Shown here piece after piece: positions 1 to 64,000 of a stretch of DNA of 64,000 nt. A model generated the notes under the pieces. The model was not told where the DNA came from and made no database searches. It was given only the letters and a program-made list of their open reading frames with translations. Position 1 is the first letter of the stretch; the number at the start of each line of letters is the position of its first letter. Made by a program: the position numbers and the translations under genes. Origin of the DNA: Stieleria varia (GTDB lineage Bacteria > Planctomycetota > Planctomycetia > Pirellulales > Pirellulaceae); the NCBI RefSeq assembly GCF_038443385.1, contig NZ_CP151726.1, forward strand, positions 1,984,001 to 2,048,000, read 5' to 3'.

Positions 1-429
1 CTGGGGCAGGCGATGCGGTTGAGTGAGATGCTGCTACGGTCCAACCCGGACATGGCCAGATACCAGGAACTGAAAGCAGCGGCACTGCGTCAAATGTCGG
101 AAGTACAAATGGGCCGTGGGAACACGACGGCTGCGATCGCCCACTGTCAGGAGGAACGGGGGATTCGGCGTGATTTGATCGAAAAATACCCCGATCGTGT
201 CGCTTATCAGACCAGCCAGTGCCAGACGCTGGAGCGGCTTTCGGAGCTGCAGGCCAAATCGGCAGACCCGTCGATGGCCGCTCAATCGCTGCAGGAAGCC
301 ATCCTTTTGGCCGAAAACGTCGTGGAAACCGACAGTGTATCACACCATGCCCAGCGGCTCTTAGGCCGATTGAAAGACAAACAGCGTCGACTGAGAACAG
401 AGCAAGTGAACAATCCTGGCGATCCGTAA
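1..429 (+). CDS. C-terminal part of a helical (TPR-like) repeat protein, truncated by window edge
   Basis: The frame is open from base 1, so the gene starts upstream; about 142 residues are visible. They are almost entirely amphipathic alpha-helix with alternating Ala/Leu and Glu/Gln/Arg, as in tetratricopeptide repeats. The segment ends in a charged tail (RLLGRLKDKQRRLR) and has no membrane segment or catalytic motif. In planctomycetes such repeats commonly form the C-terminus of large Ser/Thr kinases, but no kinase domain is visible here, so that is only a possibility. The 201 bases to the next gene hold no recognised feature apart from a weak ribosome site just before it. Confidence 0.6.
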   Translation: MGQAMRLSEMLLRSNPDMARYQELKAAALRQMSEVQMGRGNTTAAIAHCQEERGIRRDLIEKYPDRVAYQTSQCQTLERLSELQAKSADPSMAAQSLQEAILLAENVVETDSVSHHAQRLLGRLKDKQRRLRTEQVNNPGDP

Positions 430-630
430 AGATGACCCCAGACGCACAGATGCACACTTTTTGCCGCAAAAATACAGCCAGACGCGATCGTTCGCCGCAC
501 CAGTTGGGCTTGCTTACCAACCCGGTCGAGCTAGAATCGGAGCCCGCCGAAGTCGAGCGAATTGCATTTGCCAATGCACGCGGCTTCGTCCCTGTGCGAA
601 CTGCACGCTCTGGTAGGTGAGTGTTGATCC

Positions 631-1974
631 ATGACTTCGTCCAATCACTCTGCAGTGCCTCCGGGTGGATTCAAGCTACGTTTTCACCCGCGAATTTTTG
701 GCAGTGCGGCTCCTGTTTTTCCTGGATTCGAGATCGATATCTCGGACCGTGTTGATGATGCCGATCGCCCGGATGCCGTCTGGCACCGCGATCGTGCGAA
801 ACAGATGATCAAGGCGCATCCGGAGATCAAGGGGCTGATCGGAAATAATCCATACACGTTCATTTGGTGCATCCTGTTCACCGGAGCCCAGATCGGCGTG
901 GCTGCGGCTGCCGGCATGGTCAGTTGGTGGTTGGTCCCCGTGCTTGCTTACTTCATCGGTGCCTGGATCAACATCTGCCTGTTCATGTTGGCACACGAGT
1001 GCAACCACAATCTGGTCTTCAAGAAAACCGCGCCCAACCGCTGGCTGTACACCCTGACAACGATGCCGATGTTTCTATCGGGGCATCACACGTGGTGGGT
1101 CGAGCATCACGTGCACCACAATGATTTGGGCGCCAAGAAGGACTTTGTGAAACGCCGTCGCAGCTTCATGTTGCTGACACGTCAACAAGTGTTGTGGAAA
1201 ACCGAAGGGCCGCTGTACAAGGCATTCTCTTGGCTGGCAACGCCGTTGTTCTCACCGTACTCACTGTTGATGCTGGTCACACAAGTGATGCGGTCTGTCC
1301 TCGGGCTGATCGTGTACGTCTTTGAATCACTCTTGCGAGGGCGTCTGCGTCCGGGAACCTTGTCGCTCAAGATTTTGGCAGATGAGCATTTGGTGAGCGG
1401 ATACGTCCGCAACTCCATGACGGGCTGGGCCGTGATCTATCCGCTCTTTAGCCTGGGGCTCACCGTCGCGTTGTTCTTTGTCGGTGGCTGGAAAGCCCTG
1501 GTGTTCCTGCTGCTCTCACAGTTGTTCATGACCGGATTCCTGAACCCCGTGATGTTCGGGATGATCCTCAGCAACTCGCACTTCCATGGTCACAGCCGCT
1601 ATCAACCGTCCTCGTCCTATTACGGATGGATGAATTGGTTCACGTTTAACTTTGGACTCCACACCGAGCACCACGACATCTCGGGTATCCCCTGGAATCG
1701 ATTGCCCAAGATGCGTCAGTACGCGCCCGAGTTTTACGACAACATCGTGCAAACCGAATCCTACGCACGTCTGGCGTTGCAGTTCGCATTCGGTAGTCGC
1801 GACAAAGGCGACACGGATTTTGACAATGAGGTCTATCGAAACGCCGAAATGTTCCGAAAGATGGAAGAGGAGCAAGCAGCAGCGGCGGCAGGCAAGACAT
1901 CGGAATCCGACTCTGAGAAAGCGGAACCGGCAGACGAAATCGTCGATGACGCGCGGCAGTTCTCGCGTCCATGA
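631..1974 (+). CDS. Membrane fatty-acid desaturase, sphingolipid Delta4-desaturase (DEGS) type
   Basis: 447 residues. The three histidine boxes of membrane di-iron desaturases are present: H122-E-C-N-H126, H159-H-V-H-H163 and H344-T-E-H-H348. Before the first box lies a segment (HRDRAKQMIKAHPEIKGL) very like the N-terminal domain of eukaryotic sphingolipid Delta4-desaturases, and the last box is followed by a DEGS-like stretch ending in EFYDN. Several hydrophobic spans (about 75-120, 200-225, 268-315) fit a membrane protein. The last 40 residues are an acidic extension absent from DEGS1. The stop overlaps the next start (ATGA), implying co-translation with the SDR. Known family chemistry is desaturation of a ceramide or long-chain acyl group; the actual substrate here is unknown. 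An ordinary acyl-lipid desaturase is the alternative. Confidence 0.85.
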   Translation: MTSSNHSAVPPGGFKLRFHPRIFGSAAPVFPGFEIDISDRVDDADRPDAVWHRDRAKQMIKAHPEIKGLIGNNPYTFIWCILFTGAQIGVAAAAGMVSWWLVPVLAYFIGAWINICLFMLAHECNHNLVFKKTAPNRWLYTLTTMPMFLSGHHTWWVEHHVHHNDLGAKKDFVKRRRSFMLLTRQQVLWKTEGPLYKAFSWLATPLFSPYSLLMLVTQVMRSVLGLIVYVFESLLRGRLRPGTLSLKILADEHLVSGYVRNSMTGWAVIYPLFSLGLTVALFFVGGWKALVFLLLSQLFMTGFLNPVMFGMILSNSHFHGHSRYQPSSSYYGWMNWFTFNFGLHTEHHDISGIPWNRLPKMRQYAPEFYDNIVQTESYARLALQFAFGSRDKGDTDFDNEVYRNAEMFRKMEEEQAAAAAGKTSESDSEKAEPADEIVDDARQFSRP

Positions 1975-2744
1975 GCCTTGCCGATAAAGTTGTCTTGATT
2001 ACCGGTGCCACCGGAGGCATCGGTTCCGCGCTGGCAACCACTCTGGCTGCCAAAGGCTGCAAGATCGGCTTGCTCGCTCGCAACGAAACGCGGTTGCGGG
2101 AAATCGCTGACTCTCTGCAGTCATCGAGTACCAAAGTCGCCTGCGCGGGTACCGAAGTCGCCTACGCGTGTGCCGATGTCGGGGAACGAGCCGAGGTCGC
2201 CCATGCCGTCGATCAAATCACACAGCAGCTCGGGCCGATCGACCTGCTGATCGCAAACGCGGGGGTCGGGGACCCGGACCAGATCGAGCCCTTTGACGGC
2301 GAATTGTTCGAGCGTCTGATGCGTGTCAATTGGCTGGGCATGGTCAACGCCATCCAAGCCGTTTTGCCTGCGATGCTGGAACGTCGCAGTGGTCACATCA
2401 CTACGGTATCGAGCTTGCGAGGCTACCGTGGCCTCCCCGGCTTTGCCGGCTATGGCTCCACCAAAGCCGCCGTCAATCATTTCATGGACGCCCTGCGAGT
2501 TGACTTGCGTGGCCGCGGCGTGGCCGTCACGACCGTCTGCCCCGGATATGTTCGCACCGCAATGACGGATTCCAAAGACTTTCCCATGCCGTTCATCATG
2601 GAACCGGAGCAAGCGGCCAAGAAAATCGTCTACGCGATTGAACGCAAAAAGAAAGTGTTCAATTTCCCTTGGCAATTGGCGTTGATGAGCCGTGTCGTTC
2701 GATCGCTACCCGACTGGGCCGTCGACCGAGTCGCACCGCGCTGA
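1971..2744 (+). CDS. Short-chain dehydrogenase/reductase (SDR)
   Basis: 257 residues, the usual classical SDR length. It has the NAD(P)-binding TGATGGIG (11-18), NAG (96-98), and the catalytic triad Ser148, Tyr161, Lys165 (YGSTK). It overlaps the upstream desaturase by 4 bases, so both probably work on the same substrate class. The order of motifs and the C-terminal hydrophobic/basic end resemble the 3-ketosphinganine reductase/DHRS7 group, but SDR substrate cannot be read from sequence. An in-frame 21-base tandem duplication (2128-2169) repeats TKVACAG/TEVAYAC just before the conserved ADV segment. Only 23 bases separate its stop from the convergent acyltransferase gene. Confidence 0.88.
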   Translation: MSLADKVVLITGATGGIGSALATTLAAKGCKIGLLARNETRLREIADSLQSSSTKVACAGTEVAYACADVGERAEVAHAVDQITQQLGPIDLLIANAGVGDPDQIEPFDGELFERLMRVNWLGMVNAIQAVLPAMLERRSGHITTVSSLRGYRGLPGFAGYGSTKAAVNHFMDALRVDLRGRGVAVTTVCPGYVRTAMTDSKDFPMPFIMEPEQAAKKIVYAIERKKKVFNFPWQLALMSRVVRSLPDWAVDRVAPR

Positions 2745-2767
2745 AACTGAGAGCCCTGCCAGGCGGT

Positions 2768-4120
2768 TTATCTGACAGCAGCCCTCAGTCTGCCGGCGAT
2801 GTCGTCGGCCAATCGAACGCCGCGGAATTCGTTGATCGTTGGCTCGGGACACATGAAATTCAACAGCATGCGATCCGCATAAGTTGCTGCGGTGCAAGCG
2901 AAGTCGCCGATCGCGCCCGGTGAAACCGCAAATGTCAATGCGCGGAGCTGAAGCGGTCCATCGCCGATCGAGAGGTCCAAACGGCCGACATTCGTCAGTC
3001 CGCTGGTGCTGCGTGTGTGTCGCTGCCAACGCTCGGCCAGTGTTTCCAGCGGCAGTTTGTCGCCGCCGATGGTTTGATACAGCCGAGGCAGCATGCTCGC
3101 CATCACCGCCGGCTGACCGCGATCGATACTCGATTTGAGCTGACCACGGATGCGGCGTGCAAGATCCCAAAACGGCTCGCCAGGATCAACACGCCCGCGA
3201 AACAAGACCATGGATGCAAACATTCCGACGTCCTCGCCCACGGCTGGCACCAAGCTATCTCGCACGTTGACCGGACAGCGGTGCTTGATGCTCAATGATT
3301 TTCCCGCGTCGTGAACGACGCCCAAGACAATCGCGGCCGACAACGCACCGTGGACCGTCGTTTGTTCCTGGCGAGATCGCTTGGCCAGTGAGGCGACGAA
3401 GCTTTCGTCAAATTCTTGCGAGATCACCTTGGTATGCCGCTGATTCAACGCTGCCTGTTGATCCATCGGGATCGGTGATACCGCGCCGTATCGCAAGTTT
3501 TCGAAAACCACACCGGCGACCAATTTTGCTCGCCGCAACGATCCCGCACCTCCGAGAACCGCAGCAGGCAAACGTTCATCCATCGCAGTGGTATCTGCCA
3601 ATCGTTGTTTGACTGGCCCGAAACCGTCCGACTGAGGCGTCTGAATGTGCTGTAAGAGATCGCGGAGCAAGTACATGCCGGACATGCCATCGCCGACAAC
3701 ATGGTCAAACGTGATCAGTAGATGGCTTTCGTCGTTTCCGTGATCGGCCAAAACGCAGCGAAACAGCGGGCCGATGTCCAGCGGAAAGGGTGTGTTGATT
3801 TCTTCTTCGACAACCGCTGTCCACTGTTCGGAGTCACATTGCACCACGCGCAACGGAATCTCGGGGACATTGTCCGTCCGAAAAGCCGGGCCATCGTTTG
3901 TCGTTTCGATACGTACTCGCAACAACGGATGTCGATCACGGACGAGATCAAGTGCGTTCCGGAGCAGCGTTTCAGAAATCGTACCTTGAACGTGCGCGAT
4001 GGCGCTGACGCAAATCTGTGCGTAAGAAGTCAGACGCCAAAAAACGTTTTCAAATGGGCTGAGCGGTCGCCCGCTGAACACTGCATCGTGCATGGTTTCT
4101 TCTGAATCACGCTGCGTCAT
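2768..4120 (-). CDS. Condensation-domain superfamily acyltransferase (PapA5/WES-like)
   Basis: 450 residues. Residues 139-145 read DHVVGDG, matching the HHxxxDG active-site motif of NRPS condensation domains, PapA5-type acyltransferases and wax ester synthases. The catalytic second His (His140) and the Asp-Gly are kept; the first His is Asp. The fold-typical N-terminal segment (HPLLRVRIE near residue 65) is also present. There is no carrier-protein or adenylation domain, so it is a stand-alone enzyme that likely esterifies an alcohol or amine with an acyl thioester. GAAGG six bases before the ATG supports this start. It is convergent with the desaturase-SDR pair and divergent from the hydroxylase, all compatible with lipid modification; substrate unknown. 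Confidence 0.78.
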   Translation of the reverse strand: MTQRDSEETMHDAVFSGRPLSPFENVFWRLTSYAQICVSAIAHVQGTISETLLRNALDLVRDRHPLLRVRIETTNDGPAFRTDNVPEIPLRVVQCDSEQWTAVVEEEINTPFPLDIGPLFRCVLADHGNDESHLLITFDHVVGDGMSGMYLLRDLLQHIQTPQSDGFGPVKQRLADTTAMDERLPAAVLGGAGSLRRAKLVAGVVFENLRYGAVSPIPMDQQAALNQRHTKVISQEFDESFVASLAKRSRQEQTTVHGALSAAIVLGVVHDAGKSLSIKHRCPVNVRDSLVPAVGEDVGMFASMVLFRGRVDPGEPFWDLARRIRGQLKSSIDRGQPAVMASMLPRLYQTIGGDKLPLETLAERWQRHTRSTSGLTNVGRLDLSIGDGPLQLRALTFAVSPGAIGDFACTAATYADRMLLNFMCPEPTINEFRGVRLADDIAGRLRAAVR

Positions 4121-4411
4121 GTTGAACCTTCAATGCTCGCATTGCGGCTGATGATCGTGTCAAAGGGTCATCGATTTGATAGCGATTTTCAATGTTGAAA
4201 GCTAGGCAACAGGCAATGTCGTTGCCGTCTACCCAAACTGCCATGCTAATTTACATAGTTTGACAATCGGGCGGTTGTGAGGAGCACTGCCCCGGCTATA
4301 TTCCGGCGGTTTCAATGAAGAAAGGCGGTTGTCGTTTGTTGAAAAAGGTGCAGGAACCTTTTCAGACCGCAGCGCTGCCTCATTCATCTTTGTCTGATCG
4401 GAGTACGCTAA

Positions 4412-4996
4412 GTGAGTGAGTTTGCAACTGAAATCGTCATTGGAATTCTGTGGCGAATCCCTGTGATCCTGCTGGCCTTTTCGATCGGGGAATGGTTGGT
4501 TCACAAGTATCTGTTGCACAAACCACTGTCCATCGCACCATTCATTGAGCGACAGCATGGCCAGGAGCACCATGGGCAGGGGCAGAACGAGATCATTCCG
4601 CACATCGACCTCACCTTGGTCGACTACTTTTGGACGCTGCCCTTCTTTGCGCTTGCCGGGTTTCGCATTTCCATGGGGCACGCTGGTGGTTGGGCGGGAG
4701 TGATCGCGCTGTCATCCGTAGTTTTTGCGCATCGCTATTTTTGGAATAAGATTCACCGTGGAATCCACCGCGATGACTCGGGCAATCGGCTTGAGAACAA
4801 TTGGATGACTCGTCGATCTTGGTTTCCCATGTTTGAGAACCATCACTTGGATCACCATCGCCGCCCGGATCGCAATTTCGGCGTGGTGTTTCTGTGGATC
4901 GACTATGCGTTTCGCACAAAGTGGACCAGTGCGGCAACTCGTGCGACCATGAAAGTGGCGGAGGAAACTCACGCCGCCAAGACGACGTCCACGTGA
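4412..4996 (+). CDS. Fatty-acid hydroxylase / carotene-hydroxylase-like di-iron membrane protein
   Basis: 194 residues, started at GTG with CGGAG eight bases upstream. Histidine clusters occur at H31/H36, H49/H53/H54, H107/H115/H119 and H144/H145/H148/H149, spaced as in the fatty-acid hydroxylase (sterol desaturase) superfamily, with hydrophobic spans at about 8-28, 72-85 and 90-108. These proteins hydroxylate lipid chains or rings using a di-iron centre in the membrane. The small size is at the low end for the family. Its position beside a DEGS-like desaturase and an acyltransferase suggests lipid tailoring, but a carotenoid substrate cannot be excluded. Confidence 0.72.
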   Translation: MSEFATEIVIGILWRIPVILLAFSIGEWLVHKYLLHKPLSIAPFIERQHGQEHHGQGQNEIIPHIDLTLVDYFWTLPFFALAGFRISMGHAGGWAGVIALSSVVFAHRYFWNKIHRGIHRDDSGNRLENNWMTRRSWFPMFENHHLDHHRRPDRNFGVVFLWIDYAFRTKWTSAATRATMKVAEETHAAKTTST

Positions 4997-5005
4997 GCCG
5001 CGATT

Positions 5006-6034
5006 TCAAGTGAGATGGGACTCACGCGGCTGATCCGCGGAGTCGCTGACAGCGTTCTCGTCCGAATGGTCGTTGGCACCGCCGCCCCGCGTTTCTTGTT
5101 TCTGCGTGTCCGATTCCTGGGGTTCTGGTTTCGGATACAGGAATCCGATCCCGAGGCGTTTAGCGGTCGATTCTTCGATGCCGATGGCCAGTGAGACGCC
5201 CATATAAAACAGGATCACATACAGGACACCATCCGCGATCGGATCCGCCAGTCCATCGACTGCTGGAAAGATCGCGGCCTTGAGCAACAGCGCCAGTCCG
5301 GCATTGCGAAACACGGATTCGATCGAGATCGCAAATCGGTCATTCGGGGGCAAGCGAAACGCAAACGACATCAGGATCCCGCTCCAAAGTGAGCCGGCAC
5401 CGAACAGTGTCAGGGCGAGTGGGGTCTGCCAGCCATAAACAAAGATCTCGAGACGTCCGCCGAAGAATGCGCTGAGGATGTAGCATCCGAGCAGGAAACT
5501 GCTCAGATGAACAAAGATGCGACTAAAGCGAGGCGCATGGTGAGGCCAAACTCGCCGAATGGTCAGGCCGGCAAAGAGGGGCATCAGCACATACAGGAGG
5601 ATGTCCAAAAAGATCCGCCCCATCGGCATCGCAAAGTCGGCCGGCAGTTGCGATGCACCATACAGTCGCAACAGCAAGGAAGTGCTCAGCAGGCACAAGA
5701 GCGTGGAAACCGATGTGGCCGTGATCGATAAAGCCACGTTTCCACCACCGAGGTGCGTCAGCAAGTTCGAAAACAAGCCTCCGGGCATCGCGGCAACCAA
5801 CAGCAAGCCGAACGCTACTCCCGCGGGCAACTGAAACAGACGCGACAAGCCGATCGCCAGCAGCGGTGAAATGACAACCTGTGCGACCGTGACCGCGATG
5901 ATCCCCTGAGGCATTCGACAAACGGCGGCAAACTCACGGAGCGTCAATGTGGCTCCCATCCCGATGGTCGATGTGACCAGAATCGCGATCGACAAATAGG
6001 ATTCGACGGCGATGAAGTCCACGTCAAAATCCAC
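5006..6034 (-). CDS. Bile acid:sodium symporter (BASS) family transporter
   Basis: 342 residues with about nine hydrophobic spans through residue 285. The segment AAMPGGLFSNLLTHLGG followed by a LSI-T-SVSTL pattern corresponds to the conserved crossover region of BASS/SBF transporters. BASS proteins move organic anions (bile acids, pantoate, pyruvate) with Na+; the substrate here cannot be predicted. A hydrophilic cytoplasmic tail of about 50 residues, rich in Glu/Asp/Gln, follows the last span. It is the last gene of a tight minus-strand operon: only six bases separate it from the upstream secreted protein gene. Confidence 0.85.
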   Translation of the reverse strand: MDFDVDFIAVESYLSIAILVTSTIGMGATLTLREFAAVCRMPQGIIAVTVAQVVISPLLAIGLSRLFQLPAGVAFGLLLVAAMPGGLFSNLLTHLGGGNVALSITATSVSTLLCLLSTSLLLRLYGASQLPADFAMPMGRIFLDILLYVLMPLFAGLTIRRVWPHHAPRFSRIFVHLSSFLLGCYILSAFFGGRLEIFVYGWQTPLALTLFGAGSLWSGILMSFAFRLPPNDRFAISIESVFRNAGLALLLKAAIFPAVDGLADPIADGVLYVILFYMGVSLAIGIEESTAKRLGIGFLYPKPEPQESDTQKQETRGGGANDHSDENAVSDSADQPRESHLT

Positions 6035-6040
6035 TGCGTT

Positions 6041-7066
6041 TTACTCCACTTTTTCAACCAAGGGCGTTAACTCAAGCGATAGCTTGATCCGCAACGCATC
6101 CTCTGCCAAGCCTGCTGACTCCATTTTCGCAACGAGCAATTCCAGGGGCCCCGCCTGCAACGATGGGGGCAAATCATTGATACTTTGTTCCCACTGAATC
6201 CATCGATCGGTGACATCGCGCGGGGACGCAAGCTTCCATCTCAGTTGGTCTACCAGTCCTGCGATTAGCGGCCGTTTTGTGTTCGCCGCGAGCTGATCCA
6301 GGATCGCCTCCGCCTCGGCTCGCTGTGTGGGCGATTCCAATAGCCAACTGGCACAGACCAGACGAACCGCATCGGATTGCTCATTCGTCTTGGTCGTCGC
6401 GGCGGTGATCGCGGCAACCGCACGCTCTCTCGGCATCGGCGTCCAAGCAATCGGCAAGGAGGCGAGCGACATCGGGGCGAGGGAACGTTGATCGAGTTGC
6501 GACACCAGCTCCAGTGAGATCTCCGCGCGATTGGTTCGCCATGCCGCGTCGGCAGCGAGCATGGAAAGCCATTGTTGACGCCAAATCGGAGGTCGATCGC
6601 TCGGATCGTCTTCGCTGCCCAGTGCGTTGATCAGCCCCAACAAGGCATCACCGTACTGGCCGTCGAGATACAGACGAACTGCGGTGGACTCCGCGTCCGA
6701 TCGATCCAGAGATCGCACCCAGATGACCCGCTGAGCAGCGATCTTTGTCAATGCGTCGTCACCTGCCAAGCGAATCGCTAAGTGCTGTCCATCCAATGAC
6801 GCAATCAGCCCGGATTTGATTGTGATCGCGCGAGGATACCAAGTGCTGTCCGTGGACGCTCGCTGGGCCGGTGCCAGCCAAACGGTGTGCGGTGATTCGG
6901 TCACGGAACTCGTCTGCGCCGATACCGAGCTTGGGCACCCGATCCATGCAAGCACCACAATAGAAACCATGCGAGGAAACATGCGACAGAGGGCTAAATG
7001 GCGAAAGACATTGATCAGTGCGTTGATCAGTGCGTTAACCATTGGAAACTCATTCCATGAAATCAT
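6041..7066 (-). CDS. Secreted or anchored protein of unknown function (alpha-helical)
   Basis: The start was placed at 7066 because GGAGGAAGAA lies directly upstream with good spacing; ATG codons further upstream would overlap the VWA gene and lack a ribosome site. The product has 341 residues: a hydrophobic signal or anchor segment (MVSIVVLAWIGCPSSVSA, near residues 32-49), then a mostly helical Leu/Ala-rich domain with several Trp-containing helices. No catalytic motif is recognised. A 12-base tandem duplication (7011-7034) gives NALINALIN near the N-terminus. It lies between a VWA protein and a BASS transporter in one operon. The function is unknown. Confidence 0.7.
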   Translation of the reverse strand: MISWNEFPMVNALINALINVFRHLALCRMFPRMVSIVVLAWIGCPSSVSAQTSSVTESPHTVWLAPAQRASTDSTWYPRAITIKSGLIASLDGQHLAIRLAGDDALTKIAAQRVIWVRSLDRSDAESTAVRLYLDGQYGDALLGLINALGSEDDPSDRPPIWRQQWLSMLAADAAWRTNRAEISLELVSQLDQRSLAPMSLASLPIAWTPMPRERAVAAITAATTKTNEQSDAVRLVCASWLLESPTQRAEAEAILDQLAANTKRPLIAGLVDQLRWKLASPRDVTDRWIQWEQSINDLPPSLQAGPLELLVAKMESAGLAEDALRIKLSLELTPLVEKVE

Positions 7067-7088
7067 TTCTTCCTCCATTCCTCGTTGG

Positions 7089-8297
7089 TCACTGCTTGGC
7101 TTCATCCGCTGACCGTTCGGTCTCATCCGCTGGCGGAGTCCTTAATTGCTCTCGACTGAGTTGTCGAACGTCCACGTACTGGTACTGACCTCCGTTTTGC
7201 TCCGCCAATTCTCTGAGAAAACCGGCAGGTGGAGCCACTGCGGTGGAGCCGAATTCGATCGCATGGATGGTGGTACCGCTTTGCTGAGCGCGGCGTTGGA
7301 TGTCTGCAAGCTGTGTGGCGGACAAGCGTGGAATGCGTGCGTCGGTCAAAAAGAAGATGACGTCGGGAGACATCCGCAGCGCCATCTTCAACGCGGCTTC
7401 GTGCTCCGTTCCCCCCACCGCCGTCATGGCTTGGATGTAGCGCTCGGCGCGACGGATCAACGCTGATTCTCCCGATACCATTTGCAACGCCATCCCAGAG
7501 AGTTCAAACGGTTTTGGCTGGTCGTTGTAAAAGATGATTTGAAACTGTTGTCTCGGCGAGAGCGTGCGTAGGCTGCGAATCAGTTCGGCTTTGGCGCTTC
7601 GCAAAGGTCGGCCTTCGAAACCGTTCATGCTGTCGCTACGATCGAAGACATAGACAAAACGTGAACCGCTGCCTGACACGCCGAACACCATCGTCGTAGC
7701 TTCTTCGCCTTTTGCAGCAGGACTTTTCCGGCCATCACTTTCGCCAAAGGCATCTCCATCGAGATTGGTTTCGCCCGAGAGGCCGGTGCCGGAGGTCGGT
7801 GCCGGTGTGGCTTCGATCGCGGCCAGGACACCGGCCAGGTCAATCGGAGGCGAGAGATCGGCCGGTGGAGCAGATGCGGCCGCGGCGTCGTTGCTGGTTT
7901 GCTGGTTGTCGGTCGCCGACTGCTGCTCCGGTTTGGCCTCCACGTAGCGATCACGATCGGGCAGCCGGTGCACCATCGCGATCCCGACGGGGCGATCGGC
8001 GGACTCGCCCGTGCCATGCGTCGTCTGTGTCAGGACCAGCCCCATCACGACCAGCAGCACCACATGTGCCGCAATCGACAGGATCATGGCCGGCGCGGTC
8101 CGCTGTGGGATGACTAGCTCGGGAGGCCGATCAGGCGGCAAATCGCGGTGCGAGCGGACCGTCGATTCGGCGGCCCCCCGCTGGCCGGAGGCGGGCGATT
8201 GCGGTGCGATTTTGTCGGGCTGGGGCATGAAAAACGATAAAAAGTCAACCTGGTGGGAGAAAGACGCGACCGGTGCAGTCTGTGTATCCGTTGCCAC
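7089..8297 (-). CDS. Membrane-anchored von Willebrand factor A domain protein
   Basis: 402 residues: cytoplasmic N-terminus, one membrane span at about 70-90, a Pro/Ala/Ser-rich linker (about 100-200), and a VWA domain from about 212 whose metal-ion-dependent adhesion site is D219-R-S221-D-S223. VWA domains bind a divalent cation and a protein ligand; this one should face the periplasm. The start used is GTG at 8297 with a weak GAG upstream; an internal ATG (residue 24) is an alternative. It heads a three-gene operon and is divergent from metK, with 150 bases between. The VWA-plus-linker design is common in planctomycetes, but its partner is unknown. Confidence 0.8.
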
Positions 8298-8447
8298 GCT
8301 TCTCAGAACAGTTCCGGACCACTAGTTTATGGGGCGAAATGGCGGTGGACATGTCGTTTTTTCAAAAAGCAGTCCGATTACCGACCTCATTGTTTTCCCA
8401 CCTCGACCAGCCGGGTCCGCCGATCCGAGCCGTTTGGAGAATCTGTT

Positions 8448-9608
<1,161 letters not shown>

Positions 9609-9617
9609 ACAAGCGTT

Positions 9618-10499
9618 TTGGTCCATAAGTCGACTCGATTGTTTTGGTCCACTGACGTGCATCTCAACCACGTTGCGATGCCGCAGTGGGACCAATGGAT
9701 CGAAGCGATTGAGGACGCCAAAGCTGACGCGGACAAACATGACGCTACCGTCGCCGGTTTGATCATCACCGGCGACATCTCCGAAGCGGACGATGTCATC
9801 TTTCAGTTGGAGCGGATCGTCGGCGTCACCCGGTTGCCGCTCTATTTCGTTCTCGGCAATCATGATTTTTATCACGGTCTGATCGCCACGACTCGCGGCG
9901 AAGTCGTTCGGATCATGCGTGAGAACGAAGACCTCTTTTACCTGACGGACACCACTCCGATCGAGATCGCGCAAGACGTGTTTTTGATCGGCGACGACGG
10001 ATGGGGCGACGCCACCGTCGGAGACTACGATGGTTCGCCCATTCGGCTGCACGACTTTCAGTTGATCGCTGACTTTGTCGAATCCCGTACAGCCGATTGG
10101 CCCAAGCTGTTGCATCGACTCGGAAAAGAATCCGCCGATCGGCTCCGCGACAAACTCTTGGCATTGCCCGAGCGTGTGCGGCAAGTCCTTGTCGCCACCC
10201 ACGTGCCCCCGCAGCGCGAGTCATGCTGGTACGAAGGGAAGGTTTCGGACGACGATTGGGCGCCGTTCTTTGTCTGCGGTCAGATCGGCGAAGTCTTGGA
10301 GTGGTATGCGGATCGACATCCCGATGTTCATCTGACCGTTCTCTGCGGCCACACCCATCATCAAGGAGTTGCCCGAATTCGCGACAACCTGATCATCTAC
10401 ACCGGCAGCGCGGTCTACGGAGAACCCACTGTGCAATCGGTCATCAACGCGGATGCCGATGAGGTTGGTCTTGTGGATCCTAAAAGCGGCGACACGTAA
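9618..10499 (+). CDS. Calcineurin-like metallophosphoesterase
   Basis: 293 residues from a TTG start; no good ribosome site is visible, so translational coupling to metK (nine bases upstream) is likely. The family's metal-binding motifs occur in order: STDVHLNH (D-x-H), GDISEADD, GNHDFYHG (GNHD), THVPP and CGHTHHQG (GHTH). These bind two metal ions and hydrolyse phosphomono- or diesters. No signal peptide is seen, so it is probably cytosolic. The substrate is unknown; the metK linkage is suggestive but may simply be positional. Confidence 0.9.
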   Translation: MVHKSTRLFWSTDVHLNHVAMPQWDQWIEAIEDAKADADKHDATVAGLIITGDISEADDVIFQLERIVGVTRLPLYFVLGNHDFYHGLIATTRGEVVRIMRENEDLFYLTDTTPIEIAQDVFLIGDDGWGDATVGDYDGSPIRLHDFQLIADFVESRTADWPKLLHRLGKESADRLRDKLLALPERVRQVLVATHVPPQRESCWYEGKVSDDDWAPFFVCGQIGEVLEWYADRHPDVHLTVLCGHTHHQGVARIRDNLIIYTGSAVYGEPTVQSVINADADEVGLVDPKSGDT

Positions 10500-10520
10500 G
10501 AGTTTTTGTCTTGCACACCT

Positions 10521-10704
10521 CTAGCCCGGATGATTCATCAGCCGCTGGCGCGATAGCGTCCGGTTCCCGAGTATAGGTGCAAGAACCGGACGCTATCGCG
10601 TGGCTGCTGATGTGCGCAGACTGTTTTCGTGCCGATCCACGCAAGCCGTTTCACGCAAACGTGTTGCGATGACCGTAGTGAGTCGCGTGAATAATCCGGG
10701 CTAG
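10521..10704. repeat. Palindromic mobile-looking element, copy 1 (CTAGCCCGG family)
   Basis: 184 bases bounded by CTAGCCCGGATGATTCA on the left and the near-exact inverse ending ATAATCCGGGCTAG on the right. Near the left end is a hairpin with perfect 17-base arms (GCGATAGCGTCCGGTTC at 10550-10566, inverse at 10583-10599) extended outward by imperfect pairing. No ORF is seen. Copy 3 (55817-55999) is the same element in opposite orientation; copy 2 (15104-15272) shares ends and layout but carries a different hairpin. Confidence 0.85.
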
Positions 10705-10715
10705 TGCTTTGTCAC

Positions 10716-10857
10716 CATTGGTTTCCAGGCTCCTGCCTGGGAACCCAATGATTAGCAGGCTCCTGCCTGCCGATCTGCTGACAATTTCCAGGCCACGCTG
10801 ACTTTCGCGAGGCAGAGCCTCCATGGCAGTGCGTTCCCAGGCGTGAGCTTGGGAACG
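10716..10857. repeat. Cluster of three short palindromes
   Basis: Three hairpins in a row: 10716-10750 (CATTGG arms around AGGC-TCCT-GCCT), 10755-10770 (GCAGGC-TCCT-GCCTGC) and 10832-10857 (CGTTCCCA/TGGGAACG arms). The first two share the core AGGCTCCTGCCT. The cluster directly follows element copy 1 and fills the gap between the metK-phosphoesterase operon and convergent comB. REP-like or transcript-end structures are possible. Confidence 0.7.
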
Positions 10858-10949
10858 AGCGTTCTGCGGGGTGGCGATCAGCGAGAAGTGTCGAGAAATG
10901 GCTGGTGCGATCAACTTTCTCAGCGGGACGCTCTCGTCAGCGGCCGGGT

Positions 10950-11714
10950 CTACCGTTTGGCATCCGCCGCCTGATAGCGAAACGTTGGTGGGTTGGATGA
11001 CACGCGGCGGATGATTCCCTCGACGCTGTCGATTTGCGAACAGACAGCGATGTCGTCGCCGTGGCCGATCGCCTGCAAGTTGCGTCCTCCCTGTGATCGC
11101 CGCAATTCCTCGACGATCCGTGACGCATCCGGCTTTCCCGTTCCCACACTCTGCTGCCACAAGGCCCACGCGATCCGCGCGGAATCATCCAGTCCGGTTT
11201 CCTGATCGCGGACTTTCAATGCGTCGACCAAACCGCCGGCCAGCAACACATCTTCGCTGCTGATCCGGCCGTTGGTGCCGGCGCAAACGATGCATACGGA
11301 CTCGTGCCCTGAAAGCTCTTTCACCGACGCAGAGAAATTCAGCAGCGAGACGCAGATCATCTCGCCAGCGGTCTGCGATTTCGCGATCGCAGCGGTGCCG
11401 TTGGTCGTGGTCATGATCACGCGTTTGCCGGTAACCTGCTCGGTGGTGTACTCAGACGGTGAATTGCCCAGATCAAAGCCTTCGATTTTGATGCAGTGAC
11501 GTTCGCCGCACAGCAGCGAGGGAACTTCTGACTGTTTCGCCATCCTTCGGGCTTCTTCACTGGACGCGTAAGTCACGATGTCCAGCGCACCCGCCTTTCC
11601 GGCGGTTGACATCACCGACGTGGCCCTGAGAACATCGATCACTGCGACGCAGCAACGTGTCAGGTCGAGTTGAGGATCGATTTCATCAGGCAGCAATGCA
11701 ACCGAGACATTCAT
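10950..11714 (-). CDS. comB: 2-phosphosulfolactate phosphatase family (ComB)
   Basis: 254 residues, close to the family length. ComB hallmarks are seen in order: VAVIDVLRATS (23-33), CGERHCIKIEGFDLGNSPSE, MTTTNGTAAI and CAGTNGRISSEDVLLAGG. In methanogens the Mg-dependent enzyme dephosphorylates 2-phosphosulfolactate in coenzyme M biosynthesis; bacteria carry homologues without the complete pathway, so the physiological substrate here is uncertain. It is the third gene of a minus-strand operon, four bases after the MATE transporter. Confidence 0.88.
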   Translation of the reverse strand: MNVSVALLPDEIDPQLDLTRCCVAVIDVLRATSVMSTAGKAGALDIVTYASSEEARRMAKQSEVPSLLCGERHCIKIEGFDLGNSPSEYTTEQVTGKRVIMTTTNGTAAIAKSQTAGEMICVSLLNFSASVKELSGHESVCIVCAGTNGRISSEDVLLAGGLVDALKVRDQETGLDDSARIAWALWQQSVGTGKPDASRIVEELRRSQGGRNLQAIGHGDDIAVCSQIDSVEGIIRRVSSNPPTFRYQAADAKR

Positions 11715-11718
11715 ACGC

Positions 11719-13140
11719 TCACACCATCCTTTTCTCTTTCCAGCGACCTTGGATGAATCGTCCCGTCATGGCGATCCCCAGCATCCATATCCACATCGTG
11801 ATGATCCACCACCACCATTGCAGGGACGTGTCCAGGTATGCCGAATCCGGCTGTTCGGGCAATCGTGTGGGTTCGAACTGATAGCCGATCGTCAGTGCGA
11901 CGATCGAAGCAGTCAGTCCGGCGAGCAATACAAACCAAGTGTCGCCCGCGCCACGCAGAGCGGATGCGAAAATCAGTTGCGAGGAATCAAGAATCAAATA
12001 CATCGCCACAAATCCCAACAGACCTTGCGCGATGTGAGTCGAATCCAACGTCGACTGGTCCATCTCGCCGTACGTATACAGCGACATCATTTTGTCGGGC
12101 AGTGCGATGTACGCGATCGCCCAAAAAACGGAATAGGTCAATGCGAACAGAAACGCCGCCACCGCGCTCATCGTCGCACGTTTTGGGCCTGATTCCAGCA
12201 AGTGGCGTCCGACCAAGACCGAGGTCGCAATTCCCACGCCGACCAGTGGAATGAAAGCGATCATATTGAAGTTGATCGCCATGGCGGTTGCCCTGAGTGG
12301 CAAGTCACCCAGATTGCCGATCCGCAGAATGATCACCGTGAAACCGCCCGCCTCCGCCAGATTCATCAAGCCACTGGGCAGCCCGTAGAACAACAGATTC
12401 AAGAACACCGCGCGATCGAATCCGAATCCAGACAGGATTTCGTAACGTGACTGAATCGCAGGGCGACACAACAAGACGGCGTAGCAGGCGGCTTTGAACC
12501 AGAATGCGACCACCGAGCCGATTGCCGCGCCGACGATTCCCATCGCGGGGATCGGCCCCAAGCCAAAAATCAGCACGGCATCCAGGATGATATTGAGGAT
12601 TCCCGAAAAGACGGAGACCCACATGATCACGCGAGTCCGCTCGGTGCCGGCAAAGAATCCGCTCAACGCCGTCTCCAACATCAATCCCACCGCGCCGATC
12701 ATCAGCCAACCCAAATAGGCCGACTCCAGTGCGATCAATTCCTCCGGCTGATTCGTCCAGCGAAACGGCAGATCGGCGTAGAGAGCAACGGCCGAAAAGA
12801 ACGGAATGGTCAGCAGTGCCATCCACACGCTTTGCCAAATCAGCCTGCCGACCTTGTCGTCCTCCCCAGCTCCGACGTGCTGACCGATGATCGCACCACT
12901 CATGGAAATCACTCCCATCGGCACGCAGATCAACACCCAAAACAGATTGCCGCCGGCCATCGATGCGCTCATCGACGGACCATCGAAACGCAGCAACAAG
13001 GTCCGGTCGGTGAACAGGACCAAGCAAAACGTGCCGGTGCTGACCATCAATGGCATCGCCACCCGGATCAGCTCCAGCATCACATTCCAAAAGGAAGGCA
13101 AGGATTCATCGGCTGGTCCCGATGCGAGGGCTTTGTTCAC
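11719..13140 (-). CDS. MATE-family efflux transporter
   Basis: 473 residues with about twelve hydrophobic spans in two similar halves, the MatE fold. Typical features include an N-terminal MVSTGTFCLVLFTDRTLL segment and TM-flanking prolines and glycines. MATE proteins export cationic drugs or metabolites using Na+ or H+; the substrate is unknown. The start overlaps the rhomboid stop by four bases, and the stop lies four bases before comB, so the three genes are probably one transcript. A polysaccharide flippase of the same superfamily is less likely given the two-MatE-domain look. Confidence 0.88.
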   Translation of the reverse strand: MNKALASGPADESLPSFWNVMLELIRVAMPLMVSTGTFCLVLFTDRTLLLRFDGPSMSASMAGGNLFWVLICVPMGVISMSGAIIGQHVGAGEDDKVGRLIWQSVWMALLTIPFFSAVALYADLPFRWTNQPEELIALESAYLGWLMIGAVGLMLETALSGFFAGTERTRVIMWVSVFSGILNIILDAVLIFGLGPIPAMGIVGAAIGSVVAFWFKAACYAVLLCRPAIQSRYEILSGFGFDRAVFLNLLFYGLPSGLMNLAEAGGFTVIILRIGNLGDLPLRATAMAINFNMIAFIPLVGVGIATSVLVGRHLLESGPKRATMSAVAAFLFALTYSVFWAIAYIALPDKMMSLYTYGEMDQSTLDSTHIAQGLLGFVAMYLILDSSQLIFASALRGAGDTWFVLLAGLTASIVALTIGYQFEPTRLPEQPDSAYLDTSLQWWWWIITMWIWMLGIAMTGRFIQGRWKEKRMV

Positions 13141-14153
13141 TCCGAATCACTCAAAAACCGATTCGGAATCAGCATGGCAAACGCGACCCCGGCGATCAAA
13201 CCACCGATGTGCGCACCGTTTGCGATCCCCGATATGCCAAAGATACAGAACACCAACCAGCCCAGCATCAACATCACGTTGCGAGGCGGGATTCGCAGGG
13301 GATAAAAGGAATCGATCATTGGGCGGATCCAAAGGAAACCGAACAATCCATAGACGGCTCCCGACGCTCCGATCGAAAACGGAGACCCGGCGAGTCCGCG
13401 TGCCCAGACCGGTAGCGCAGAAGGCGGCGGTAGGAACAACTGAAACGCCATGCCAACCAAATAACTGACCATCAGGAGGACAAAGTATTTCTTGGAGCCA
13501 TGCAGTCGTTCCAACACGGAACCGAGCATGAACAACGCAATCATGTTGAAGGCCAAATGGAACATGTCCCCATGCAAGAACATGGGCGTAAAAATTCGCC
13601 AGACCTCGCCCTCACGCACCGAGTGAAAAGCGTCCCCGGTCTGGATATATTCGCCCGGATCCACAAATGAAAGTTTGTCATACGCTTTTTCTTCAAAAGA
13701 AATCTGGCCTGGAATCTCAGAGGTATTCTGCCGCGCAAAGCCCGTGGAAAAACTCAAAATGACCGAAATCAGGACCACACCGAGCGTGACCGGGATGGCT
13801 TGTTGCCGACCCGGCATCGAACTCATCGCTCCGACGCCGCGTGTCTTGGGCATCGACATCTTTAACTTCCGTTGTGTTTCCAGCCGACGGCGGTTTTCTG
13901 CGATCCGCTGGTCACGGATTCGGCTGGCCTCCGAACTGACCTTGAACTTGGGGTCATCCGGCGACGCCAGAAACTCGGCAAACGCCTGCTTCGCCTCATC
14001 CACGCGCTCTTCGTCACGCACCCACAACGTCCAGCCACCTTGGCCATCCGAATCGACCGAAGATTCGATCGACAACGTGATCAAGTAGTCAGCCAATCGC
14101 TTGGCCAGCTCCTGTGCTTTGTCGGGGTCGTTGACGGTTCCAATTCGCCGCAT
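13137..14153 (-). CDS. Rhomboid intramembrane serine protease (GlpG-like)
   Basis: 338 residues. A soluble N-terminal domain (about 1-110) resembles the GlpG cytoplasmic domain and is followed by a basic stretch and about six membrane spans. Catalytic residues are visible: Ser264 in GASG (262-265) and His315 in NGAH. The oxyanion-region motif [11 protein letters not shown] (194-204) is intact. Rhomboids cut transmembrane substrates inside the lipid bilayer. It is the first gene of the rhomboid-MATE-comB operon. About 45 residues between the first and second spans (135-185) form an extended periplasmic loop. Confidence 0.92.
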
Positions 14154-14520
14154 GCCGTACCAATCAGGTCGTTGGGGGGATTTTCGGGTGAGAGGCTCGC
14201 CGATATCGATTTTGGAAAATTCTGAGTTTGGGAGCCGGTGGATCGGTCACTTTACGCCCGAAGTCCATAATTTGCACGCGGGGTGCCTGGATTCCCAAAA
14301 GAGAAAGCGACCGGCAAAACCCGGCATTTCGAGCCACACAAGCCGTTCATCACGGGGGGGACGAGCAAGATGTGCCTTGCCCAGGCTACCCGAACGTGAA
14401 TACTATAGCCGAACGGCCGAGTACACCCTTTGGCCGGAAAAACATTCTGTCGAGACGCTTTTGCGTTTCGATACCGTCAATTCACAGTACACCTCCAGTG
14501 AAGGGGTTTGGGAACGAACG
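14154..14520. other. Divergent intergenic region, no gene seen
   Basis: 367 bases between the divergent rhomboid and IscA-type genes. An open frame runs through it into the IscA gene, but the translated sequence resembles nothing and the conserved protein begins at 14521. Promoters for both genes must lie here; no confident -35/-10 pair or operator could be picked out. Confidence 0.5.
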
Positions 14521-14853
14521 ATGGCAATCAAGCTTAGTGAGCGAGCGGCTCTGGAAGTCGAACGATTCCGCAAAGAGCATAATTTCGGCGAAGACATGGT
14601 GCTCCGCATTGGCGTCGCCGGCGGCGGATGCAGCGGATTCAACTACACCCTCAACTTCGACGACAGCTTTGACGAAAAGGCAGACTCCAAATACGAGTGC
14701 CACGGAGTCGCGGTCGTCGTCGACAAAAAGAGCTCCCTGTATCTGGACGGCACCACCGTCGATTGGCACGAGAGCTTGGAGAAACAAGGCTTCACCTTTG
14801 ACAACCCCAACGCAGTGAAGAGCTGCGGTTGCGGCAGCTCATTCCAAGCCTAG
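14521..14853 (+). CDS. Iron-sulfur cluster assembly/carrier protein, IscA/ErpA/HesB family
   Basis: 110 residues, exactly the family size, starting [12 protein letters not shown]. The three conserved cysteines are Cys37 (GGGCSGF), Cys102 and Cys104 (SCGCGSSF). A-type carriers bind a [2Fe-2S] or [4Fe-4S] cluster between subunits and pass it to apo-enzymes. No isc or suf neighbours are present, so ErpA-like housekeeping use is plausible but the subtype cannot be assigned. It is monocistronic, with a strong terminator 24 bases after the stop. Confidence 0.93.
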
Positions 14854-14876
14854 CTTTCCAGTCGCTGAAAAGTCAC

Positions 14877-14930
14877 AACGTCTGCTCGGCCGTGATCGAT
14901 ATTCGATCCCGCCGCAGCAGACGTTTTTTT
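14877..14930 (+). terminator. Rho-independent terminator of the IscA-type gene
   Basis: Perfect 10-base outer stem AACGTCTGCT (14877-14886) and AGCAGACGTT (14916-14925), ending in a run of seven Ts. The loop contains a second perfect hairpin, GATCGA-TAT-TCGATC, so the whole structure is nested. It sits 24 bases after the stop codon in the right orientation. Confidence 0.9.
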
Positions 14931-14969
14931 GTGCGCCCACTGCGTCAAAGAATTCGGGGGCACACCTGG

Positions 14970-15023
14970 TAGTGGGACTCGCCAGGAATTCCTTTCGCAC
15001 AGGAATCCTGACGAAACCCACTA
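14970..15023. repeat. Imperfect palindrome
   Basis: Left arm TAGTGGG...CCAGGAATTCCT (14970-14993) and right arm AGGAATCCTG...CCCACTA (15001-15023) pair with a few mismatches around a seven-base loop. No T-run follows, so it is more like a REP-type repeat than a terminator. It lies between the IscA terminator and element copy 2. Confidence 0.6.
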
Positions 15024-15103
15024 TGCCACCTATGGATAATGCATCACCCAAGGTGAAGAATGTCGATCAAGTGTGACCGACAGACGGGGCGATCGATGAT
15101 CTG

Positions 15104-15272
15104 CTAGCCCGGAACATTCATAACCCGACGCGTGAGCGAGGGATACCCGTTAAATCCCTCGCTTACGCGTCGGGTTATGAAAAACAATCTGCATTTCCCA
15201 GCGATATCACAACTCATTGTCAAGAATCTGTTTGCGATAAAATCAATCATCCGCGTGAATAATCTCGACTAG
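15104..15272. repeat. Palindromic mobile-looking element, copy 2 (divergent hairpin)
   Basis: 169 bases starting CTAGCCCGGAACATTCA and ending GTGAATAATCTCGACTAG. As in copies 1 and 3, a hairpin sits next to one end, but its arms are different: 26 bases (15119-15144 and 15154-15179, beginning CATAACCCGACGCG) with about one mismatch. The terminal CTAG (15269-15272) contains the TAG stop of the BBP7-like gene. No ORF is present. Confidence 0.8.
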
Positions 15273-16690
15273 CGACGGTCCACCATAAAGGTTCCGTTGT
15301 CGGCGACGTTGAACATCGGGCGGCTGTGACGATGGCATCCGCCCAGCCCACCGGGTCGGAACGTGAATCCGATCGACAGATTCCAGCTTTCTTGCTCCGG
15401 CTCATTGGCCAGATCGTTCTCGCTCGCACTGAGATACGTCGCGCCCGTGTTGAACGATAGACGTGGACCGACCGGGATGTCGGCCAGCATGCCCATCAAC
15501 GCGTCGCTGTTGTCGGTCCAGCCGCCGAACACGTCGCAACTGCCGCGATTGCCAAACAGCTGTCGATAAAAGAATCGGTACTGATTGGTGGCTTCGAACG
15601 TGATGTTTTCCGAAAACGCGGTGCCGCTGGTGTTCGTCACGCTGGTGTTCGAGCTATCACTGCCCGAACTGGCCATGAATTGAAATCCAACCGTATGCGG
15701 TCCCTGCGTCTTCCAACTCAGTTCCGTTCGGATCTGAGTCAAGTGTGCTTGGTAGTACCAATCGTCGTACAGATTGTCGACGACCACACCGTACTGAAAC
15801 CCATAGTCGACTCGGCGAAACAAACCGCTGGTCATGAAGATCTGGTGACGCGTTTCATCGGAGAAACCGGTCCCACCAAGATTCGCTTGCGTGGCTCGCA
15901 AACCCCATTGCCAAGCCATGTCCCAGCCGTTCAACCAACTCAACGAACGGCCTTCATTGAATCCCTCGTAAAACCCAAAGTTGCCGCCGTCTCCTCGACG
16001 CTCGCCAGCCGCGTTGACGGTGGCGAAATTCATCGGGCCTCGGAATCCTTGAACACCCGCGAACAGTTCGATCCGCTGCCAAGCGATGTACAAGACAGGA
16101 ACGCAAAAGTTGAGTTGGCCGTAGCGTCCTGCAGTTCCTGAGCAAGAGTCGCAACCACACGGTCCCGACTCGGCACCACAGGAGACTTCGCCACACCCGT
16201 GGCATCCGAAGCTGTCACAGCCGACCGCTCCACAGCCCATCGGCCCTAAGCCTTCCAAGCCACAACCGGGTTCGAAACCACAACCCGGCTCCAGCCCACA
16301 GCCTGGCTCGATACCACAGCCTGGTTCCAGTCCACAGCCGGGCTCCATGTACGTTCCGCAATCGCAAACCGGACCGCATCCACCGTCGCATCCGCCGTGA
16401 AAATAGCCGACCGGCTGTACCGCGGATTGTTTAGGCGATTGTCCTCCGTTGCGCTCAGACGCATCGTCAAAAACCGGCCGGGCGACCGCGACCGCGCGGA
16501 CAGGTTGAGCATGACTGACGTCGATCCGCTGACCTTCGAATCGGCTTGAGTTCTGTGCCCAAGCATTCAAATTTGAAGTGATCACCCCCAGCACGATGAC
16601 CGCCGACGCGATGCGTGAGGCAGATTTGGTAATCCGTTTGGCGGTTTCACTGGCCAGGGGCAGCGTGTGGCGTCGTCGTGACGTTATCAT
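15269..16690 (-). CDS. BBP7-like cysteine-rich outer-membrane beta-barrel protein
   Basis: 473 residues from the ATG at 16690, giving a signal peptide (RIASAVIVLGVITSNLNAWA). Around residues 100-180 is a Cys/Gly-rich segment containing five six-residue repeats EPGCG(L/I/F). The rest (about 190-465) has alternating aromatic/polar strands typical of outer-membrane barrels (for example WQWGLRATQANLGG), as in the planctomycete BBP7 family. It is probably a surface or porin-like protein, with cysteines for disulfide cross-linking. The stop codon lies in the end of a repeat element. It is divergent from the NHL-type gene, with 88 bases between. Confidence 0.72.
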   Translation of the reverse strand: MITSRRRHTLPLASETAKRITKSASRIASAVIVLGVITSNLNAWAQNSSRFEGQRIDVSHAQPVRAVAVARPVFDDASERNGGQSPKQSAVQPVGYFHGGCDGGCGPVCDCGTYMEPGCGLEPGCGIEPGCGLEPGCGFEPGCGLEGLGPMGCGAVGCDSFGCHGCGEVSCGAESGPCGCDSCSGTAGRYGQLNFCVPVLYIAWQRIELFAGVQGFRGPMNFATVNAAGERRGDGGNFGFYEGFNEGRSLSWLNGWDMAWQWGLRATQANLGGTGFSDETRHQIFMTSGLFRRVDYGFQYGVVVDNLYDDWYYQAHLTQIRTELSWKTQGPHTVGFQFMASSGSDSSNTSVTNTSGTAFSENITFEATNQYRFFYRQLFGNRGSCDVFGGWTDNSDALMGMLADIPVGPRLSFNTGATYLSASENDLANEPEQESWNLSIGFTFRPGGLGGCHRHSRPMFNVADNGTFMVDRR

Positions 16691-16778
16691 GTCTTGGGTA
16701 TTCCCGAGCGTATTGATGGCGCCGGGGCTGCCATCGAAGTCCATTCCTTGTACGTTATCGGCCGCTAGAGCTTTGCTG

Positions 16779-17735
16779 ATGAGAAAACTTTGCGCAATCG
16801 CTACACTTTCACACCTCTTGCTTGCATTCGCTGCAGCCCCATCATGGGGCCAGGATCCGGGGGCAGCCGATGCCACGGCGGAACAGCCCGCGGCCGAGAA
16901 ACCGGCACCTGCAGCCGATCCGGCTGCCGCTGTCGTCGCCAAGTCGGCCGAGACACCTCAGCCGATCGATTCCGAATCTGCGAAGGTGACGTATCCGCGT
17001 GTGGTGAAAGCATCTGGTGATGACTTGTGGGTCGTGGATTTGGATTTGCCCGGTATCTGGAAAGTCAGCGGAGAGGAACGGACTCTGTTCGCGCCGGGGA
17101 CCAAGTTGCTCCGCAAGCCGATGAATCGGCCTTGGTGCGTCGTACCACATCCCAATGGTGGAATCCTGGTCGGTGATTCAGCGACGCGTGAGATCTATGC
17201 GATCGCCGAGCCGGGGACGAAGTTGACCGCATTGAACAACGGCTACATCGGAATCCCGATGGCGATCGCGGTTTCACCGGACCAGAAAACGATCTACGTC
17301 GGAGACGCGGAAAAGCGAGCGGTGTTTTCACTGCCGATCGGTGGTGGTAAGCCCGAGTTGGTCGTGCGAGTGAACGCGCGTGGATTGGATTTTGATGATG
17401 ACGGCCAACTGTGGGCAGTAACGCCGGACGCGGATGCGGTGGTCCGAATCGATGTCGCGGCAAAAACATCAACGGCCGTCATTACAGATCGTCCTTATCA
17501 GTTTCCTTGCGGGATCACTTGGTCGGGAGACCACGGTTACGTGACGGACGGTTATGGAAAGTCCATTTGGAAATTCACCGCCGATGGCAAGACAGAGAAG
17601 TGGTTCGAGGGCGATCCGTTGACGCATCCGGTCGGTATCACCTCAACGGACAAGTCGATCTTGGTCGCCGACCCCAAGACCCAGCAGGTCTACGAAATCG
17701 ACCGCGGGACCCAAAAGGTCACCAAGCGACTGTAG
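16779..17735 (+). CDS. Secreted beta-propeller protein (NHL/SMP-30-like)
   Basis: 318 residues from the ATG that gives a clear signal peptide (MRKLCAIATLSHLLLAFAA, cleavage after SWG). An Ala/Pro-rich linker (about 25-65) is followed by about six blades of the type DLWVVDLDLPGIWKVS, GILVGDSATREIYAI and KTIYVGDAEKRAVFSL, typical of NHL or SMP-30-like propellers. It is likely a periplasmic binding or lactonase-like protein; the metal ligands of gluconolactonases were not identified. The frame is also open upstream, but that part lies opposite the start of the BBP7-like gene. Confidence 0.75.
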   Translation: MRKLCAIATLSHLLLAFAAAPSWGQDPGAADATAEQPAAEKPAPAADPAAAVVAKSAETPQPIDSESAKVTYPRVVKASGDDLWVVDLDLPGIWKVSGEERTLFAPGTKLLRKPMNRPWCVVPHPNGGILVGDSATREIYAIAEPGTKLTALNNGYIGIPMAIAVSPDQKTIYVGDAEKRAVFSLPIGGGKPELVVRVNARGLDFDDDGQLWAVTPDADAVVRIDVAAKTSTAVITDRPYQFPCGITWSGDHGYVTDGYGKSIWKFTADGKTEKWFEGDPLTHPVGITSTDKSILVADPKTQQVYEIDRGTQKVTKRL

Positions 17736-17814
17736 TGAGCATGCGTTGGGCATCGCATCGTTTGACCCGCAGCCGAAGGCGCAGGAGACGCTTCCAACCG
17801 GTCTGCTCCGCAGA

Positions 17815-18056
17815 ATCAAACGCCGCTTCCGCCTACGCCCTGAAAGGGCCCGGAGATGACAGCCCAGGGCAAAGCGAAGCGACGCCCTGGGTTGAATGGT
17901 TGCAGTCCCCATTTCACCCTGAAGGGGTGAGACAATCGCTCAGCAGTAGATGCCCCAAGTGAGCCTCAGACGCTAGCCGTGAGCCTGAGGCGGATTGTGG
18001 TGCCTGCCCACGGCTAGCGCCTGAGGCTCACTTTCTCAAGTTTCACCCTGAAGGGC
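17815..18056. repeat. Intergenic repeat block with a 25-base inverted repeat
   Basis: This fills the 328-base gap between the NHL-type gene and the convergent sigma factor. It holds phrases built on CCCTGAAAGGG and TTTCACCCTGAAGGG (twice, near 17919 and 18040) and a strong inverted repeat: arms 17957-17981 (AAGTGAGCCTCAG...) and 18009-18033, 24 of 25 paired, loop 27. The arm core CGCTAGCCG recurs in the hairpin at 56114-56152. No gene is seen. Confidence 0.75.
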
Positions 18057-18063
18057 AACGATC

Positions 18064-18744
18064 TCAACGAGACGGGCGAACGTCCTCGAGTATCTTTTCC
18101 AGTTGCCGCATACTGCGTGACAACAGCACTCGGACAGCGACATCCGTCTTGCCCAAACGCTCCGCGATCTCCTTGGTCGGCAGGCCTTCGGCGTATCGCA
18201 TTCGGACAGCCGACTTTTGCTCGTCATTGAGTCCTTCGATCGCTTCTTGCAATCGCATCATACGGATGTCGCGGCTGAACGCGGCGCTGGGGCTGGTCAT
18301 GCTGGCGGCCAGCATCTGCTCCAATCCCATCCCCGGGGAATCGCCGTCGGCACCGCCCGCATTCATCGACTGTTGACGATTGGCGTCTCGCCGTTGGGCA
18401 CCAAAATGAAAACGATGGGCGTCGACGACACGGCGGCGGGCGACGTGCTGCAACCACTGCATCGGTTCGTACTGTTCCAAGGGCGCCGTTTGCAAGCTTG
18501 ACAAGGCCGTGGCGGAAACCTCTTGGACCAGATCATCGACCTCGACCAGTTTCAGGAGATGTTCACCGGTGATCGCGCGGATAAAACCGGCCAAGCGATT
18601 TTGGTGATGCTGGATCAACTGCGCCAACGCATCGGCATCTCGCTGCTTGACCCGGGCGATCAACTGTGCGTCGCCGCCCCAGTCTTCACACTCAAGCTGC
18701 TCAATCGCAGCATCATCGTCAGGAGCGTTCTCTTCTGATTCCAT
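18064..18744 (-). CDS. ECF-type RNA polymerase sigma factor
   Basis: 226 residues. Region 2 includes VDDLVQEVSATALSSL and QWLQHVARRRVVDAHR (about 69-108); region 4 includes EGLNDEQKSAVRMRYAEGL and the helix-turn-helix LPTKEIAERLGKTDVAVRV (about 165-215). The linker (about 115-150) is longer than in standard ECF factors, as in planctomycete-specific groups. CGAGG at good spacing before ATG 18744 supports the start. It is divergent from a membrane Ser/Thr kinase, a common planctomycete pairing in which the kinase is a candidate regulator in place of an anti-sigma factor; that role is inferred. Confidence 0.9.
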   Translation of the reverse strand: MESEENAPDDDAAIEQLECEDWGGDAQLIARVKQRDADALAQLIQHHQNRLAGFIRAITGEHLLKLVEVDDLVQEVSATALSSLQTAPLEQYEPMQWLQHVARRRVVDAHRFHFGAQRRDANRQQSMNAGGADGDSPGMGLEQMLAASMTSPSAAFSRDIRMMRLQEAIEGLNDEQKSAVRMRYAEGLPTKEIAERLGKTDVAVRVLLSRSMRQLEKILEDVRPSR

Positions 18745-18919
18745 GGTAGACCTCGCCGCAGGAGTCGAAACAAGTCATAGTATAGCGGTTCCGCGGCCAC
18801 CGCGTTTGCCGACCGTTTTATTCGTCAACAAAGACCCCGACTCAGCGTTGACCACTTCATCTCACTCTGACGACCGTTCCGACTCCAAAACTCCTCCACA
18901 CCTGGAGGACACGACGGAC

Positions 18920-21169
18920 GTGCCGTCACGGATCAGCGAGACGTTTCAAAATCAGCTCGACGCCGTTTTGGAGTCTTGCCTGGATCGCTTGGTCGAGATC
19001 GCACCGCTGGAGTGTCCCTCGCAGCTGGCGGAGATTTTGCCCAAGGATGATCCCACGGTGGCGAGATTTGTGTTGGTCGAGTTGATCAAGATGGACATGG
19101 CGATCGCATGCGAATCGGGCGCAACGGCCGAGGAGCCGCCCTGCATCGAACGTTACCTGGACCAATTTGGCGAATTGTTGCCACTGTCCAACGTTCCGGT
19201 CGATTTGGTGATGGAGGAATTGCAGTTACGCCGCGAGATCGGCGTGTCGATCGACGCCGCAGATTATCAGCGACGATTTCCTCAGCATCGCAGCGTCATC
19301 GGACAGTTGCTGGGGGTCGCCGAAGCCACTGCGGCGGTCCAAAACCGTCGTGGGCCGCCGACCGTCGAGATCGGTGAACAGATCGACGATTTTTTGATCC
19401 TGCAGACTCTCGGCAGCGGTGCCTTCGCCAATGTTTACTTGGCACGGCAAGTGTCGATGTATCGCTTGGTCGCCCTCAAGGTTTCCAGGGGAACTGGCGA
19501 CGAACCACAAACACTGGCCCAATTGGATCACCCCAACATTGTCCGTGTTTTTGATCAACGAGGACTCGCTGACAGCGATGTCCACTTGCTCTACATGCAG
19601 TACCAGCCCGGTGGAACGCTGGCCGACGTGGTCGCAAGAATACGGGCACTGGGCCAGTCGACAGAAGGACTGACCGGTCAAGTGTTGCTTGATGCGGTGG
19701 ACCGACAGTTGTTGCGTGCTGCGCAGGTTGTGCCTGAGCGATCCAGTGTCCGCGAGTGGATGGCCGGGGCACCTTGGCCGATGGTCGTCGCTTGGATCGG
19801 GCTTCAACTCGCAAGGGCCTTGCAAGACGCACACGATCGTGGCGTCTTGCACCGAGATGTCAAACCGGCCAACGTGCTGTTGTCGGCCGAGGGCATTCCC
19901 AAGCTGGCGGATTTCAACGTCAGTTTTGCCGGCGTGGCCGGGCGTGCAGGTGCGGCATCCAGCTTCGGCGGATCGATCGGGTACATGTCGCCCGAACACC
20001 TTCGCGCGATCAATGCGACCGGACTTTCGCAGCCCGAAGCTGTGGCCGAGCGTTCCGACATCTACGCCTTAGGAATTCTGCTGTGGGAACTGTGGCAGGG
20101 CGTTCGTCCGTTCGACACCGGCTCGTCACCGAACTCATGGACGCAAGCCGTTACGCAGCAGTTGGCCGCTCGCGAGCAACCATTGGTCCAACCCCATCGC
20201 CTGGGAGGCGTTTCCGAACGAGTCTTAGAGTCGGCGCTTCACCATGCGTTGCAGTATGCACCGGAGGATCGCCCGGGCAGTGGCTCGGAGATGGCGGGAC
20301 GATTGAAACTTGCCCTGCATCCCGACGCGGCAAGACTTTTCGATCCGGACCCTGATAGCTGGCAGGGCTGGTTGATGCGTCGAAGCCCCTGGTTGGTCGC
20401 TGCGGTGGTCATCTTGGTGCCTAACGTGCTGGCGATGATTTACGGGTATTACTACAACTACTGGGAGTCTCTGAAGAATCATTTTGAGAACCAAGTCGTG
20501 ATGAGGCAGTTCAATAATCTCGCGGCCTGTGTCAACATTGTTGCCGTTCCCTTAGCGGTGTTGTTGGTGTTTTGGTACACGCGAAAGGTGGTTCACGAAC
20601 TGCAGCGGGTTTCCCGAGGCGAGCCGTTGACGAAGCAAGGTCTTGACGACACCATCAGCTTGGCATCACGAGCCGGAATGATTGGCGGAGCCTTGTGGTG
20701 TGTCGCCGCTGTGCTGTATCCGATCGCGTTGCGGATGATGTTGCCCGAGTTCACGTCCAGTGAAGCCAGCCACTTCTTTGTCTCGCATATCATCTGCGGC
20801 GGCGTGGCGGCGATTTATCCGTTCTTTGGGATGACCGTTTACGCGACCGCGGCGGTCTATCCACGACTGGTTCGTGTTTCGATGAACGACGCCCAATTCG
20901 ACCAGCGCTGGTTTGCACTGGTTCGGCTCTGCGAACACGTCTTGTTGTTGGCTTGCCTGATTCCTTTGGTCGGATTGGCGCTGATGGTTGTGTCGGGAAC
21001 CGATTCACGCGGAGTGATGATGACCGCCGTGATGGCCACCGCCGCAGGACTGTTTGCCGCGTTCTACGCATACCGAATGATCGTCAGACAATGGGCCCAA
21101 ATGAGCACAGTGCTTTCCGCACGCGGTTCCTCCGTCGTTCCAACAACCCCTGGCGACCAATCGGTCTAA
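18920..21169 (+). CDS. Membrane-anchored Ser/Thr protein kinase with DFN motif
   Basis: 749 residues from GTG 18920, which has GGAGG 11 bases upstream. The alternative ATG at 18743 shares bases with the sigma factor start and has no ribosome site. The N-terminal region (about 1-150) is helical. The kinase domain starts at IDDFLILQTLGSGAFANVYLA, with catalytic lysine in VALKVSRG, HRDVKPANVLL as catalytic loop, and LADFN in place of DFG. GYMSPEHLR and SDIYALGILLWELWQG follow. Four hydrophobic spans in the last 220 residues put the kinase domain in the cytoplasm. The metal-binding Asp is kept, so activity is possible. It is divergent from an ECF sigma factor. Confidence 0.88.
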   Translation: MPSRISETFQNQLDAVLESCLDRLVEIAPLECPSQLAEILPKDDPTVARFVLVELIKMDMAIACESGATAEEPPCIERYLDQFGELLPLSNVPVDLVMEELQLRREIGVSIDAADYQRRFPQHRSVIGQLLGVAEATAAVQNRRGPPTVEIGEQIDDFLILQTLGSGAFANVYLARQVSMYRLVALKVSRGTGDEPQTLAQLDHPNIVRVFDQRGLADSDVHLLYMQYQPGGTLADVVARIRALGQSTEGLTGQVLLDAVDRQLLRAAQVVPERSSVREWMAGAPWPMVVAWIGLQLARALQDAHDRGVLHRDVKPANVLLSAEGIPKLADFNVSFAGVAGRAGAASSFGGSIGYMSPEHLRAINATGLSQPEAVAERSDIYALGILLWELWQGVRPFDTGSSPNSWTQAVTQQLAAREQPLVQPHRLGGVSERVLESALHHALQYAPEDRPGSGSEMAGRLKLALHPDAARLFDPDPDSWQGWLMRRSPWLVAAVVILVPNVLAMIYGYYYNYWESLKNHFENQVVMRQFNNLAACVNIVAVPLAVLLVFWYTRKVVHELQRVSRGEPLTKQGLDDTISLASRAGMIGGALWCVAAVLYPIALRMMLPEFTSSEASHFFVSHIICGGVAAIYPFFGMTVYATAAVYPRLVRVSMNDAQFDQRWFALVRLCEHVLLLACLIPLVGLALMVVSGTDSRGVMMTAVMATAAGLFAAFYAYRMIVRQWAQMSTVLSARGSSVVPTTPGDQSV

Positions 21170-21484
21170 CCGCCCTGGGGACACAGCACTTTAAAGATTG
21201 CCAGACGGGAAAGACCGAATTGCCCCTCAACGGCGTTTCGTCCTCCTGGACAATCTGCCACCACGAGCTATCTCACATACAAATAGTGGTCAAAGTTGGA
21301 GTCCAGGCTTCAGCCGCTCAAACCTGTATCTAACCAAGACTCTAACACCTAGCACCTGGACTTCAGCGGTGGAGTAAAAGTATTCGTTGTTCACGACGTG
21401 GCGCGAATAAAACCCCTTTCCCCTTTTCGAGCTCTGGCGCAAAACGGCGTCGGTGGTCGCATCCGTTCTTGGATTCTGTTGGCT
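21170..21484. other. Intergenic region with degenerate repeats, no gene seen
   Basis: 315 bases between convergent genes. It contains related phrases GTCCAGGCTTCAGCCGCT (near 21300) and CCTGGACTTCAGCGGTGG (near 21356), probably decayed copies of an interspersed repeat. No ORF, terminator or RNA is recognised. Confidence 0.45.
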
Positions 21485-22327
21485 TCAGCCTTTCCGATGC
21501 AGCATGTTGACTTCATGTTTGGATTCCCTGTCGATGATGTTTGCTAGAAAGCTGGAGAAGTCCGATTCATACATCTCGTGTTTATCAAGTCTTTGCTTCC
21601 TGTTTTTGCGACCCACCAGCGTGAACCCCAGTCCTAATAGAGTCTTCTCTCCGTCTTGTGTCGCCGCCATCGCGTAAACCTTCTCAACGACGTCAGGGTT
21701 ACAGAAGTGGCAAATCATCGTCCTCAACATTCTGACAATACAGAACATCGCATGACGTCGGTGAGCTTTTTTGATGATGATGCTTTCAATGTAGATGCTC
21801 TTGATCGAGTCTTTTTCTTTATCGCTCAAGAGATTGTAGTGCCTGATCCCTGTTTCAAGAATGTCGCCCTCTCGATAGAGTTCCATGCAGTCATCTTTGA
21901 TGGCGAGCAGTGTGAAGTGTCCGACAAGTTCTTTCGATTCCAAACCGTTGGAATCGATCGTTCTTGCCTCGATGACGAAGAAGCCGTCCTGGTTGACGTC
22001 GTACCATTCCTTGTAAAGTTCAACAGGTACCGCATCGTCGGGATAAAAGGAAGCCTGCAGCTTCGCAATCTCAACAAGATCGGATTCCATCGCTTCTCGT
22101 ACTGAATACATGGGAGGCATTTTGTATCCGATAACGCTCGCGAATCGGCGTCTGATTTCGTATTGGATTTGGTAGAAAAATGCCCCCGAGAGCACAATGA
22201 GCATTGTGGAGATCCCCACGATTCTAAGATTCCCATCGGCACCGATGATGCCGATGATGCCACTGACGAACCCGATTCCCGGACCGATGAAATTCAGGCT
22301 GTTTTTCGAGCTTTGCGATAAGTGCAT
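21485..22327 (-). CDS. Two-TM membrane protein with GNAT-like C-terminal domain, atypical composition
   Basis: 280 residues from ATG 22327 (MHLSQSSKN); the frame extends 27 codons upstream, but those look non-coding. Two adjacent hydrophobic spans (about 13-55) are followed by a soluble domain whose layout (MESDLVEIAKLQASFYPDDA, then GHFTLLAI, then IYIESIIIKKAHRRHAM) resembles a GNAT acyltransferase, although the Q/RxxGxG/A acetyl-CoA loop is not clear. The gene is visibly richer in A/T than its neighbours and uses more AAA/AAT/ATT codons, suggesting acquisition from outside. No operon partner. Function unknown; the GNAT assignment is tentative. Confidence 0.6.
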   Translation of the reverse strand: MHLSQSSKNSLNFIGPGIGFVSGIIGIIGADGNLRIVGISTMLIVLSGAFFYQIQYEIRRRFASVIGYKMPPMYSVREAMESDLVEIAKLQASFYPDDAVPVELYKEWYDVNQDGFFVIEARTIDSNGLESKELVGHFTLLAIKDDCMELYREGDILETGIRHYNLLSDKEKDSIKSIYIESIIIKKAHRRHAMFCIVRMLRTMICHFCNPDVVEKVYAMAATQDGEKTLLGLGFTLVGRKNRKQRLDKHEMYESDFSSFLANIIDRESKHEVNMLHRKG

Positions 22328-22770
22328 GTCAAGGATTCGTCTGGGAATGGGATGGCAGGGAACGGCTTGGGCAGCATCGGCCCGGAGGCAGCCACGGAGA
22401 AGCATCATGTGGCTGATTGGAGGAATGTGTCACGGATCAGATTGGGTTTGACCACCTAACGCGAACCGGATGCGGACGAGTTGTATTCCGAAGGTCTCAC
22501 GCATTCAATGCCCAGTAATGTTGATTTTGGAGTCTGGCAAGTGCATTATGATTGTAGACGGCCGGTTGACGAGTTATTTCATCCAGATGCCAGTTCATTT
22601 CCCGTAAAGTACGTTGCCTGCCACGACTTCTCAGCAACGGGAAATCAATCGGCCCAATCATAAACGCCCACCATCGTGTGACCTGTTCGCCTGCCTGATG
22701 CTGGGACGCAAACTAGGTCCCCTCCCACCATATCCGCTCGCCCAAATCCGCTCACACGAAAGTCCCGCCA
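22328..22770. other. Divergent intergenic region, no feature recognised
   Basis: About 440 bases between the divergent GNAT-like gene and the esterase. A 60-codon frame at 22481-22663 has no ribosome site and no recognisable sequence. Promoters for both flanking genes must lie here. Confidence 0.4.
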
Positions 22771-24732
22771 ATGAGATCGCTATTGAGTGTCATCCTTGTT
22801 CTCCACCTGACTCTCGCCACCGCTCACGCGCAGTTCAACCAGCCTCCGGCCAACGAAGGTGATCGTTTGCTGGCCGAATACTTTCACAACCAAACGCGGC
22901 AATTGAGTGAAAAAACGTTTGCAGACATTCAGACGCTGGACGACTGGACGAGCCGACGCGACGAGTATCGGTTGCAATTGCTGGAGATGCTCGGCTTGTC
23001 GCCGATGCCGGAAAAGACACCCCTGCAGCCCGTCGTCACGCAAACGCAGGAAAACGAAGGCGTGATCGTCGAAAACATCCAGTTTCAATCGTCGCCCGGT
23101 TTGTATGTCACCGCCAATCTTTATCGTCCTAAAGAACAAACCGGCAAGCTACCGGCGATCCTCTACGTATGCGGGCACGGACGCGAAGCGGTCGATGGGG
23201 TCAGTTTGGGCAACAAGACACACTATCAACACCACGGGGGTTGGTTTGCCAGGAACGGATATGTCTGTTTGATCATCGACACGATTCAGTTGGGCGAGAT
23301 CGAAGGAATCCATCACGGAACCTATCGAGAGAAAATGTGGTGGTGGAACAATAGAGGTTACACGCCCGCCGGTGTCGAAGCATGGAATTGCGTCCGATCG
23401 CTGGACTATCTGCAGTCACGCGAAGAGGTCGATGGCGATCGGATCGGCGTGACCGGACGCAGTGGTGGCGGTGCCTACTCATGGTGGATTTCAGCGATCG
23501 ATGAGCGGATCAAGGTGTCGGTCCCCGTCGCGGGCATCACGACGCTGAAGAATCACGTGGTTGACGGTTGCGTCGAAGGACACTGCGACTGCATGTACTT
23601 TGTCAACACGTACCGCTGGGACTATCCGATGGTCGCTGCAATGGTCGCACCGCGTCCCCTGCTGATCGAAAACTCAGACAAGGATCGCATTTTTCCGCTC
23701 GACGGCGTGGTCGATCTTCATGCCAAAGTCCGACATATTTATCGGCTCTACGACGCAGAAGAAAACCTGGGGCTGCATGTCACGGAAGGTCCGCACAAGG
23801 ACACCCAAGAATTGCGGATCGGCGCGTTCCATTGGTTCAATCGCTTCCTCAAGAAACAGGATCCTTTGATCGAAACAACCGCCACACCGTTGTTCGAGAA
23901 AAAAGATCTCAAAGTGTTTGAATCCTTACCCGACGACCAACGGGTGACCACGATTCACGAAACCTTTGTTCCCCAAGCCAAGGCGGACCAAGCGATCGCG
24001 ACGGGGGATCTCAAAGAAGCGATCCGTGAACGAAGCTTCGGCGGTTGGCCCAACGAACCGGAGGACTTGACGCTTGAAGTCGTTCAAACGCATCCTGTCA
24101 ACGAAGCGTTTCGTTTGATCGAGTTCACCAGCCAAGCCCCTTACCGACTTCGCATCTGCCTGCATCAACGGCCCACGGATGAAAAGATTCCTTTGCGAGT
24201 GATCGTTTTGAACGACGCCGGATGGAAGCAATGGGGGCCGATGCTGGCCGCGCTGTTCCCCAAACAGTTTTCGGACATCGAACCCAACGAAGCGCTGTTA
24301 AAAGAGTTTGAGCAACAAACCGAATTGGTGAATCACGCGTTTGTCATGCCTCGCGGGATCGGGCCGACGGCTTGGACGGATGACGAGCGAGAACGAACTC
24401 ACGTTCGTCGTCGATTCATGTTGCTGGGGCAGACCCTGGGTGGAATGCAAGTCTATGACCTTTGTCGAGCCGTCGAAGCGTTGCAACACGTCGATGGGTT
24501 ACTGACCGACGGAGAGGACATGCAGTTTCACGCCAGCGGCGACGCTGCAATCTGGGCTTTGTACGCAGCATTGTTCGCCGACGGCGTCGATGGATTGGTA
24601 CTGAGCGATTTGCCCAAGAGCAACCGAGACGCGCCGGATCTGTTGAACATCAGCCGTTTCGCGACCCTCGATCAGGTCATCGAGTTGGCACGTCAACACG
24701 TCGATCATCTCAATGTCAGGAACCGCAGGTAG
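22771..24732 (+). CDS. Secreted alpha/beta-hydrolase (acetylxylan-esterase/S9-like)
   Basis: 653 residues with signal peptide MRSLLSVILVLHLTLATAHA. The alpha/beta-hydrolase core runs from about 100 to 370: nucleophile Ser231 in GRSGGG, acid Asp303 (NSDKD) and His342 (EGPHKD), in the right order. An HGREAVDG oxyanion region precedes them. The C-terminal part (about 400-650) resembles a second, degenerate hydrolase-like domain with no clear nucleophile. The family cleaves acetyl or other esters from polysaccharides, fitting planctomycete use of sulfated or acetylated sugars; the real substrate is unknown. Convergent with the WD40 gene, with 181 empty bases between. Confidence 0.8.
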   Translation: MRSLLSVILVLHLTLATAHAQFNQPPANEGDRLLAEYFHNQTRQLSEKTFADIQTLDDWTSRRDEYRLQLLEMLGLSPMPEKTPLQPVVTQTQENEGVIVENIQFQSSPGLYVTANLYRPKEQTGKLPAILYVCGHGREAVDGVSLGNKTHYQHHGGWFARNGYVCLIIDTIQLGEIEGIHHGTYREKMWWWNNRGYTPAGVEAWNCVRSLDYLQSREEVDGDRIGVTGRSGGGAYSWWISAIDERIKVSVPVAGITTLKNHVVDGCVEGHCDCMYFVNTYRWDYPMVAAMVAPRPLLIENSDKDRIFPLDGVVDLHAKVRHIYRLYDAEENLGLHVTEGPHKDTQELRIGAFHWFNRFLKKQDPLIETTATPLFEKKDLKVFESLPDDQRVTTIHETFVPQAKADQAIATGDLKEAIRERSFGGWPNEPEDLTLEVVQTHPVNEAFRLIEFTSQAPYRLRICLHQRPTDEKIPLRVIVLNDAGWKQWGPMLAALFPKQFSDIEPNEALLKEFEQQTELVNHAFVMPRGIGPTAWTDDERERTHVRRRFMLLGQTLGGMQVYDLCRAVEALQHVDGLLTDGEDMQFHASGDAAIWALYAALFADGVDGLVLSDLPKSNRDAPDLLNISRFATLDQVIELARQHVDHLNVRNRR

Positions 24733-24913
24733 CCCCCTCACGTGACAGCTCCTCACCGCCAACATCAAGAGCATTTCGGATTCGGCCAAATCAGCGAACT
24801 TGGTAGCTCAACCTGATCGTAGCCTTCGCTTTCGTCTTTTCGATGTTGACAACAATTGTGCGATGTCTCCCGCGGATGTTGGAGGACAACATCAGGGGCT
24901 GTCGAATCGGACG

Positions 24914-27277
24914 CTATCGCTTTTCTGGCTGCTGGATGACTCCGGGCAACGGCATGTTGCCCTCGATAGCGACGATGCAAAGGTGGTTGTCAATGCTGCC
25001 GGCCCAGATTCGACCCGATGGGTATGCTGTGACTGAGGCGAGGGGACGCGGGAACCAAGCGGCGACGGTCTTGCCGTCCATCGTTTCAATCAGTGAATCG
25101 TCCGTGCGGCCTATCCAACGCCACGGGTGTTCGTGCCGTTTTATCGCTAACGCACTCAGATCGGTTGTCCCGGATATCGACTCAACGCATGATCCACGAT
25201 TGAGATCCCAGATCATGATCTCTGGCTCATGCTGGGAGGCAGATAGCAGGAAACGACCATCCGGCGTGAACGCGAGTTGCGATATCTGTTGTCGATGGCC
25301 GCGAAACTCATTCAACAGTCGTCCATCATTGGCATCCCATAGCGATACGGTCATGCTGGCACCACCGGAGGCAACACGTTTTCCGTCTCCTGAGATCGCA
25401 ACACAGGTGACTCCGAGCCAACCTTCTGATTCACATACGATGCAAAGTCGTTCCCTGTTTTTCTGCAGGTCCCAAACTCGAACGGTCTGATCCGCTGCAC
25501 ACGAGACCAACGTTTGACTCTCTGTATCGAAAGCGAGTTGATTGACCCAGTCCTTGTGCCCGTCGAGTCTCGTTCGGAGAACTTTCGTCGGCCAATCCCA
25601 GATCAAAATCGCCCCTTCTCGTGAACCACATGCGAGGCAGTTTCCGTCGGGTGCGAACAGCGGCCGATCCAAACGGTCAGTCGGGAGATCGCTACTCATC
25701 ATCGTGGGTGTGACCGCATCCACGTCGAAGGCAGACAGGAGGCCAGCCTCGTCCACGACCACGACCGATTGTCCGTCAGGCGAAAAACTGGCAAAGCGTG
25801 CGTCGTGGGGCGTCGAAGAAAGATCACGCAGTTTTTTTCCGTCCGTACCGTCGCAAAGTCGCGGCACGGGGTCAAATCGTCCAACGGTAACCAGTCTGCG
25901 ACCGTCTGGTGAAAGCTCCACTCCATCCAGGTAAGTGCCGTGGTCGTACGTCATTTCCCTTGGATCGGCATCGGATTGCATATCCCGGATTGCGATGCAA
26001 TGACCAGACGTGCAGGCGATTGTCAGTCCGTCGGGGGCGATCGCGACGGCTCCACCTTGCAGGTCTTCGGTCGAAATGGATCGCACAAGAGAGCCGTCTT
26101 GAAGACTGAACACGCAAAGGGAACCGTCGTCTTCCATCACAGCTAGCAAGAGCCCATCAGGCGAGAACGACAGTCCGCGGACGCCTGAATGTAGCTTCTG
26201 TGAATACTGGATCTTCTTTGTCTGGACATTCCAAACCGTGAACGTGCCGTCGTCCAATCCCCATGCTGCTCTGTCAAAGCTTGACGCCACCTCCAGAACG
26301 TTGATTCGACCTTGACCCGAGGGTCGAATGGCCTCACATGAGTCATTTTTCCAGTCGTAGAAGACAATGGACCCATCGAAGCATCCTGCCAACACTTTTT
26401 CCGCAGTTCCGACAAATCGGACCGCAGTCACCATGTCAGAGCATGTCGTTTTTGCAACGACGTCCCCTGTGGCTGGGTCCCATATACAAACATGGTTCTC
26501 ATTTCCTCCGGTAACCAGGCGTTGCCCGCACGGCGACCACGCAACATCGTTTAAGATCTCACCGGCACCAAAACAAGAATGCTCTGTCCCTGACTCTGAG
26601 TCCCAGATCCTCAACGACCGATGGCTTGCTGTCGCGATAAAACGGTCATCGCGACTCCACGCGACGGCGTGAACATCAAGGCCAGGAACTCGGTAGCCGA
26701 CGCCACCGTGAACGATGTCCACAAACTCCTGGGGCGATAACTTCGCTAACTCATCCGATGTGAATGTCTTGATCAGGCTTTGAAGCAGAACGCCGCTTTT
26801 CAAGTCCCATACTTTAACGCTGCCATCGCTTGCCCCTGAGGCCAAGCGACATCCGTCCGAAGAAAAGTCGATCGAATTGACTGAACCCGTATGGCCTCGG
26901 AAGACTGCGATCAGACCTGAGTCGATTGGATTTGCCGGTGGGCGCAGGGATCTGAGCCAGATGAACCCAGGTGTGCGGTGCTGCTTACCTGATCGCCATG
27001 TTTCCAAGACTTGAAAAAGCTTTGTCTTTCGAGTGTCCGGTGTTTCAGATTCATCCGACCCTCGATTCACTGATTGCATGGAGCTTGCGGCGACATCGCC
27101 ATCGTGCCACCAGCACTGATTCCACATCGTTTGAAAGAGCGTTGTCGGATGTTGCTCAAGGAAATGCGATTCTCGTCGGATTGCCTTCTGCAACAAACCC
27201 AACGTTTTCGCGTCCGGACGCTCTTTCGGAAAGGCGGCAATCGCTTCCGAAAAATCTCTTAGAAGCTCGAAGATCAT
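24914..27277 (-). CDS. WD40 double beta-propeller protein; likely C-terminal half of a STAND NTPase
   Basis: 787 residues. After a helical region (about 1-110) come roughly fourteen WD40 repeats, enough for two seven-bladed propellers; clear ones include FRGHTGSVNSIDFSSDG..VKVWD, LDGHKDWVNQLAFD..VRVWDL and FRGHRQQISQLAFTPDG..IMIWDL. The ATG at 27277 has no ribosome site. The first residues (MIFELLRDFSEAI) look like the linker that in NACHT-WD40 proteins directly follows the end of the NTPase part. The frame is +1 relative to the upstream NACHT gene, whose stop is 16 bases away, and is open back through that stop. It probably acts as the ligand-sensing half of one complex or fused protein. Confidence 0.85.
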   Translation of the reverse strand: MIFELLRDFSEAIAAFPKERPDAKTLGLLQKAIRRESHFLEQHPTTLFQTMWNQCWWHDGDVAASSMQSVNRGSDESETPDTRKTKLFQVLETWRSGKQHRTPGFIWLRSLRPPANPIDSGLIAVFRGHTGSVNSIDFSSDGCRLASGASDGSVKVWDLKSGVLLQSLIKTFTSDELAKLSPQEFVDIVHGGVGYRVPGLDVHAVAWSRDDRFIATASHRSLRIWDSESGTEHSCFGAGEILNDVAWSPCGQRLVTGGNENHVCIWDPATGDVVAKTTCSDMVTAVRFVGTAEKVLAGCFDGSIVFYDWKNDSCEAIRPSGQGRINVLEVASSFDRAAWGLDDGTFTVWNVQTKKIQYSQKLHSGVRGLSFSPDGLLLAVMEDDGSLCVFSLQDGSLVRSISTEDLQGGAVAIAPDGLTIACTSGHCIAIRDMQSDADPREMTYDHGTYLDGVELSPDGRRLVTVGRFDPVPRLCDGTDGKKLRDLSSTPHDARFASFSPDGQSVVVVDEAGLLSAFDVDAVTPTMMSSDLPTDRLDRPLFAPDGNCLACGSREGAILIWDWPTKVLRTRLDGHKDWVNQLAFDTESQTLVSCAADQTVRVWDLQKNRERLCIVCESEGWLGVTCVAISGDGKRVASGGASMTVSLWDANDGRLLNEFRGHRQQISQLAFTPDGRFLLSASQHEPEIMIWDLNRGSCVESISGTTDLSALAIKRHEHPWRWIGRTDDSLIETMDGKTVAAWFPRPLASVTAYPSGRIWAGSIDNHLCIVAIEGNMPLPGVIQQPEKR

Positions 27278-27293
27278 TGGAATGCTGTTCGCA

Positions 27294-29693
27294 TTAGGGT
27301 TTCGCCTCGGCTTTGGCTTCGAGGAACTCCCAGTTCAGCAGCAGATCGGCGACCGCCTTCCATTCCAACGCGGTTGGGTCATCTTTGCCAGTTAGCTTTG
27401 CGACTTCGAGTGTGTGATAGGGCAGTTCGTCCACTTTACGAATGTTGACCGGACGTGGCGTCGGGGGAAAAGCTCTCGAACGTTCACGCTGAGCGTCGAT
27501 ATCTTCCAGAAAATAGGGATGACGTGTGTCATCACCGAAATACTTGGCGAGTTTCTGATGCAGATAGAGACGCTCGCCATCGTCCAGGTATCTTCTGCGA
27601 ACTGCATCTTCCACCTGTCGGTGATAAAAGCTCAATACCGTTGTTCCAAAAGCATTTCGATCAGTGAGATAGGATTCCAAGTCACCGTGCAGGCGTGACC
27701 AAATCAAGACCGGTAATCTTGATTGACGCTGACCCGACTCTCGCTCGGTAGGGGATCGCAGCGCAAAGTCCTGCATGACATCTTCGTCGGTCGATAGCAC
27801 ATCGATCAACTCATCCTCCGTCAATCCTCGCCGGCCAGCGGCGATGTATCCGAGCGCACGGCGTGTCAGCACTTCTCCATGCGCCCGGTTGTCTTCCAAT
27901 CGCGAGAAAAGGTCGCATAGAATTCCAGGAACACCAGGTGATAGTCCTGGGGAACCATCGTGTCCCGTTGGCAATGCATCGTACGATTTCCAATGTCGTG
28001 ACTCCTCGAACGCCAGCTTCAGCCAGAGGGGCAGCCCGCACTGCTGGGACTCAAAGCCATCCAGAATGCTCTCTTGCTGTTTGGTCGTGAGGCGACGCCC
28101 CACATCGGCGTGCCAGCGATTCAATAGTTCTTTGCCCTGAATCCGACTCATTCGACCAAGCTGAATGTGGTTGCGTGTCGGAATCCGACTCGTCGCTCTC
28201 TCGTAGATTGCTCGAGATTCGATTGTCACCATCGAATCATCCGAGTCGAGCATGGACAGAACGAGCCTGCAGTTGCCAGGTAACGAGTTCCACGGTATCC
28301 AGGCCAACTGATGTGCACCATCAACTTCGTTGAGCTGATCCAACGCATCCAACAGGATCACGAGTGTCTTGTTTGCAGACGCGATGGCAAGCGTCTCGTG
28401 AAAGTAACGCACCACCTCGTTCATTTCCGATAGGGATGGGCTTTCGTCTTGCAATTGGAATCGAAAGCGAATTTCATCGGTTAGACTGATCAACATCGAA
28501 CGCAGGTCCGATGCTGACGGCGTCACACCCAAAAAGCGAACGATGGTTACCGTATTGGAATGCTCCGGTGAGTCAAGCTCTGCGGCAGTGTTCGCCATCA
28601 ACGCGGTTTTTCCCGACCCGCCAGGACCGGATATCAGCAGCGGTTGGTCATGAGAGCCTTGTCGCAAATACTCTGAAATGCGTTCTCGTTCCTCCACTCT
28701 CCCTGTAAAGTGGCGACATCGCTGATCCCCGAACATCGCGTGAAGAGTCGCTTCGGAATCCATTGATTCAGCGATGACATCTCGCTCATCAAGGGCGTCC
28801 TGGATGATTGACGATAAATCCAGGAAAACGCCTTCTGTGAATGAACGCAGCCAAGCCTCGTCATTCGGACTGGACACATCGTACGATCGAAAGCGGGCGC
28901 CCAAGCGGTCTCGTAGTTCAGACTTCAAATTGCAAAGTCGTTGGTCAGCCTTGATATCCCAAGTGCCATCGTCATCAACGAGGTCGCAATACTCGTGATA
29001 CTCTTGATCGATCACTTTGTCTCTTGACTGGGATCGCTGTCTCGCAAAGTAGTTCAGATTCCGTGAATAACAGACGACATGTTCGCTGGCTTGGACGCTT
29101 GCCAACGCGCCGTTTCGAATTTCTTGATGAGTCGCTGAGTCAAAATACTTCGATCGTCTCGGGTCATCCTCCGCGAACGCTCGCAAAGCTGCTTGTTGCA
29201 AAATGAAACGTAGTTGAGCTTCGTCAAAACTCGCGTCACGAGGTTGCAGAACCCGCTCGGGCTCAATGGCATTCAGATCCAAACGATAGAATCGCTGCAG
29301 TTGACTCAGTTCCGACTCGGGTGATGAATCTTGAGATCGCTCGACGGCATCACATAGCTGCTGAAACTCGATCTCGGGAATCTCTGACGGCAGCGGACGC
29401 CATCCGTACCGGTCGCCCAGCAGCATAAGGAAATTCGGACGAGGCGTTGTCGATTGGCACCGTCGCAACTCATCCAAACAAATTCGCATCGTTTGATGAT
29501 TCTCAGTCGCCTCCTCGCTGATTCCCCAGCGAAGGTCAATCGCTTGAAATCGTGCGTCGCGACTTTCGCAGAATTCACGCAATCGAGGGAAAACGAGTTG
29601 ATTCAGCAGTTCGCGTTCTATCCGAAAGTCTCGGAACGACGAACTGACAAAGACACGAAATAGTGGACGCGATTCTCCAAACCAGGCGTTCAT
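27294..29693 (-). CDS. DUF4062-NACHT (STAND) NTPase, NWD1/TEP1-like
   Basis: 799 residues. The N-terminus (LFRVFVSSSFRDFRIERELL, 11-30) is the DUF4062 domain, followed by a nucleotide-hydrolase-like helical region with RWGISEEA and LLGDRYGWRP. The NACHT/STAND ATPase has Walker A GPGGSGKT (356-363), a segment RFLGVTPSASDLRSML (386-400) typical of NPHP3/TEP1-like proteins, and Walker B LVILLDALDQL (444-454). A winged-helix/helical part follows to the end. STAND proteins are ATP-switched scaffolds; bacterial members include Avs-type antiphage sensors, but no effector domain with known toxicity is seen here. It ends with codon CCC before TAA, with the WD40 gene in the +1 frame. It follows the deacetylase by nine bases. 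Confidence 0.88.
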   Translation of the reverse strand: MNAWFGESRPLFRVFVSSSFRDFRIERELLNQLVFPRLREFCESRDARFQAIDLRWGISEEATENHQTMRICLDELRRCQSTTPRPNFLMLLGDRYGWRPLPSEIPEIEFQQLCDAVERSQDSSPESELSQLQRFYRLDLNAIEPERVLQPRDASFDEAQLRFILQQAALRAFAEDDPRRSKYFDSATHQEIRNGALASVQASEHVVCYSRNLNYFARQRSQSRDKVIDQEYHEYCDLVDDDGTWDIKADQRLCNLKSELRDRLGARFRSYDVSSPNDEAWLRSFTEGVFLDLSSIIQDALDERDVIAESMDSEATLHAMFGDQRCRHFTGRVEERERISEYLRQGSHDQPLLISGPGGSGKTALMANTAAELDSPEHSNTVTIVRFLGVTPSASDLRSMLISLTDEIRFRFQLQDESPSLSEMNEVVRYFHETLAIASANKTLVILLDALDQLNEVDGAHQLAWIPWNSLPGNCRLVLSMLDSDDSMVTIESRAIYERATSRIPTRNHIQLGRMSRIQGKELLNRWHADVGRRLTTKQQESILDGFESQQCGLPLWLKLAFEESRHWKSYDALPTGHDGSPGLSPGVPGILCDLFSRLEDNRAHGEVLTRRALGYIAAGRRGLTEDELIDVLSTDEDVMQDFALRSPTERESGQRQSRLPVLIWSRLHGDLESYLTDRNAFGTTVLSFYHRQVEDAVRRRYLDDGERLYLHQKLAKYFGDDTRHPYFLEDIDAQRERSRAFPPTPRPVNIRKVDELPYHTLEVAKLTGKDDPTALEWKAVADLLLNWEFLEAKAEAKP

Positions 29694-29702
29694 GGAGCAT
29701 CT

Positions 29703-30515
29703 CTAGCGTTGTGAAACGTACTTGCTGATCTCACGCAGCGCAACGGCTTGAAAATGGTTTGTGGCTAGGTGACGAAGATATTGCTCGAACTTCATTTCGT
29801 CGGTCGATACCCATGGGTGCGGCGTGTCCGGGATTCCGTGAAAGGTCATGACGGCGATCTTGCCATCGGTTGCCAGTTCGCACGCGGCTACGAATTGCTC
29901 AAGCGTACTTTCCGGCTTGCTATCGAATGCTTGCGGAATCAGCAATGCGTCGTCATGTTTGGGATCGTATGCTCTCGATCCACCAGCCCTGGCGAAACGA
30001 TAGCCTCTGCGTCGAAGCACCTGTACCGCATCGTCGCTTGTGGCATAGCCGGGGTAGCAAAAGCTCGTGGGTTTTGGGATCCCGTGTTTCTCGCATCGCT
30101 GTTCGATGTATTCGATGTCGGCATCGATCTCACTGGGTTTTTGCCGATTGACTCCGACGTGACGACGAGTGTGATTGCCGATCTCAAAACCGGCATCGTG
30201 AAGAGCCAGAATCTGCTCCCACGTCATGTAATCGTCTTTGTTGGTGGTGAATTCGAATCCTTCGGTGATAAAGAACGTCGCGCCGAATCCATACTTTTGC
30301 AACAACGGTGCCACGTGCGTGTAATGACTGATGGCTGAGTCGTCAAACGTCAACACGACCAGTTTGTCGGGAATTTTCAGTGGTTGTGGTGAGGACGAAA
30401 CCTGCGATGCGTCACTCACTGGATTTGCGGGATCGTCAGCCGATGCTGCGAGCGAGAGCATTGCGGCGAGCACCGCAGCAAAGAAGGAAGCATAGCAAGC
30501 AGATGGGCAGGACAT
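29703..30515 (-). CDS. Secreted polysaccharide deacetylase (NodB domain)
   Basis: 270 residues with signal peptide (ASFFAAVLAAMLSLAASA). The NodB domain shows TFDD (56-59) and HTRRH (His115, His119), supplying the Asp-His-His metal site, plus FCYPGY and MTFHGI motifs of the family's later conserved regions. It should remove N- or O-acetyl groups from a carbohydrate outside the cytoplasm. It is the first gene of a compact minus-strand group: nine bases separate its stop from the DUF4062-NACHT gene. The functional link to a cytosolic STAND protein is unclear. Confidence 0.88.
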   Translation of the reverse strand: MSCPSACYASFFAAVLAAMLSLAASADDPANPVSDASQVSSSPQPLKIPDKLVVLTFDDSAISHYTHVAPLLQKYGFGATFFITEGFEFTTNKDDYMTWEQILALHDAGFEIGNHTRRHVGVNRQKPSEIDADIEYIEQRCEKHGIPKPTSFCYPGYATSDDAVQVLRRRGYRFARAGGSRAYDPKHDDALLIPQAFDSKPESTLEQFVAACELATDGKIAVMTFHGIPDTPHPWVSTDEMKFEQYLRHLATNHFQAVALREISKYVSQR

Positions 30516-30566
30516 TCTTGTTTACGGGTGTGTGGGAGTGTTTACGTTGCAAAAGCCGCAGGACGT

Positions 30567-31970
30567 CTAAACGTTTTCAATGAGTCCCGTGCTGTCAGCA
30601 AAGGACTCCGTCGGAACACCCAACCGCTGCAACATTGTGGCGTAGAGGTTGGACAGCGGTACGTCTTCGCCTTTCGCTTCGTCCTGCCAAGGCTCTCCAT
30701 TTCCCAACCAAGGGCCTCCTTGGAAATTCATGCCCGCATGATTGATGTATTGCCCATGCCGAAATCCCATCTGCTTGCCGCCGGACAGGATGATCGGGTA
30801 GTTTCGCGACAGGTGAAACGCACTGGAGGCGGAGCCGTACAGCAGCAGTGTGTTGTCCAACATGCTGCCGGTTCCCGCCGGCTCGGGTGTGTCCCTTAGC
30901 TTGCCGATGAAACGTCCGTACTCTTCGTTGAGAAAACGGCAATAGATGCCAAAGTTCTTCCAGCCGTCGGGGTTCTTGGTCTCGTGCGACAACTGGTGTG
31001 CGGTGTTGAATCCGACCGCGCGAGCCAAGTGGTCGCTACGGCCCACACCGTTCTCGCGACCGATCTGGTACGTCGCCACACGAGTCGAGTCGGTCTTGAA
31101 CGCGAGATAGATCAAGTCGAACATCGTTTGCAGGTACTCGCGTGGCTCGTCGGTCGACAGTTCTAAATTCAATTGGCTACCGTCGACGCTTGGAAGCGGC
31201 GCCCCCAACCAACGTTTGGCCTTTTCCACTTTGATCTCCGCTTGACGAACAGAGTCCAAGTACTCATCCAGGCTGTGTTGATCGGCGCTAGATAGCGACC
31301 GCCGTAAGCGTTCCGCGTCGTCCAGCATCTCGTCCAATGCGCTGCGACTGAGTGCCAGTCGACGAGCCGAATCACCATCGCTCTTGACAAACAGTTTGTC
31401 AAAGATCTGTTTGGGACGATGCTCGGCGGGGATGGGACGTCCATGATGATCAAATGAGATCGTGTGTGTGCCGCGTGCCGTCCCCGTGCCCCCATCGGTC
31501 GACATCACTAATGACGCAAAACGTGTTTGGTCGCCGACGTGCTTGGCATACTCCTGGTCCAGCGAAATTGTGTTCACGTACTCTTTGTCACCACCGCCGG
31601 TGAGGGCTGCGGTCAAGAACTGATCCGCGTTGTTATGGCCGTGAACGCTGCGTGACTTGGGGTGTGAAAAACCCGACAGCACCGTTAGGTCGTCTTTGAC
31701 GGATTCCAGCGGTTCCATGCATTTGGTGAACGTAAACTCGCTGCCGTTGCCGTGTGGAAACCATGCCCATTCGTTGTACGCGGGGTCCTCCGGCAAAGGC
31801 ATCGGGACGCCATCGGGAAAATAAAAGCAGCCGAGTCGTTTGGGATTGGATTGGGGCTCTGCGCCGCGGGCAATGGACGTCGCCAAGGAACCGAACAAGG
31901 GCATCGCCAACGCAATGCCGCTGCCTCTGAGGAATCGGCGACGATCGATTTGGTTCATGTTCCACGTCAT
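30567..31970 (-). CDS. DUF1552 family Tat-secreted protein
   Basis: 467 residues with a twin-arginine signal (RRRFLRGSGIALAMPLFGSLA). The body has the DUF1552 pattern: RLGCFYFPDGVPM, TVLSGFSHP, HGHNNADQFLT and near the end LLLYGSASSAFH. The family is very common in planctomycetes, exported and of unknown function, and is nearly always paired with a DUF1592-type cytochrome, as here (its start overlaps that gene's stop by four bases). A heme or other substrate oxidation role is often supposed; nothing in this sequence proves it. Confidence 0.9.
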   Translation of the reverse strand: MTWNMNQIDRRRFLRGSGIALAMPLFGSLATSIARGAEPQSNPKRLGCFYFPDGVPMPLPEDPAYNEWAWFPHGNGSEFTFTKCMEPLESVKDDLTVLSGFSHPKSRSVHGHNNADQFLTAALTGGGDKEYVNTISLDQEYAKHVGDQTRFASLVMSTDGGTGTARGTHTISFDHHGRPIPAEHRPKQIFDKLFVKSDGDSARRLALSRSALDEMLDDAERLRRSLSSADQHSLDEYLDSVRQAEIKVEKAKRWLGAPLPSVDGSQLNLELSTDEPREYLQTMFDLIYLAFKTDSTRVATYQIGRENGVGRSDHLARAVGFNTAHQLSHETKNPDGWKNFGIYCRFLNEEYGRFIGKLRDTPEPAGTGSMLDNTLLLYGSASSAFHLSRNYPIILSGGKQMGFRHGQYINHAGMNFQGGPWLGNGEPWQDEAKGEDVPLSNLYATMLQRLGVPTESFADSTGLIENV

Positions 31971-34822
31971 GGTGTGATTCCTTGATGATCGGTTGTGGGG
32001 GACGTGACGTGTGAGTCAGGGGTGTTCATGGACTGAAACAGATCGCTGAGTACAATCGTTTCGACTATGGTTCTCAGCCCATCGCCCTTGCGGCGAACTT
32101 CAGCGGTGATCGCTTCGACGTCAGCACGATCTGCAAACGAAAGCGGACGACCGAGAGCGTAGGTCGCGAGCTTGGAGACCGTCGCACCAACGAACTGATC
32201 CTGGCGATCTTGTAACAGAAAACGTTTCAAGCCTTCCATACCATCCAATGTCTGGCGATTGAACAGTTTGCTCGACGCATCGATCGGTTTTCCGTTGATT
32301 TCGTTCCGCCATTTTCCCAATGCGTCATAGTTTTCGAAAGCCACGCCCCACGGATCGATCTTGATGTGACAGGACATGCACGCGGCGTGATTGCGGTGAT
32401 TTTCAATCCGCTGCTTCAACGTCATCTTGGCGATTTCTGGATCGGCCAAGTCGATCTGTGGGACGGCCGGAGGTGGCGGAGGAGGCGGATCCGCAAGGAC
32501 ACTTTCCAGCAGCCAGATCGCACGCTTGAGCGGATGTGAATCAGGCCAGTCCGAATTCATGGCCAGCGTGCCCGCCTGTGTCAGCAGTCCGCCTCGACGA
32601 AAATCATCACTGAGCGGTACACGTCGAAAATGATTGCCATGCACGTTCGGCAAACCGTAATGTCTCGCTAGTCGCTCGTTGACCATCGCGTAGTCGCAGT
32701 GCAGAAAATCCAACACGCTCGCGTTGTCGCCTAGGATCTGGCGAAACAAGGCAACCGGTTCCTCCAGCATGGCGTCTTTAAGAGCTGGATCAAAACCGCG
32801 TACGTTTTGCTTGAAGTTCTGGAACTCCAGCAATTGCAAGTCCAGCCACTGGTGCACAAAGTGTCTAGCAAAACGTTCGCTACGTGGATCATCCAGCATC
32901 CGCTGTATTTGCGATTCCAGCATGTTGGGCTCGGCAAGCCGGCCGCTGTCGGCGAGTGTTAGCAATTCCTGGTCGGGAATACTGCACCACAGAAAAAAGG
33001 ACAATCGACTGGCCAATGCGTATGCGACTTGCTGAGCAGATTCGTCGTTACTTGACGTTGGCTCCGTATCTGTTGGATCGATGCCCTTGGGTGAGCTGGT
33101 GATGTACAGGAACTGGGGCGACGAGATCACCGTCGCCAAGACTTCAACAACGGCTTCTTCGAAGGTCTCGCATTGAGGACGCATCTTGGCAAAAAGCTCC
33201 AACTTGCGGTCGATCTCTGCTTCGCTGACCGGTCGTCGCCACGCGCGAGTCATGAACTTGGTGACCGTTTCACGGGCGTACGCCTGTTCGTCCCCCGCGT
33301 TGTTGCTCTCGAAAAAAATTCGCTGGTGAGATTCGGGCGGCCACTGGTCGTAAACCGGAGCAGCGACTTGTACATAGTCGATCTGAATCTCCGACGGGGA
33401 TGCCGCGCTGTTCACGAGCCGGATGTATTCTGATGGGCTGGGAATCGCGCCCATCGGTGAAGTTTTTCGGACCGAGTTGCGAGGGTAGATTTCGCTGAGT
33501 GGTACGTCCCACTGGACGATTTGGGGTTGATCCGGGCCAGCGTAGATCGGAGTGTCTTCGCTGCTGACTTTCAGCAAAGCACGGCCTTCGTTGCTGGCTT
33601 GCCAACCGAACATCAATTGCAAGCTCGGAACGTAATTGGTTTCGGTGTTCACACGTGATGCACGCACCGTAACCCGCATCGTTCCTTCGTCGGGCAACTG
33701 GTTTCCTAGCTCGACGATCAAGCGAGGCCCTTGGCCGTTGGGCAAGACCGCAACGCAATCGTAGGAATCGGGAATCGGGCTGGGTTGATCGTTCGGTGCA
33801 AAGGCAAAGCGAGCGCCGTGGTAGTCCCACTCCGTTTTCGCGGTCCGACCGTTCATCAGATCCTTGTAGTAAGCCCCATTGTGAGACGCACGAAATTCGT
33901 TTTGTAGTTTTGCGAGTTCCGTAGCAAGCTTTTCAGGATCGTCTTTGAGGTCCTGCTGCAATTGTCGGAGCCGCTTGTCTTGCTTGGACCATTCACTTGC
34001 AGCGGCATCTTTCATTGCGATGCCCCAGTAGCGCGTTGGCGGTTGGTCACCGACGACCGTCGCTCGACGTAACGCGTTTCGAGCAATGCCGTGATAAGTC
34101 TCAAATTGAGAAACCGACAAGTGCAACAAGTTGGAACTGTTCTCAAAGCCTTCGTCGCTGTGGGCCTCCGGTGGCAGATCGGCTGCGAAGTCATAGGGCA
34201 AGCCAAGCAAGTCCTGCAGAGCGTAGTTGTACTCGTAACGAGTCAGACGCCGAAATGCGGAATGGTTACCTGAACGACGTCGAACGATCGATGCGGTGTG
34301 CAGTTCGCTGGAGAGCCAGTCGATGAGTTGTTGACGATCTGCATCATTCAATTCTCCCTCGTCGGGTGGCGGCATCTCGCCTTTGGTGATGACTGCAAAG
34401 ATCTCCGACCACCAATCGGTATCAGCTCCGTTGACGAGATCTGGATCCAGCGTATCGACTCGGATGTTGCCTTCGGTGTTGTCGGGGCCATGGCAATCGA
34501 TGCAGTGTTGAATCAATAGCGGCTTGACCGAAGACTCAAACGCAGACAAGTTGGGTTGCAGCGCTGAATCCTCTGCTGAGTCAGCCAGTTGTGGAGCCAT
34601 CTCGGCTGCGTGTTGCTTGAACCTTGACCTCTCCCAGCCGGTAGCTTTCAACGTAGCCAGAGTCGGTCGCTGACTAGCTGCTGAGGTGGCGGTTTGTTGC
34701 TCGATGGGTTCCTCAGCGATAGCTGACAGCGTGATGACTGACAGCGTGATGACTGAGAGGGTAAAAACGATCGCGTAAGGCAACAGCAGCAATCGAACGG
34801 GCGTTCGCGGAATAAATGACAT
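31967..34822 (-). CDS. Planctomycete cytochrome: DUF1587/1592/1588/1585 protein with c-type heme motifs
   Basis: 951 residues. After a signal peptide comes a cytochrome c-like domain with CIDCHG (near residue 112). Then follow the successive planctomycete domains: RRLTRYEYNYALQDLLGLPYDF (DUF1587), YARETVTKFMTRAWRRP and RLSFFLWCSIPDQELL (DUF1592), HPLKRAIWLLESVL (DUF1588), and a C-terminal region (DUF1585). A second CxxCH, CMSCH, lies near residue 810. Exported, probably redox-active. A 15-base tandem duplication (34723-34752) repeats LSVIT in the signal peptide. It overlaps the DUF1552 gene, the standard planctomycete pair. Confidence 0.9.
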   Translation of the reverse strand: MSFIPRTPVRLLLLPYAIVFTLSVITLSVITLSAIAEEPIEQQTATSAASQRPTLATLKATGWERSRFKQHAAEMAPQLADSAEDSALQPNLSAFESSVKPLLIQHCIDCHGPDNTEGNIRVDTLDPDLVNGADTDWWSEIFAVITKGEMPPPDEGELNDADRQQLIDWLSSELHTASIVRRRSGNHSAFRRLTRYEYNYALQDLLGLPYDFAADLPPEAHSDEGFENSSNLLHLSVSQFETYHGIARNALRRATVVGDQPPTRYWGIAMKDAAASEWSKQDKRLRQLQQDLKDDPEKLATELAKLQNEFRASHNGAYYKDLMNGRTAKTEWDYHGARFAFAPNDQPSPIPDSYDCVAVLPNGQGPRLIVELGNQLPDEGTMRVTVRASRVNTETNYVPSLQLMFGWQASNEGRALLKVSSEDTPIYAGPDQPQIVQWDVPLSEIYPRNSVRKTSPMGAIPSPSEYIRLVNSAASPSEIQIDYVQVAAPVYDQWPPESHQRIFFESNNAGDEQAYARETVTKFMTRAWRRPVSEAEIDRKLELFAKMRPQCETFEEAVVEVLATVISSPQFLYITSSPKGIDPTDTEPTSSNDESAQQVAYALASRLSFFLWCSIPDQELLTLADSGRLAEPNMLESQIQRMLDDPRSERFARHFVHQWLDLQLLEFQNFKQNVRGFDPALKDAMLEEPVALFRQILGDNASVLDFLHCDYAMVNERLARHYGLPNVHGNHFRRVPLSDDFRRGGLLTQAGTLAMNSDWPDSHPLKRAIWLLESVLADPPPPPPPAVPQIDLADPEIAKMTLKQRIENHRNHAACMSCHIKIDPWGVAFENYDALGKWRNEINGKPIDASSKLFNRQTLDGMEGLKRFLLQDRQDQFVGATVSKLATYALGRPLSFADRADVEAITAEVRRKGDGLRTIVETIVLSDLFQSMNTPDSHVTSPTTDHQGITP

Positions 34823-35585
34823 GAGGCGGGGGCGATCAAGCGGTGCAGGTCAATCGACAGGGAGGCAGGGCCGACAGGGAGGCGGGGCCAGAGGTCAACG
34901 AGGCACATTTGACGTTGTTTGGTGCCTGAGAAAGTTCCCGTCTGGTGAGTATCAGTTTAGCACATCAACCCTGAAATCAAGCAATCGGAGTGACGGACTG
35001 GGCAGAGAAGACATTGCTTTCGACGTGCGAGCCCCCGGAAATGGTACGAAACTCAGGGGCGAAACCCAGAGATCGTCAGAAATCCCGTAAAAAAGCACGC
35101 TCCAATGAAGACGCTAAACGAGGAGCTGCTACTGCGGGCGGAGTGACATTCCAACCATCTGAAAGCTCACTGCGAGCGATTGGCGTAGAAACGCGATTGC
35201 TTGTCTGTTCGGGCAATCATTCGGATTGACCTTGTGTAGGACCAAAACACCTCTACAGTGAATGCTGTGTCAACGTGAGGTTGGACCGTAGACAAATTTC
35301 ATCTGGCGGCAACAGTGCCCTTGGGATGATCGACCCAACGTTGGTCTTGCTGTCAGCAAGCGATTGCTGTTCTGTCCAGGGACTGTGCCCTGTGGCTCAT
35401 TTCCCGCCACGTTTCCCGAAGGCTCTCTCCTTCGTTTGTTGCGTGGCGAGGTGCTCTTTCGCCATGGAGGCGACGATGTTTGCTTTCTGTGTGGAGTCGG
35501 TGTATCGATACGTGCGTCGACCAGTGTGTCGTCCTATACGGCATCGCCCCCGCGAAGGTGCAAAGCGATCGCAAGCGGCTGTGCA
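34823..35585. other. Long divergent intergenic region, no gene seen
   Basis: 763 bases between the divergent DUF1592 gene and the GH130 gene. It contains a 17-base tandem duplication (CGACAGGGAGGC(A/G)GGGC at 34855-34888). A frame is open from 35364 into the GH130 gene, but its translation is Cys/Arg-rich and lacks GH130 similarity before 35586. No promoter or RNA could be assigned; the length leaves room for a small RNA or complex control region. Confidence 0.45.
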
Positions 35586-36677
35586 ATGAGCAATAGACGA
35601 CGAGAGTTGTTGCTATTCCAGCCTCGTGACATAAAACCTGCTCAAATCGGATACGAGGTTGTTGGTGTTCTGAATCCTGGCGTCGCAGTCTGTGACAACG
35701 GATTGGTGATGCTAGCACGTGTCGCCGAACGCCCCTACAGAGACCCTAACGGATTGACACCCTTGCCGAGGTGGGACCGCCAAGGGGGAATTGCCGTCGA
35801 TTGGATTGCCAGCGTCGACCTTTGTGAAATAGATGCTCGTGTCGTGTCGCTCCGCCGAACCGGGGAACTACGACTAACGTCCACATCACATTTTCAAATC
35901 CTACGCTGTTCGAGGGCGGATGCGACTTGGGATGCGGTCGAAAAAGTTCTACCCGAACAAGAGTACGAGGAATTCGGAATCGAAGATCCTCGCATCACAA
36001 AGATCGATGACACCTACTGGATTACATATGTTGCGGTCTCAAAATTCGGGGCGTGTACCGCTCTGATGTCGTCAACGGATCTGACCACTTTCGTCCGGCA
36101 TGGAATCATCTTTCCGAGCGAGAACAAGGACGTCGTCCTGTTTCCGCACAAGATTGGCGGAGACTATTTCGCACTACATCGCCCCAACCCGAACTCGCAC
36201 TTTAGCCCGCCGCAGATTTGGATCTCCCGATCGCCTGACTTGATCCATTGGGGACGCCATGAGCCACTGATACAAGGTTGCGAACCTTGGGAGAGTGATC
36301 GCGTCGGCAGTGGCCCGCCACCGATCTTGATCGACGAAGGCTGGTTGCTGTTGTACCACGGCAGCGAACGTTCAACCCAGCGAGGGAGAGTTGGCCGGTA
36401 TGCAGTGGGTGCTGCTCTGCTGGACCGGAGAAATCCATGTCGTGTACTCGCCCGAACGTCTGATCCGATCATGACGCCGCAAATGGACTTTGAAAAGACA
36501 GGATTCATTCCGGGCGTCGTCTTCCCTACGGCGATGCTCGACCATGGTGACACTTTGCAAGTGTTCTATGGAGCCGCCGATTCGTGTATCGCGATGGCGG
36601 AACTTTCAAAACGAGCGGTGCTAGAAGCAATGACTCACTCCATCGGCATTCAAGATGACTATCAGAGACCTTCATAA
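35586..36677 (+). CDS. GH130-family beta-mannoside phosphorylase-like enzyme
   Basis: 363 residues from ATG MSNRRRELL. Five-bladed propeller signatures of GH130 are seen: GIEDPRI (near 135, with the catalytic Asp of the family), the following DTYWITY, GGDYFALHRPNP, GSGPPPILIDEGWLLLYHG and GFIPGVVFPTAM. GH130 enzymes cleave or make beta-mannosidic bonds with phosphate, releasing mannose-1-phosphate. No signal peptide, so cytosolic. It overlaps the glycosyltransferase start by 23 bases, and a second GH130 follows, forming an intracellular mannoside cluster. Phosphorylase versus hydrolase cannot be settled here. Confidence 0.85.
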   Translation: MSNRRRELLLFQPRDIKPAQIGYEVVGVLNPGVAVCDNGLVMLARVAERPYRDPNGLTPLPRWDRQGGIAVDWIASVDLCEIDARVVSLRRTGELRLTSTSHFQILRCSRADATWDAVEKVLPEQEYEEFGIEDPRITKIDDTYWITYVAVSKFGACTALMSSTDLTTFVRHGIIFPSENKDVVLFPHKIGGDYFALHRPNPNSHFSPPQIWISRSPDLIHWGRHEPLIQGCEPWESDRVGSGPPPILIDEGWLLLYHGSERSTQRGRVGRYAVGAALLDRRNPCRVLARTSDPIMTPQMDFEKTGFIPGVVFPTAMLDHGDTLQVFYGAADSCIAMAELSKRAVLEAMTHSIGIQDDYQRPS

Positions 36678-38901
36678 AGTCGCCTTTATCGGCAACTACC
36701 TACCTCGCAAATGTGGAATCGCGACGTTCACACACGATTTGCGTGCATCTGTCTCTAAGGCCTCCGACGCTGATTGTATTGTCGTGACGATGGACGATAT
36801 CGTCGGCGGCTACTGCTACGAGAAAGAAGTCCAATTTCAGGTGGTCGAGCAAGAACTCGAACACTATCGTGCGGCGGCAGATTTTCTGAACTTTAGCAAT
36901 GTGGATGTGATCTCTCTGCAGCACGAATTCGGTATTTTTGGCGGTCCATGTGGTAGCTACATCCTCGCTTTGCTGCGTGATTTGCGAATGCCCGTGGTCA
37001 CGACTTTGCATACGGTACTGTCAGATCCCAGTCAGACTCAACGCGCAGTGATGACGCAGTTGATCGGTCTTTCGACTCGACTGATTGTCATGACGGAGCG
37101 ATGTCGCCGTACTCTCATGAGCACCTACTCGGTGCCGAGCAATCAGGTGGATTTGATCGCCCATGGAATCCCTGATCGCCCCAACGTCGACCAAGCTGAC
37201 TTGAAAGAGCAATTCGATGTGGAAGGCAGGCCGGTCGCGTTGACGTTCGGACTGCTCTCGCCAGGAAAGGGTATCGAGCACGTATTGCAAGCGATTCCGG
37301 AAATCGTTCAACGTTTCCCAGATTTTATTTATCTGGTCCTTGGTGCGACGCATCCCAGCTTGATACGTGAACAAGGGGAACGGTATCGAATCGGACTGGA
37401 GCGAATGGCAAAAGAACTCTGCATCACGAAATACGTCAGTTTTTATAATCGGTTTGTTGAATTGGACGAACTGACGGAGTTCATCGGTGCAGCGGATCTC
37501 TACATCACACCCTATTTGAATGCTCAGCAGGCCGTTTCCGGTACGCTGGCGTACGCATTCGGATGTGGTCAAGCGGTCATCTCGACGCCGTACTGGCACG
37601 CCGAAGAGTTATTGGCCGACGGCCGCGGGGTGCTGGTGCCATTTGCAGATTCAACTGCAATCGCCAAGGAGGTGATCGGGTTGCTGGGAGACGACGAGCG
37701 ACGTCTGGCAATGCGAGAGCAAGCCTATTTGATGGGCCGTAGCATGACCTGGGATCATGTCTCACTACTCTATCTGCGGTCATTCGACCAAGCGCTCAAT
37801 GAACAGAGCACAAAAAGAAAGCCACTTGCGGTTCGTACCCTCGATGAACAACCGCTTGCATTACCACAGATGAACTTAGAGCATCTGCAGCATTTGAGCG
37901 ACTCGACCGGTATCATCCAGCATGCGATCTACTCGATTCCTGACCATGGTCACGGGTACTGTACCGACGACAATGCCAGGGCACTCATCTTGACCGTCAT
38001 GCTGGAAGAACTCGGCAGGGACTCGGCAGACATACACTCCCTCGCATCTCGCTATGCCGCTTTTTTGAATCTAGCGTTCGACCGCGATTCCGGTCGTTTT
38101 AGGAACTTCATGAGTTTTGATCGCCGCTGGTTGGAAAGCGATGGCAGCGATGATTCTCAAGGCCGATCTCTCTGGGCACTCGGAACCTGTATCGGTCGTT
38201 CTCGGCGCGTGGGACTCGCATCGTGGGCGCGAGAACTGTTTCACCGGGCGATGCCAGCGTGTGAGAACACCACGTCTCCCCGAACGTGGGCCTTGGGGAT
38301 CCTGGGAATCCAAGAATACCTACGTCGATTCAGCGGTGATCGGGCCGCCAGCATGATGAGCGAACGATTGACTTTGCAACTGGTTGAAATGTACGAGCGG
38401 ACTGCAACGAGGGATTGGCCATGGTTTGAGAACATCGCTTCTTATAACAATGCCAAGCTTTCCCAAGCCTTGATTGTCAGAGGTCGATGGTCCGATGACT
38501 CCAAAGCGGCTGAAATTGGTTTGAAATCACTGCGTTGGCTGTGTGAGATTCAACTTTCACCGGAAGGTCGGTTCCGCCCGATAGGTTCAAACGGATTCAG
38601 TCGAGAAAATGGTGTAACGGCGATTTTTGATCAACAGGCAATTGAAGCCCACGCCATGATATCGGCATCGATCGAGGCTTATAGGGCGACGCACGATCCG
38701 ACATGGTGCGAACAAGCACACCTTGCATTCGATTGGTTTCTCGGTCGCAATGACCTCGGAAAACCACTTTACGATGCCTCCACCGGAGGTTGCTACGACG
38801 GATTGATGGCGAATCAAGTGAACGAGAATCAGGGAGCGGAATCAACCTTGGCGTTTCTGCTATCGCTCACGGAAATGCAGCAACTCGCTTCACTCGGTTA
38901 G
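36655..38901 (+). CDS. GT4-type glycosyltransferase fused to a helical (six-hairpin-like) domain
   Basis: 748 residues. Residues about 1-385 are a GT-B glycosyltransferase: N-terminal NYLPRKCGIATFTHDLR, LQHEFGIFGG, then the donor half with TFGLLSPGKGIEHVLQAI and TPYLNAQQAVSGTLAYAFGCG. The C-terminal half (about 400-745) is a different, alpha-helical domain with YCTDDNARALILTVMLEEL, RWLESDGSDDSQGRSLWALG and a later ENGVTAIFDQQAIEAHAM, resembling alpha/alpha-barrel glycosidases. It may therefore both build and trim a mannose-containing glycan. It is flanked by two GH130 genes (overlap of 23 bases; gap of 52 bases). The direction of metabolism is not known. Confidence 0.85.
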   Translation: MTIRDLHKVAFIGNYLPRKCGIATFTHDLRASVSKASDADCIVVTMDDIVGGYCYEKEVQFQVVEQELEHYRAAADFLNFSNVDVISLQHEFGIFGGPCGSYILALLRDLRMPVVTTLHTVLSDPSQTQRAVMTQLIGLSTRLIVMTERCRRTLMSTYSVPSNQVDLIAHGIPDRPNVDQADLKEQFDVEGRPVALTFGLLSPGKGIEHVLQAIPEIVQRFPDFIYLVLGATHPSLIREQGERYRIGLERMAKELCITKYVSFYNRFVELDELTEFIGAADLYITPYLNAQQAVSGTLAYAFGCGQAVISTPYWHAEELLADGRGVLVPFADSTAIAKEVIGLLGDDERRLAMREQAYLMGRSMTWDHVSLLYLRSFDQALNEQSTKRKPLAVRTLDEQPLALPQMNLEHLQHLSDSTGIIQHAIYSIPDHGHGYCTDDNARALILTVMLEELGRDSADIHSLASRYAAFLNLAFDRDSGRFRNFMSFDRRWLESDGSDDSQGRSLWALGTCIGRSRRVGLASWARELFHRAMPACENTTSPRTWALGILGIQEYLRRFSGDRAASMMSERLTLQLVEMYERTATRDWPWFENIASYNNAKLSQALIVRGRWSDDSKAAEIGLKSLRWLCEIQLSPEGRFRPIGSNGFSRENGVTAIFDQQAIEAHAMISASIEAYRATHDPTWCEQAHLAFDWFLGRNDLGKPLYDASTGGCYDGLMANQVNENQGAESTLAFLLSLTEMQQLASLG

Positions 38902-38953
38902 TCGCTCTTTCCCTGAGGCACCGAACCGCCCATTCTCTTTCCCATCAGCAGAC

Positions 38954-40411
38954 ATGCAAATCAAGCGAACCGGAATCGTTCTTTCACCCAACAAACAAAG
39001 AGTTGTTCTGAGACCATTTCAGCCGCCGACCGACGATCGCATTTTGCGAGTTATCGCAAGAGTTTCAACACTGGCCGAGACGGAGGTCGATGGCTTGTTG
39101 AATCAAGTATTGGTAGAGTTTCATGGGCGTCACCAAAAACCCAAAGCATTCTTTGAGCGACGGTTTCAAAAGATTCGCCATCATCTACTGACAGATGCAC
39201 CGCTGAGTGAAAACCGGCGTCTGCTGCTGGGTGCGTACTTCACTCAAGAATATGCGCTTGAATCCGCAGCGTTGTTCAACCCTTCCCTTGTTTGGCATCC
39301 CAACCAGTCAGAACTCGCCACGGGGTCACGTCGATTTGCAATGAGCCTGCGGGCGGTAGGAGAAGGCCACATTTCGTCGATCGTCTTTCGATCGGGAGCG
39401 ATCACAAAGGACTTGAAGATTGAGCTCGACGAACCGGTAAGGTACGTGACCACGCCGCACTTTGTCCCAGACTCACGCTACCGACGAGATCTGTTCCGCC
39501 GCAAACTGGTCGAGCTAGGGCTGGGAACTCCATTTGTCTTTGACGTCCTCTCATCCCTCGAGAACGATTTCACCCTCGACCAACTCGAAAACCGATTGAA
39601 GGTTTCACTGCAGGATGACCGTTCACGACGAAATGAACTGGAGCCCATGATCGATCAGGTGGTGATGTTGGCGAAGTCAAACTACGAAATTCAGTACAGC
39701 CCAGACCATGAACTCTCCGAACGCGTCATCTTTCCGTTTAGTCCGACAGAAACAAACGGCATTGAGGACGCAAGGTTCGTTCACTTCTGTGACGATGATG
39801 GTCGTTGCACCTACTACGCAACCTATAGCGCTTACGATGGGAAAATGGTGTTGCCCCAGTTGTTGGAAACACCGGATTTTCTACAGTTCAAAATGCACAC
39901 TCTCAACGGACCGGCTATCGCCAACAAAGGAATGGCGTTGTTCCCGAGAAAGATCAACGGCCACTACGTGATGCTCGGACGACAAGACGGCGAACACTTG
40001 TTCCTGATGCGCTCGAACATGCTCTATTTTTGGTACACGAAAGAGCTGATCATCAAGCCGACATACCCCTGGGAGTATGTTCAGATGGGGAATTGCGGTT
40101 CACCAATCGAAACCAAAGCCGGTTGGTTGGTCCTGACGCACGGAGTTGGTCCGATGCGCAAGTACTGTATTGGGGCGATGCTGTTGGACTTGGATGATCC
40201 GTCAAAAATCATTGCCCGACTGAAAGAGCCCTTGATCACGCCGAACGAAGTGGAACGTGAGGGTTACGTCCCCAATGTCGTCTACACGTGCGGGGCAATC
40301 ATCCATGAAAACCATCTCGTCATCCCCTACGCCATGTCCGACTATGCCACGACATTTGCTACGATCGAACTCAATGAGTTACTGTCCGCAATGACTTGCG
40401 ATTGCCCATGA
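38954..40411 (+). CDS. GH130-family enzyme, second copy (long N-terminal extension)
   Basis: 485 residues. The propeller core shows NGIEDARFVHF (near 268), CTYYATYSAYDG, KGMALFPRKINGHYVMLGRQ and GNCGSPIETKAGWLVLTHG, matching GH130 mannoside phosphorylases. About 160 extra N-terminal residues, mostly helical, distinguish it from the first copy and probably mediate oligomerisation or substrate choice. No signal peptide. The two GH130 proteins are clearly divergent, so they are likely to act on different linkages of the same mannan rather than being a recent duplication. Last gene of the cluster. Confidence 0.86.
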   Translation: MQIKRTGIVLSPNKQRVVLRPFQPPTDDRILRVIARVSTLAETEVDGLLNQVLVEFHGRHQKPKAFFERRFQKIRHHLLTDAPLSENRRLLLGAYFTQEYALESAALFNPSLVWHPNQSELATGSRRFAMSLRAVGEGHISSIVFRSGAITKDLKIELDEPVRYVTTPHFVPDSRYRRDLFRRKLVELGLGTPFVFDVLSSLENDFTLDQLENRLKVSLQDDRSRRNELEPMIDQVVMLAKSNYEIQYSPDHELSERVIFPFSPTETNGIEDARFVHFCDDDGRCTYYATYSAYDGKMVLPQLLETPDFLQFKMHTLNGPAIANKGMALFPRKINGHYVMLGRQDGEHLFLMRSNMLYFWYTKELIIKPTYPWEYVQMGNCGSPIETKAGWLVLTHGVGPMRKYCIGAMLLDLDDPSKIIARLKEPLITPNEVEREGYVPNVVYTCGAIIHENHLVIPYAMSDYATTFATIELNELLSAMTCDCP

Positions 40412-40809
40412 CTAAGCACCTATCCGAATGAGTTTGTGAAGCAGGTGTCAGGACTGAATGAACCCTTTTTTCACGGTCGCTATGCCAGTTTTGTTTGACA
40501 CCAGGGCTGGCGTTAAAGATACAGTCTTTTCGACGCGGATTGGACGCTCCGGTCCGAGTCCCTCGAGATCGCCAGCCTGCGGCAATGTTCAACGGTTGAT
40601 CGATGCGTACAAGTCTTGTTCCTGCTGAGATCGCATTTCGTTACGTCGACCGAATCCTTTTCACCCATCGTAAAAAGTTTGCACAGGCACCAGTTCGCTA
40701 TCCTGCGAGTGATGGCAAACGTACGTGACATCGCAATCTTTGCGTCTTGTGCGACAACCTTCCCAAACCATGTTCGGCCGCTAATCGTGTTCGCGCCGTC
40801 GCTGCTATA
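40412..40809. other. Convergent intergenic region, nothing recognised
   Basis: 398 bases between the second GH130 gene and the convergent TolC-like gene. No ORF with coding character, no T-tailed hairpin and no member of the local repeat families were seen. Confidence 0.4.
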
Positions 40810-42780
40810 TCAAAACCCGCCTCCGCCGAGGGCTTGATAGGCGTTGACGACTGCGGCAAGTTGCTCTTGCTTGGTTTCGACCAATAGCATCCTGGCCTCC
40901 ATCAACTCGCGTTGGGCGAGCAGCACCTCCACGTACTCTGCTCTCGCGTTTTGAAAAAGTTTGTTGGCGGCTTCGACGGACGCTTGCAATGCGTCAAGCT
41001 GTCGTTTCTTGACCTCGATACTGCGGCGATAGTTTTCCACTTTGGTGATCTGATTGACCACTTCGATGTGGGCTTGCAGAACGGTTTGCTGGTAGTTGTA
41101 GATGGCCTGCAACTGAATCGCGTTTGCGGTCCTGTAGTCTGCTTGAATCGCCCGTTTGTTGATCAGCGGACCGACCAATTCTCCTGCCATGCCGTAAATC
41201 AGTGATTCGGGGGTCCGGAAGAGGTATCCAGTGCTGAAGGCGTTCCATCCCAGGCCAGCCGTCAGGCTTAGCGATGGATAGAAGCGGGCTCGAGCGACTT
41301 TGATATCCAAGCCGGCCGCGGCGACTTGCCGTTCGGCTTCACGAATGTCTGCACGGTTTTGTAATAGCTCAGAAGGGACACCGGCGCCGAGCGTACTTAG
41401 ATTCAGATTGACGAAGTCCACATCGATTCGCTCAACGGGTTGTGGATAGCGGCCAGCGAGATAGTTGATCCTGTTCTCTACTTCAACAATCTCTTGCTGA
41501 ATGAGCGAGCGTTCGCTGATGTTCTTTTGCACTTCGGCCTCGAAACGCTGAACGGCAAGTTCGGTTCCGCGACCGGCATCCTTCTTGGCCTGCGCGACTT
41601 GCAAGCTCTGTTGTTGAATCTCGATTGTCGCTTTCAGGATCTCCAATCGGTTGTCAAGCGCCAAGAGCTGATAGTAGTTTTCAGCGACTTCAGCAACCAC
41701 ACGCGTGATGATGTAGTTTCGGCCTTCTTGTGTGCCGAGGTAACGCATCGCAGCAGCGCGTTGCGAGTTGCGGAGTCGATTCCAGATGTCGAGTTCCCAC
41801 GAAAGATTGGCTGCGACGAGGAAATCGCCGAGCGGTTCAGGGAACTCTTTACCAGGTGCTACTTCCAATTGTTCTTCGACTGCACCGGCTCGTGTGTGGC
41901 GTCCCGGTTTGTCCAATCCAGCGCTCGCACCCAGTGTGACGAATGGCCGGTATTCACCGCTACGAGCATAGGTTTCGTTGCAAGCGATGCGAATCTCTTC
42001 GGATAAGATCTTAAGTTCTTGATTGCCACCCAGCGTTTCAGTAATGAGACCGAGCAGATACGGGTCATTATAGAACGCGGCCAAAGGAAGGTCCGATGAG
42101 TTCTCATAGGGCATGATTCCAGTGTTCGCATCGGTCGGACCCTCGTCGGTATCGATCATGCCGAATTCAGTGTCGCTTGGGAGAACGCTGAGATCAGCGG
42201 TTGTCGCAGCGGCATTCGAGTTGCCTGAAGTGTTGCCAGTGGAATCACCGGCATCGCCCTGGCCAAGATTCGCATCATTGTCATCGCCAACGACCTTTTC
42301 CATCCGCTTGATTTCATCGTCGATCGCATCGGATTTCTCATCACCTGTATCAGGCGAAATGAAGCTGACGGACTTGATAAAGCTGGCGAAAGTCTTTGGT
42401 TCATCGGCAGGAACCAACGAGGCGCTGTCGTCTTGATTACCAGCAGACGGTTTATCGTCAATGGAATCAGGGAGATCCTTCAGCGGCTGGAGCTCCAGAT
42501 CACTGTCTTGAATGCTATCTACGCCATCAATCGTTGCGTCAGTCGAATTGACAGGAGCGGCAAGGGGCGGTGTTTGCTGCTGGGGTTCGGAGCTCCAGAA
42601 CTTTGTGCCGTTGTTCCAGTTGTAGTCGCTTGGAATTGCATGACCAGGTTGGGCACCACGTAGTCCGGGGATGCCGCACCCGAGCGAAGTTAAGGTGGAG
42701 CCGCCAACGATGATCGCTAGGCAAGCTCTCAGTGCTCGTTTCCGACGTACCGACTGGACTGGTTTGTATTGGCGGTTCAT
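40810..42780 (-). CDS. RND efflux outer-membrane lipoprotein (TolC/NodT family)
   Basis: 656 residues from ATG 42780 (MNRQYKPVQ). The signal ends in lipobox LTSLGC with Cys35, so it is a lipoprotein. A long acidic Asp/Ser/Glu-rich segment (about 50-220) is unusual for the family. The rest is the paired helical TolC fold: ANLSWELDIWNRLRNSQRAA, YQLLALDNRLEILKATIEIQ, RADIREAERQVAAAGLDIKVA and FYPSLSLTAGLGW. It would form the exit duct for the RND pump encoded 2-7 kb downstream on the other strand. It is separated from that operon by the kinase-like gene and is convergent with the GH130 gene. Confidence 0.9.
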   Translation of the reverse strand: MNRQYKPVQSVRRKRALRACLAIIVGGSTLTSLGCGIPGLRGAQPGHAIPSDYNWNNGTKFWSSEPQQQTPPLAAPVNSTDATIDGVDSIQDSDLELQPLKDLPDSIDDKPSAGNQDDSASLVPADEPKTFASFIKSVSFISPDTGDEKSDAIDDEIKRMEKVVGDDNDANLGQGDAGDSTGNTSGNSNAAATTADLSVLPSDTEFGMIDTDEGPTDANTGIMPYENSSDLPLAAFYNDPYLLGLITETLGGNQELKILSEEIRIACNETYARSGEYRPFVTLGASAGLDKPGRHTRAGAVEEQLEVAPGKEFPEPLGDFLVAANLSWELDIWNRLRNSQRAAAMRYLGTQEGRNYIITRVVAEVAENYYQLLALDNRLEILKATIEIQQQSLQVAQAKKDAGRGTELAVQRFEAEVQKNISERSLIQQEIVEVENRINYLAGRYPQPVERIDVDFVNLNLSTLGAGVPSELLQNRADIREAERQVAAAGLDIKVARARFYPSLSLTAGLGWNAFSTGYLFRTPESLIYGMAGELVGPLINKRAIQADYRTANAIQLQAIYNYQQTVLQAHIEVVNQITKVENYRRSIEVKKRQLDALQASVEAANKLFQNARAEYVEVLLAQRELMEARMLLVETKQEQLAAVVNAYQALGGGGF

Positions 42781-43441
42781 ATCCGTCCCTGGTGTATCTC
42801 GCTCTGGTGGCATCCTGCCGAGCGTCTGGTGTTCCGGAAAACTGGCTGTCGCACCGACGACTCGACGTCTGCGTCGCCTGGGTAATACCAGTGGTTATCG
42901 TCTTGATGGTTGATTCTGATTTCTGCTTGAGTGGCTTTAATTCGATTGTGCCACGATTTGCAGAACGGTTCTGACAGACGCCCGGTTCTGGTTGACTTTG
43001 CCGATCAGCTGAACTTTACCCCTGCCGTCCAGATTGCGCTGCGAGCAAGGATTGAATGGATCAATTTCTGCCACGCAAACCCAGTGCCAAGCGTCGGTGA
43101 AAAGATGGGTGCCGGGGCACACGCAACGATACGGTCCGTGAATAGCAGAGCGATAGAGAAGCAGTGTTCTCTGTGGGGGCCTCCGGCAGCGGATCGAACC
43201 GTGCAATGAATGTCACGTCGGTGCAAGGTCTTGCGTCACAGATCAAGTTTTTGAGGGCACCCAAGGATTCCCGTCAACTGATCGACGGGAACAAAAACGT
43301 CGATGCAGAGCGTCAATTGGCGTTCTGCTAAGGCTAAACGATCGCTCCCAATCGCAAGCATCGGTGACTTCGGCCTGCGGATTGCTTGGTGCATTGGCAT
43401 ATACAATCCCATTGTTGGCTACCAAGGAGAGATACCAAGCC
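42781..43441. other. Long divergent intergenic region, nothing certain
   Basis: 661 bases between the divergent TolC-like and kinase-like genes. Small open frames exist on both strands, but none has a ribosome site or recognisable sequence. The region near 43177-43250 looked tRNA-like at first but does not fold as one. Promoters for both flanking genes must lie here. Confidence 0.4.
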
Positions 43442-44155
43442 ATGACCATATATGTTCCAGGCATTGAACGAAAAGCAGAACTCAACATTCAGAGATGGCT
43501 GCAAGCCGAGAAAACCAATCAGAGATTCTCCCAGGACAATCTGCACCGTCACGTAGGCCCGTATCTTGCATTGTCACGTGAAGCGGGCGCGGGCGGCAGT
43601 GAGGTTGCCAGGAAAGTTGCCGAGCGTCTGAAATGGGATGTCTTGGATCAAGAAATCGTCGACTACATGGAGGAGCACTACGGCACGCCCCGCTGCCTGA
43701 TACGACGGGTCGATGAGCGGCATGAGAATTGGCTCAGTTCCATGATCACGGCTCAAATTGGGGGACTTGGCTATTCGGAGTGCACTTACACCCATCGGGT
43801 TGCCAAGTTGCTGATGTTGGCTGCTTCCCATGGCGACGTTGTCATCGTTGGGCGCGGAGCAACATTCATCTTGCCGCGTCACCGAGGTCTGTCGGTTCGA
43901 ATCGTTGCGGCTTTGGACCATCGCATTGAGCGAGTGATGAAGCGTCGAGGAATCAGCGAAAAAGAGGCCCATCGATATGTTCTGGAAACGGATCACGCAC
44001 GCAGCATGTACATCAAAAGTCATTTTGGACAAAACGCCGCTGACCCTCATGTTTATGACTTGGTTCTGAATGCCGGTAAAGATTCGCTCGACGACGTGGT
44101 TGACACGATCGTCGATTCCATGGGGCACTTCGTCCAAAAACAGAAGACCGCGTAG
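43442..44155 (+). CDS. Cytidylate-kinase-like family protein
   Basis: 237 residues from ATG 43442 (MTIYVPGIERKAEL), with AAGGAGA about 11 bases upstream. Conserved features of the cytidylate kinase-like family are present: YLALSREAGAGGSEVARKVAERL in place of a classic P-loop, WDVLDQEIVD, VVIVGRGATFIL, then RIVAALDHRIERVMKR and DHARSMYIKSHFG. The family's substrate is not settled; it is not a housekeeping Cmk. It is followed by a zinc-ribbon gene and the RND operon in the same direction, but the spacing does not prove co-transcription. Confidence 0.82.
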   Translation: MTIYVPGIERKAELNIQRWLQAEKTNQRFSQDNLHRHVGPYLALSREAGAGGSEVARKVAERLKWDVLDQEIVDYMEEHYGTPRCLIRRVDERHENWLSSMITAQIGGLGYSECTYTHRVAKLLMLAASHGDVVIVGRGATFILPRHRGLSVRIVAALDHRIERVMKRRGISEKEAHRYVLETDHARSMYIKSHFGQNAADPHVYDLVLNAGKDSLDDVVDTIVDSMGHFVQKQKTA

Positions 44156-44227
44156 CAGCTTTTACGAAACAAACGATCCGTGATTTGCTGAGTCTTGGGA
44201 GCATGCGCGCAAGAAGGAAACGAAAAA

Positions 44228-44506
44228 ATGACTGATTGTCAACTGAGCGAAGACAGCTTTCAGCAGTCGTGTGAAGTGTGCGGTCGACCGGCGATCATCT
44301 CGAATCAATGGGCAGGGAAACGGGTCGGGTGTCGCCACTGTGGCGGTACATTTACAGCAAAAAGGATCTTACCTGGGATCCTGTGTCAGCCGACGCAACG
44401 AGGGAGTGACGAAAGCGCACTTCTGCCATCAGCAAAGTCCTGGACTTTTCGCCTAGCCGCCAGTGTCATGACCGCCATCAGTAACTTGATCGGCGAAATC
44501 TTCTAG
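44228..44506 (+). CDS. Small zinc-ribbon protein
   Basis: 92 residues from ATG 44228, preceded by AAGGAAACG at suitable spacing. Two CxxC pairs, CEVCGRP (near 16-22) and CRHCGG (near 36-41), form a rubredoxin-like zinc ribbon; the following 50 residues have a short hydrophobic end (LAASVMTAISNLIGEIF). The function is unknown. It lies between the kinase-like gene and the RND adaptor. Confidence 0.6.
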   Translation: MTDCQLSEDSFQQSCEVCGRPAIISNQWAGKRVGCRHCGGTFTAKRILPGILCQPTQRGSDESALLPSAKSWTFRLAASVMTAISNLIGEIF

Positions 44507-44683
44507 GCGTTGAGACGAGCGCATCACGACGAACTGGCATGCAGAAGCTTGCGGTGGCCATGAAAAGTTTTGCAGATGCATACCCAGAGGTGAATGATTG
44601 CTGCTCTGTTTTGGCCAATGATTTAGCGTGTAAAACGGGACGAAGCGTGCAAAGTTGAAAATGAGGGGCTCGGCCGGTGAGTC

Positions 44684-44700
44684 TTGGCATGGGTGATGCG
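44684..44700 (+). promoter_or_regulatory. Candidate sigma-54 (-24/-12) promoter
   Basis: TTGGCATGGGTGATGCG: the GG (44686-44687) and GC (44698-44699) are separated by exactly ten bases, as sigma-54 requires. It matches five of six TGGCAC and three of four TTGC positions. A start near 44711 would give a leader of about 57 bases before the RND adaptor gene, whose operon ends in a sigma-54 activator. Chance matches of this quality occur, so this is only a candidate. Confidence 0.4.
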
Positions 44701-44767
44701 TGGGTGGAGAGAAGAAGTCGTCATCGACTTGAAAACACGAACCATGACTCTCAGGAGATACTTCCCC

Positions 44768-45973
44768 ATGCGGATTCACTTGATACTGGCTGCGGTAGTT
44801 GCCATCGCGTCCCTTTCCGTGACTGGCCTCGACAGGATCAAAGAAACGATCGGCTTGCCGACCGCCGCCGAGGAACATGTGACTCATGGCGGCGAGGTCA
44901 AAGCTGAGCACGAGAGTCCTGAGCATGACGAACACGATGAGCACGCCGCAGGTGAACACCACGCCAAGCACAAGATCGTTGTGACCAGTCCGGTTGCCAA
45001 GGACATCACGCTGACTCAGCAGTACGTTTGTCAGATCCATTCAAGGCGACACATCGAATTGTGTGCGTTGGAAGGCGGCTATCTGAAGGAAATTGAAGTC
45101 AACGAAGGTCAGTTCGTCAAAAAAGGGCAATCGCTCTTCCACATTTTGCCCACGCTGTACGAAGCAAGGCTGGACGCGGACATCGCAGAAGCTCAGTTGG
45201 CTCAGGTGGAGTACGACAACACCGAAAACCTTGTGCGGCAAAACATCATCTCGACCCAGGAGCTGAAGTTGGCGAAAGCCAAACTTGCCAAGGCGGTTGC
45301 GCAGGTCAAGCTGGCACAAGCCGAAATGAACTTTGCCGATATCAAGGCACCTTTTGATGGAATCGTCGACCGACTGCACGAGCAGGAAGGCAGTTTGATC
45401 GAAGAAGGTGCGGTTCTGACAACCATGTCAGACAATAGCGTGATGTGGGTGTACTTCAACGTGCCCGAAGCACGCTACTTGGAATACCAGACCGCGATCA
45501 ACGCAGGGGAAAACCAAGACGGCTTGAACGTTCAATTGAAATTAGCCAATCACAAACTGTTTGATCATGCGGGAAAGATCGGCGCGATCGAAGCAGACTT
45601 TGATAGTGATACCGGAAACATTGCCTTCCGTGCCGATTTTCCAAATCCCGAAGGACTTTTGCGTCACGGTCAAACCGGAACGGTATTGATCCAACGCGTC
45701 GAGAAAGGGGCGATCGTGATTCCACAACGGGCAACATTCGAGATTTTGGCAAAGAAGTATGCCTATGTCATTGATGCAGACAACGTTGTGCACCAACGCG
45801 AAATTGTGATTCAGAACGAAAAGGACGACATCTTCTTGATCGCTGAAGGATTGCAAGCGGGTGAAAAAATCGTCTTGGAAGGCATCCGACAAGTGCGTGA
45901 TGGCGAAAAGATTGAATACGAGTTTGAGGAGCCCGACACCGTATTCTCGAATCTCAAATACCACGCCGAATGA
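44768..45973 (+). CDS. RND efflux periplasmic adaptor (membrane fusion protein)
   Basis: 401 residues. The ATG at 44768 was chosen because AGGAGA lies nine bases before it and a signal/anchor (MRIHLILAAVVAIASLSV) follows. A His/Glu-rich stretch (EHDEHDEHAAGEHHAKH, about 49-65) comes next, which could bind metal. The adaptor core follows: lipoyl-like half CALEGGYLKEIEVNEGQFVKKG, a coiled hairpin rich in Ala/Lys/Gln (QELKLAKAKLAKAVAQVKLA), then APFDGIVDRL and barrel parts. It links the inner-membrane pump (next gene) to the TolC-like protein. The His-rich segment makes metal efflux conceivable but does not prove it. Confidence 0.9.
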   Translation: MRIHLILAAVVAIASLSVTGLDRIKETIGLPTAAEEHVTHGGEVKAEHESPEHDEHDEHAAGEHHAKHKIVVTSPVAKDITLTQQYVCQIHSRRHIELCALEGGYLKEIEVNEGQFVKKGQSLFHILPTLYEARLDADIAEAQLAQVEYDNTENLVRQNIISTQELKLAKAKLAKAVAQVKLAQAEMNFADIKAPFDGIVDRLHEQEGSLIEEGAVLTTMSDNSVMWVYFNVPEARYLEYQTAINAGENQDGLNVQLKLANHKLFDHAGKIGAIEADFDSDTGNIAFRADFPNPEGLLRHGQTGTVLIQRVEKGAIVIPQRATFEILAKKYAYVIDADNVVHQREIVIQNEKDDIFLIAEGLQAGEKIVLEGIRQVRDGEKIEYEFEEPDTVFSNLKYHAE

Positions 45974-46200
45974 TCGCCACTTCTTAGGCTTCGGCCAAAC
46001 GATCCGTGACGCTGAAGGACACAGCGATCCTGAGCGGTCGCTGACCGCTTGATTTGTGCAAACAGTCCTGGGCGTAGGGGCATTCTGCGCCGACCCGACT
46101 GGTTGCTGCTGTCACCAACACAACCCATTTGCCCTGAACCCACCTCGCCAGCGGAAAGTCAGGACGACTCTCCCCATCAACCAGGATTGACACCCCGCCC

Positions 46201-49200
46201 ATGTTCGAAAGATTCCTCCACCGCCCTGCGTTGGCTATCGTCATCTCGCTGCTGATCCTGTTCATGGGCGGACTGGCGATCAACGTTCTGCCGATTTCGC
46301 AATTCCCCTCAGTCGCCCCGCCCAGCGTTCGTGTCTCGGTCTCCTATCCAGGGGCCAGTGCAAAGATCCTGATCGACTCGACGATGGTGATTTTAGAGCA
46401 AGCCATCAACGGGGTGCCCAACATGCGGTACATGATGGGAGACGCCACCAGCGCCGGCGAAGGCACCATTCAAATCGTTTTCGAGCCTGGCACGGACCCC
46501 AATGTCGCGGTGATGAACGTCAACAATCGCGTGCAGATGGTCAAGAACAATCTGCCGCCAATTGTCGAGCGTGAGGGCATCATCGTGATGCAGAACATGA
46601 CCAGCATGCTGATGTATGTGAACGTGTTCAGCAAGGATCCCAATGTCGATCAAAACTATCTCTACAACTACGCCACGGTCAACATCCTCAACGAAATCAA
46701 GCGGATTCCCGGCGTCGGGCGTGCCACGATTCTAGGCAACCGCTCGTACGCAATGCGAGTCGAGTTGGATTTGGACCGCATGCGGGCATACAAAGTCGAT
46801 GCCGAAGACGTGATGAAGGCGCTCGATACACAGAGCATGATCGGTTCGCCGGGACGTTTGGGACAAGCCACCGGGACGACTTCGCAAACACTCGAATACG
46901 TATTGACCTGGGTCGGTCGTTACAAGACGCCAGAGGAATATAAGAAGATCATTCTGCGAGCGACGCCCGAAGGCGAAATCCTGCGACTCGGCGACGTTGC
47001 AAACGTTTCACTCGGATCCTCTTTCTACGACCTCTACTCCGACATCGATGGATTGCCGGCAGCCGCAATCGTGCTCAAGCAAACACCGGGATCCAATGCG
47101 GCTGAAGTGATCGAAAAGGTCAAGGAAAAGGTCGAAGAGATCAAGCAAAAATCGTTTCCACCGGGGATGGACTACGCCGTCACCTACGACGTGTCAAACT
47201 TCCTGGATGCGTCGATCGAAAAGGTGCTGCACACGTTGTTCGAAGCGTTCATTCTCGTCTCCTTGGTGGTCTACTTGTTCCTGGGCGATTTTCGCAGCAC
47301 TTTGATTCCGACGTTGGCCGTTCCCGTTTCATTGATCGGAACGTTCTTTTTCATGCTGATGTTTGGCATGTCGATCAACCTGATCACGTTGTTCGCTCTA
47401 GTGTTGGCTATCGGCGTCGTGGTCGACGATGCGATCGTGGTGGTGGAGGCGGTGCATGAGAAGATGCACGCCAAGCACCTGGGTCCCTATCAAGCGACCC
47501 AGGAAGTGGTACGCGAAATCAGTGGAGCGATCATTGCGATCACGCTGGTGATGACGGCCGTTTTCGTGCCGGTGACTTTCATGACGGGGCCTGTTGGGGT
47601 GTTCTATCGCCAGTTTGCATTGACGATGGCAATGTCGATCGTCATTTCGGGCGTGGTGGCATTGTCACTCACACCCGTGTTGTGTGCGATGATTCTGAAA
47701 CCGCTGGACGACAAGGGCCAACGTGGCATCGTCGGTGCGATCAATCGGGGGATGTCAAAAATCGCTGGCCAATATGATTTTGTCTTGCGAGGCCTACTGT
47801 GCCTGATACTGGGCTGCGCGGTGGGCGTGGCAGTCTACAGCCTACTGCACATTGAGATCGTTCACGAGGTCATTTCGGAGCAGGTTGAACTCAGTGACAT
47901 GCGTATTTATGTCATCGCTGGGATAGCCGCCGTTCTCGCTGTCTTTTCGTTCCGTTCGACGTTCTCCGGGTTCAACGGTAGCCCCAAGAGACGAAGTCCC
48001 ATCGGGGTGTTCTTGCACGTTTTTGACCGCGGTGTGGAGATGGTCACAGGCGGGTACGCAGCGGTGCTGAGACGTATCATCACTCGCCGTGTCATGACCG
48101 TCGTGGTGATCGGATTGTTCGGGTATGGCATCATGGTGGTCAACAAGGTGTTGCCCACCGGGTTCATTCCCCTGGAGGATCAAGGAATGATCTATGGCAT
48201 CGTGCAAACGCCGCCTGGATCGACGCTGGAGTACACCAACGCAAAGTGTCATGAGCTGCAAGCGATCTGTGAGAAGATGGATGAGATCACATCTGTATCA
48301 TCGATTGCGGGATACGAAGTTCTGACCGAGGGTCGTGGTTCCAACGCGGGCACCTGTATCATCAACTTGAAACCATGGGCCGATCGTGAACTGACATCCA
48401 AGCAGATCATTGAAGAATTAGAAAAACGCGGCACGGATATCGCCAACGTCAAGTTGGAATTCTTTGAACCACCGGCCGTCCCCGGCTTCGGAGCTGCTGG
48501 CGGTTTCTCCGTGAATTTGCTCGATAAAACCAATAGCGGCGACTACACGGCCTTGGGCGAGGAAACCGACAAGTTCATGGAGGCGTTGGGCAAACGGAAG
48601 GAACTCAAGGGTCTGTTCACTTTCTTTGCCGCCAACTATCCCCAGTACGAAATCATCATCGACAACGACGTTGCGATGCAGAAAGGGGTGTCGATACGTG
48701 ACGCCATGGACAACCTGTCGATTGTCATCGGCAGTACTTGGGAACAGGGTTTCGTACGGTTCGGTCAGTTCTACAAGGTCTATGTTCAGGCCGCGCCCGA
48801 GTTCCGTCGTTACCCGGAAGACTTGGACAACATGTTTGTCAAAAACGAGGCTGGCGAAATGGTGCCCTATTCCGCATTCATGCGAATTGAAAAGAAACAG
48901 GGTTTGAACGAAATCAGCCGTTACAACTTGTATCCCACCGCGCCGATTCAGGGTGCACCTGCAGCGGGTTACAGCAGTGGAGAAGCGATTGCGGCGATCA
49001 AGGAAGTTGCGGCCGAGACATTGCCCAACGGTTTCGACATCGACTGGCGTGGTCTGGCGTATGACGAAGCCAAGGCGGGCAATACGGCGGTCTACATTTT
49101 CTTGATCGTGGTGATTTTCGTCTACATGGTTTTGGTGGGTCAGTACGAAAGCTTCATCATTCCTCTCGCTGTTTTGACATCATTGCCAGTGGGGATTTTT

Positions 49201-49629
49201 GGCTCCTTCGCTTTCTTAAAGGCGATGGGGTTGGCCAACGATGTCTATTGCCAGATCGGTCTGGTCATGCTGGTCGGTTTGTTGGGCAAGAACGCGATCT
49301 TGATCATCGAGTTTGCCGTTCAGCGACGTCAGGAGGGCCTGAGCATCATGGATGCCGGGGTGGAAGGTGGCAAGCTGCGTTTTCGCCCCATTTTGATGAC
49401 ATCATTTGCGTTCATCGCCGGTCTGATCCCGCTGGTTCGAGCGACGGGGCCTGGGGCGATCGGAAACCGAACGATCGGAACCACCGCGGTCGGCGGCATG
49501 TTGCTGGGGACGCTGATCGGAGTGTTGGTGATTCCCGGACTGTACTACCTGTTTGCTAAGTTTGCAGATGGACGCACCCTGATTCGGGATGAACACGACG
49601 AGCCACTGAGCGAGATTTTTGAACGCTGA
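46201..49629 (+). CDS. RND efflux pump inner-membrane permease (HAE1/AcrB-like)
   Basis: 1142 residues against about 1050 for AcrB. Typical segments: N-terminal FERFLHRPALAIVISLLILF, VSVSYPGASA, the TM4 region with VVDDAIVVVEAV (proton-relay aspartates), TFMTGPVGVFYRQFALTMAM, FIPLEDQGMIYG and LGKNAILIIEFAVQR. Between TM6 and TM7 (about 515-610) there is an extra segment with two added hydrophobic spans (CLILGCAVGVAVYSLLHI and IYVIAGIAAVLAVFSF). The C-terminus overlaps the regulator gene by one base (TGATG). Substrates unknown; hydrophobic compounds are usual for this group. Confidence 0.93.
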   Translation: MFERFLHRPALAIVISLLILFMGGLAINVLPISQFPSVAPPSVRVSVSYPGASAKILIDSTMVILEQAINGVPNMRYMMGDATSAGEGTIQIVFEPGTDPNVAVMNVNNRVQMVKNNLPPIVEREGIIVMQNMTSMLMYVNVFSKDPNVDQNYLYNYATVNILNEIKRIPGVGRATILGNRSYAMRVELDLDRMRAYKVDAEDVMKALDTQSMIGSPGRLGQATGTTSQTLEYVLTWVGRYKTPEEYKKIILRATPEGEILRLGDVANVSLGSSFYDLYSDIDGLPAAAIVLKQTPGSNAAEVIEKVKEKVEEIKQKSFPPGMDYAVTYDVSNFLDASIEKVLHTLFEAFILVSLVVYLFLGDFRSTLIPTLAVPVSLIGTFFFMLMFGMSINLITLFALVLAIGVVVDDAIVVVEAVHEKMHAKHLGPYQATQEVVREISGAIIAITLVMTAVFVPVTFMTGPVGVFYRQFALTMAMSIVISGVVALSLTPVLCAMILKPLDDKGQRGIVGAINRGMSKIAGQYDFVLRGLLCLILGCAVGVAVYSLLHIEIVHEVISEQVELSDMRIYVIAGIAAVLAVFSFRSTFSGFNGSPKRRSPIGVFLHVFDRGVEMVTGGYAAVLRRIITRRVMTVVVIGLFGYGIMVVNKVLPTGFIPLEDQGMIYGIVQTPPGSTLEYTNAKCHELQAICEKMDEITSVSSIAGYEVLTEGRGSNAGTCIINLKPWADRELTSKQIIEELEKRGTDIANVKLEFFEPPAVPGFGAAGGFSVNLLDKTNSGDYTALGEETDKFMEALGKRKELKGLFTFFAANYPQYEIIIDNDVAMQKGVSIRDAMDNLSIVIGSTWEQGFVRFGQFYKVYVQAAPEFRRYPEDLDNMFVKNEAGEMVPYSAFMRIEKKQGLNEISRYNLYPTAPIQGAPAAGYSSGEAIAAIKEVAAETLPNGFDIDWRGLAYDEAKAGNTAVYIFLIVVIFVYMVLVGQYESFIIPLAVLTSLPVGIFGSFAFLKAMGLANDVYCQIGLVMLVGLLGKNAILIIEFAVQRRQEGLSIMDAGVEGGKLRFRPILMTSFAFIAGLIPLVRATGPGAIGNRTIGTTAVGGMLLGTLIGVLVIPGLYYLFAKFADGRTLIRDEHDEPLSEIFER

Positions 49630-50993
49630 TGGAGAACGAATTTCACATCCTGATCGTTGACGACGAACCCAATATTCGCTCTGGGCTGGCTAAAGGTCTC
49701 GCCCAGTTTGCGGACAAGATCGAGACGGCGGGTTCGGTCAATGAAGGACTCGATAAGTTCGACGCTGGAAATTACCAACTCGTTATCGCCGATGTCCGCA
49801 TGCCGGGCGATCGCGACGGCTTGGACTTGGTGTCGCTGGTGCAACAACGACGGCCTGGCACCACGACGATTGTCATCACGGCGCACGGAAACGTGGAAAC
49901 CGCTGTGGAGGCCATGCGGAGAGGTGCGTTCGATTTCATCCTCAAACCAGTTGACCTGAATTTGATTCGGCAACAGGTGACCAGGGCGGCAAAGCACCAC
50001 CGAATGCTTGATGAAAATCATCAGCTCAAAGAACAACTCGCCGCTGCCGGCGAGATCACCGGTATCATCGGCAACAGTCAATCGCTGCAAGACCTATTGG
50101 CTCAAATTCGACAAGTCGCGTCCACAGATGCAACGGTGATGATTCAGGGAGAAAGCGGTACGGGAAAAGAACTGATCGCGCGAGCCATACATGATCAAAG
50201 CAATCGATCGGCCAACCCATTCATTGCGGTGAACCTCGGCGCTCTACCCGAAACGCTGCTAGAAAGCGAACTGTTCGGTCATGAACGAGGATCCTTCACC
50301 GGGGCTTCGCGTCAAAAGCCAGGATGTTTTGAGCAAGCCATCGGCGGCACGCTGTTTCTGGATGAAATCACTGAGATTCCAGTGAAGAGCCAAGTCGATT
50401 TGCTCCGTGTGCTGGAAACGCAACGCTACACCAGATTGGGTGGCGAAGTGGAACTGCAATCAGACGCCAGGATCGTGTCAGCGAGCAACCGAGATGTCGC
50501 CCAAATGCTGGAAGATGGAACCTTTCGAGATGACCTGTACTATCGCCTGAATATCGTCCCCATCCAGGTCCCGCCGCTGCGTGCCCGTCGCGATGATATC
50601 CCTCTCTTGGTTCAGTATTTTCTTCAGCGTTTTTGCAAACGACATGGGCGCCCCTTGAAATCCGTCAGCAGCGACGCGATGCAGCGATTGACCGTCGCTC
50701 GCTGGCCGGGAAATGTTCGTCAGTTGCGCAATGTGATTGAGAGACTTGTCGTGACGTCGACCTCTGACGAGATTGGTGTGAGCGATTTGCCCGACGAACT
50801 GTGCCCCAGCGAGACCTTCACTTCGGTTGACCATTCTCAACGCACCCTGGCCGAGATCACTGAAGCCGCCGAGAAGTCTGGGATCGAGCAAGCGTTGGCC
50901 GCCAACGACCACCATCGCGAATTGACTGCCAAGTCGCTTGGAATCAGTGTGCGAACGCTGCACTATAAAATGAACAAGTACGACCTCTACTGA
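49629..50993 (+). CDS. Sigma-54-dependent response regulator (NtrC/AtoC family)
   Basis: 454 residues in three domains: receiver (phospho-acceptor Asp55 in ADVRMPG, Lys106 in FILKPVD), AAA+ domain (Walker A GESGTGKE 174-181, sigma-54-contact loop GSFTGA 221-226, Walker B LFLDEI 242-247), and a Fis-type helix-turn-helix at the end (LTAKSLGISVRTLHYKMNK). It should, when phosphorylated, open sigma-54 promoters. It is co-translated with the RND pump (TGATG). No sensor kinase gene is adjacent, so its partner lies elsewhere. A candidate -24/-12 site upstream of the adaptor gene suggests autogenous control of the operon. Confidence 0.93.
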   Translation: MENEFHILIVDDEPNIRSGLAKGLAQFADKIETAGSVNEGLDKFDAGNYQLVIADVRMPGDRDGLDLVSLVQQRRPGTTTIVITAHGNVETAVEAMRRGAFDFILKPVDLNLIRQQVTRAAKHHRMLDENHQLKEQLAAAGEITGIIGNSQSLQDLLAQIRQVASTDATVMIQGESGTGKELIARAIHDQSNRSANPFIAVNLGALPETLLESELFGHERGSFTGASRQKPGCFEQAIGGTLFLDEITEIPVKSQVDLLRVLETQRYTRLGGEVELQSDARIVSASNRDVAQMLEDGTFRDDLYYRLNIVPIQVPPLRARRDDIPLLVQYFLQRFCKRHGRPLKSVSSDAMQRLTVARWPGNVRQLRNVIERLVVTSTSDEIGVSDLPDELCPSETFTSVDHSQRTLAEITEAAEKSGIEQALAANDHHRELTAKSLGISVRTLHYKMNKYDLY

Positions 50994-51256
50994 TCGATTG
51001 CTTGGCTGCCGCAGTGAAGCGTAGAGGGCATCGCGATCAATGGACGAAACAAGCGAGGCATAGGATTTTTCAGACCGACCGTGACATTTAGCACAATCGT
51101 AAATGTGTCGGTTGGAGCCACCGTGAATTCCTTTGCGTTTTGCTAATCTGCAATCCAACACTGGCGCGGGCTGTTTTTGCGTCCTATCGTTCCGTGCTGC
51201 TCTTTTTAGCGCGGTTCCGTTGCCCGTTTTTGCCTCTCTCCTGATACGACCTCGTC

Positions 51257-51982
51257 ATGACGTACCTCCTTGTTGCCTTGGGTGCCCTGGCAGTTCTCGC
51301 AGTGTTGTGGGGCGTCGTTCATCCGTTGGTGTGTCTTGTTCAGTGCGTGATATCCTCGGAGAACTCGAATGGACAAAAAGCCTTCTGGTTTCTGTTCACG
51401 CTGTTGACCGGATCTCTTGGTAGCACCCTTTATGGTTTGTTCGGAACTTGGTCGTCAGGGCTGCGTCGATTCACGGCGGGACTGGTGGCATCCAATCTGC
51501 TGATGATAGGCGGGATCATGGGGTGGCTCCATCAGCATCCTGAAATGATGGATGAAGTTCAGGCAATGGCGGGACCCAGGATGCAATGGGGTGAGGGGCA
51601 AAGCGTGCTGGGCGACTTGGCGATCACCCCAGCATCGTATTCTGAGGGAGAAAGGGAAGCTGGCGATTTGAGTTTTGAAGCGGCGACGCAAGAATCGGGT
51701 TGGATGACGGCGGAGAATGCAAATTCCGAAATGTCATCGGATAGCGGCAGTGATAAAACCGAACTGAAACTGGATGAATTGCAAAAAACAATCTCTGGCT
51801 TGCAGCAAGAGGTCCAACAAGAATTGCAGTCAAGTCGTGGACTGGAACCTGCCGTCACCCGCACCATGCCGCTGCCAACGCCCGAGCCTGCGTCTCAGAA
51901 ACTTGCTCCATTGCCCCGTAAAGCGCCGCCGCGCTTCATTCCCCAAGGTCCTCGGGTTCAATCCAATCCCTTTGCTCAATAG
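51257..51982 (+). CDS. Membrane protein with two spans and disordered C-terminus, unknown
   Basis: 241 residues. Two to three hydrophobic spans in the first 100 residues (TYLLVALGALAVLAVLWGVV, FWFLFTLLTGSLGSTLYGL, LVASNLLMIGGIMGW) resemble the phospholipase-D N-terminal type membrane hairpin; then an acidic Ser/Glu-rich region with a short coiled coil (DELQKTISGLQQEVQQELQ) and a Pro-rich tail. No enzymatic motif is recognised. It stands alone between the RND operon and the phnA/yjdM gene. Confidence 0.62.
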   Translation: MTYLLVALGALAVLAVLWGVVHPLVCLVQCVISSENSNGQKAFWFLFTLLTGSLGSTLYGLFGTWSSGLRRFTAGLVASNLLMIGGIMGWLHQHPEMMDEVQAMAGPRMQWGEGQSVLGDLAITPASYSEGEREAGDLSFEAATQESGWMTAENANSEMSSDSGSDKTELKLDELQKTISGLQQEVQQELQSSRGLEPAVTRTMPLPTPEPASQKLAPLPRKAPPRFIPQGPRVQSNPFAQ

Positions 51983-52091
51983 TTCTGAGTTTGGCAAAGC
52001 GTTCGGTTGATGTTGCGATAAGTCTTTTCAAGTGGACGTGATTAGGGATAATCATCCGAAACAATCCACTGATCCACTTGATGAGCCATCG

Positions 52092-52421
52092 ATGAGCGAC
52101 CTACCCAATTGTCCGCAATGCGACTCGGAATACAGCTACGAGGACGGGCCACTGCTGGTCTGTCCGACTTGCGGACACGAATGGTCGCCTGCCGAGACCG
52201 AGTCATCGGAGGAAGATGTGACTCGCGACGCCAACGGCAATGTGCTGGAGAATGGTGACACGGTCGTTGTCATCAAAGACCTGAAGTTTCGCGGTGGCGT
52301 CGTCAAGGGCGGCACCAAGGTCAAGAACATTCGCATCGTCGATGGCGACCACGATATCGATTGCAAGATCGATGGAATCGGAGCGATGTCATTGAAATCC
52401 GAATTCGTCAAGAAGGCGTGA
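52092..52421 (+). CDS. yjdM: PhnA/YjdM family zinc-ribbon protein
   Basis: 109 residues from ATG 52092 ([18 protein letters not shown]). It matches E. coli YjdM (PhnA) throughout: CPQC and CPTC zinc ribbon, then [36 protein letters not shown] and the conserved end [10 protein letters not shown]. The old link to phosphonoacetate hydrolysis is not supported for this family; the true role is unknown. The 3' end overlaps the convergent acetyltransferase gene by 14 bases. Confidence 0.93.
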
Positions 52422-52842
52422 TAGCGTCACCCTCCAGCGGCGGAATCATCCAGCACGACTCATGCCGTTGCATACCGATATGCGGGTAGTAGGTCATCGC
52501 TGCGGGGGCAGCCAGCAAGATCAACCGGGTATTCAATCCCGCGTGTTCGTGCGTCAGGTGAACCAGTTCGCGACCGATTCCGTGTCCTTGGTGGGCAACG
52601 TCGACGGCCAAATCCGAGAGGTACGTGCAGTACGCGAAGTCGGTGATCGCGCGTGCCACTCCGACAAGCAACTTATCAGCGTCACGAGCGGTGACGATCA
52701 GATCTGCGCCCGCGAGCATCTTGGCGATCCGCTGAGCGTCATCGATGGGGCGACGTTGATCCAGCGTGGACCGCCGCAGGACATCGATAAACTCTGCCGC
52801 AGTCAACTCGGGTTCGATCGCAAAAGCAGTTTGTTTGGTCAT
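52408..52842 (-). CDS. GNAT-family N-acetyltransferase
   Basis: 144 residues from ATG 52842 ([18 protein letters not shown]). The acetyl-CoA loop is seen as [23 protein letters not shown] (Q-x-x-G-x-G/A type), preceded by the strand [21 protein letters not shown]. It is likely to acetylate a small amine or protein N-terminus; the substrate is unknown. The frame extends 35 codons upstream without GNAT character. The stop lies inside the 3' end of the convergent phnA/yjdM gene. Confidence 0.88.
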
Positions 52843-53094
52843 GCGTTGTTCTTGGTCAAAGGTTGCTGTTTTGTGGTGACCATACGGCAGGACTGGTCGG
52901 GGCTTGCGAGGGAGGGGGCGATGCGCACCGGTTGGGCATTTGAACACGGTTTGCCCAGCGTAGGCCTGGGCTGCCTAAAGGTTGGGGTAGACACGGACTT
53001 TCGTCTTGCATTTTTTGTTTCGCGAAGCTCCTTCCGTCAATCTTGTCTTGGCGGAGGAAACAACTGACGGCTACTTGCGCACGCCAAAAGAAAT

Positions 53095-53141
53095 TCCTCA
53101 CCGCCCGCGAATCGCCTTCGGCGATTCGCGGGCGGTGAGGA
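53095..53141. repeat. Perfect 22-base palindrome, three-base loop
   Basis: Arms TCCTCACCGCCCGCGAATCG.. at 53095-53116 and their exact inverse at 53120-53141, with loop TTC. It lies in the 526-base gap between the GNAT gene and the convergent secreted-protein gene. No T-run follows, so it is not a standard terminator on either strand. Confidence 0.85.
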
Positions 53142-53161
53142 GATGAATGCGTTTAGGTTAA

Positions 53162-53276
53162 TGTAGCTACCAGTTGTTGCTCCGAACCGGGGCAAGCCCG
53201 GCGGAAGCAAGGAATAAATCTTGCGCAAGCCGAGTATGCCACAACGCCAAATTTTGAACAGCCCAGGTTTAGCCTG
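53162..53276. repeat. Dispersed repeat, copy 1
   Basis: About 115 bases beginning TGTAGCTACCAGTTGTTGCT and ending near AGCCCAGGTTTAGCC. A second copy at 57962-58073 has the same order with substitutions and small indels; the best-conserved part is TCCGAACCGGGGCA(A/C)GCCCGGCGGAAGCAA. No ORF is supported. The flanking stretch 52843-53094 holds nothing recognised. Confidence 0.75.
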
Positions 53277-53368
53277 AGCTGCCAAGACGTAGGGATGATG
53301 AACAGCTTACGCGTGCTCTGGTGCTTTATCACGACAGACTGCCAAGTTGATCGCAGTCTGCAACATGA

Positions 53369-54148
53369 CTACGGTTTGCGAGACGAGATGTAGTCCTTTG
53401 CTGCCGTCTCAAAGTTGAAGACGAGTCCGGATGGCGTTGGTTTGGATTGTACGTCGCTGACGGTCAGGACATGGTTGCCCGCTGGTCTCTCGACGACAAT
53501 CTTGGCTTGGTCGAGGTCGCCCGGTGTGGCGTAGAAGTCGAACCGACCTTGGTCATCGGTCAACTCGGGGGACGAGTGCGCAAAAAGTTGACTGAGATCA
53601 TCTTTGCGAGAGTGAATTTCGACGAATGCCTTTGGCAGAGGACGACCATCGACTTTAAGCTGACCTGAGATGTTGATCGCCTTTTGCAGTTTCAGCTTGA
53701 TCAACGCCCCACTCTCCGCATCGGGACTGAGCAGCTGGTATGCTGCTCTAAATTGACGACTGCGATCGTTGACTTCTTTTTCAAAGGCTTTCAGCTCATC
53801 GGGATCCGAGGGTGCATTGTCGTAGAGCTTTGAGATTTCCTCGGAAGTCAGGCCGGGGCGATGGGCATGAAGCCCGGCAAGGGACCAGTCAGAGGTGGTC
53901 AGTGTTAGTTTGCAACGTCCGCCTTTCTCTGTCGTCTGTGACTTCGCCAACTCCGTCGGCACAGGGAATTCCTGACCGTCTTGTTGGACGATTTGCATGT
54001 AGCGGGCTTCCACGGTGACGCCGTCGATCGGTTTGCCCTGTTCGTCTTGTACATAGACGAAGACGAAACGAGGAGGCTGTGCGACAAGACCTTTGTTGCT
54101 GAGGAGCAAGAAGGCAACCAGAAAACTGAAGGTGGTCAGTGAACGCAT
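53369..54148 (-). CDS. Secreted protein with carboxypeptidase-regulatory-like domains
   Basis: 259 residues with signal peptide MRSLTTFSFLVAFLLLSNKG. The mature part starts RFVFVYVQDEQGKPIDGVTV, the pattern of an Ig-like carboxypeptidase-regulatory (CnaB-like) domain, with a second similar unit later (ISGQLKVDGRPLPKAFVEI and GRFDFYATPGD). These domains are structural beta-sandwiches found in exported planctomycete proteins. No catalytic residues. A single gene. Confidence 0.72.
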   Translation of the reverse strand: MRSLTTFSFLVAFLLLSNKGLVAQPPRFVFVYVQDEQGKPIDGVTVEARYMQIVQQDGQEFPVPTELAKSQTTEKGGRCKLTLTTSDWSLAGLHAHRPGLTSEEISKLYDNAPSDPDELKAFEKEVNDRSRQFRAAYQLLSPDAESGALIKLKLQKAINISGQLKVDGRPLPKAFVEIHSRKDDLSQLFAHSSPELTDDQGRFDFYATPGDLDQAKIVVERPAGNHVLTVSDVQSKPTPSGLVFNFETAAKDYISSRKP

Positions 54149-54256
54149 GGATTGACACCTCGCAGAGAGATTCCCAGCAACAGGCTACCGGCAACGACGT
54201 CGTTGGCGACGTGTCAGCAACATCGGTTTCCGTTCAGCTCTTAGTGTAGCCGACGG

Positions 54257-54290
54257 GCTGGGCGGTTTGTCGAGCTGGGCGGTTTGTCGA
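54257..54290. repeat. 17-base tandem duplication
   Basis: GCTGGGCGGTTTGTCGA occurs twice head to tail (54257-54273 and 54274-54290) in the short gap between the secreted protein gene and the aminotransferase gene. Its function is unknown; possibly a replication-slippage product. Confidence 0.85.
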
Positions 54291-54342
54291 TCCAATCGCT
54301 TTGAGGGGCGACAGATTTGACGACCATCCTCTCGTGGTCGGG

Positions 54343-55638
54343 TTAGTCTCCCGACGCGGCGGTGGCCGGGGTTTGGCTGAGGCATTTGGCGATTTGACGG
54401 ACGGCCTGACGCAAGCGGTGTTCGTTTTCGACCAACGACATGCGCAAGTATCCTTCGCCCGCGGCACCGAATCCGCTACCGGGGCTGACGGCGACGTTGC
54501 CTTCCTCCAGCAACCTCATCGCGAAATCCATCGTGCTCATCGAGCTTCGCCACGGCTCGGGGACTTTCGCCCACACGAACATGCCGGCCTTAGGCGGTTC
54601 GACTTCCCAGCCCAGGCGACGCAGGCCGCTGACCAAGACGTCGCGGCGGCCTTGATAGATTTGAGATTGTCTCTGGACGCCTTCCTCTGTTTCTCGCAAA
54701 GCGACGATGGCGGCGATCTGGATGGCTTGGAACATACCGTAGTCGTAATAGCCTTTGATCGTGCCCAGGCCTCGGATCATCTCCGCGTTGCCCGCGCAAA
54801 ATCCGACACGCCAGCCGGCCATGTTGTAGCCCTTGCTCATCGTCGTGAACTCGACGCCGACGTCTTTCGCTCCGGGGGCAGAAAGAAAGCTTGGCGGCAT
54901 GTAGCCGTCGAAAGCGACATCGGCGTAAGCGAAGTCGTGGATCACCAGGAAGCGATACTTCTTTGCCAACCGGACGACTTCGACAAAGAAGTCCGGCTCG
55001 ATGACGGCCGAGGAAGGGTTGTGGGGATAGTTGACGATCAGAATCTTGGGCGTCGGTGTCAGGTTTTCGCAAGTGTAGGCGACATTCCGCAGAAACTTGT
55101 CCGGGTCAGCAACGTCCAGTGCGACGACATTCCCCGAGGCGAGGATCACGCCATACATGTGCACAGGGAAATAGGGCGACGGGATCATCGCGGTGTCGCC
55201 CGGTCCCATCAGGGCCAAGCACATGTGCGAGAAACCTTCCTTGCTGCCCAAGCAGGAGATGATTTCCGATTCATGATCCAGCTCGACGCCATACTTGCGC
55301 GCGTATTTCTTTGCGACCTCGCGTCGCAGGTTGGCGATCCCGTTGGACTTGCTGTAGCCGTGGTTGCCGGGGTCGCTGGCGGCGTCTTGGAGTTTTTGGA
55401 TCACGACGTCTTCGGGCGGATCGGACGGGTTGCCCATGCCCAAGTCGATGACGTCATCGCCGGCGCGTCGTTTTTGGTAAAGCGAGTTGTTGATGCGGCC
55501 GAACATGTACGGCGGCAAACGGTCGACGCGCGCCGCAAACTTCACCTCAAACGGCTCAGGGGTCGGATCGGTGGTTGGGGCCTGGATGGCTGGCGCGTCG
55601 ATGTCGAATCGATCACCCGGGTCGTTTGAATTGCTCAT
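54343..55638 (-). CDS. Class I/II PLP aminotransferase, AlaC-like (alanine transaminase)
   Basis: 431 residues from ATG 55638 ([11 protein letters not shown]). The core matches E. coli AlaC closely in order: [44 protein letters not shown], then [23 protein letters not shown] and the PLP lysine Lys269 in [15 protein letters not shown]. AlaC converts pyruvate and glutamate to alanine and 2-oxoglutarate; a close relative with LL-diaminopimelate activity is the alternative. Cytosolic. No operon partner; the AGXT-like aminotransferase further downstream is separated by a repeat element. Confidence 0.9.
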
Positions 55639-55816
55639 GGCAAAAACGTTTTCGTCAAAGGGATGTCTTGGGATGCCGTGATGGGGCACCGCATCGGGTT
55701 GCGGTACGCCTATTGTCGGCAAGACACTGCGGTCCGCCCAGGGGTTCTCTTTGCCGTTGCCAATATCCGGTGGCCGTCGACCATTGGAGACTGCTGGCTT
55801 TGTGAGCCGCAAGGCG

Positions 55817-55999
55817 CTAGCCCGGATTATTCACCCAACTCACTGCGGTTTTCGCAATGCGTTTGCACAAAACGGTTTGCGCGTATTGGTACGAAAACAG
55901 TCTGCGCATATGAGCCGCCACGCGATAGCGTCCGGTTCTCACGCCTATACTCGGGAACCGGACGCTATCGCGTGCCGGCTGATGAATAATCCGGGCTAG
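55817..55999. repeat. Palindromic mobile-looking element, copy 3
   Basis: 183 bases starting CTAGCCCGGATTATTCA and ending TGAATAATCCGGGCTAG, a perfect 17-base terminal inverted repeat. The hairpin (GCGATAGCGTCCGGTTC at 55922-55938, inverse at 55955-55971) now lies near the right end. Read on the minus strand, the element aligns with copy 1 along most of its length, so the two are homologous in opposite orientation. Confidence 0.88.
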
Positions 56000-56113
56000 C
56001 CGTTTGTTGATTTAGTCGTAGGTTGGCCACTCTTGGCCGACATTCAAGACTCAGACGGGCAAGAATGCCATCCTACGGTCTTTAATTCCCCAACACGGAC
56101 TAAATCAAAAGGC

Positions 56114-56152
56114 CGCTAGCCGCGGGTAATTCGCCGTTACGGGCGGCTAGCG
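56114..56152. repeat. Hairpin with CGCTAGCCG core
   Basis: Arms CGCTAGCCGCGGGTAA (56114-56129) and TTACGGGCGGCTAGCG (56137-56152) pair with two mismatches around a seven-base loop. The core CGCTAGCCG also forms the inverted repeat at 17957-18033. It lies between the aminotransferase genes. Confidence 0.7.
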
Positions 56153-56235
56153 TCTTGCCGATCACCATTGTAGGGCTCAACACGACTCAGTCAGCAGTCC
56201 GGCTTTACGCGTGACAGTCGGTGATCAGCGGGCCG

Positions 56236-57345
56236 TTATGGCAGACAATCTTCCAATGCAGCCAGCAGGGTGAGCACGTGTTTGCGTTGTGCGGACTCGC
56301 CCATCAGGCCGATTCGCCAAGCTTTCCCTGCAAAAACGCCCAGCCCGCCGCCGATTTCCAGGTCGTAATCGTTCAGCAAGCGTCCGCGAATGGCTGCTTC
56401 GTCGATCCCCTCGGGGACCGAAACACAGTTGAGCGTGTAGAGGGAGTGCTGGGGGATATAGGAAAGACCGAGTTTTTCCAGACCGGCTCGCAGCAGTTGG
56501 TGCATCTCGGCGTGGCGTGCGATGCGGTTCTCCAAGCCTTCCTCGACCACGATCGCCAGGGCTTCGCGGAGCGCGTAAACCATGTTGATCGGGGCGGTGT
56601 GATGGTAGGCTCGCCCGCCTCCGCCGGTGTAGTAATTCTTGAGCATCGAGACATCGAGGTACCAGCTACGCACCGGCGTCTCACGTGCTTCCATGGCCTC
56701 CAGGGCACGAGGAGAAAACGAAACCGGCGACAGTCCGGGAGGGCAGGACAAGCATTTCTGTGTGCCCGAGTAAATCGCATCGATCCCCCAGTCGTCCACT
56801 GCGACTTCGTGACCGCCCAGCGAAGTCACCGCATCGACAGCGAGCAGCATGCCCGCATCATGTGCCATGTCGCCCAAGCCGGTCAGGTCTTGATGGGCGC
56901 CGGTCGACGTCTCCGCGTGAACGATACCGATCATCTTGGCCTTGGGGTGACGCTCGATCGCTTCGCCGAGTTGGTCCTTGGTGAAGGTTTCACCCCAGGG
57001 GACTTCGACGCTATGAACGGTCGCGCCGCATCGTTGCATGTTGTCTTTCATGCGGCCGCCGAAAACTCCGTTGATGCAAACGATGGCTTCGTCACCCGGT
57101 TCGAGCAAGTTGACCAGGACGGTTTCCATGCCCGCCATGCCGGTGCCGGAAACGGGAAACGTCAGCTTGTTTTCGGTGCGAAAGACTTGACGCATTAGTT
57201 CGCAGGTCTCGTCCATGTAGCCGATGTATTGCGGATCCAGGTGGCCAAGCGTGGGGGCGGATAACGCTTGCAGGATTCTGGCGGGCACGGTGCTGGGGCC
57301 GGGGCCCATGAGCAGACGTTGGCGGGGATGAAGCGGTGCGACCAT
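56236..57345 (-). CDS. Alanine-glyoxylate / serine-pyruvate aminotransferase family
   Basis: 369 residues from ATG 57345 ([20 protein letters not shown]). The class-V aminotransferase pattern is complete: [30 protein letters not shown] (145-151), DAVTSLGG and PLP lysine Lys197 in [19 protein letters not shown]. The family transfers the amino group of alanine or serine to glyoxylate or pyruvate. Cytosolic. It lies between repeat blocks, probably transcribed alone. The specific amino donor cannot be told from sequence. Confidence 0.92.
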
Positions 57346-57380
57346 GGATGAATATTGAGTTGGAGTGCGGGTGTGGTTGT

Positions 57381-57442
57381 GTACGTCAGGCTTTCTAGCC
57401 TGACACAAGCCGCAGAGTGTCAGCCTGGAAAGGCTGACGTAC
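57381..57442. repeat. Palindromic GTACGTCAGGC repeat pair
   Basis: Two 24-base units: GTACGTCAGGCTTTC... (57381-57404) and its near-inverse ...AAAGGCTGACGTAC (57419-57442). Each unit is itself a small palindrome (GTCAGGCT/AGCCTGAC). Related units occur at 63269-63363. They sit immediately upstream of the AGXT-like gene start. Confidence 0.8.
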
Positions 57443-57468
57443 GGGTTTCTACGGGTTTCGTTGGGCTG

Positions 57469-57705
57469 CTACGGCGAGGCGTCGACGGCTTGCTTCTTGC
57501 GAGTCCGCCGTGAGGCGTCGGCGACCTTTTGCGGATCGTCCAACACAAGATAATGTCCGTGATCGGCGGTGACGATCACAGCAGTGCGGTCCCAAGCGTT
57601 GTTTTCTTCGATCCAGTAGACCACTTTCTCGAATGCGCCGTCGTTTCAATCATTACAGCCGGAACGGAACACCTGATCCACTCGATCGAAAAGTGAAATT
57701 GATTC
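57469..57705 (-). pseudogene. Remnant of an alkaline phosphatase C-terminus
   Basis: Reading the minus strand from about 57645, the frame gives NDGAFEKVVYWIEENN, then a segment ending AVIVTADHGHYLVLDDP and a basic tail to a TAG at 57469-57471. TADHGHYLVLDDP is the conserved C-terminal metal-site region of alkaline phosphatases. An in-frame TGA at 57646-57648 separates it from an upstream, same-frame stretch (SLFDRVDQVFRSGCND) that looks like the preceding helix. The N-terminal nine-tenths of the enzyme, including the catalytic Ser, is missing. The upstream border runs into repeat sequence (57775-58073), which may have destroyed the gene. Confidence 0.72.
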
Positions 57706-57805
57706 ATGTGATCGGTCGCCGCACATGGAATCAGGACTAGTATTGGTTCGTGACGGGGACGCGGGGCCAACAAGATTCAGCAACCAGATATTAAGCGTCC
57801 CCCCG

Positions 57806-57850
57806 TGCGAGGCGGGGTCGGTTCTTCGGAATCGGCCTCGCCTTTTTTTG
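57806..57850 (+). terminator. Terminator-like hairpin within the repeat region
   Basis: On the plus strand, GCGAGGC and GCCTCGC form a seven-base stem with an inner CGGTTC-TTCG-GAATCG stem (one G-T pair) and a G-rich bulge, followed by seven Ts. It has the form of an intrinsic terminator, but no plus-strand gene lies just upstream, so it may be part of the surrounding repeated sequence. Confidence 0.5.
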
Positions 57851-57961
57851 TGCGCTGGCTCGCCACAGATGCATGCCACATTCTTTCCACAGTCGCTCGG
57901 CTTTCCAAGTCGATAGCGTGCTCCGCCACAGGCGTTGATTTCCGTCGTGCTTGTGTTGACC

Positions 57962-58073
57962 GTAGCTGCCAGTTGTTGCTCCGAACCGGGGCACGCCCGG
58001 CGGAAGCAATGAATAATCGTGTGCAGACCGAAAATCCCACAGCCCCAATCTTTTGACAGCCCCAGGCTAGGCC
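57962..58073. repeat. Dispersed repeat, copy 2
   Basis: About 112 bases homologous to 53162-53276, starting CGTAGCTGCCAGTTGTTGCT and ending CAGCCCCAGGCTAGGCC. The end CTAG (58067-58070) contains the TAG stop of pssA, so the repeat reaches into that gene. Confidence 0.75.
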
Positions 58074-59065
58074 GCGGGGTGTTCTTTCTTGGCTTTGAGG
58101 TGTTGCCAGCCGGCTTGGATCGGGGAACCAAACGCGTAGAAACAGAACGCGAGAGGCAATGCGAGCCAATGGAGCAGGAAAACACCGCCCACGGCAAACA
58201 ACGCCTGGCCGATCTGCGTGGGCGTCCGTCGCCCTCGAATCCATTGGGAGACAAGGTGCGGGTAGTTGAACCGCGAAACCATCAAAAAGGCCAACACGAG
58301 CGCGAGTCCCGGTATGAAAAAGTGAGACGCTTGTAGCACGTTGTCGGCAAATTGATGAACCCGTTCGTGATACATGTCATCGGTGGCCAACGATTTCAAA
58401 TCGGGCATCGCGATGGCAAAGGCGGCCAGGGTTCCGGCGGCCGCGGGGCTGGGTAATCCTTCGAAACTCTCATGCGAATCTTCTTCGTCCGTTTCCACAT
58501 TGAACCGTGCCAAACGGATCAATACACAGAGCGTGAACAGAACGCCGATCGCCCAAACCAAACGTTGGGGCAACAGATCCGAAAGCCCCCAGATGATTAC
58601 GGCCGGTGCGGTGCCAAACGTGACCGCGTCACACAGGCTATCCAGTTGAGCGCCAAACTCGCTCTCTTGTCCGGTCATTCGAGCCGCTGATCCGTCCAAG
58701 GCGTCGAACAGCATTCCGCCGAAAATGAGCAATCCGGCAAAGAAAAGTTTTTGCTCCAGGGGCCAGCCCAGTGTCGCCGGATCGCTGACAGCGATCGCGA
58801 TCGCTCCGAGACCACAAACGCCGTTGCCCAATGTCAACATCGTGGGCAGGACGGCCAGCGTCAGCCGCCGCCGTTTGGGTTTGCCCTGTTTGAGCAATTT
58901 GCTTCGCCCCGACGACGGACGAAAACTTTCATCGCTGTCGTCGATCGCGTTTTCGCCGTCTCGCTGTCCCATCCCACGCGAGGGCGATTCGGACATCGAT
59001 TCGCCTGAGCGTTTTCGTCGAAACAGACCTTTTTTCAATTCACTCATAGAGGATTTGGTAGCCAC
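58067..59065 (-). CDS. pssA: CDP-diacylglycerol-serine O-phosphatidyltransferase
   Basis: 332 residues. The CDP-alcohol phosphotransferase signature is exact: D121, D124-G125, A128-R129, G138, D142, D146 (DALDGSAARM ... GAQLDSLCD). About eight hydrophobic spans follow a long basic, disordered N-terminus (1-68; KPKRRRLTL). The enzyme makes phosphatidylserine, the precursor of phosphatidylethanolamine, in the membrane. The extra N-terminus is longer than in most PssA proteins; internal ATGs (for example residue 7) are alternative starts. The stop codon lies in a dispersed repeat. Confidence 0.92.
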   Translation of the reverse strand: MATKSSMSELKKGLFRRKRSGESMSESPSRGMGQRDGENAIDDSDESFRPSSGRSKLLKQGKPKRRRLTLAVLPTMLTLGNGVCGLGAIAIAVSDPATLGWPLEQKLFFAGLLIFGGMLFDALDGSAARMTGQESEFGAQLDSLCDAVTFGTAPAVIIWGLSDLLPQRLVWAIGVLFTLCVLIRLARFNVETDEEDSHESFEGLPSPAAAGTLAAFAIAMPDLKSLATDDMYHERVHQFADNVLQASHFFIPGLALVLAFLMVSRFNYPHLVSQWIRGRRTPTQIGQALFAVGGVFLLHWLALPLAFCFYAFGSPIQAGWQHLKAKKEHPAA

Positions 59066-59499
59066 CTGTGGCTTTTAGGGAGCTTGGATGAGTTGCCCCG
59101 TCGCTAATCTCATCGGCAATAAACTGTGATCTCTGGCGGACAGATCGACCGGCCGGGAGCATTGGCCGTCCGTTCAGTCTAATCATTTCTGGGCGTCGTC
59201 CGAGCGGACAAATCGATCACATTCGGGTTTGTTGACACGTTTCCAGCATTCAGCAGAGCCTATTGGACGGTCAAGTCATGCGGCCAGATCCGAAAAAAAG
59301 GGGGCGATGAAGACCGTTCTGCCCGACCTGAACGGCGAGAAACCTATCCGCTATAACATCTCCCTGTCGAGCAGAGCCGTTTTTTCGGTGAGCCGATCAC
59401 ACGAACAAGTCATTCTCTCGGTCAGCTTATCCGGTGTGGCCGTTTGGCTTGTGCCCCACCCTCATTGCTCGACCTCACTACAGAGTCCCAGACGCTGCC
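59066..59499. other. Divergent intergenic region, no feature recognised
   Basis: 434 bases between the divergent pssA and nadB genes. A frame runs open into nadB from 59434, but the conserved protein starts at 59500. No niacin-type operator or riboswitch could be identified by eye. Confidence 0.4.
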
Positions 59500-61140
59500 A
59501 TGATGACCCCTCGATACTTGGTCGCATTTGACTCCCGCCGAGCCTTGCATCGTTTTACCGATGTGCTGGTGATCGGAGGAGGCGTGGCCGGTTTGCGAGC
59601 AGCCAATTCCATCGACCCTCACCATTCGGTGCTGGTGATCACCAAAGACCGATTGCGGGAGTCCAACAGCAACTACGCTCAAGGCGGAATCGCGGGCGTG
59701 ATCGACCCCGATGATCGCTTCGAGGATCACATCAACGATACGTTGATCGCGGGCGCCAACCTGTGCGATCTGGATGTGGTCGGCTTGGTCATCCGAGAGG
59801 CTCCACGGCGAATCGAAGAACTCGTGCGTTGGGGGACGCAGTTTGATGCTGAAGCCGACGGCGATTTGGAATTGGGACGTGAAGGCGGCCATAGTCACGA
59901 ACGCATTGTGCATGCCAGAGGCGATGCGACCGGCGCGGAAATCATGCGAGCGATGATTCAACGTACTCGCGATGCAGAGAACATTGACATCGTGGAGAAC
60001 ACCTTTACGATCGACCTGTTGACCCACGAGGGACGATGCAGAGGTGCTGTCGTCAAATCACCCGAGGGACCACCGATGATCGTTTGGGCGAGGGAGACGA
60101 TTTTGTGCACCGGCGGTGCTGGTCAGATTTATCGAGAATCCACCAACCCGTCCGTTGCCACCGCCGACGGAACATCGCTCGCCTATCGTGCCGGAGTTCA
60201 ATTGCGTGACATGGAGTTCATGCAGTTTCACCCCACAGTGTTGTACATCGCCGGTTCGTCACGTTCGTTGATCACCGAAGCCGTACGCGGGGAAGGCGCG
60301 CACCTGCTGGACAGCAACGGTCATCGGTTCATGCCGGACTACGACAAACGCGAGGAGTTGGCGCCGCGTGATGTCGTCAGCCAAGCCATCATCCGCCAGA
60401 TGGCGAAAACATCCCATCCGTGTGTCTATCTGGATCTGTCACATTTGGATCGACAGCATGTCCTGAGCCGGTTTCCCGGAATCGCCAAGACCTGCCAGCA
60501 ATTCGGATTGGACATTGCCAGCGACCGAATCCCCGTTCGTCCCGGTGCCCACTACATGCTGGGTGGCGTGACCGTGGATCGACAAGGCCGCACGAGCATG
60601 CCCGGCTTGTGGGCGGCTGGAGAAGTCACCAGCAGTGGACTGCACGGCGCGAACCGTTTGGCTAGCAACAGTCTGCTGGAAGGTCTCGTGTACGGTGCCG
60701 CGGCGGGCGAAGCAGCCTCGCGATCTGTCGGCGAGGAGTCCCGCACGATGGTCGCGTTGCCGATCCGGCATCCACGCAAGGAATCCGCGGAGTCGATCGA
60801 TACCGAAGACGTCCGGGTTTCATTGAAAAGCTTGATGGGGCGGTTGGCCGGAGTCGAACGCGACGCGAAAGGGTTGCAGGAAGCCGCCGACTCGATTCGT
60901 TCCTTCGCCGCGTACGTGATGCCGCATCAATTTGCCACGGTCGCCGGATGGGAACTACAAAACCTCATCACCACCGCGGCCATCATGGTCGATTCGGCAT
61001 TGGCACGCACCGAATCACGCGGTGTGCATTTTCGCAGTGATTTTCCCGAAACATCGGATGATCATTGGCGTCGTCACCTGCTGGTTCAAATCGATGTCAA
61101 TGGTGGCCATCCCGCGATCGGTGAATTGCTGGAAAAATAG
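59500..61140 (+). CDS. nadB: L-aspartate oxidase
   Basis: 546 residues from ATG 59500; a second ATG follows immediately at 59503. The FAD-binding VLVIGGGVAGLRAA is at the N-terminus, followed by SNSNYAQGGIAGVID, EGGHSHERIVHARGDATG, FMQFHPTVLY, then HYMLGGVTVD and WAAGEVTSSGLHGANRLASN, all typical of NadB. The enzyme oxidises L-aspartate to iminoaspartate, the first step of de novo NAD synthesis; NadA and NadC are not in the window. Monocistronic as far as seen. Confidence 0.96.
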   Translation: MMTPRYLVAFDSRRALHRFTDVLVIGGGVAGLRAANSIDPHHSVLVITKDRLRESNSNYAQGGIAGVIDPDDRFEDHINDTLIAGANLCDLDVVGLVIREAPRRIEELVRWGTQFDAEADGDLELGREGGHSHERIVHARGDATGAEIMRAMIQRTRDAENIDIVENTFTIDLLTHEGRCRGAVVKSPEGPPMIVWARETILCTGGAGQIYRESTNPSVATADGTSLAYRAGVQLRDMEFMQFHPTVLYIAGSSRSLITEAVRGEGAHLLDSNGHRFMPDYDKREELAPRDVVSQAIIRQMAKTSHPCVYLDLSHLDRQHVLSRFPGIAKTCQQFGLDIASDRIPVRPGAHYMLGGVTVDRQGRTSMPGLWAAGEVTSSGLHGANRLASNSLLEGLVYGAAAGEAASRSVGEESRTMVALPIRHPRKESAESIDTEDVRVSLKSLMGRLAGVERDAKGLQEAADSIRSFAAYVMPHQFATVAGWELQNLITTAAIMVDSALARTESRGVHFRSDFPETSDDHWRRHLLVQIDVNGGHPAIGELLEK

Positions 61141-61274
61141 CACGATGCACCACCTGGGCTCGGCCCCCCCCGATGAAGTTGCCCGGAAGCGTTAGAATCA
61201 AGCGGACATGGTTTCACCGGATGAACCGTTATGGCATTTGTTGACTACATGAATCGTAAGGGAGGTCATTGCGA

Positions 61275-62249
61275 GTGAGTAACCCGTTGACTGAAAAGAT
61301 CGTTCAGGATCATGACGAAGTCCCGTTGGTGATTCATTCCAACGTGACCGGGCCGATCAGTGAAATGAGTTTCCTGCGGCGTGCGTTGTTGTTCGCTGAG
61401 TTGTCCATGGTCTCCTACAACGACGAAGCCGAGGCGACGGTGGCCGCGGCCATGGCTGGGTTTACCGACGTGACGTTCTATGACAACGACGGTTCGCAAG
61501 CGTTTCGATTTCGAAACGACCACGATTGCGTGATCGCATGTCGAGGCACCGAGCCCAACGACTGGAATGATGTACAAGCCGACGCGAACGCGCGGAGCGT
61601 GTTGGCTGAAACGGTCGGCAAAGTCCACCGAGGTTTCAAAAAAGAAGTCGATGACTTGTGGCCGATGCTGGAAACCGCTCTGATCGACAACGATCAATCG
61701 CTCTACTTTTGCGGTCACTCTCTGGGCGGTGCCATGGCAACCATCTCCGCAGGCCGTTGCTTTCTCTCACACATCGACAGCAACCCCACCGAACTGTTCA
61801 CCTACGGCAGCCCACGAGTCGGTGACACGCGATACATCAACTATGTCAGCATGGATCACTTTCGATTTGTCAACAACAACGACATCGTCACTCGAGTGCC
61901 ACCGATCCTGCTGGGGTATCGACATTGTGGTTATGAAGTCTACTTGGATCGAAACTGTCGTATCCGAAAACTGAGCTACGCGTCCAAACGTCGTGACCGT
62001 TGGCGCGGCTTCTTTCGCGGTCTGAGAAAATGGAAAATCGATCACTTTGCCGACCATTCGATCCATCGCTACATCGAAGGCATTTTGAAAGCCGTTCGCG
62101 ATGAAGACGATGCGATCGCGCGAGGGCTGTCGCCCAAGCCGCCTGAGGCATACGCCAAGGTCACTCGCAACGACAAGAACACCCGCAAAGATCAAAACAC
62201 ACCGACAGGCATGCCGCCAGGCACACCATCGCCTACGAGTACACCATGA
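61275..62249 (+). CDS. Class-3 lipase family protein
   Basis: 324 residues from GTG 61275, with GGAGG nine bases upstream. The alpha/beta-hydrolase nucleophile is Ser149 in GHSLGG (147-152); the class-3 pattern also shows [14 protein letters not shown], the catalytic-Asp region [10 protein letters not shown], and RYIEGI near the C-terminal His region (DHSIHRYI). No signal peptide, so probably cytosolic or peripherally membrane-bound, hydrolysing acylglycerol-like esters. The last 50 residues are a Pro/Thr/Lys-rich tail. Its stop overlaps the MoxR gene start (ATGA). Confidence 0.88.
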
Positions 62250-63268
62250 CAAAAAATGATGACGTTCGTGAAAATGAATCCGGTCGCCCCAGCCACGTCG
62301 AGATCGACGGGGTCCGGCTAAAGCTTGCGCAACCTTTCTCTTCGCCGGGTCAGTGGATCGGACAGCGAGAGATTTTGAGCCAACTGCTGGCCTGTTGGAT
62401 TTCGCTGGACGAAGCCGATCTGCCGCTCACACCTCGACTCGTCGGTTCACCCGGAGTGGGCAAGACGCAACTGGCAATCGCGGCAGCGCTCGCTCAGCAG
62501 CGACCGTTGTACATCTACCAGTGCACCGCAGACACGCGACCAGAGGACTTGCTCGTCACGCCGGTGCTCAGCCAACACGGCGAGATCTCCTATCACGCAT
62601 CACCGCTGGTGACCGCAATGGTTTGTGGAGGTGTCTGCGTGCTGGACGAAGGAAACCGAATGAACGAAAAGTCCTGGGCGTCACTCGCGCCGTTGCTGGA
62701 CAATCGTCGTTATGTCGAGTCGATCGTCGCTGGCATCACGATTCACGCCGATCGTGAATTTCGGGCGGCCGTGACGATGAATCAAGACGAGTCAACGTTC
62801 GAGATTCCCGACTATATCATGAGCCGCTTACAACCAACGCTGTCGGTCGGCTTTCCCAGCAAGCAAGATGAGATGGCGATCCTGCAGTATCACTTGCCGT
62901 TCGCCGAACCCGAGATGCTGGCGATGACGGTCGAGTTTCTGCAACGCAGCCACGAACTGAAACTCGACTTCAGCCCGCGAGACGGCATCAACCTGCTACG
63001 GTTTGCACTCAAACGCATCGCCCAAGACCCGACCCACCCCGTGGGACGTGATCAAGCCTGGCAGGAAGCACTTGAGAAATGTTTGGGGGACGAAGCCGTT
63101 GATCTGGAATCACTCGCCCAACGTCGCCGCCGAACACTCGGAGGCGACGCCGTCCCATTGGGGCTGGCCGATCTGTTCTTCGATCCCGACGATCCGATGC
63201 ACCCCGATCGCGACGAGTTGGACCAGATCGACGACTTGGATGACGATGACGACGATATCGAGTACTAA
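62246..63268 (+). CDS. MoxR-type AAA+ ATPase
   Basis: 340 residues. Walker A GSPGVGKT (67-74), Walker B CVLDEGN (131-137), then [19 protein letters not shown]-like sensor region, a sensor-1 segment [10 protein letters not shown] and an acidic tail ([12 protein letters not shown]). MoxR ATPases act as chaperones, usually with a VWA protein encoded next door; here the neighbour is a lipase, translated by ATGA overlap, and no VWA gene follows. The stop codon abuts a palindromic repeat (63269). Confidence 0.88.
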
Positions 63269-63363
63269 GTACGTCAGGCTTTCCAGCCTGACTCTCAGCA
63301 ACCCGTACGTCAGGCTTTCCAGCCTGACTCTCAGGGTATGTCAGCCTGGTAAGGCTGACGTAC
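63269..63363. repeat. Triple GTACGTCAGGC palindromic repeat
   Basis: Two direct 24-base units (63269-63292 and 63305-63328, both starting GTACGTCAGGCTTTCCAGCC) followed by a third, inverted unit (63340-63363, ending GGCTGACGTAC). They begin at the base after the MoxR stop codon. Related to 57381-57442. Confidence 0.85.
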
Positions 63364-63393
63364 TACCGAACCTCCACACAATCCGAGGAAACC

Positions 63394-63786
63394 ATGATGG
63401 CGGCGTCCCCTACGATCTATGGCATCATTAACCTTGCCTCGCAATTCATCTTCTTTGTCGGGCTCTGCTGGGGGATCGCCTATGGAATGATGAACCGAGA
63501 AAAGTACCCGCAAGCCTCCGGCCGATTGGTCTTGGGCTTTGCCATCTTGATGATTCATTTCTTGCTGGGCGCGTTCATCTTCCCGGTTATCGCTGGCTTC
63601 ACTGACCGTGAGTTGATTCCGTTGGTCTTCGCAATTCTCGGATTCATCCGAACCCCGATCCAACTGCTGGGGCTCGGGCTCATCGCAACCGCCGTCTACA
63701 TGAACCGAAAGTCAGCTTTCGACGCTGATGAGATCCCCATCCGCCCCCGCATCATCGACGACCAAAACCCCTACGCCTCGTCCTAG
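63394..63786 (+). CDS. Small membrane protein, unknown
   Basis: 130 residues with three to four hydrophobic spans (IINLASQFIFFVGLCWGIAY, LVLGFAILMIHFLLGAFIF, LIPLVFAILGFIR, LLGLGLIATAVYM) and a short polar tail ending DDQNPYASS. The tail motif NPYASP-like is common in planctomycete membrane proteins of unknown role. No recognisable domain. It follows the MoxR gene after the repeat block. Confidence 0.68.
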   Translation: MMAASPTIYGIINLASQFIFFVGLCWGIAYGMMNREKYPQASGRLVLGFAILMIHFLLGAFIFPVIAGFTDRELIPLVFAILGFIRTPIQLLGLGLIATAVYMNRKSAFDADEIPIRPRIIDDQNPYASS

Positions 63787-63803
63787 GGAATGCTCCAGTC
63801 GAT

Positions 63804-64000
63804 TTAGTCTTTCGACTCGCTGGATGAACTGCCGACGACCAACATCGCTGGAAAAATCAGCAGGTCGCCGATCAGAGCGGTGACGAGTGTCAGTGCACTC
63901 AATCCGGCAAACAACCTCACTCCCGGCAGCGGGCTGGTCATCATCGCGGCGAAACCCGAGAACAAGATGATCGTGGTGACGACCAACGCGGGGCCGACTT
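63804..64000 (-). CDS. C-terminal end of an RND/MMPL-family exporter, truncated by window edge
   Basis: The frame is open to the window end; about 64 residues are visible. The sequence VGPALVVTTIILFSGFAAMM, then LFAGLSALTLVTALIGDLLIFPAML, is the final pair of membrane spans of MMPL/RND-superfamily exporters (TS-x-ILF-GF ... GLLSA-T---AL--DLL-LPALL). These proteins export lipids or other hydrophobic molecules using the proton gradient. It is convergent with the small membrane protein gene, 17 bases away. Confidence 0.8.
   Translation of the reverse strand, partial: VGPALVVTTIILFSGFAAMMTSPLPGVRLFAGLSALTLVTALIGDLLIFPAMLVVGSSSSESKD

What the first reader, a model, noticed from the sequence alone, without database searches (positions are those of the whole stretch)
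27280..27330. NACHT and WD40 halves joined by a possible +1 frameshift at CCC-TAA
On the minus strand the DUF4062-NACHT gene ends GAG-GCG-AAA-CCC-TAA. If one C is skipped (tRNA-Pro moving from CCC to CCT), reading continues as PNANSIPMIFELLRDF straight into the WD40 gene, with no stop before its ATG. The WD40 gene has no ribosome site. TEP1/NWD1-type proteins combine DUF4062, NACHT and WD40 in one chain, and the junction residues (NWEFLEAKAEA | MIFELLRDF) read as one continuous linker. CCC before a stop is a known kind of +1 slippery codon. Alternatives: two genes with coupling, a recent one-base insertion, or a sequencing error.
Basis: partly seen in the sequence, partly recalled or inferred. 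Interest (0 to 1): 0.75.

Follow-up and report, generated by a model that had tools for sequence, protein, structure and literature searches.

The report
Split bacterial NACHT-WD40 receptor, two genes
What looked like one protein joined by a ribosomal frameshift is best read as two neighbouring genes, an NADase-like switch and its WD40 sensor, a pair that some relatives encode as two overlapping genes and others as one protein.

Summary
The sequence facts hold: on the minus strand the DUF4062-NACHT ORF (27294-29693) ends AAA-CCC-TAA and the +1 frame runs open into the WD40 ORF (24914-27277). The halves do belong to one TEP1/NWD1/APAF1-like receptor. The +1 frameshift is not supported. Six other loci are split at this hinge; in 6 of 6 the NACHT stop TGA overlaps the WD40 start (ATGA or GTGA), the classic 4-nt overlap, in a phase other than +1. 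None keeps CCC-stop. Split WD40 genes start RTG-ATC (12 of 12, window included); fused ones read NTG-G in 7 of 8. The window is split-type, but its NACHT stop lies 16 nt before the WD40 start. A mini-ORF bridges the gap, starting inside the stop (TAATG) and ending on the TGA that overlaps the WD40 start. Most likely these are two subunits, an NADase switch and a WD40 sensor, the sensor made by reinitiation. A one-base assembly error and low-level slippage remain open. The split form, sometimes with two or three chained WD40 genes, is a modest novelty.

The parts
27294..29693 (-). ORF1, 799 aa: DUF4062 (Pfam stretch aa 13-101), NACHT (351-530), NWD1-like winged helix (596-706), then arm helices ending FLEAKAEA-KP
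24914..27277 (-). WD40 gene, 787 aa: N-terminal cap (aa 1-~110), the part that follows the hinge in fused relatives, then WD40 repeats
27294..27299 (-). CCC-TAA, end of ORF1 (proposed slip site)
27274..27294 (-). mini-ORF ATG CGA ACA GCA TTC CAA TGA; its start overlaps the ORF1 stop (TAATG), its stop overlaps the WD40 start (ATGA)
   Evidence: sequence; role inferred
27274..27277 (-). ATGA at the WD40 start: same RTG-ATC start as in the split relatives

Best explanation
This is a split STAND (NLR-like) receptor made of two proteins. Subunit 1 is a DUF4062-NACHT switch: a TIR-like NADase head on a NACHT ATPase, ending in the first half of an APAF1-like helical arm. Subunit 2 is a WD40 sensor whose N-terminal cap is the second half of that arm. 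The inferred working cycle is that the sensor docks on the arm and holds the NACHT off, a ligand on the WD40 part releases it, the NACHT oligomerises, and the DUF4062 heads destroy NAD+. In split relatives the two genes overlap by 4 nt, so terminating ribosomes can restart on the sensor and the subunits are made together. In this window the non-conserved NACHT tail is out of phase by a net one base and stops 16 nt early. The sensor is then most likely translated by reinitiation, probably through the TAATG...ATGA mini-ORF. Shown: domains, homology, hinge position, the 4-nt overlaps in relatives, the RTG-ATC start. Inferred: docking, NADase activity here, an antiphage role, reinitiation and use of the mini-ORF.
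For: Junction census, same-contig duplicates counted once: 6 of 6 split loci with an adjacent cap, other than the window, overlap by 4 nt (L061, L062, L064, L075, L136, L134; L134 holds only the last 50 aa of the NACHT frame, at a contig edge). Set aside: L076 (split, only a weak cap-like frame about 100 nt on, seen by eye) and L065 (broken). Tandem WD40-WD40 junctions overlap by 4 nt in 4 of 5. Split caps start RTG-ATC in 12 of 12, window and tandem copies included; fused caps read NTG-G in 7 of 8 (L071 reads TTG-CTG), none RTG-ATC; L061_up and the L065 remnant are in neither class. Between EAKAEA and the place of the WD40 start codon, fused rows have one codon in 8 of 9 rows printed (L073 has two), split relatives 5, 5, 5, 47, 47 and 62 nt, and the window 25 nt. 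Nearest rows by tree path are L065 (broken), L061 and L075 (both split). A model of fused L084 puts the hinge in a loop (280-282) between two confident helices; full-length Apaf-1 is the best PDB match. ORF1 alone models well to the end of FLEAKAEA (pTM 0.83). The DUF4062 matches the TEP1 TIR structure 11gz at E 6.5e-13, and E191, R95 and R21 correspond by motif to TEP1 E1008, R976 and R908. PMC10666635 (abstract and passages): 4-nt overlaps are the commonest spacing and are enriched for subunits of complexes.
Against: The window lacks the direct 4-nt overlap. PMC10666635 reports a 40-80% drop of reinitiation at +14 nt in E. coli pairs and near loss at about 20 nt, so coupling may be weak unless the mini-ORF is used, which is untested. 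The tail K-P-N in the +1 frame resembles L075 D-P-N and L065 Q-P-H, a slight hint that the +1 frame was once coding. A Pro codon also stands before the stop in 4 of 6 split relatives (CCG or CCA, not CCC). The trees are poorly resolved: 7 of 21 inner branches starred and 2 of 19, where the window's cap sits beside four fused rows at 89/66. There are no expression, interaction or activity data.
Confidence: 0.74

Rival explanations
1. Assembly or sequencing error: the true sequence has the usual 4-nt overlap and the early stop is an artefact.
For: The junction is only a net one base out of phase with the overlap seen in 6 of 6 comparable relatives, and the ATGATC start is intact.
Against: The C run is only three long, the genome is one contig at 99.99% completeness, both ORFs are otherwise intact, and tail length varies in relatives. 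Reads were not available.
Confidence: 0.12
2. Programmed or incidental +1 frameshift at AAA-CCC-TAA joins the halves into one chain of about 1,590 aa.
For: (AAA)CCC_UGA is the shift site in three Listeria phages, and E. coli pheL CCC_UGA shifts at 15% (1.9% in Salmonella) (PMC5009743 passages). The +1 frame is open. Fused relatives exist.
Against: CCC-stop is in 0 of 7 other unfused loci with a visible NACHT stop, the split relatives are in another phase, the stop is TAA, CCC is common, the linker would be seven residues longer than in 8 of 9 fused rows, and the WD40 start is split-type.
Confidence: 0.07
3. A decaying locus: loss of the overlap is an early step of pseudogenisation.
For: The locus is patchy: in the genus only the window's own genome of 14 matches, and in the family 7 of 241, distant paralogues included. 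Relative L065 has a broken NACHT frame and a WD40 cap remnant.
Against: Both ORFs are full length; the P-loop Lys, the LLDALD Asp and the DUF4062 residues are in place.
Confidence: 0.07

Closest known systems
TEP1 / NWD1 / NWD2 (eukaryotic DUF4062-NACHT proteins, several with WD40)
   Same: DUF4062 next to NACHT, NWD1-type winged helix, WD40 repeats; key DUF4062 residues
   Different: One chain there; here two genes cut in a loop of the arm
Swarozyc (KpSwz), DUF4062 antiphage NADase (PMC13174449)
   Same: DUF4062 TIR-like domain
   Different: KpSwz has an auxiliary sensing domain; the parts I read give it no NACHT or WD40 partner; activity here is untested
APAF-1
   Same: STAND ATPase, helical arm and WD40 arrangement; best PDB match of the fused model
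   Different: CARD head instead of DUF4062; one chain
Listeria phage tsh +1 frameshift sites
   Same: (AAA)CCC followed by a stop (PMC5009743)
   Different: UGA stop and found in three phages; here TAA and not found in relatives
Gene pairs coupled by termination-reinitiation
   Same: The split relatives have the 4-nt overlap
   Different: The window's direct spacing is +16 nt

Membership tests
DUF4062-NACHT-WD40 (TEP1/NWD1-like) receptors | DUF4062, NACHT, winged helix and WD40 domains | tested here: met
   Pfam DUF4062, NACHT, HTH_NWD1 and WD40 all above cut-off across the two ORFs
DUF4062-NACHT-WD40 (TEP1/NWD1-like) receptors | all in one polypeptide | tested here: not met
   two ORFs here; six related split loci with a 4-nt overlap; a shifted fusion product was not testable
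DUF4062 NADases | catalytic Glu and active-site Arg residues as in TEP1 | tested here: met
   S-x-T-x-x-E motif in 14 of 14 proteins of A3 (E191 here), R95 column 14 of 14; R21 is present here but that column is Arg in only 4 of 14; the E191 column is Glu in 12 of 14, since MAFFT misaligns the motif of L062, L064 and L136. TEP1 numbering placed by inference
DUF4062 NADases | NAD+ hydrolysis | not testable with these tools
   needs biochemistry
Programmed +1 frameshift genes | slip site conserved in relatives | tested here: not met
   CCC-stop in 0 of 7 other unfused loci with a visible NACHT stop
Programmed +1 frameshift genes | shifted product made | not testable with these tools
   needs reporter or proteomics
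Termination-reinitiation coupled pairs | stop and start overlap by 1 or 4 nt, or lie within a few nt | tested here: inconclusive
   met in 6 of 6 comparable relatives; the window is +16 directly, -1 then -4 by way of the mini-ORF

The most novel reading that the evidence does not exclude
A plug-in NLR: one DUF4062-NACHT NADase engine carries half an arm, and one or several WD40 sensor genes, chained by 4-nt overlaps, each carry the other half, so different sensors can drive the same engine. The hinge has switched between fused and split more than once. In this window, where only one sensor cap is found in the whole genome, a mini-ORF relay (TAATG, six codons, ATGA) keeps the two subunits coupled after the overlap was lost.
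Probability: 0.3. Interest if true: 0.65.

Novelty: new variant of a known kind. Interest (0 to 1): 0.42.

Why it matters
If right, some bacteria run TEP1/APAF1-like receptors as separate engine and sensor subunits, possibly with interchangeable sensors. That gives a simple system to test how WD40 domains hold a NACHT switch off, and how gene fusion and fission occur at a structural hinge.

Tried and rejected
Programmed frameshift: I looked for CCC-stop in the other unfused loci; 0 of 7 with a visible NACHT stop have it.

One origin of the split: rejected by the AU test on the NACHT tree (p 1.07e-114 with 7 split rows, 2.73e-79 without L076). The group was defined by its junction, not by the tree, but long branches could bias the test, and shuffled labels were as clustered as the split label in 79 of 500.

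Spread of the split by swapping sensor genes: the cap tree is too poorly resolved to decide (2 of 19 inner branches starred).

A NACHT gene directly upstream of the extra WD40 frame in G692 (L061_up): no recognisable one among the frames of 150 aa or more printed from L143 (looked at by eye, not searched with a profile), so it is not counted as a pair.

Viral contigs: 60 pattern matches, none confirmed as relatives. Plasmids: 1 record, 14% of the query, the DUF4062 part. PADLOC: nothing for P0001; for the WD40 protein one match, HEAT-ARM_XIII at 8.5e-24, best stretch 63 residues of a 1972-position model, taken as WD40 cross-match.

Selection on the junction could not be measured: no close strain with the locus was found among the 13 other genomes of the genus.

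Full report
Observation. ORF1 (27294-29693, minus, 799 aa) ends GAG GCG AAA CCC TAA, and the WD40 ORF (24914-27277, minus, 787 aa) lies in the +1 frame with no stop between. The WD40 frame is open 19 codons upstream of its ATG. This alone is weak evidence: seven stop-free codons are likelier than not by chance (my arithmetic), CCC makes up 52 of 181 proline codons in five genes of the window, and one CCC last codon among 45 long open frames is about what that frequency predicts.

What the parts are. ORF1 carries DUF4062, a NACHT/STAND NTPase and an NWD1-type winged helix; the second ORF carries WD40 repeats. The DUF4062 part matches the crystal structure of the TEP1 TIR domain, 11gz, at E 6.5e-13. 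PMC13174449 (outline and abstract, sections 5, 8, 11 and 20, and passages) reports DUF4062 as a TIR-like NADase, with E1008 needed and R908 and R976 contributing in TEP1. I placed these on the window by assuming that the 220-residue chain ends at residue 1113; the three arginines named in the paper then all fall on arginines of the chain, and E1008 falls on the last Glu of S-V-T-E-M-E. That motif, S-x-T-x-x-E, is SATHQEI (E191) here and is present in 14 of 14 aligned proteins. The R95 column is Arg in 14 of 14; the R21 column in only 4 of 14.

Relatives. All tallies include the window's own genome, and matches at E 0.001 include distant paralogues. With ORF1: 4 of 60 close genomes, 10 of 396 in the order, 21 of 392 in the phylum. 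With a profile of the C-terminal part (A1, six rows): 15 of 397 in the class, 1 of 14 in the genus, 7 of 241 in the family.

Fused relatives. L063, L078, L084, L139, L137 and L138 read from (F/S)LEAK(A/V)E(A/G) through one residue and L or M straight into the cap, in one frame. L140 and L071 also hold NACHT, C-terminal part and cap in one frame, and L135, L066 and L067 are single long frames across the hinge, without a cap match at E 1e-3. I checked WD40 repeats by Pfam only in L084. L070, in the window's own genome, is a single 1677-aa frame with DUF4062 and NACHT.

Split relatives. Six distinct loci have two genes: L061, L062, L064, L075, L136 and L134. In 6 of 6 the NACHT stop TGA overlaps the WD40 start as ATGA or GTGA. 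Two further unfused loci do not fit. L076 ends FLEAKAEAGG* with no cap match at E 1e-3, though by eye a cap-like frame lies about 100 nt on. L065 is broken and keeps a cap remnant downstream. CCC-stop is in 0 of the 7 unfused loci with a visible NACHT stop; a Pro codon does precede the stop in 4 of the 6 overlapping pairs (CCG or CCA, then TGA), where a +1 slip would not reach the WD40 frame. In L062 three WD40 genes follow one NACHT gene, each joined by a 4-nt overlap. Over all loci 4 of 5 WD40-WD40 junctions overlap by 4 nt; the fifth, in L064, has an 11-nt gap. Some second copies are short frames (186 aa in L061, 205 aa in L136), so they may be broken.

Which type the window is. Its WD40 gene starts ATG-ATC. 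Split caps start RTG-ATC in 12 of 12 rows, window and tandem copies included; fused caps read NTG-G in 7 of 8, the exception being L071 (TTG-CTG), and none reads RTG-ATC. In neither class I put L061_up (ATG-ATA, long frame, no NACHT seen upstream) and the L065 remnant (GTG-ATT). From EAKAEA to the place of the WD40 start codon there is one codon in 8 of 9 fused rows printed (two in L073), 5, 5, 5, 47, 47 and 62 nt in the six split relatives, and 25 nt in the window. So the window looks like a split-type junction whose tail is a net one base out of phase with the usual overlap.

Structure. A model of fused relative L084 (600 residues, 11 sequences, mean pLDDT 82.2, pTM 0.58) puts the hinge in a short loop between helices 271-279 and 283-296. 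Its best PDB match is full-length Apaf-1 (TM-score 0.40 by query, so fold-level support only; most other top matches are WD40 propellers alone). ORF1 alone gives mean pLDDT 84.5 and pTM 0.83, ending in the helix 788-797. Its own PDB search put ORC-type ATPases first and Apaf-1 ninth. The cut thus lies in a loop of the arm, and the two subunits could pack as the fused protein does. That is inference; no complex was modelled.

Evolution. On a NACHT tree of 24 rows split and fused forms are interleaved; starred branches force at least two changes, and one split clade is rejected. Only 7 of 21 inner branches are starred. The window's nearest rows by path are L065 (broken), L061 and L075 (both split). 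The cap tree is poorly resolved (2 of 19 starred) and places the window beside four fused rows at 89/66, which counts mildly against a simple history.

How the sensor is made here. PMC10666635 (abstract and passages) reports that 4-nt overlaps are by far the commonest spacing, that +14 nt lowers reinitiation in E. coli pairs by 40-80%, that about 20 nt nearly abolishes it, and that overlaps are enriched for subunits of complexes. In the window the direct gap is 16 nt. But the ORF1 stop overlaps an ATG (TAATG) with GAGG 10 nt before it, and the six-codon frame ends on the TGA that overlaps the WD40 ATG. A relay of two overlaps could keep coupling. Given the ATGATC start, such a mini-ORF would arise by chance in roughly 2% of cases (1/16 for TG after the TAA, 1/3 for the frame; my arithmetic). 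It is untested.

The frameshift claim. It cannot be excluded as a minor event. PMC5009743 (passages) gives (AAA)CCC_UGA as the shift site in three Listeria phages, and 15% shifting at E. coli pheL CCC_UGA (1.9% in Salmonella), which appears incidental. Here the stop is TAA, the site is not found in relatives, and the phase differs from that of the split relatives.

Literature. I looked at listings for DUF4062 with NACHT and WD40 (20 of 142 papers listed), DUF4062 alone (9 of 9), split-NLR terms (15 of 4,752), sensor-subunit terms (3 of 3) and gene-fission terms (2 of 2); titles and abstract starts there do not describe a split DUF4062-NACHT plus WD40 gene pair. I read passages of PMC7159879 and PMC10907252, on related conflict systems; those passages do not describe it either. 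The library lacks most subscription papers, and no supplements were read, so it may be described elsewhere.

Verdict. A split receptor family of some interest, and an ordinary explanation for the junction.

Noticed in passing
L062:6452-12312 (G668): Three WD40 genes in a row after one DUF4062-NACHT gene, each joined by a 4-nt ATGA overlap and each with a very similar N-terminal cap; the third runs off the contig.
   Followed up: partly
L065:8689-12650 (G034): The relative nearest to the window has its NACHT gene in broken frames and a WD40 cap remnant downstream; a stretch that looks membrane-spanning follows FLEAKAEA in frame.
   Followed up: partly
L064, L140 and L063 (all G381): One genome holds split and fused versions of this receptor family.
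   Followed up: partly
window:29703-34822 (-): A polysaccharide deacetylase gene ends 9 nt before ORF1 and is preceded by DUF1552 and planctomycete cytochrome (DUF1592/DUF1588) genes, so the receptor may sit at the end of an operon of other function.
   Followed up: no
L070:6508-11541 (own genome): A single 1677-aa frame with DUF4062 and NACHT elsewhere in the same genome.
   Followed up: partly
L061:1189-4833 (G692): A long frame with a matching cap but no recognisable NACHT gene directly upstream.
   Followed up: partly
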